Positions 1-10,850 of a stretch of 10,850 nt of DNA are shown here, in pieces. Where the stretch lies: NCBI GenBank assembly GCA_020061125.1, contig JAGUYV010000206.1, forward strand, positions 1 through 10,850, read 5' to 3'. The notes beneath the pieces are model-generated. The model searched no databases. It saw only the letters and a list, made by a program, of their open reading frames with translations, and had not been told where the DNA came from. The number at the start of each line of letters is the position of its first letter. Within the stretch, counting starts at the first letter, position 1. The DNA is from a bacterium. Its GTDB lineage: Bacteria > UBP15 > UBA6099 > DSWB01. Made by a program: the position numbers and the translations under genes.

Positions 1-559
1 CCTTGAAACGCTCGCGCAGGCTGTCGGACTTGCCCCACAGCATGCATGTGTTGCACAGCACTTCCATGGTGGCGAACGCATCCCTGTTTTTGAACACGCC
101 CTGTTTCACGCCCTGCTCATAGATGACCGCGTAGTTGCTGATATAAAGCTCCTTGAGGCGGTCCATGCTCTCTCGGTCCGTCTGCGCCATGCCCTCGACC
201 TCGGGGATCACGGTGCGGGCGGCGTCCTTGTACTGCTCAATAAGCTCGAGCTGGATGCGCAGGGCGCGGCGCAGCATAATTTCTGGCTTGAGGTTCTGTG
301 CCGAAAGTTTTTCGAGCTGCTCGAAGGTGCGCTCGTGCACTTCGGAAATTGCGAAATAGAGAATGTCCTTTTTACTTTTGATGTATTCGTAGATCGTGCC
401 CTTGCCCATGCCGGCTTCGTCGGCGATTTCCTGCACCGTGGCAAGGTGGAAGCCCTTGCGCGCGAATACGCGCGTGGCGGCCTCGAAGATCTGGGATCGG
501 CGCTCGGCGGCCAGGCCGTTGGCGCGAGGCCTTTGTTCCTTGGTTTTCACATCGGTCAT
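1..559 (-). CDS. TetR/AcrR-family transcriptional repressor, C-terminus beyond window
   Basis: A reading frame opens at the ATG at 559 and stays open to the left edge, giving 186 residues without a stop, so the C-terminus is missing. An AGGA Shine-Dalgarno element lies about 5 nt before the ATG. Residues 20-65 form the TetR_N helix-turn-helix: a first helix around RSQIFEAATRVFARKGF, then TVQEIADEAGMGKGTIYEYI (41-60) as the recognition unit, followed by KSKKDIL. Residues 70-186 look like the all-helical ligand and dimerisation domain, which is poorly conserved in this family, so the inducer cannot be read. It is the last visible gene of the efflux operon, 77 nt after the RND pump gene. A perfect palindrome sits at the operon promoter, so the likely role (inference) is drug- or metabolite-responsive repression of the operon including itself. 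The family call is firm; the target assignment is contextual. Confidence 0.93.
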   Translation of the reverse strand, partial: MTDVKTKEQRPRANGLAAERRSQIFEAATRVFARKGFHLATVQEIADEAGMGKGTIYEYIKSKKDILYFAISEVHERTFEQLEKLSAQNLKPEIMLRRALRIQLELIEQYKDAARTVIPEVEGMAQTDRESMDRLKELYISNYAVIYEQGVKQGVFKNRDAFATMEVLCNTCMLWGKSDSLRERFK

Positions 560-583
560 AGGGTTCCTGCTTCAGAGAATAAA

Positions 584-616
584 CGCGCGGGCGGGCGTGC
601 AGCCATCGCCCGCGCG
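584..616 (-). other. GC-rich intergenic hairpin between pump and repressor genes
   Basis: Two perfect 10-bp arms (584-593 and 607-616, CGCGCGGGCG and its complement) are separated by 13 nt. A further GGC/GCC pair sits inside the loop. It occupies the 77-nt gap between the RND stop (637) and the TetR start (559). Read on the minus strand, the stem is followed by TTTATTCTC, a weak U-rich tail. It could act as a partial terminator or an mRNA-stability stem that lowers repressor expression relative to the pump. The structure is seen directly; the function is inference. Confidence 0.5.
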
Positions 617-636
617 CCGGGTCCGGGGTCCTGCGT

Positions 637-3600
637 TTATGCGGCTTTGCGCCAGAACATCATTTTCTTGAATGTGCGGCCGCAGAAGTTCACGAAGTCG
701 TCTACAAGGGTGTACATGGTGGGGATGACAACCAGGGTGAGTACGGTGGACACCACCATGCCGCCCAGGGCGGCAACGGCCATGGGCTGGCGGAAGCCGC
801 CGCCCGAGCCTTGGGTGAACGCCGCAGGCATCATGCCCACGATGGTTGTGAGCGATGTGATCAGAATGGGCCGCAGGCGCACCGGCCCGGCCGCCAGGAT
901 GGCCTCGTTCCGGTCCATGCCCTGTTGCCGGTACTGGTTCACGAAGTCAATGTAGATGATGGCGTTGTTCACCACGATGCCGATGAGCATGATGATGCCG
1001 GTCATGCTCATCATGTTCATGGTCATGTTCGCGATGAACAGGCTCCACACCACGCCGATGAATGTCAGCGGCAGGGTGAACATGATCACGAACGGATAGA
1101 AGAACGACTCGAACTGCGCGGCCATGACCATGTACACGAACAGGATGGCCATGAGCATGGCCATGCCCATCTGCTTGTTCATGTCCTCCATGTCCTCTGA
1201 CTGGCCCGCGAAAAACACATTGTAGCCGGATGGCATGTCAAGCTTGTCAATCTCGGCCTGGATTTCCTTTTGCACCGTGCCCAGGGGACGGCCAGCCAGG
1301 TTGCCGGCCACCGTGATTTCACGCACGCCGTTTTTGCGGCTGATGCCCACGGGGCCCTGTTCCTGGAAGATGGTTGCGATGCTCGATATCTTGACGGCCC
1401 CCTTCATAGTGGGCACGGACATGTCGCCAATGTCCTCGACATTCATGCGCTGATCCTTGTTGAAGCGCACGCGGATGTCGTACTCCTCGCCCTCTTCGCG
1501 GTACACCACGCTGTCGTCGCCCTCTATGGCCGCGCGCATGGTCATGGACACGGTCGCGATGTCGAGTCCGTACTCCTTGAGTTTCTTTTTGTTGAACTGC
1601 ACGCGCACTTCCTGCTTGCCGATCTTCCACGAGTTTGTCACATCAATGGTGCCCGGCGTAGTTTTGACGATCTTTTCGATCTTGTCGGCAAGCCCGACCA
1701 GTGTTTGCATGTTGGGGCCGCTGACTTCCACATTAAGGTCGAGCTGCCCCGGGGGGCCGCCCATGCTGGACTGGCTGATCTGGAACACTGCGTCCGGGAT
1801 GGCGGCCACCTCTTTGCGAACCTGCTGGAGGATTTCGTTTGTGGAGCGGTCACGCTCTTTATAGTCCGTGAGTTTGACCATGATGAATCCGAAGTTCGGG
1901 TCTGTGCTATGAGTTCCGGAGCCGCTGATCTGCGATCCGACCGTGGAACTCATGACCTCGAACTCGGGCAGTTTCTGGACAATGTTTTCTGCTTTTTTCA
2001 CCACGGCGTCGGTGTCGTCCAGGGTGGCGTAGGGGGGCATTTCCACGATGACCTGGAACTCGCCGGTGTCGCCTTCGCCCACGAACTCGAAGCCGATGAG
2101 GCCTTTTGCGATGATGAAGACCGCCGACCCGAACAGAAGCAGCATGGCCAGCACCACGACGAACCGGCGGCGGATCGCAAAGCGCAGCACCATGGGATAT
2201 CCGGACTGGAGCACGCCGAAGAACTTGTCGAAGCCCGGGAACAGGCCGTACAGGAACCCGGCGATGATGGCCAGCACAGATATGGCGAGGATGGCGAAGC
2301 CCGCGATAAGGTTGAATCCGCCCTGTCCGGTGACGGCGGCTTTAATCATGGGAATGCCGAACCCGAAGCCCGCATAGATGGCCCCGGCCAGCAATGCCAG
2401 CGCCAGGAGGATTACCGGCGCGCTGGGCGGTTTTTTCGATGCTCCGTACATGCCGCCTTCGGTTGGCTTGAGCATTTTGGCGGCCATGGCCGGGGTGAGT
2501 GTGAACGCCACGAAAATGGAGAAAAGGGTGGCGAAGGACACGGTGAAGCCGAACTCCTTGAAGAACTGGCCCACCATGCCGCTCATGAACGCCATGGGCA
2601 GGAACACGCAGATGTTGGTGGAGCCGGAAGCCAGCACGGCGAGGCCCACTTCCTTGAGGCCGTCGCGCGCCGCGTCCATGGGCGTTTTGCCCATCTCCAG
2701 GTGCCGGAATATGTTCTCCAGCACAACGGTGCTGTTGTCCACCAGGGTGCCCACGGCGATGGCCAGGCCCATCAGGGACATGAAATTGATGGTGAAGCCC
2801 GCGGAGTACACCGGGATAAAAGTGCCGATGATGGCCACGGGAATGGCGAGGAAGATGATGAATGTGCTGCGCGCGTCGCGCAGAAACAGAATGATCATGA
2901 TGGTGGCGAACAGGGCGCCGTAGATCAGGTTCTGCTGCACATCGGACACCGCGTCCTTGATGAAGCGGGACAGGTCGCTGGTGAGCTTGACATTGAAATC
3001 GGGAAGCTCTTTTTCGAGCTTCTTCATTTCCTTGATGGCCTGGTTGCTGACCTGCACGGTGTTGGCGCCGCTCTGTTTTTGCAGGGACAGGTTCACGGCG
3101 TTCTCGCCCATGAGGCGCGCGTACTGGTCCACTTCCTTGTATCCGTCGGTCACGGTGGCGACTTCGCTGATTTTGACCATGCCGATCTGGGTGGGGATTT
3201 CCACATCCTTGATTTCATCCACGGAAGCGTACTGGCCCACCACGCGCACCAGGCTCTCGTCGGTGCCTCGTTTGACCTTGCCCACGGGGATGTTCAAATT
3301 GTCGCGGCCGAGCGCCTCGACCACCTGCAGGATGTTGAGGTTTTTGGCGGCGAGCCGGTTGCGGTCAATGTCTATGTGGATTTCGCGCTCGCGGCCACCG
3401 AGCAGTGATACCGTGGCCACGCCCGGCACTTGTTCCAGGCGTTTCTGGATGATGTCTTCCGCAGTCTTACGCACCTCGATGGGCGGCCGCGGCGAGGACA
3501 CCGAGAAGAACAAGATGGGGAAGGAGTCCAGATCGAGCTTGAGCACGATGGGGTCTTCGGCGTCGTCGGGCAGCAGGTTCTGGGCTGCCGACACCTTGTC

Positions 3601-3927
3601 GCGCACATCCGCGGCCTTGGCGTCCAGGTCCACGCCTACATCGAACTCCAGGGCGATCATGGACAGGTTTTCCTCGGAGTCGCTTTTCATGCTCTTGAGG
3701 TCCGCGAGTGAGCTTAACTCGTCCTCGAGCTTGTCCGTGACCTGGGTTTCGATTTCCTCGGGGTTGGCGCCGGGATACACGGTGACCACGGTGACCCACG
3801 GGATGTCCACCTTGGGGAACAACTCCACGGGCAGGCGCGAGTAGGCGTTGATGCCCAGCACCACGATGGCCGTGATGATCATGGTCACGAACACCGGCCG
3901 TCTTATGGATATTTCGCTGAAGTTCAT
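637..3927 (-). CDS. RND multidrug efflux permease, HAE1/AcrB-like, variant with loop insertion
   Basis: The 1096-residue product is an inner-membrane RND pump that would export hydrophobic or amphiphilic compounds using the ion gradient. Visible landmarks are the N-terminal SISIRRPVFV helix start and TM1 (about 10-28), the first periplasmic porter region (about 35-335), TM2-6 (about 335-487), a second porter region (about 612-915) and TM8-12 (about 918-1078). The TM4 motif reads VDNSTVVLENI (D397, N398) where AcrB has Asp407-Asp408. The TM10 motif reads VVNNAIIYIDF (N987) where AcrB has Lys940. The AcrB Arg971 and Thr978 equivalents remain (R1017, T1024). Residues about 490-565 hold two hydrophobic stretches absent from AcrB, making the protein about 47 residues longer than AcrB. 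The gene starts 36 nt after the adaptor stop, with only a weak AAGGA upstream. Substrate specificity cannot be read from the sequence. Confidence 0.97.
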   Translation of the reverse strand: MNFSEISIRRPVFVTMIITAIVVLGINAYSRLPVELFPKVDIPWVTVVTVYPGANPEEIETQVTDKLEDELSSLADLKSMKSDSEENLSMIALEFDVGVDLDAKAADVRDKVSAAQNLLPDDAEDPIVLKLDLDSFPILFFSVSSPRPPIEVRKTAEDIIQKRLEQVPGVATVSLLGGREREIHIDIDRNRLAAKNLNILQVVEALGRDNLNIPVGKVKRGTDESLVRVVGQYASVDEIKDVEIPTQIGMVKISEVATVTDGYKEVDQYARLMGENAVNLSLQKQSGANTVQVSNQAIKEMKKLEKELPDFNVKLTSDLSRFIKDAVSDVQQNLIYGALFATIMIILFLRDARSTFIIFLAIPVAIIGTFIPVYSAGFTINFMSLMGLAIAVGTLVDNSTVVLENIFRHLEMGKTPMDAARDGLKEVGLAVLASGSTNICVFLPMAFMSGMVGQFFKEFGFTVSFATLFSIFVAFTLTPAMAAKMLKPTEGGMYGASKKPPSAPVILLALALLAGAIYAGFGFGIPMIKAAVTGQGGFNLIAGFAILAISVLAIIAGFLYGLFPGFDKFFGVLQSGYPMVLRFAIRRRFVVVLAMLLLFGSAVFIIAKGLIGFEFVGEGDTGEFQVIVEMPPYATLDDTDAVVKKAENIVQKLPEFEVMSSTVGSQISGSGTHSTDPNFGFIMVKLTDYKERDRSTNEILQQVRKEVAAIPDAVFQISQSSMGGPPGQLDLNVEVSGPNMQTLVGLADKIEKIVKTTPGTIDVTNSWKIGKQEVRVQFNKKKLKEYGLDIATVSMTMRAAIEGDDSVVYREEGEEYDIRVRFNKDQRMNVEDIGDMSVPTMKGAVKISSIATIFQEQGPVGISRKNGVREITVAGNLAGRPLGTVQKEIQAEIDKLDMPSGYNVFFAGQSEDMEDMNKQMGMAMLMAILFVYMVMAAQFESFFYPFVIMFTLPLTFIGVVWSLFIANMTMNMMSMTGIIMLIGIVVNNAIIYIDFVNQYRQQGMDRNEAILAAGPVRLRPILITSLTTIVGMMPAAFTQGSGGGFRQPMAVAALGGMVVSTVLTLVVIPTMYTLVDDFVNFCGRTFKKMMFWRKAA

Positions 3928-3963
3928 GTGCGCTTACCGTCCTTGAAGGGAAATGCCTTTCGA

Positions 3964-5229
3964 TCAGTACTTCTGCGTGGATTCCCTGATGTCGAGCTTG
4001 GCGTCTTTGGACAGAAGGTTCTGCCCCTGGTAAACCACGCGGTCGCCGGGTTTGACGCAGCCGTCCTGGATGGCCGAGAAATTCATGATGCGCGTGTGCT
4101 TTTTGCAGGTTCGCTTTGCGGCTTTGCCGTCCTTGCCCGCGACCCACACGATTTCGTTTTCGAGCACGGCCTTGTAGGGGATGACCAGGAACGGCTCGGG
4201 GGTGAGCTTGATGTCGCCCTCTACGAACATGCCGTGCTTGAGTCCCTCGGCGTTGCCCGTGATGATGGCTTCCACGGGCGCCTGGCGGTTCTGCTCGAAC
4301 ACGAATGTCGGCACATAGCTGATGTCCGCGGTGAACTTTTTGCCGGGCAGGGCCGTGGAACTGAACTCCACGGACTGGCCCTGGCGAATCTTGGGCAGGT
4401 CGTCTTCGTTGAGCATCAGGGAGACTTTCTTGTCCCCGTCGCGAAGGATCTGGAACACCGCGGACTCGGGGCCGATCATGGCGCCGTTCACGGTCATGCG
4501 CAGGCTGATCACGCCGTCTATCTCGCTGCGCACCACGGTGCGGCTCAAGCTGGTGCGGGCGAAGGCCAGGGCGGCCTCGGCCTGCTTGAGCTGCGCGCGC
4601 GCCGCGTCCACCTCGAGCTGCTTGGTGCCCGCGTCGCCGATCCGCGACTGTATCATGGCGCTGTCCAGGTTCTTCTTCGAGGTTTCCACCTTGGTGCGCA
4701 TGCCCACCAGGTCCTGCTCGGAGATCACGCCGGCTTCGAAGAGTTTCTCCATGCGCTGGAGGTTCCACTTGTCGTACTCGTAGCCCGCGCGCGCGGCGTC
4801 AGCCATGTTCGAGGCCAGGTTCTGTTCGTTCAGGTTCTGGCGTTTTTGCGCAATCTGCAGGGCCACGCGTGCGGCTGACACTGCGGCCTCGGCTTGGCGA
4901 ACGCCGTTCTGGTAATCCGTGGGGTCAATCTTGAGCAGCGGGTCGTTCTTGGAAACCCGGTCGCCCTTGTCCACATAGATTTCCTTGATCACGCCGCCGA
5001 CCTGGGGCGTGACATTGAGGGTGTCGGGCAGGTTCACGGTGCCGGTGAAGTGCACATCGCGGCTCAAGTCCTTGATCTGCGCCACCACCACTTTCACGGG
5101 GTAGCCTTGCTCCTTGCGGATGTCTTCGGTGGAAACGGTTTTTTCGTCCTTGGGTCCGCACCCGGCGAGCAGCGCTCCGAGCAGCAGCGCGCCGCACAGC
5201 AGGGACAGGGTTTTGAATGTGCGCGTCAT
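3964..5229 (-). CDS. RND efflux membrane-fusion (periplasmic adaptor) lipoprotein
   Basis: The adaptor would bridge the RND pump and the outer-membrane channel. The start at 5229 (MTRTFK) is preferred over an upstream ATG at 5268. It is preceded by AGGAG with an 8-9 nt spacer and gives a clean lipoprotein signal: hydrophobic residues 7-20, lipobox LAGC, Cys24. The upstream ATG would overlap the end of the channel gene and bury the signal. Of the 421 residues, about 68-105 are the first lipoyl half (VTPQVGGVIKEIYVDKGDRV). Residues about 108-228 form a long Ala/Gln/Arg-rich coiled-coil hairpin. Residues about 230-262 close the lipoyl domain, and about 265-345 form the beta-barrel (LMLNEDDLPKIRQGQSVEF). 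The remainder is membrane-proximal and contains two unusual cysteines, Cys375 and Cys391. The gene sits between channel and pump with 35- and 36-nt gaps, so co-translation in one operon is likely. Confidence 0.96.
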   Translation of the reverse strand: MTRTFKTLSLLCGALLLGALLAGCGPKDEKTVSTEDIRKEQGYPVKVVVAQIKDLSRDVHFTGTVNLPDTLNVTPQVGGVIKEIYVDKGDRVSKNDPLLKIDPTDYQNGVRQAEAAVSAARVALQIAQKRQNLNEQNLASNMADAARAGYEYDKWNLQRMEKLFEAGVISEQDLVGMRTKVETSKKNLDSAMIQSRIGDAGTKQLEVDAARAQLKQAEAALAFARTSLSRTVVRSEIDGVISLRMTVNGAMIGPESAVFQILRDGDKKVSLMLNEDDLPKIRQGQSVEFSSTALPGKKFTADISYVPTFVFEQNRQAPVEAIITGNAEGLKHGMFVEGDIKLTPEPFLVIPYKAVLENEIVWVAGKDGKAAKRTCKKHTRIMNFSAIQDGCVKPGDRVVYQGQNLLSKDAKLDIRESTQKY

Positions 5230-5264
5230 GATTGTGTCTCCTGGTTCCTTATTCGGGACTGTGA

Positions 5265-6722
5265 TCAAAAGTCCTCGAGATTTTCGAGGCCCACGGCTCT
5301 CGCAAGGCGTGCCTTTGCCATCTGGAGATCGAATTCGGCTTTGTTGAGGTTCAGTCCGGCCTGCATTTCACCGAACAGGGCGTCTTTCCAGTCCAGCTCG
5401 CTGACCACGCCCTGATCGTAACCCACATCGGCCATTTCGCGCGCGCGCTCGGCCTGGCGCATGATGGCCCGGCTGGTCTCCATGCGCTTGATGGCTTCGT
5501 CGAGGTTCAGATACACCTGCTGGGTCTGCAGAATGATGCCCTCGCGCGCGTCCACGGCCTGGAGTTCGAGCCGCTGCGCGGTCTCCGCGCCCTGGCGCAC
5601 CCGCGCCCGCGCGACGCCGCTGTCGTACATCTGCATGGAGTACGACACCACATAGCGCCACGAGTTTTCGGATGAGAACGAAGACCCGGAACTTAACACA
5701 TTGCGCAGGTAGGCGAACGCCACCATGGGCCGGTTCTTGCTCAACTGCGCGCCCAGGCCGGCCTGATGGATCGCGTTTTGAAGCTGCACAAGCTCCACGC
5801 GGTTGGCCAGTGCGTAGTCCACGAACTTGCCAACGGGCGCGAGGGCGGGAATGCTCACGCTGCCCGGCTCGTAGCGCACGCGGGTGTCGCGCTCCACGGG
5901 AACGCCCAGCACATTGTTCAGCGCCATGCGCGCCAGGTCCGCCCCGGCCTGCGCCCTGGTGAGTTGCTCTCTGGCGTCGGCCACGGACACCTCGGCGCGG
6001 ATCACATCGAAGTACGGAATGGTGCCCTGCTCATAGCGCGCATTTGCGCCGGCAAGGTGCTCCTCGGCCAGGCCCAGGCTTCTTTTCATGACTTCGAGTC
6101 CGGCCAGGGCCAGCACATAATTAAAGAAGGATTCTTTTGTATTCAGAGTCACTTCCAGGGACAGGCGCTCCACATCGAGTTCCGCGGAGTTGCGGCCCAG
6201 GCGCTGGGCCTTGAGGCTCTTGCCCTTGGTGCCGAATGTCAGAAGCGGCACGGAAAAAGTGAGGTCCATGGTGCGGCTGTTCTTGGCGCTCAAAGGCGCG
6301 CTGATGGGCGCGGTCGGCTCGGCGTAGGTAATGGCCGTTCCCGCGGTGACCACGCTCGCGGCCGGAGGCGTGGAGGACAGGTCCAGCACCGTGGTGTCCG
6401 TGGAGAACATGAACGCGCGCGGGCTGTACGCCGCGATGGTGAAAGAGGACGGGTCGTGAACCCGCTGCCAGTTGCCTTCGAGCTTCAGCCCGGGGTTGAA
6501 CAGCGCGCGCGTCTCCGATATCCTTTTCTGCGCGATGTTGAAGTCGTGCACCGACTCCTGGATCTGCCTGTTGTTTTTCTTGGCCAGGCTCACCGCCTGC
6601 TCCAGAGACAGGGCGGCCTGCTCCAGAGAGATTTCCCTTTCCTCGAACGCGCAGGCCGCGCTGGAAAAAGCCATGCACCCCAGCAGCAGCAACGGCGTCA
6701 AAGCGAACCGTGGGAATTTCAT
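5265..6722 (-). CDS. TolC-like outer-membrane efflux channel protein
   Basis: The product would be the outer-membrane exit duct of the tripartite pump. I place the start at ATG 6722 (MKFPRF), giving 485 residues. GGAGG at 6729-6733 lies 6 nt upstream of it but directly abuts the alternative ATG at 6728, and the frame extension up to 6800 would run through the operator and the -10 element. Residues 1-25 are a Sec signal peptide with probable cleavage after ACA; an LLGC at 13-16 is a less likely lipobox. Two OEP repeats are visible. The first begins near LEQAVSLAKKNNRQIQES; the second has VDYALANRVELVQLQNAIHQA and ends with FDLQMAKARLARAVG, with long Ala/Arg/Glu-rich helices between. An in-frame seven-residue duplication (SLEQA-AL-SLEQA) follows the signal peptide. 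It is the first gene of the operon, 35 nt before the adaptor gene. Confidence 0.95.
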   Translation of the reverse strand: MKFPRFALTPLLLLGCMAFSSAACAFEEREISLEQAALSLEQAVSLAKKNNRQIQESVHDFNIAQKRISETRALFNPGLKLEGNWQRVHDPSSFTIAAYSPRAFMFSTDTTVLDLSSTPPAASVVTAGTAITYAEPTAPISAPLSAKNSRTMDLTFSVPLLTFGTKGKSLKAQRLGRNSAELDVERLSLEVTLNTKESFFNYVLALAGLEVMKRSLGLAEEHLAGANARYEQGTIPYFDVIRAEVSVADAREQLTRAQAGADLARMALNNVLGVPVERDTRVRYEPGSVSIPALAPVGKFVDYALANRVELVQLQNAIHQAGLGAQLSKNRPMVAFAYLRNVLSSGSSFSSENSWRYVVSYSMQMYDSGVARARVRQGAETAQRLELQAVDAREGIILQTQQVYLNLDEAIKRMETSRAIMRQAERAREMADVGYDQGVVSELDWKDALFGEMQAGLNLNKAEFDLQMAKARLARAVGLENLEDF

Positions 6723-6728
6723 AATCAT

Positions 6729-6733
6729 CCTCC
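6729..6733 (-). promoter_or_regulatory. Shine-Dalgarno sequence deciding the channel-gene start
   Basis: GGAGG on the minus strand has a 6-nt spacer to ATG 6722 and no spacer to ATG 6728. This favours 6722 as the real initiation codon and rules against the longer frame reaching 6800. Confidence 0.75.
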
Positions 6734-6750
6734 ATGAGCACGAGGGATCC

Positions 6751-6772
6751 GCCGACCGACCGGTCGGTCGGC
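6751..6772. promoter_or_regulatory. Perfect 22-bp palindrome, probable TetR operator of the efflux operon
   Basis: The sequence is GCCGACCGACC followed by its exact reverse complement, centred between 6761 and 6762. It begins 8 nt downstream of the -10 box, so it covers the expected transcription start and the first leader bases, ending 28 nt before the channel-gene ATG. A GACCG..CGGTC-type inverted repeat of this size is typical of TetR-family operators, and the operon ends in a TetR gene. Binding there would block RNA polymerase. The palindrome is seen directly; its pairing with the repressor at 1-559 is inference. Confidence 0.8.
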
Positions 6773-6780
6773 TCTTGCAC

Positions 6781-6810
6781 AGTATAGCCATTTCAGGCAT
6801 GCGGGATCAA
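6781..6810 (-). promoter_or_regulatory. Sigma-70-type promoter of the efflux operon
   Basis: On the minus strand a -35 element TTGATC (6805-6810) and a -10 element TATACT (6781-6786) are separated by 18 bp. Against the TTGACA/TATAAT consensus they score 4/6 and 5/6. The predicted start near 6774 falls at the edge of the palindromic operator, a classic repressible arrangement. The leader to the first ATG would be about 50 nt. Confidence 0.7.
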
Positions 6811-6915
6811 GGGGTTTGCGGCGCGCAACGCAGATTTATTTTTTATTAAGGACAAGGTTTCAACAGATTTTCAGGGTGCGCGGGGCGCGGATTATTTCTG
6901 TGTCTTGTCGTGTCG

Positions 6916-6932
6916 TGCGCGCCGCGCGCGCA
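6916..6932 (-). other. GC hairpin abutting the stop of the small Cys/His gene
   Basis: Two perfect 7-bp arms (TGCGCGC at 6916-6922 and GCGCGCA at 6926-6932) enclose a 3-nt loop, immediately after the stop codon at 6933-6935 on the minus strand. There is no U-run after it, so it is at best a stability stem or a weak or Rho-assisted terminator. The sequence is also simple GC alternation, which lowers its significance. Confidence 0.35.
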
Positions 6933-7094
6933 TCACTTGCCCTGCTTCGCCAGGCTGCGCTGATACGCCTTCCAGCCCGGGCAGATGTATGTGTGCCATT
7001 TCCACAGCCTGCCCGAGAAGGACTTGGGATTGTCAATGTACTTCTGCCGCCAGGGGCAGCTTTCGCACCTGTGTTTGGGGGTCGTGTCCGCCAC
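6933..7094 (-). CDS. Small Cys/His-containing protein, 53 aa, unknown function
   Basis: I do not recognise a named family. I place the start at GTG 7094 because a perfect GAGGAGG (7100-7106) precedes it by 5 nt. The in-frame extension up to 7250 runs into repeat DNA and reads as low-complexity sequence. The predicted 53-residue protein is basic and aromatic-rich: HRCESCPWRQKYIDNPKSF, then GRLWKWHTYICPGWKAY. Cys10 and Cys13 form a CxxC; His34 and Cys38 form an HxxxC. Together they could be a CCHC zinc knuckle, with conserved-looking Trp and Pro-Gly-Trp positions. No signal peptide or membrane helix is visible. A possible -10 TATACT lies at 7131-7136 with only a weak -35. It is transcribed toward the efflux operon but ends more than 120 nt before that operon's own promoter, so a functional link is doubtful. 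Confidence 0.6.
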   Translation of the reverse strand: MADTTPKHRCESCPWRQKYIDNPKSFSGRLWKWHTYICPGWKAYQRSLAKQGK

Positions 7095-7099
7095 GAGGG

Positions 7100-7106
7100 C
7101 CTCCTC
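7100..7106 (-). promoter_or_regulatory. Strong Shine-Dalgarno sequence fixing a GTG start
   Basis: GAGGAGG on the minus strand, 5 nt before GTG 7094. It is the best ribosome-binding match I see in the window and the main reason to call the 53-residue gene with this start. Confidence 0.65.
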
Positions 7107-7136
7107 TGTCAAGTATGGGCCACCGCCGATAGTATA

Positions 7137-7170
7137 GGAACCCGGAGCCGGAAACCTGAAACCGGAAGCC
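7137..7170 (+). repeat. Degenerate heptamer array, left outer edge of repeat island
   Basis: Successive units read GGAACCC, GGAGCC, GGAAACC, TGAAACC, GGAAGCC: five diverged copies of the heptamer that is perfect at 9828-9862, in the same orientation. The array lies just upstream of the small Cys/His gene, over the region where its -35 element would be. Confidence 0.7.
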
Positions 7171-7291
7171 GAAAAAGCAAAAGCAAAGGCAATCATAACC
7201 ACGGAGTGCAAAGGGGAAAAGATTGACGCAGAGGACGCAATGGTGCGCAAAGGCCGCGGAGGAAAACCACGATATCATGGTGACCGCAAAG

Positions 7292-7560
7292 ATGTAGGGC
7301 GGCGTCGCCGAACGCCGCCGCCGGGCGCGCACAACCGCGACGAAAAGCAAAAGCAAAGGCACTGACAACCACGGAGGCCACGGAGGGCGCTGGGAAAAGC
7401 AAAGCAAAGAAAAGAAAAGAGAAGCGAAAGGATTTAACCACGAATAGCACGAAGATCACGAAGAAATACAAAGCGCGGCCAATGGCCGCGCTTTGGTTAT
7501 CTCTGGTTTTGCCTGTTGATGCGCCATGCGGCGGCGGCGTTCGGCGACGCCGCCCTACAT
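7292..7560. repeat. 32-bp perfect inverted repeat inside copy A
   Basis: The arms at 7292-7323 and 7529-7560 are exact reverse complements beginning ATGTAGGGCGGCGTCGCC; the outer ends face away from each other and enclose 205 bp. Similarity continues imperfectly inward (GGCGCGCACAAC against GGCGCATCAAC). The arms are identical in copy B, so they are better preserved than the sequence between them. They could fold into a long cruciform or RNA stem. Confidence 0.9.
7470..7494. terminator. Hairpin with 12-bp stem in copy A, possible bidirectional terminator
   Basis: AAAGCGCGGCCA (7470-7481) pairs perfectly with TGGCCGCGCTTT (7483-7494) around a single-base centre. The A-rich 5' side and short T-rich 3' side give terminator-like shape on both strands, although the T-run is only three before GG. 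In this copy it lies between divergent genes, where termination is not obviously needed, so a structural role is equally possible. Confidence 0.4.
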
Positions 7561-7752
7561 GCCAATAAGCCCTCCGAAATAAAGGGCTTTTCCTCCGTGT
7601 CTTCGTGATCGCTCCGTGCTCTCCGTGATTAAGAACCCGCTTCTCCTCCGCGTATCCGCGACTCCGCGGTGTCCTTTGATTTGATCTTTTGCCTTTGCCT
7701 TGCCTTTGCTTTTGCGGAAGCCGGACCTCCAGGCTTTTCCGCGGCCTGTCCG

Positions 7753-7781
7753 TTCCCGACACAAAGCAAATCTGATAAAAT
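7753..7781 (+). promoter_or_regulatory. Weak candidate promoter for the 450-residue gene
   Basis: TAAAAT (7776-7781) matches the -10 consensus well. A poor -35 (TTCCCG, 7753-7758) lies 17 bp upstream. It sits in unique DNA between repeat copy A and the ATG at 7887, where AT content rises. Nothing better is visible in the 164 nt between them. Confidence 0.25.
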
Positions 7782-7886
7782 ACATCTGGCAAATCATTCA
7801 TGCAATATTTCCGGGCGCAGCGGAAAGCCCCGTTTGCTTGAGAGCAAATCAAGCGGTAAAGGACAACACCGGAGGACAGCGGATTC

Positions 7887-9239
7887 ATGAAATCATCGTC
7901 CGGCGCAAAAGCGAAAAGAATCCTCAAATATGCGGGCGCGGGTCTTGGGGTGTTGTTCTTAATCGCCTGCGCCTGGGCCGCGTTTCTGGCCCTGCGCCCG
8001 GACGCGCCGCCATTCGACGACTCCGCGCTTATGCCTAATCGCCCCAGCGTCCCCGATGAGCAGAACGGTTATGTGGCGCTGGTTCATGCATTGAGAGATA
8101 TCAAATACGCTGAATCCTTGCAATATGATGCCTTTCGGAAACTATCAGATCGTGATATCCATCATTTAGAAAAGAAGTATCAGCGGCAAATATTGGATGT
8201 AAATGAAACGCTCAATTACTCGAAATCCCAATATATCCCCGATGGCGGGACTAAACAGAAGGTTCTGTTTGCTGCAAAATATCTTGCTTATCTGCAAACC
8301 GATCTTGCTCAACGGGAATTTCGAATCGGAAAGCAAGCCGCTGCAATAAACAGAGTCCAATGGTCTCTGAACATAGCGAAGATACTCTTGAATTCGCGAG
8401 GAGACAGGCATCATCTAATGACGGGTTTGAATATCGCATTTAATTCACTCCAAACAATCAACGGTATTGTCACATCCAATCCTGTACACAGAAAAGGTAT
8501 TGATTCGTTTGCTTACATGATATCAAAGTGCCCAGTAGACAATGCACAATGGGTGCATGCAATACAGCAGGATTATGTACAATCTGTACCCGATAGTGAT
8601 ACTGGTCTCTACATTGAAGAATTTGCGTACAGGGCATTTCTGAAGTCGAACATCATCCATCAACAATTGTCATCGGTTTATATTGACGCTTTGCATTTAG
8701 CCGATGAGCCGCATTTATCGAACACAGAAAACAAGATACAAGAAGCCATTGACAATGCATGTAAAGAATTCAATGGCCATTTCTTCATTCTTCATTCGGT
8801 TCTTGATCCCAACAGAGCGTATTCAGACATTCTGAAATGTAAATTCATCTCTCATTATCTCTACGAGGCAAAAGTATACTTTATCTTGTCAAGCAGTATG
8901 CGCATGACGCAGGTAAAATTGGCGGTCTTGGCGTACCGGATGGACCACGGGGAACTGCCCCGCAAGCTGGACGCGCTGGTTCCCGAGTATCTGGACGCCA
9001 TTCCTTCGGACCCGTTCACGGGCAAGCCTCTACTTTACGATGCGAAAAAGGGCGTGATCTATTCCGCGGGATTCGATTCCACGGACAACGGCGGCGAGGC
9101 CGGGCTGTTCATATTGGAGGGCGATTATTCGCCGAATGATTTCAGGGAACAGAAAGATCTCGTGCTGAAAATTGACGGACCTGTGAAGAAAGAACGCGCA
9201 AAGGCAAAGAAAAGAATACCAGGCAAGGAAAAGGATTGA
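7887..9239 (+). CDS. Membrane-anchored protein of unknown function with GspG-like C-terminal motif
   Basis: 450 residues. GGAGGA at 7871-7876 precedes the ATG by 10 nt. Residues 1-10 are basic and 11-36 form one membrane helix, so the bulk probably lies outside the cytoplasm. Residues 41-62 (PFDDSALMPNRPSVPDEQNG) and 338-384 (RMTQVKLAVLAYRMDHGELP..LVPEYLDAIPSDPFTGKPLLY) resemble patterns I associate with uncharacterised proteins of Planctomycetota/Lentisphaerota. The second resembles the C-terminal part of type II secretion/pseudopilin-like proteins without their N-methylation signal. The middle (about 67-335) is helical and unrecognised. Residues 432-449 form a Lys-rich tail. Codon composition is mosaic: the ends are GC-rich and the middle AT-rich. 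The gene is bracketed by two long direct repeats and is the only plus-strand gene here. The molecular function is unknown. Confidence 0.85.
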   Translation: MKSSSGAKAKRILKYAGAGLGVLFLIACAWAAFLALRPDAPPFDDSALMPNRPSVPDEQNGYVALVHALRDIKYAESLQYDAFRKLSDRDIHHLEKKYQRQILDVNETLNYSKSQYIPDGGTKQKVLFAAKYLAYLQTDLAQREFRIGKQAAAINRVQWSLNIAKILLNSRGDRHHLMTGLNIAFNSLQTINGIVTSNPVHRKGIDSFAYMISKCPVDNAQWVHAIQQDYVQSVPDSDTGLYIEEFAYRAFLKSNIIHQQLSSVYIDALHLADEPHLSNTENKIQEAIDNACKEFNGHFFILHSVLDPNRAYSDILKCKFISHYLYEAKVYFILSSSMRMTQVKLAVLAYRMDHGELPRKLDALVPEYLDAIPSDPFTGKPLLYDAKKGVIYSAGFDSTDNGGEAGLFILEGDYSPNDFREQKDLVLKIDGPVKKERAKAKKRIPGKEKD

Positions 9240-9384
9240 TCCACGAAGGGTGCCAAGAAAACGAAGAAAAGCAAAGGCGCGGCAATGACAACCACGGAGT
9301 GCAAAGGGGAAAAAATTGACGCAGAGGACGCAGTGGCGCGCAAAGGCCGCGGAGGAAAACCACGATATCATGGTGACCGCAAAG

Positions 9385-9648
9385 ATGTAGGGCGGCGTCG
9401 CCGAACGCCGCCGCCGGGCGCGCACAACCGCTAAGAAAAGCAAAAGCAAAGGCAATGACAACCAGGGAGGCCACGGAGGGCGCTGGGAAAAGCAAAGCAA
9501 AGAAAAGAAAAGCGAAAGGATTTAACCACGAATAGCACGAAGATCACGAAGAAATACAAAGCGCGGCCAATGGCCGCGCTTTGGTTATCGCTGTTTTAGC
9601 CTGTTGATGCGCCATGCGGCGGCGGCGTTCGGCGACGCCGCCCTACAT
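9385..9648. repeat. 32-bp perfect inverted repeat inside copy B
   Basis: Arms at 9385-9416 and 9617-9648 are the same as in copy A and remain perfect complements of each other, enclosing 200 bp. Neither copy has a mismatch in either arm, although the copies differ at about 4% of core positions. Confidence 0.9.
9558..9582. terminator. Hairpin with 12-bp stem in copy B, possible bidirectional terminator
   Basis: The sequence is identical to the copy A hairpin (arms 9558-9569 and 9571-9582). Here it lies between two convergent genes, where a bidirectional terminator would be useful. The U-tract is short (UUUGG), so termination efficiency is uncertain. Confidence 0.45.
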
Positions 9649-9774
9649 GCCAATAAGCCCTCCGAAATAAAGGGCTTTTCCTCCGTGTTTTCGTGATCGC
9701 TCCGTGCTCTCCGTGATAAAATGCCCGCTTCCACTCCGCGTCTCCGCGACTCCGCGGTGTCCTTTGATTTAATC

Positions 9775-9827
9775 TTTTGCCTTTGCTTTGCCTTTGCCTT
9801 TGCCTTTGCTTTTGCTTTTGCTTTTGC
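9775..9827 (+). repeat. Tandem hexamer array (CTTTGC/TTTTGC)
   Basis: Nine consecutive units of CTTTGC or TTTTGC run without interruption, one of them 5 nt long. The matching tract in copy A (7687-7715) has only five units, one again shortened, so the array varies in copy number. On the other strand it reads GCAAAA/GCAAAG, the same motif as the left-end tracts, making the hexamers inverted relative to each other at the two ends of each repeat copy. Confidence 0.95.
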
Positions 9828-9862
9828 GGAAGCCGGAAGCCGGAAGCCGGAAGCCGGAAGCC
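9828..9862 (+). repeat. Tandem heptamer array, five perfect GGAAGCC units
   Basis: Five exact copies of GGAAGCC are followed by GGATCC. The array directly abuts the hexamer array and forms the right outer edge of the island. Copy A has only one perfect unit at the equivalent place (7716-7722). The orientation matches the degenerate array at 7137-7170. Confidence 0.95.
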
Positions 9863-9878
9863 GGATCCCCGGCTGCAA

Positions 9879-10850
<972 letters not shown>

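Follow-up and report, generated by a model that had tools for sequence, protein, structure and literature searches.

Paired REP-dimer mosaics bracketing a single gene in a bacterial genome: probable origin by local duplication or gene conversion

The window (the whole stretch of DNA analysed, 10,850 nucleotides, which is the complete contig C417 of the host MAG) contains two long, near-identical direct repeats, A and B, with one plus-strand gene between them. We consider it probable that A and B are intergenic mosaics containing REP elements, that they were paired by local duplication or gene conversion, and that the enclosed gene is a bystander. The preliminary description of this DNA had regarded the island as a possible non-autonomous or recombination-driven cassette, a view that is displaced by the finding that the central module of each repeat is a GTAG REP hairpin and that RAYT genes are encoded elsewhere in the same genome. 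The island is thereby explained by a known system, that of REPs and RAYTs, and the range of this system now takes in a bacterial order about which little is known and which has several REPtrons with REP subfamilies to match. The case also illustrates how neighbouring intergenic gaps can acquire long, near-identical repeats resembling a gene cassette.

The two copies and their setting

The core of copy A (7188-7716) and that of copy B (9281-9803) are in direct orientation with a spacing of 2088-2093 bp, and 500 of their 523 aligned bases are identical, the alignment having an internal gap of 5 bases and leaving one end base unpaired; the longest exact runs common to both are 94, 90 and 80 nt. 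Looser extents are about 7137-7735 for A and 9240-9865 for B, both on the plus strand. The similarity stops within TTTGCC and CGGAAGC tracts, which at the edge of copy B (9774-9865, plus strand) consist of TTTGCC hexamers followed by CGGAAGC heptamers (100% match). Copy A is flanked by a divergent small Cys-rich ORF on the minus strand (start at about 7097) and by the enclosed plus-strand gene (7887-9239), whereas copy B sits between convergent genes, and the REP copies in the window are intergenic. The layout given in the preliminary description, i.e., two long direct repeats round a single plus-strand gene, the other identifiable genes on the minus strand, and A and B in a divergent and a convergent gap, respectively, is borne out by these data.

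A search of the 4.1-Mb genome found the whole core at this locus only, the next-best match after A and B being 77% over about 165 bp, together with approximately 90 partial matches of 70-100% identity. The cassette proposal had been staked on the repeat recurring elsewhere, which holds for its modules, found genome-wide, and fails for the full 529-bp unit, which is unique. The repeat had no match in Rfam or in searches of plasmids and viral contigs.

Internal architecture of the mosaics

Both copies are nested palindromes (fold z of -8.6 for A and -7.8 for B), an architecture that the preliminary description had missed along with a perfect 32-nt inverted repeat. From the outside inwards, a copy consists of CGGAAGC and AAAGGC tracts, CCACGGAG-type nonamers, the 32-nt inverted repeat (7292-7323 and 7529-7560 in copy A), and, at the centre, a GC-rich palindrome. 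Within the 32-nt repeat lies GTAGGGCGGCGTCGCCGAACGCCGCC, in which GTAG is followed directly by an 8-bp hairpin, and each copy thus carries two inverted 26-nt hairpins of the form GTAG-GGCGGCGT-CGCCGA-ACGCCGCC. In copy A these lie at 7294-7319 on the plus strand and at 7533-7558 on the minus strand, with GTAG outermost and a 213-bp spacer between them; in copy B they lie at 9387-9412 (plus) and 9621-9646 (minus). The spacer of copy A holds the GC-rich palindrome CAAAGCGCGGCCAATGGCCGCGCTTTG (7469-7495), which is terminator-like on both strands, and its counterpart in copy B is at 9557-9583. Copy A also has a nonamer arm AACCACGGAGGCCACGGAG at 7367-7385 on the plus strand, a partial arm at 7197-7206 and a reverse-complement arm at 7612-7627, and copy B has an arm at 9700-9715.

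A GTAG directly followed by a hairpin is the defining form of the GTAG REP, and a pair with GTAG ends facing outwards is a head-to-head dimer in the terminology of the same study (PMC3733652). The hairpins of A and B have GTAG directly 5' of a palindrome within the 20-40 nt range, and the inverted doublet is predicted to fold as one hairpin in both copies, as in a REPIN or BIME.

The REP family and its RAYTs

A search with the family pattern GTAGGGCGNNNTCRCCGMANNNCGCC gave 63 exact matches in the host genome, spread over many contigs, 0-3 in each of six genomes of the same order, and none in 110 more distant genomes, while the reversed pattern, used as a control, has none in any genome searched. 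Stems in the host genome vary in ways that still pair (GCGT/ACGC, GCAT/ATGC, CGGT/ACCG and GGGT/ACCC). Full complementarity at the three positions left free by the pattern was observed in 33 of 35 matches in the stretches fetched from the host genome and in 116 of 131 matches from other genomes. When only distinct sequences of the other genomes were considered, 10 of 25 were fully paired at these positions, vs. 3.8 expected by shuffling (maximum 9 in 2000 shuffles). The exact 26-nt REP has no match in GTDB contigs; the degenerate family pattern matches at least 111 stretches there, mostly from Opitutae.

The preliminary description reported no transposase, which is correct for the window and incorrect for the genome, where four Y1_Tnp genes were found, all outside the window. 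Three of the four exceed the NCBIfam threshold for REP-associated tyrosine transposases, our basis for calling them RAYTs, and their HUH motif and tyrosine motif (YxxxNP) are conserved. Each of these three genes has REPs of the family within 500 bp, and the chance of finding REPs beside three of four Y1 genes is about 6e-5. The RAYT gene on contig C84 has one REP on each side, in inverted orientation, and its product aligns with TnpA-REP (PDB 4er8, E 6e-5); a genome of the same order and another family (G004) encodes a RAYT 42% identical to it, again with inverted REPs on both sides. Taken together, the GTAG hairpins, their dispersed copies and their association with RAYT genes identify A and B as REP-dimer (BIME/REPIN-like) intergenic mosaics. 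Two similar RAYT genes, on contigs C79 and C406 of the host genome (loci L125 and L124), are flanked by REPs of a second subfamily, GTAGGGCGGGGTCACCGCACCCCGCC, in which some copies carry the tag GCAG.

Relation to known repeat systems

With the GTAG REP superfamily, the present elements share the GTAG tag, the 8-bp stem, dimers with GTAG on the outside, complementary stem changes between subfamilies, and RAYT genes flanked by repeats. Several GTAG REP families are known from Opitutus terrae (Di Nocera et al. 2013, PMC3733652), and the same pattern was found here in many Opitutae records. In contrast, the present host belongs to another lineage, the surrounding mosaics are longer, and the spacer is 213 bp, whereas dimer spacers are usually 20-100 bp (PMC3733652). 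REP dimers inside long palindromes have been described in Anabaena variabilis (PMC3733652). The predicted single-hairpin fold of the doublets and the duplication together with flanks recall REPINs and BIMEs, near-identical REPINs having been observed in tandem with their flanks included (Bertels and Rainey 2011, PMC3116915). Unlike in those systems, a whole gene lies between A and B and the copy number is in the tens rather than the hundreds; since the 213-bp spacer of copy A also exceeds the short spacers of REPINs and BIMEs (20-100 bp), we speak of a REP-dimer mosaic and not of a typical REPIN. The HUH Y1 proteins, whose genes have nearby REPs on either side, resemble the REPtron and its TnpA-REP (PMC8266576; PDB 4er8), although the REP described here is nearer to the perfect-palindrome type, and cleavage of the single-stranded REP by the RAYT would be expected by analogy with other species.

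Origin of the pair

The retrieved REP-bearing elements were compared all against all, and pairs on the same contig were set against pairs on different contigs by label permutation. Same-contig pairs average 119 bits (with the window left out) vs. 48 bits for different contigs, and none of 5000 permutations reaches the observed value, an excess that may be inflated in a MAG of 4.12 Mb, 513 contigs and 78.8% completeness because assembly from short reads drops dispersed repeats that are nearly identical and favours local duplicates. Near-tandem direct duplicates recur at four further loci (L053, L048, L041 and L039). At L053 (3177-3658), a REP-bearing segment is present as a near-tandem direct duplicate, 85% alike over 225 bp and 262 bp apart. 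Because elements on the same contig are far more alike, the most suitable reading of A and B is local direct duplication or conversion. That a single gene is bracketed would follow from mosaics occupying successive intergenic gaps and from gene density, as at L052, where a minus-strand gene has a mosaic on each side, the two being 82% alike over 177 bp.

The following course of events is proposed. To judge from studies of other species, RAYT HUH transposases whose genes lie elsewhere in the genome most likely spread the REPs via single-stranded REP hairpins. Each mosaic has a head-to-head REP dimer with its structured 213-bp spacer within further palindromic simple-sequence arms, and one such mosaic was most likely duplicated or converted into the neighbouring intergenic gap, the edges of the duplicated mosaic probably falling in the AAAGGC/TTTGCC and CGGAAGC tracts, while the enclosed gene would be a bystander. 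REP transposition alone is insufficient as an explanation, since the unit present in two copies spans about 530 bp, more than a REP dimer. Further points weigh against this scheme, namely that the 213-bp spacer is longer than usual for dimers, that copy A occupies a gap between divergent genes, where REPs are less often found than between convergent genes or genes of the same direction, and that the expansion of the arms is left unaccounted for.

The enclosed gene

The gene at 7887-9239 (plus strand) encodes a protein of 450 aa with an N-terminal membrane-helix-like segment and no match to a Pfam or NCBIfam family that reaches the cutoff. A PDB match to a Photorhabdus lectin (E 5e-4) was rejected, as it covers 50 residues and no single stretch passes the threshold, and a single-sequence AlphaFold model is poor (pLDDT 43). 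Distant homologues occur in two genomes of the same order, G004, where the similarity is 25% over nearly the full length and the homologue has two in-frame stops, and G002. Both lie on contigs without any REP among the matches listed, and nothing shows that the gene is cargo of A and B. In an empty-site synteny comparison, gltA and the tolC-like gene were on different contigs in relatives. The middle of the gene (8050-8950) has about 41% GC vs. 52-56% in its ends, and is possibly a foreign or fast-evolving segment. At 9170-9239, the C-terminal codons continue into AAAGGC-type repeat sequence, suggesting that the simple-sequence tract has lengthened the reading frame.

Alternative explanations

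Direct repeats of 529 bp at 95% identity are long enough for RecA exchange. With exact runs of up to 94 nt, RecA-type exchange between A and B would be possible in principle, so the preliminary description was right to see them as possible substrates for homologous recombination, while its further step, a cassette whose 2.09-kb gene segment excises, circularises or amplifies and is maintained thereby, finds no positive support. The AT-rich middle of the gene would suit such a cassette; the unit, however, has no second instance in the genome, and the gene at L052 is bracketed likewise by other mosaics, which points to elements in successive gaps as the source of the bracketing, and we therefore regard the cassette as unlikely. 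A composite transposon, with A and B as terminal elements that move the enclosed gene as one unit, could draw on the near-identity of the flanking elements and on the RAYTs of the host genome. It is hardly credible given that REPs are scattered over the genome singly or as dimers, that the block of A, gene and B is present once, at a single location, and that the outer edges end in simple-sequence tracts with no target duplication visible; moreover, TnpA-REP is regarded in the literature as domesticated, there being no evidence that it moves itself (PMC8266576).

That the gene is falsely bracketed, owing to one repeat having been collapsed or misjoined in assembly, might be suspected in a MAG fragmented into 513 contigs. 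The copies nevertheless have 23 differing positions and an indel of 5 bases, and none of their exact shared runs exceeds 94 nt, such that reads of usual length would separate A from B, and the reading frames on the flanks are intact; an artefact of this kind is accordingly very improbable. Local duplication or conversion of a REP-dimer mosaic remains our preferred reading.

The nonamer arms as a separate repeat family

The nonamer arm motif of A and B, ACCACRGAGNNCACRGAG, is found at 7367-7385, 7612-7627 and 9700-9715 of the window and at loci L266-L285. It has 31 occurrences in the host genome and is absent from all six genomes of the same order, whereas among 241 sampled bacterial genomes it is present in 31, from about 30 unrelated families; its reversed control has 2 matches in total over the sampled genomes. 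Among listed pairs less than 200 bp apart, a hand count gave 16 in plus-then-minus order and none in minus-then-plus order, indicating that the copies form elements with inverted arms, and such arms are directly visible in sequences from eight genomes. Y1_Tnp is present in 27 of the 31 genomes with the motif vs. 118 of the 210 without it (p 6e-4), an association that could stem from general richness in mobile DNA, and no inverted pair was found beside a Y1 transposase in 20 loci. No description of these arms was found in the literature. We tentatively suggest, as a possibility rather than a likelihood, that the inverted arms, with ACCAC outermost, represent a bacteria-wide, patchy and seemingly undescribed non-autonomous palindromic family, spread by some factor (perhaps Y1 transposases) or by inter-phylum transfer; on this view, A and B would combine REP dimers with members of the family into large composites. 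The cross-phylum motif could mark a sizeable unnamed repeat family.
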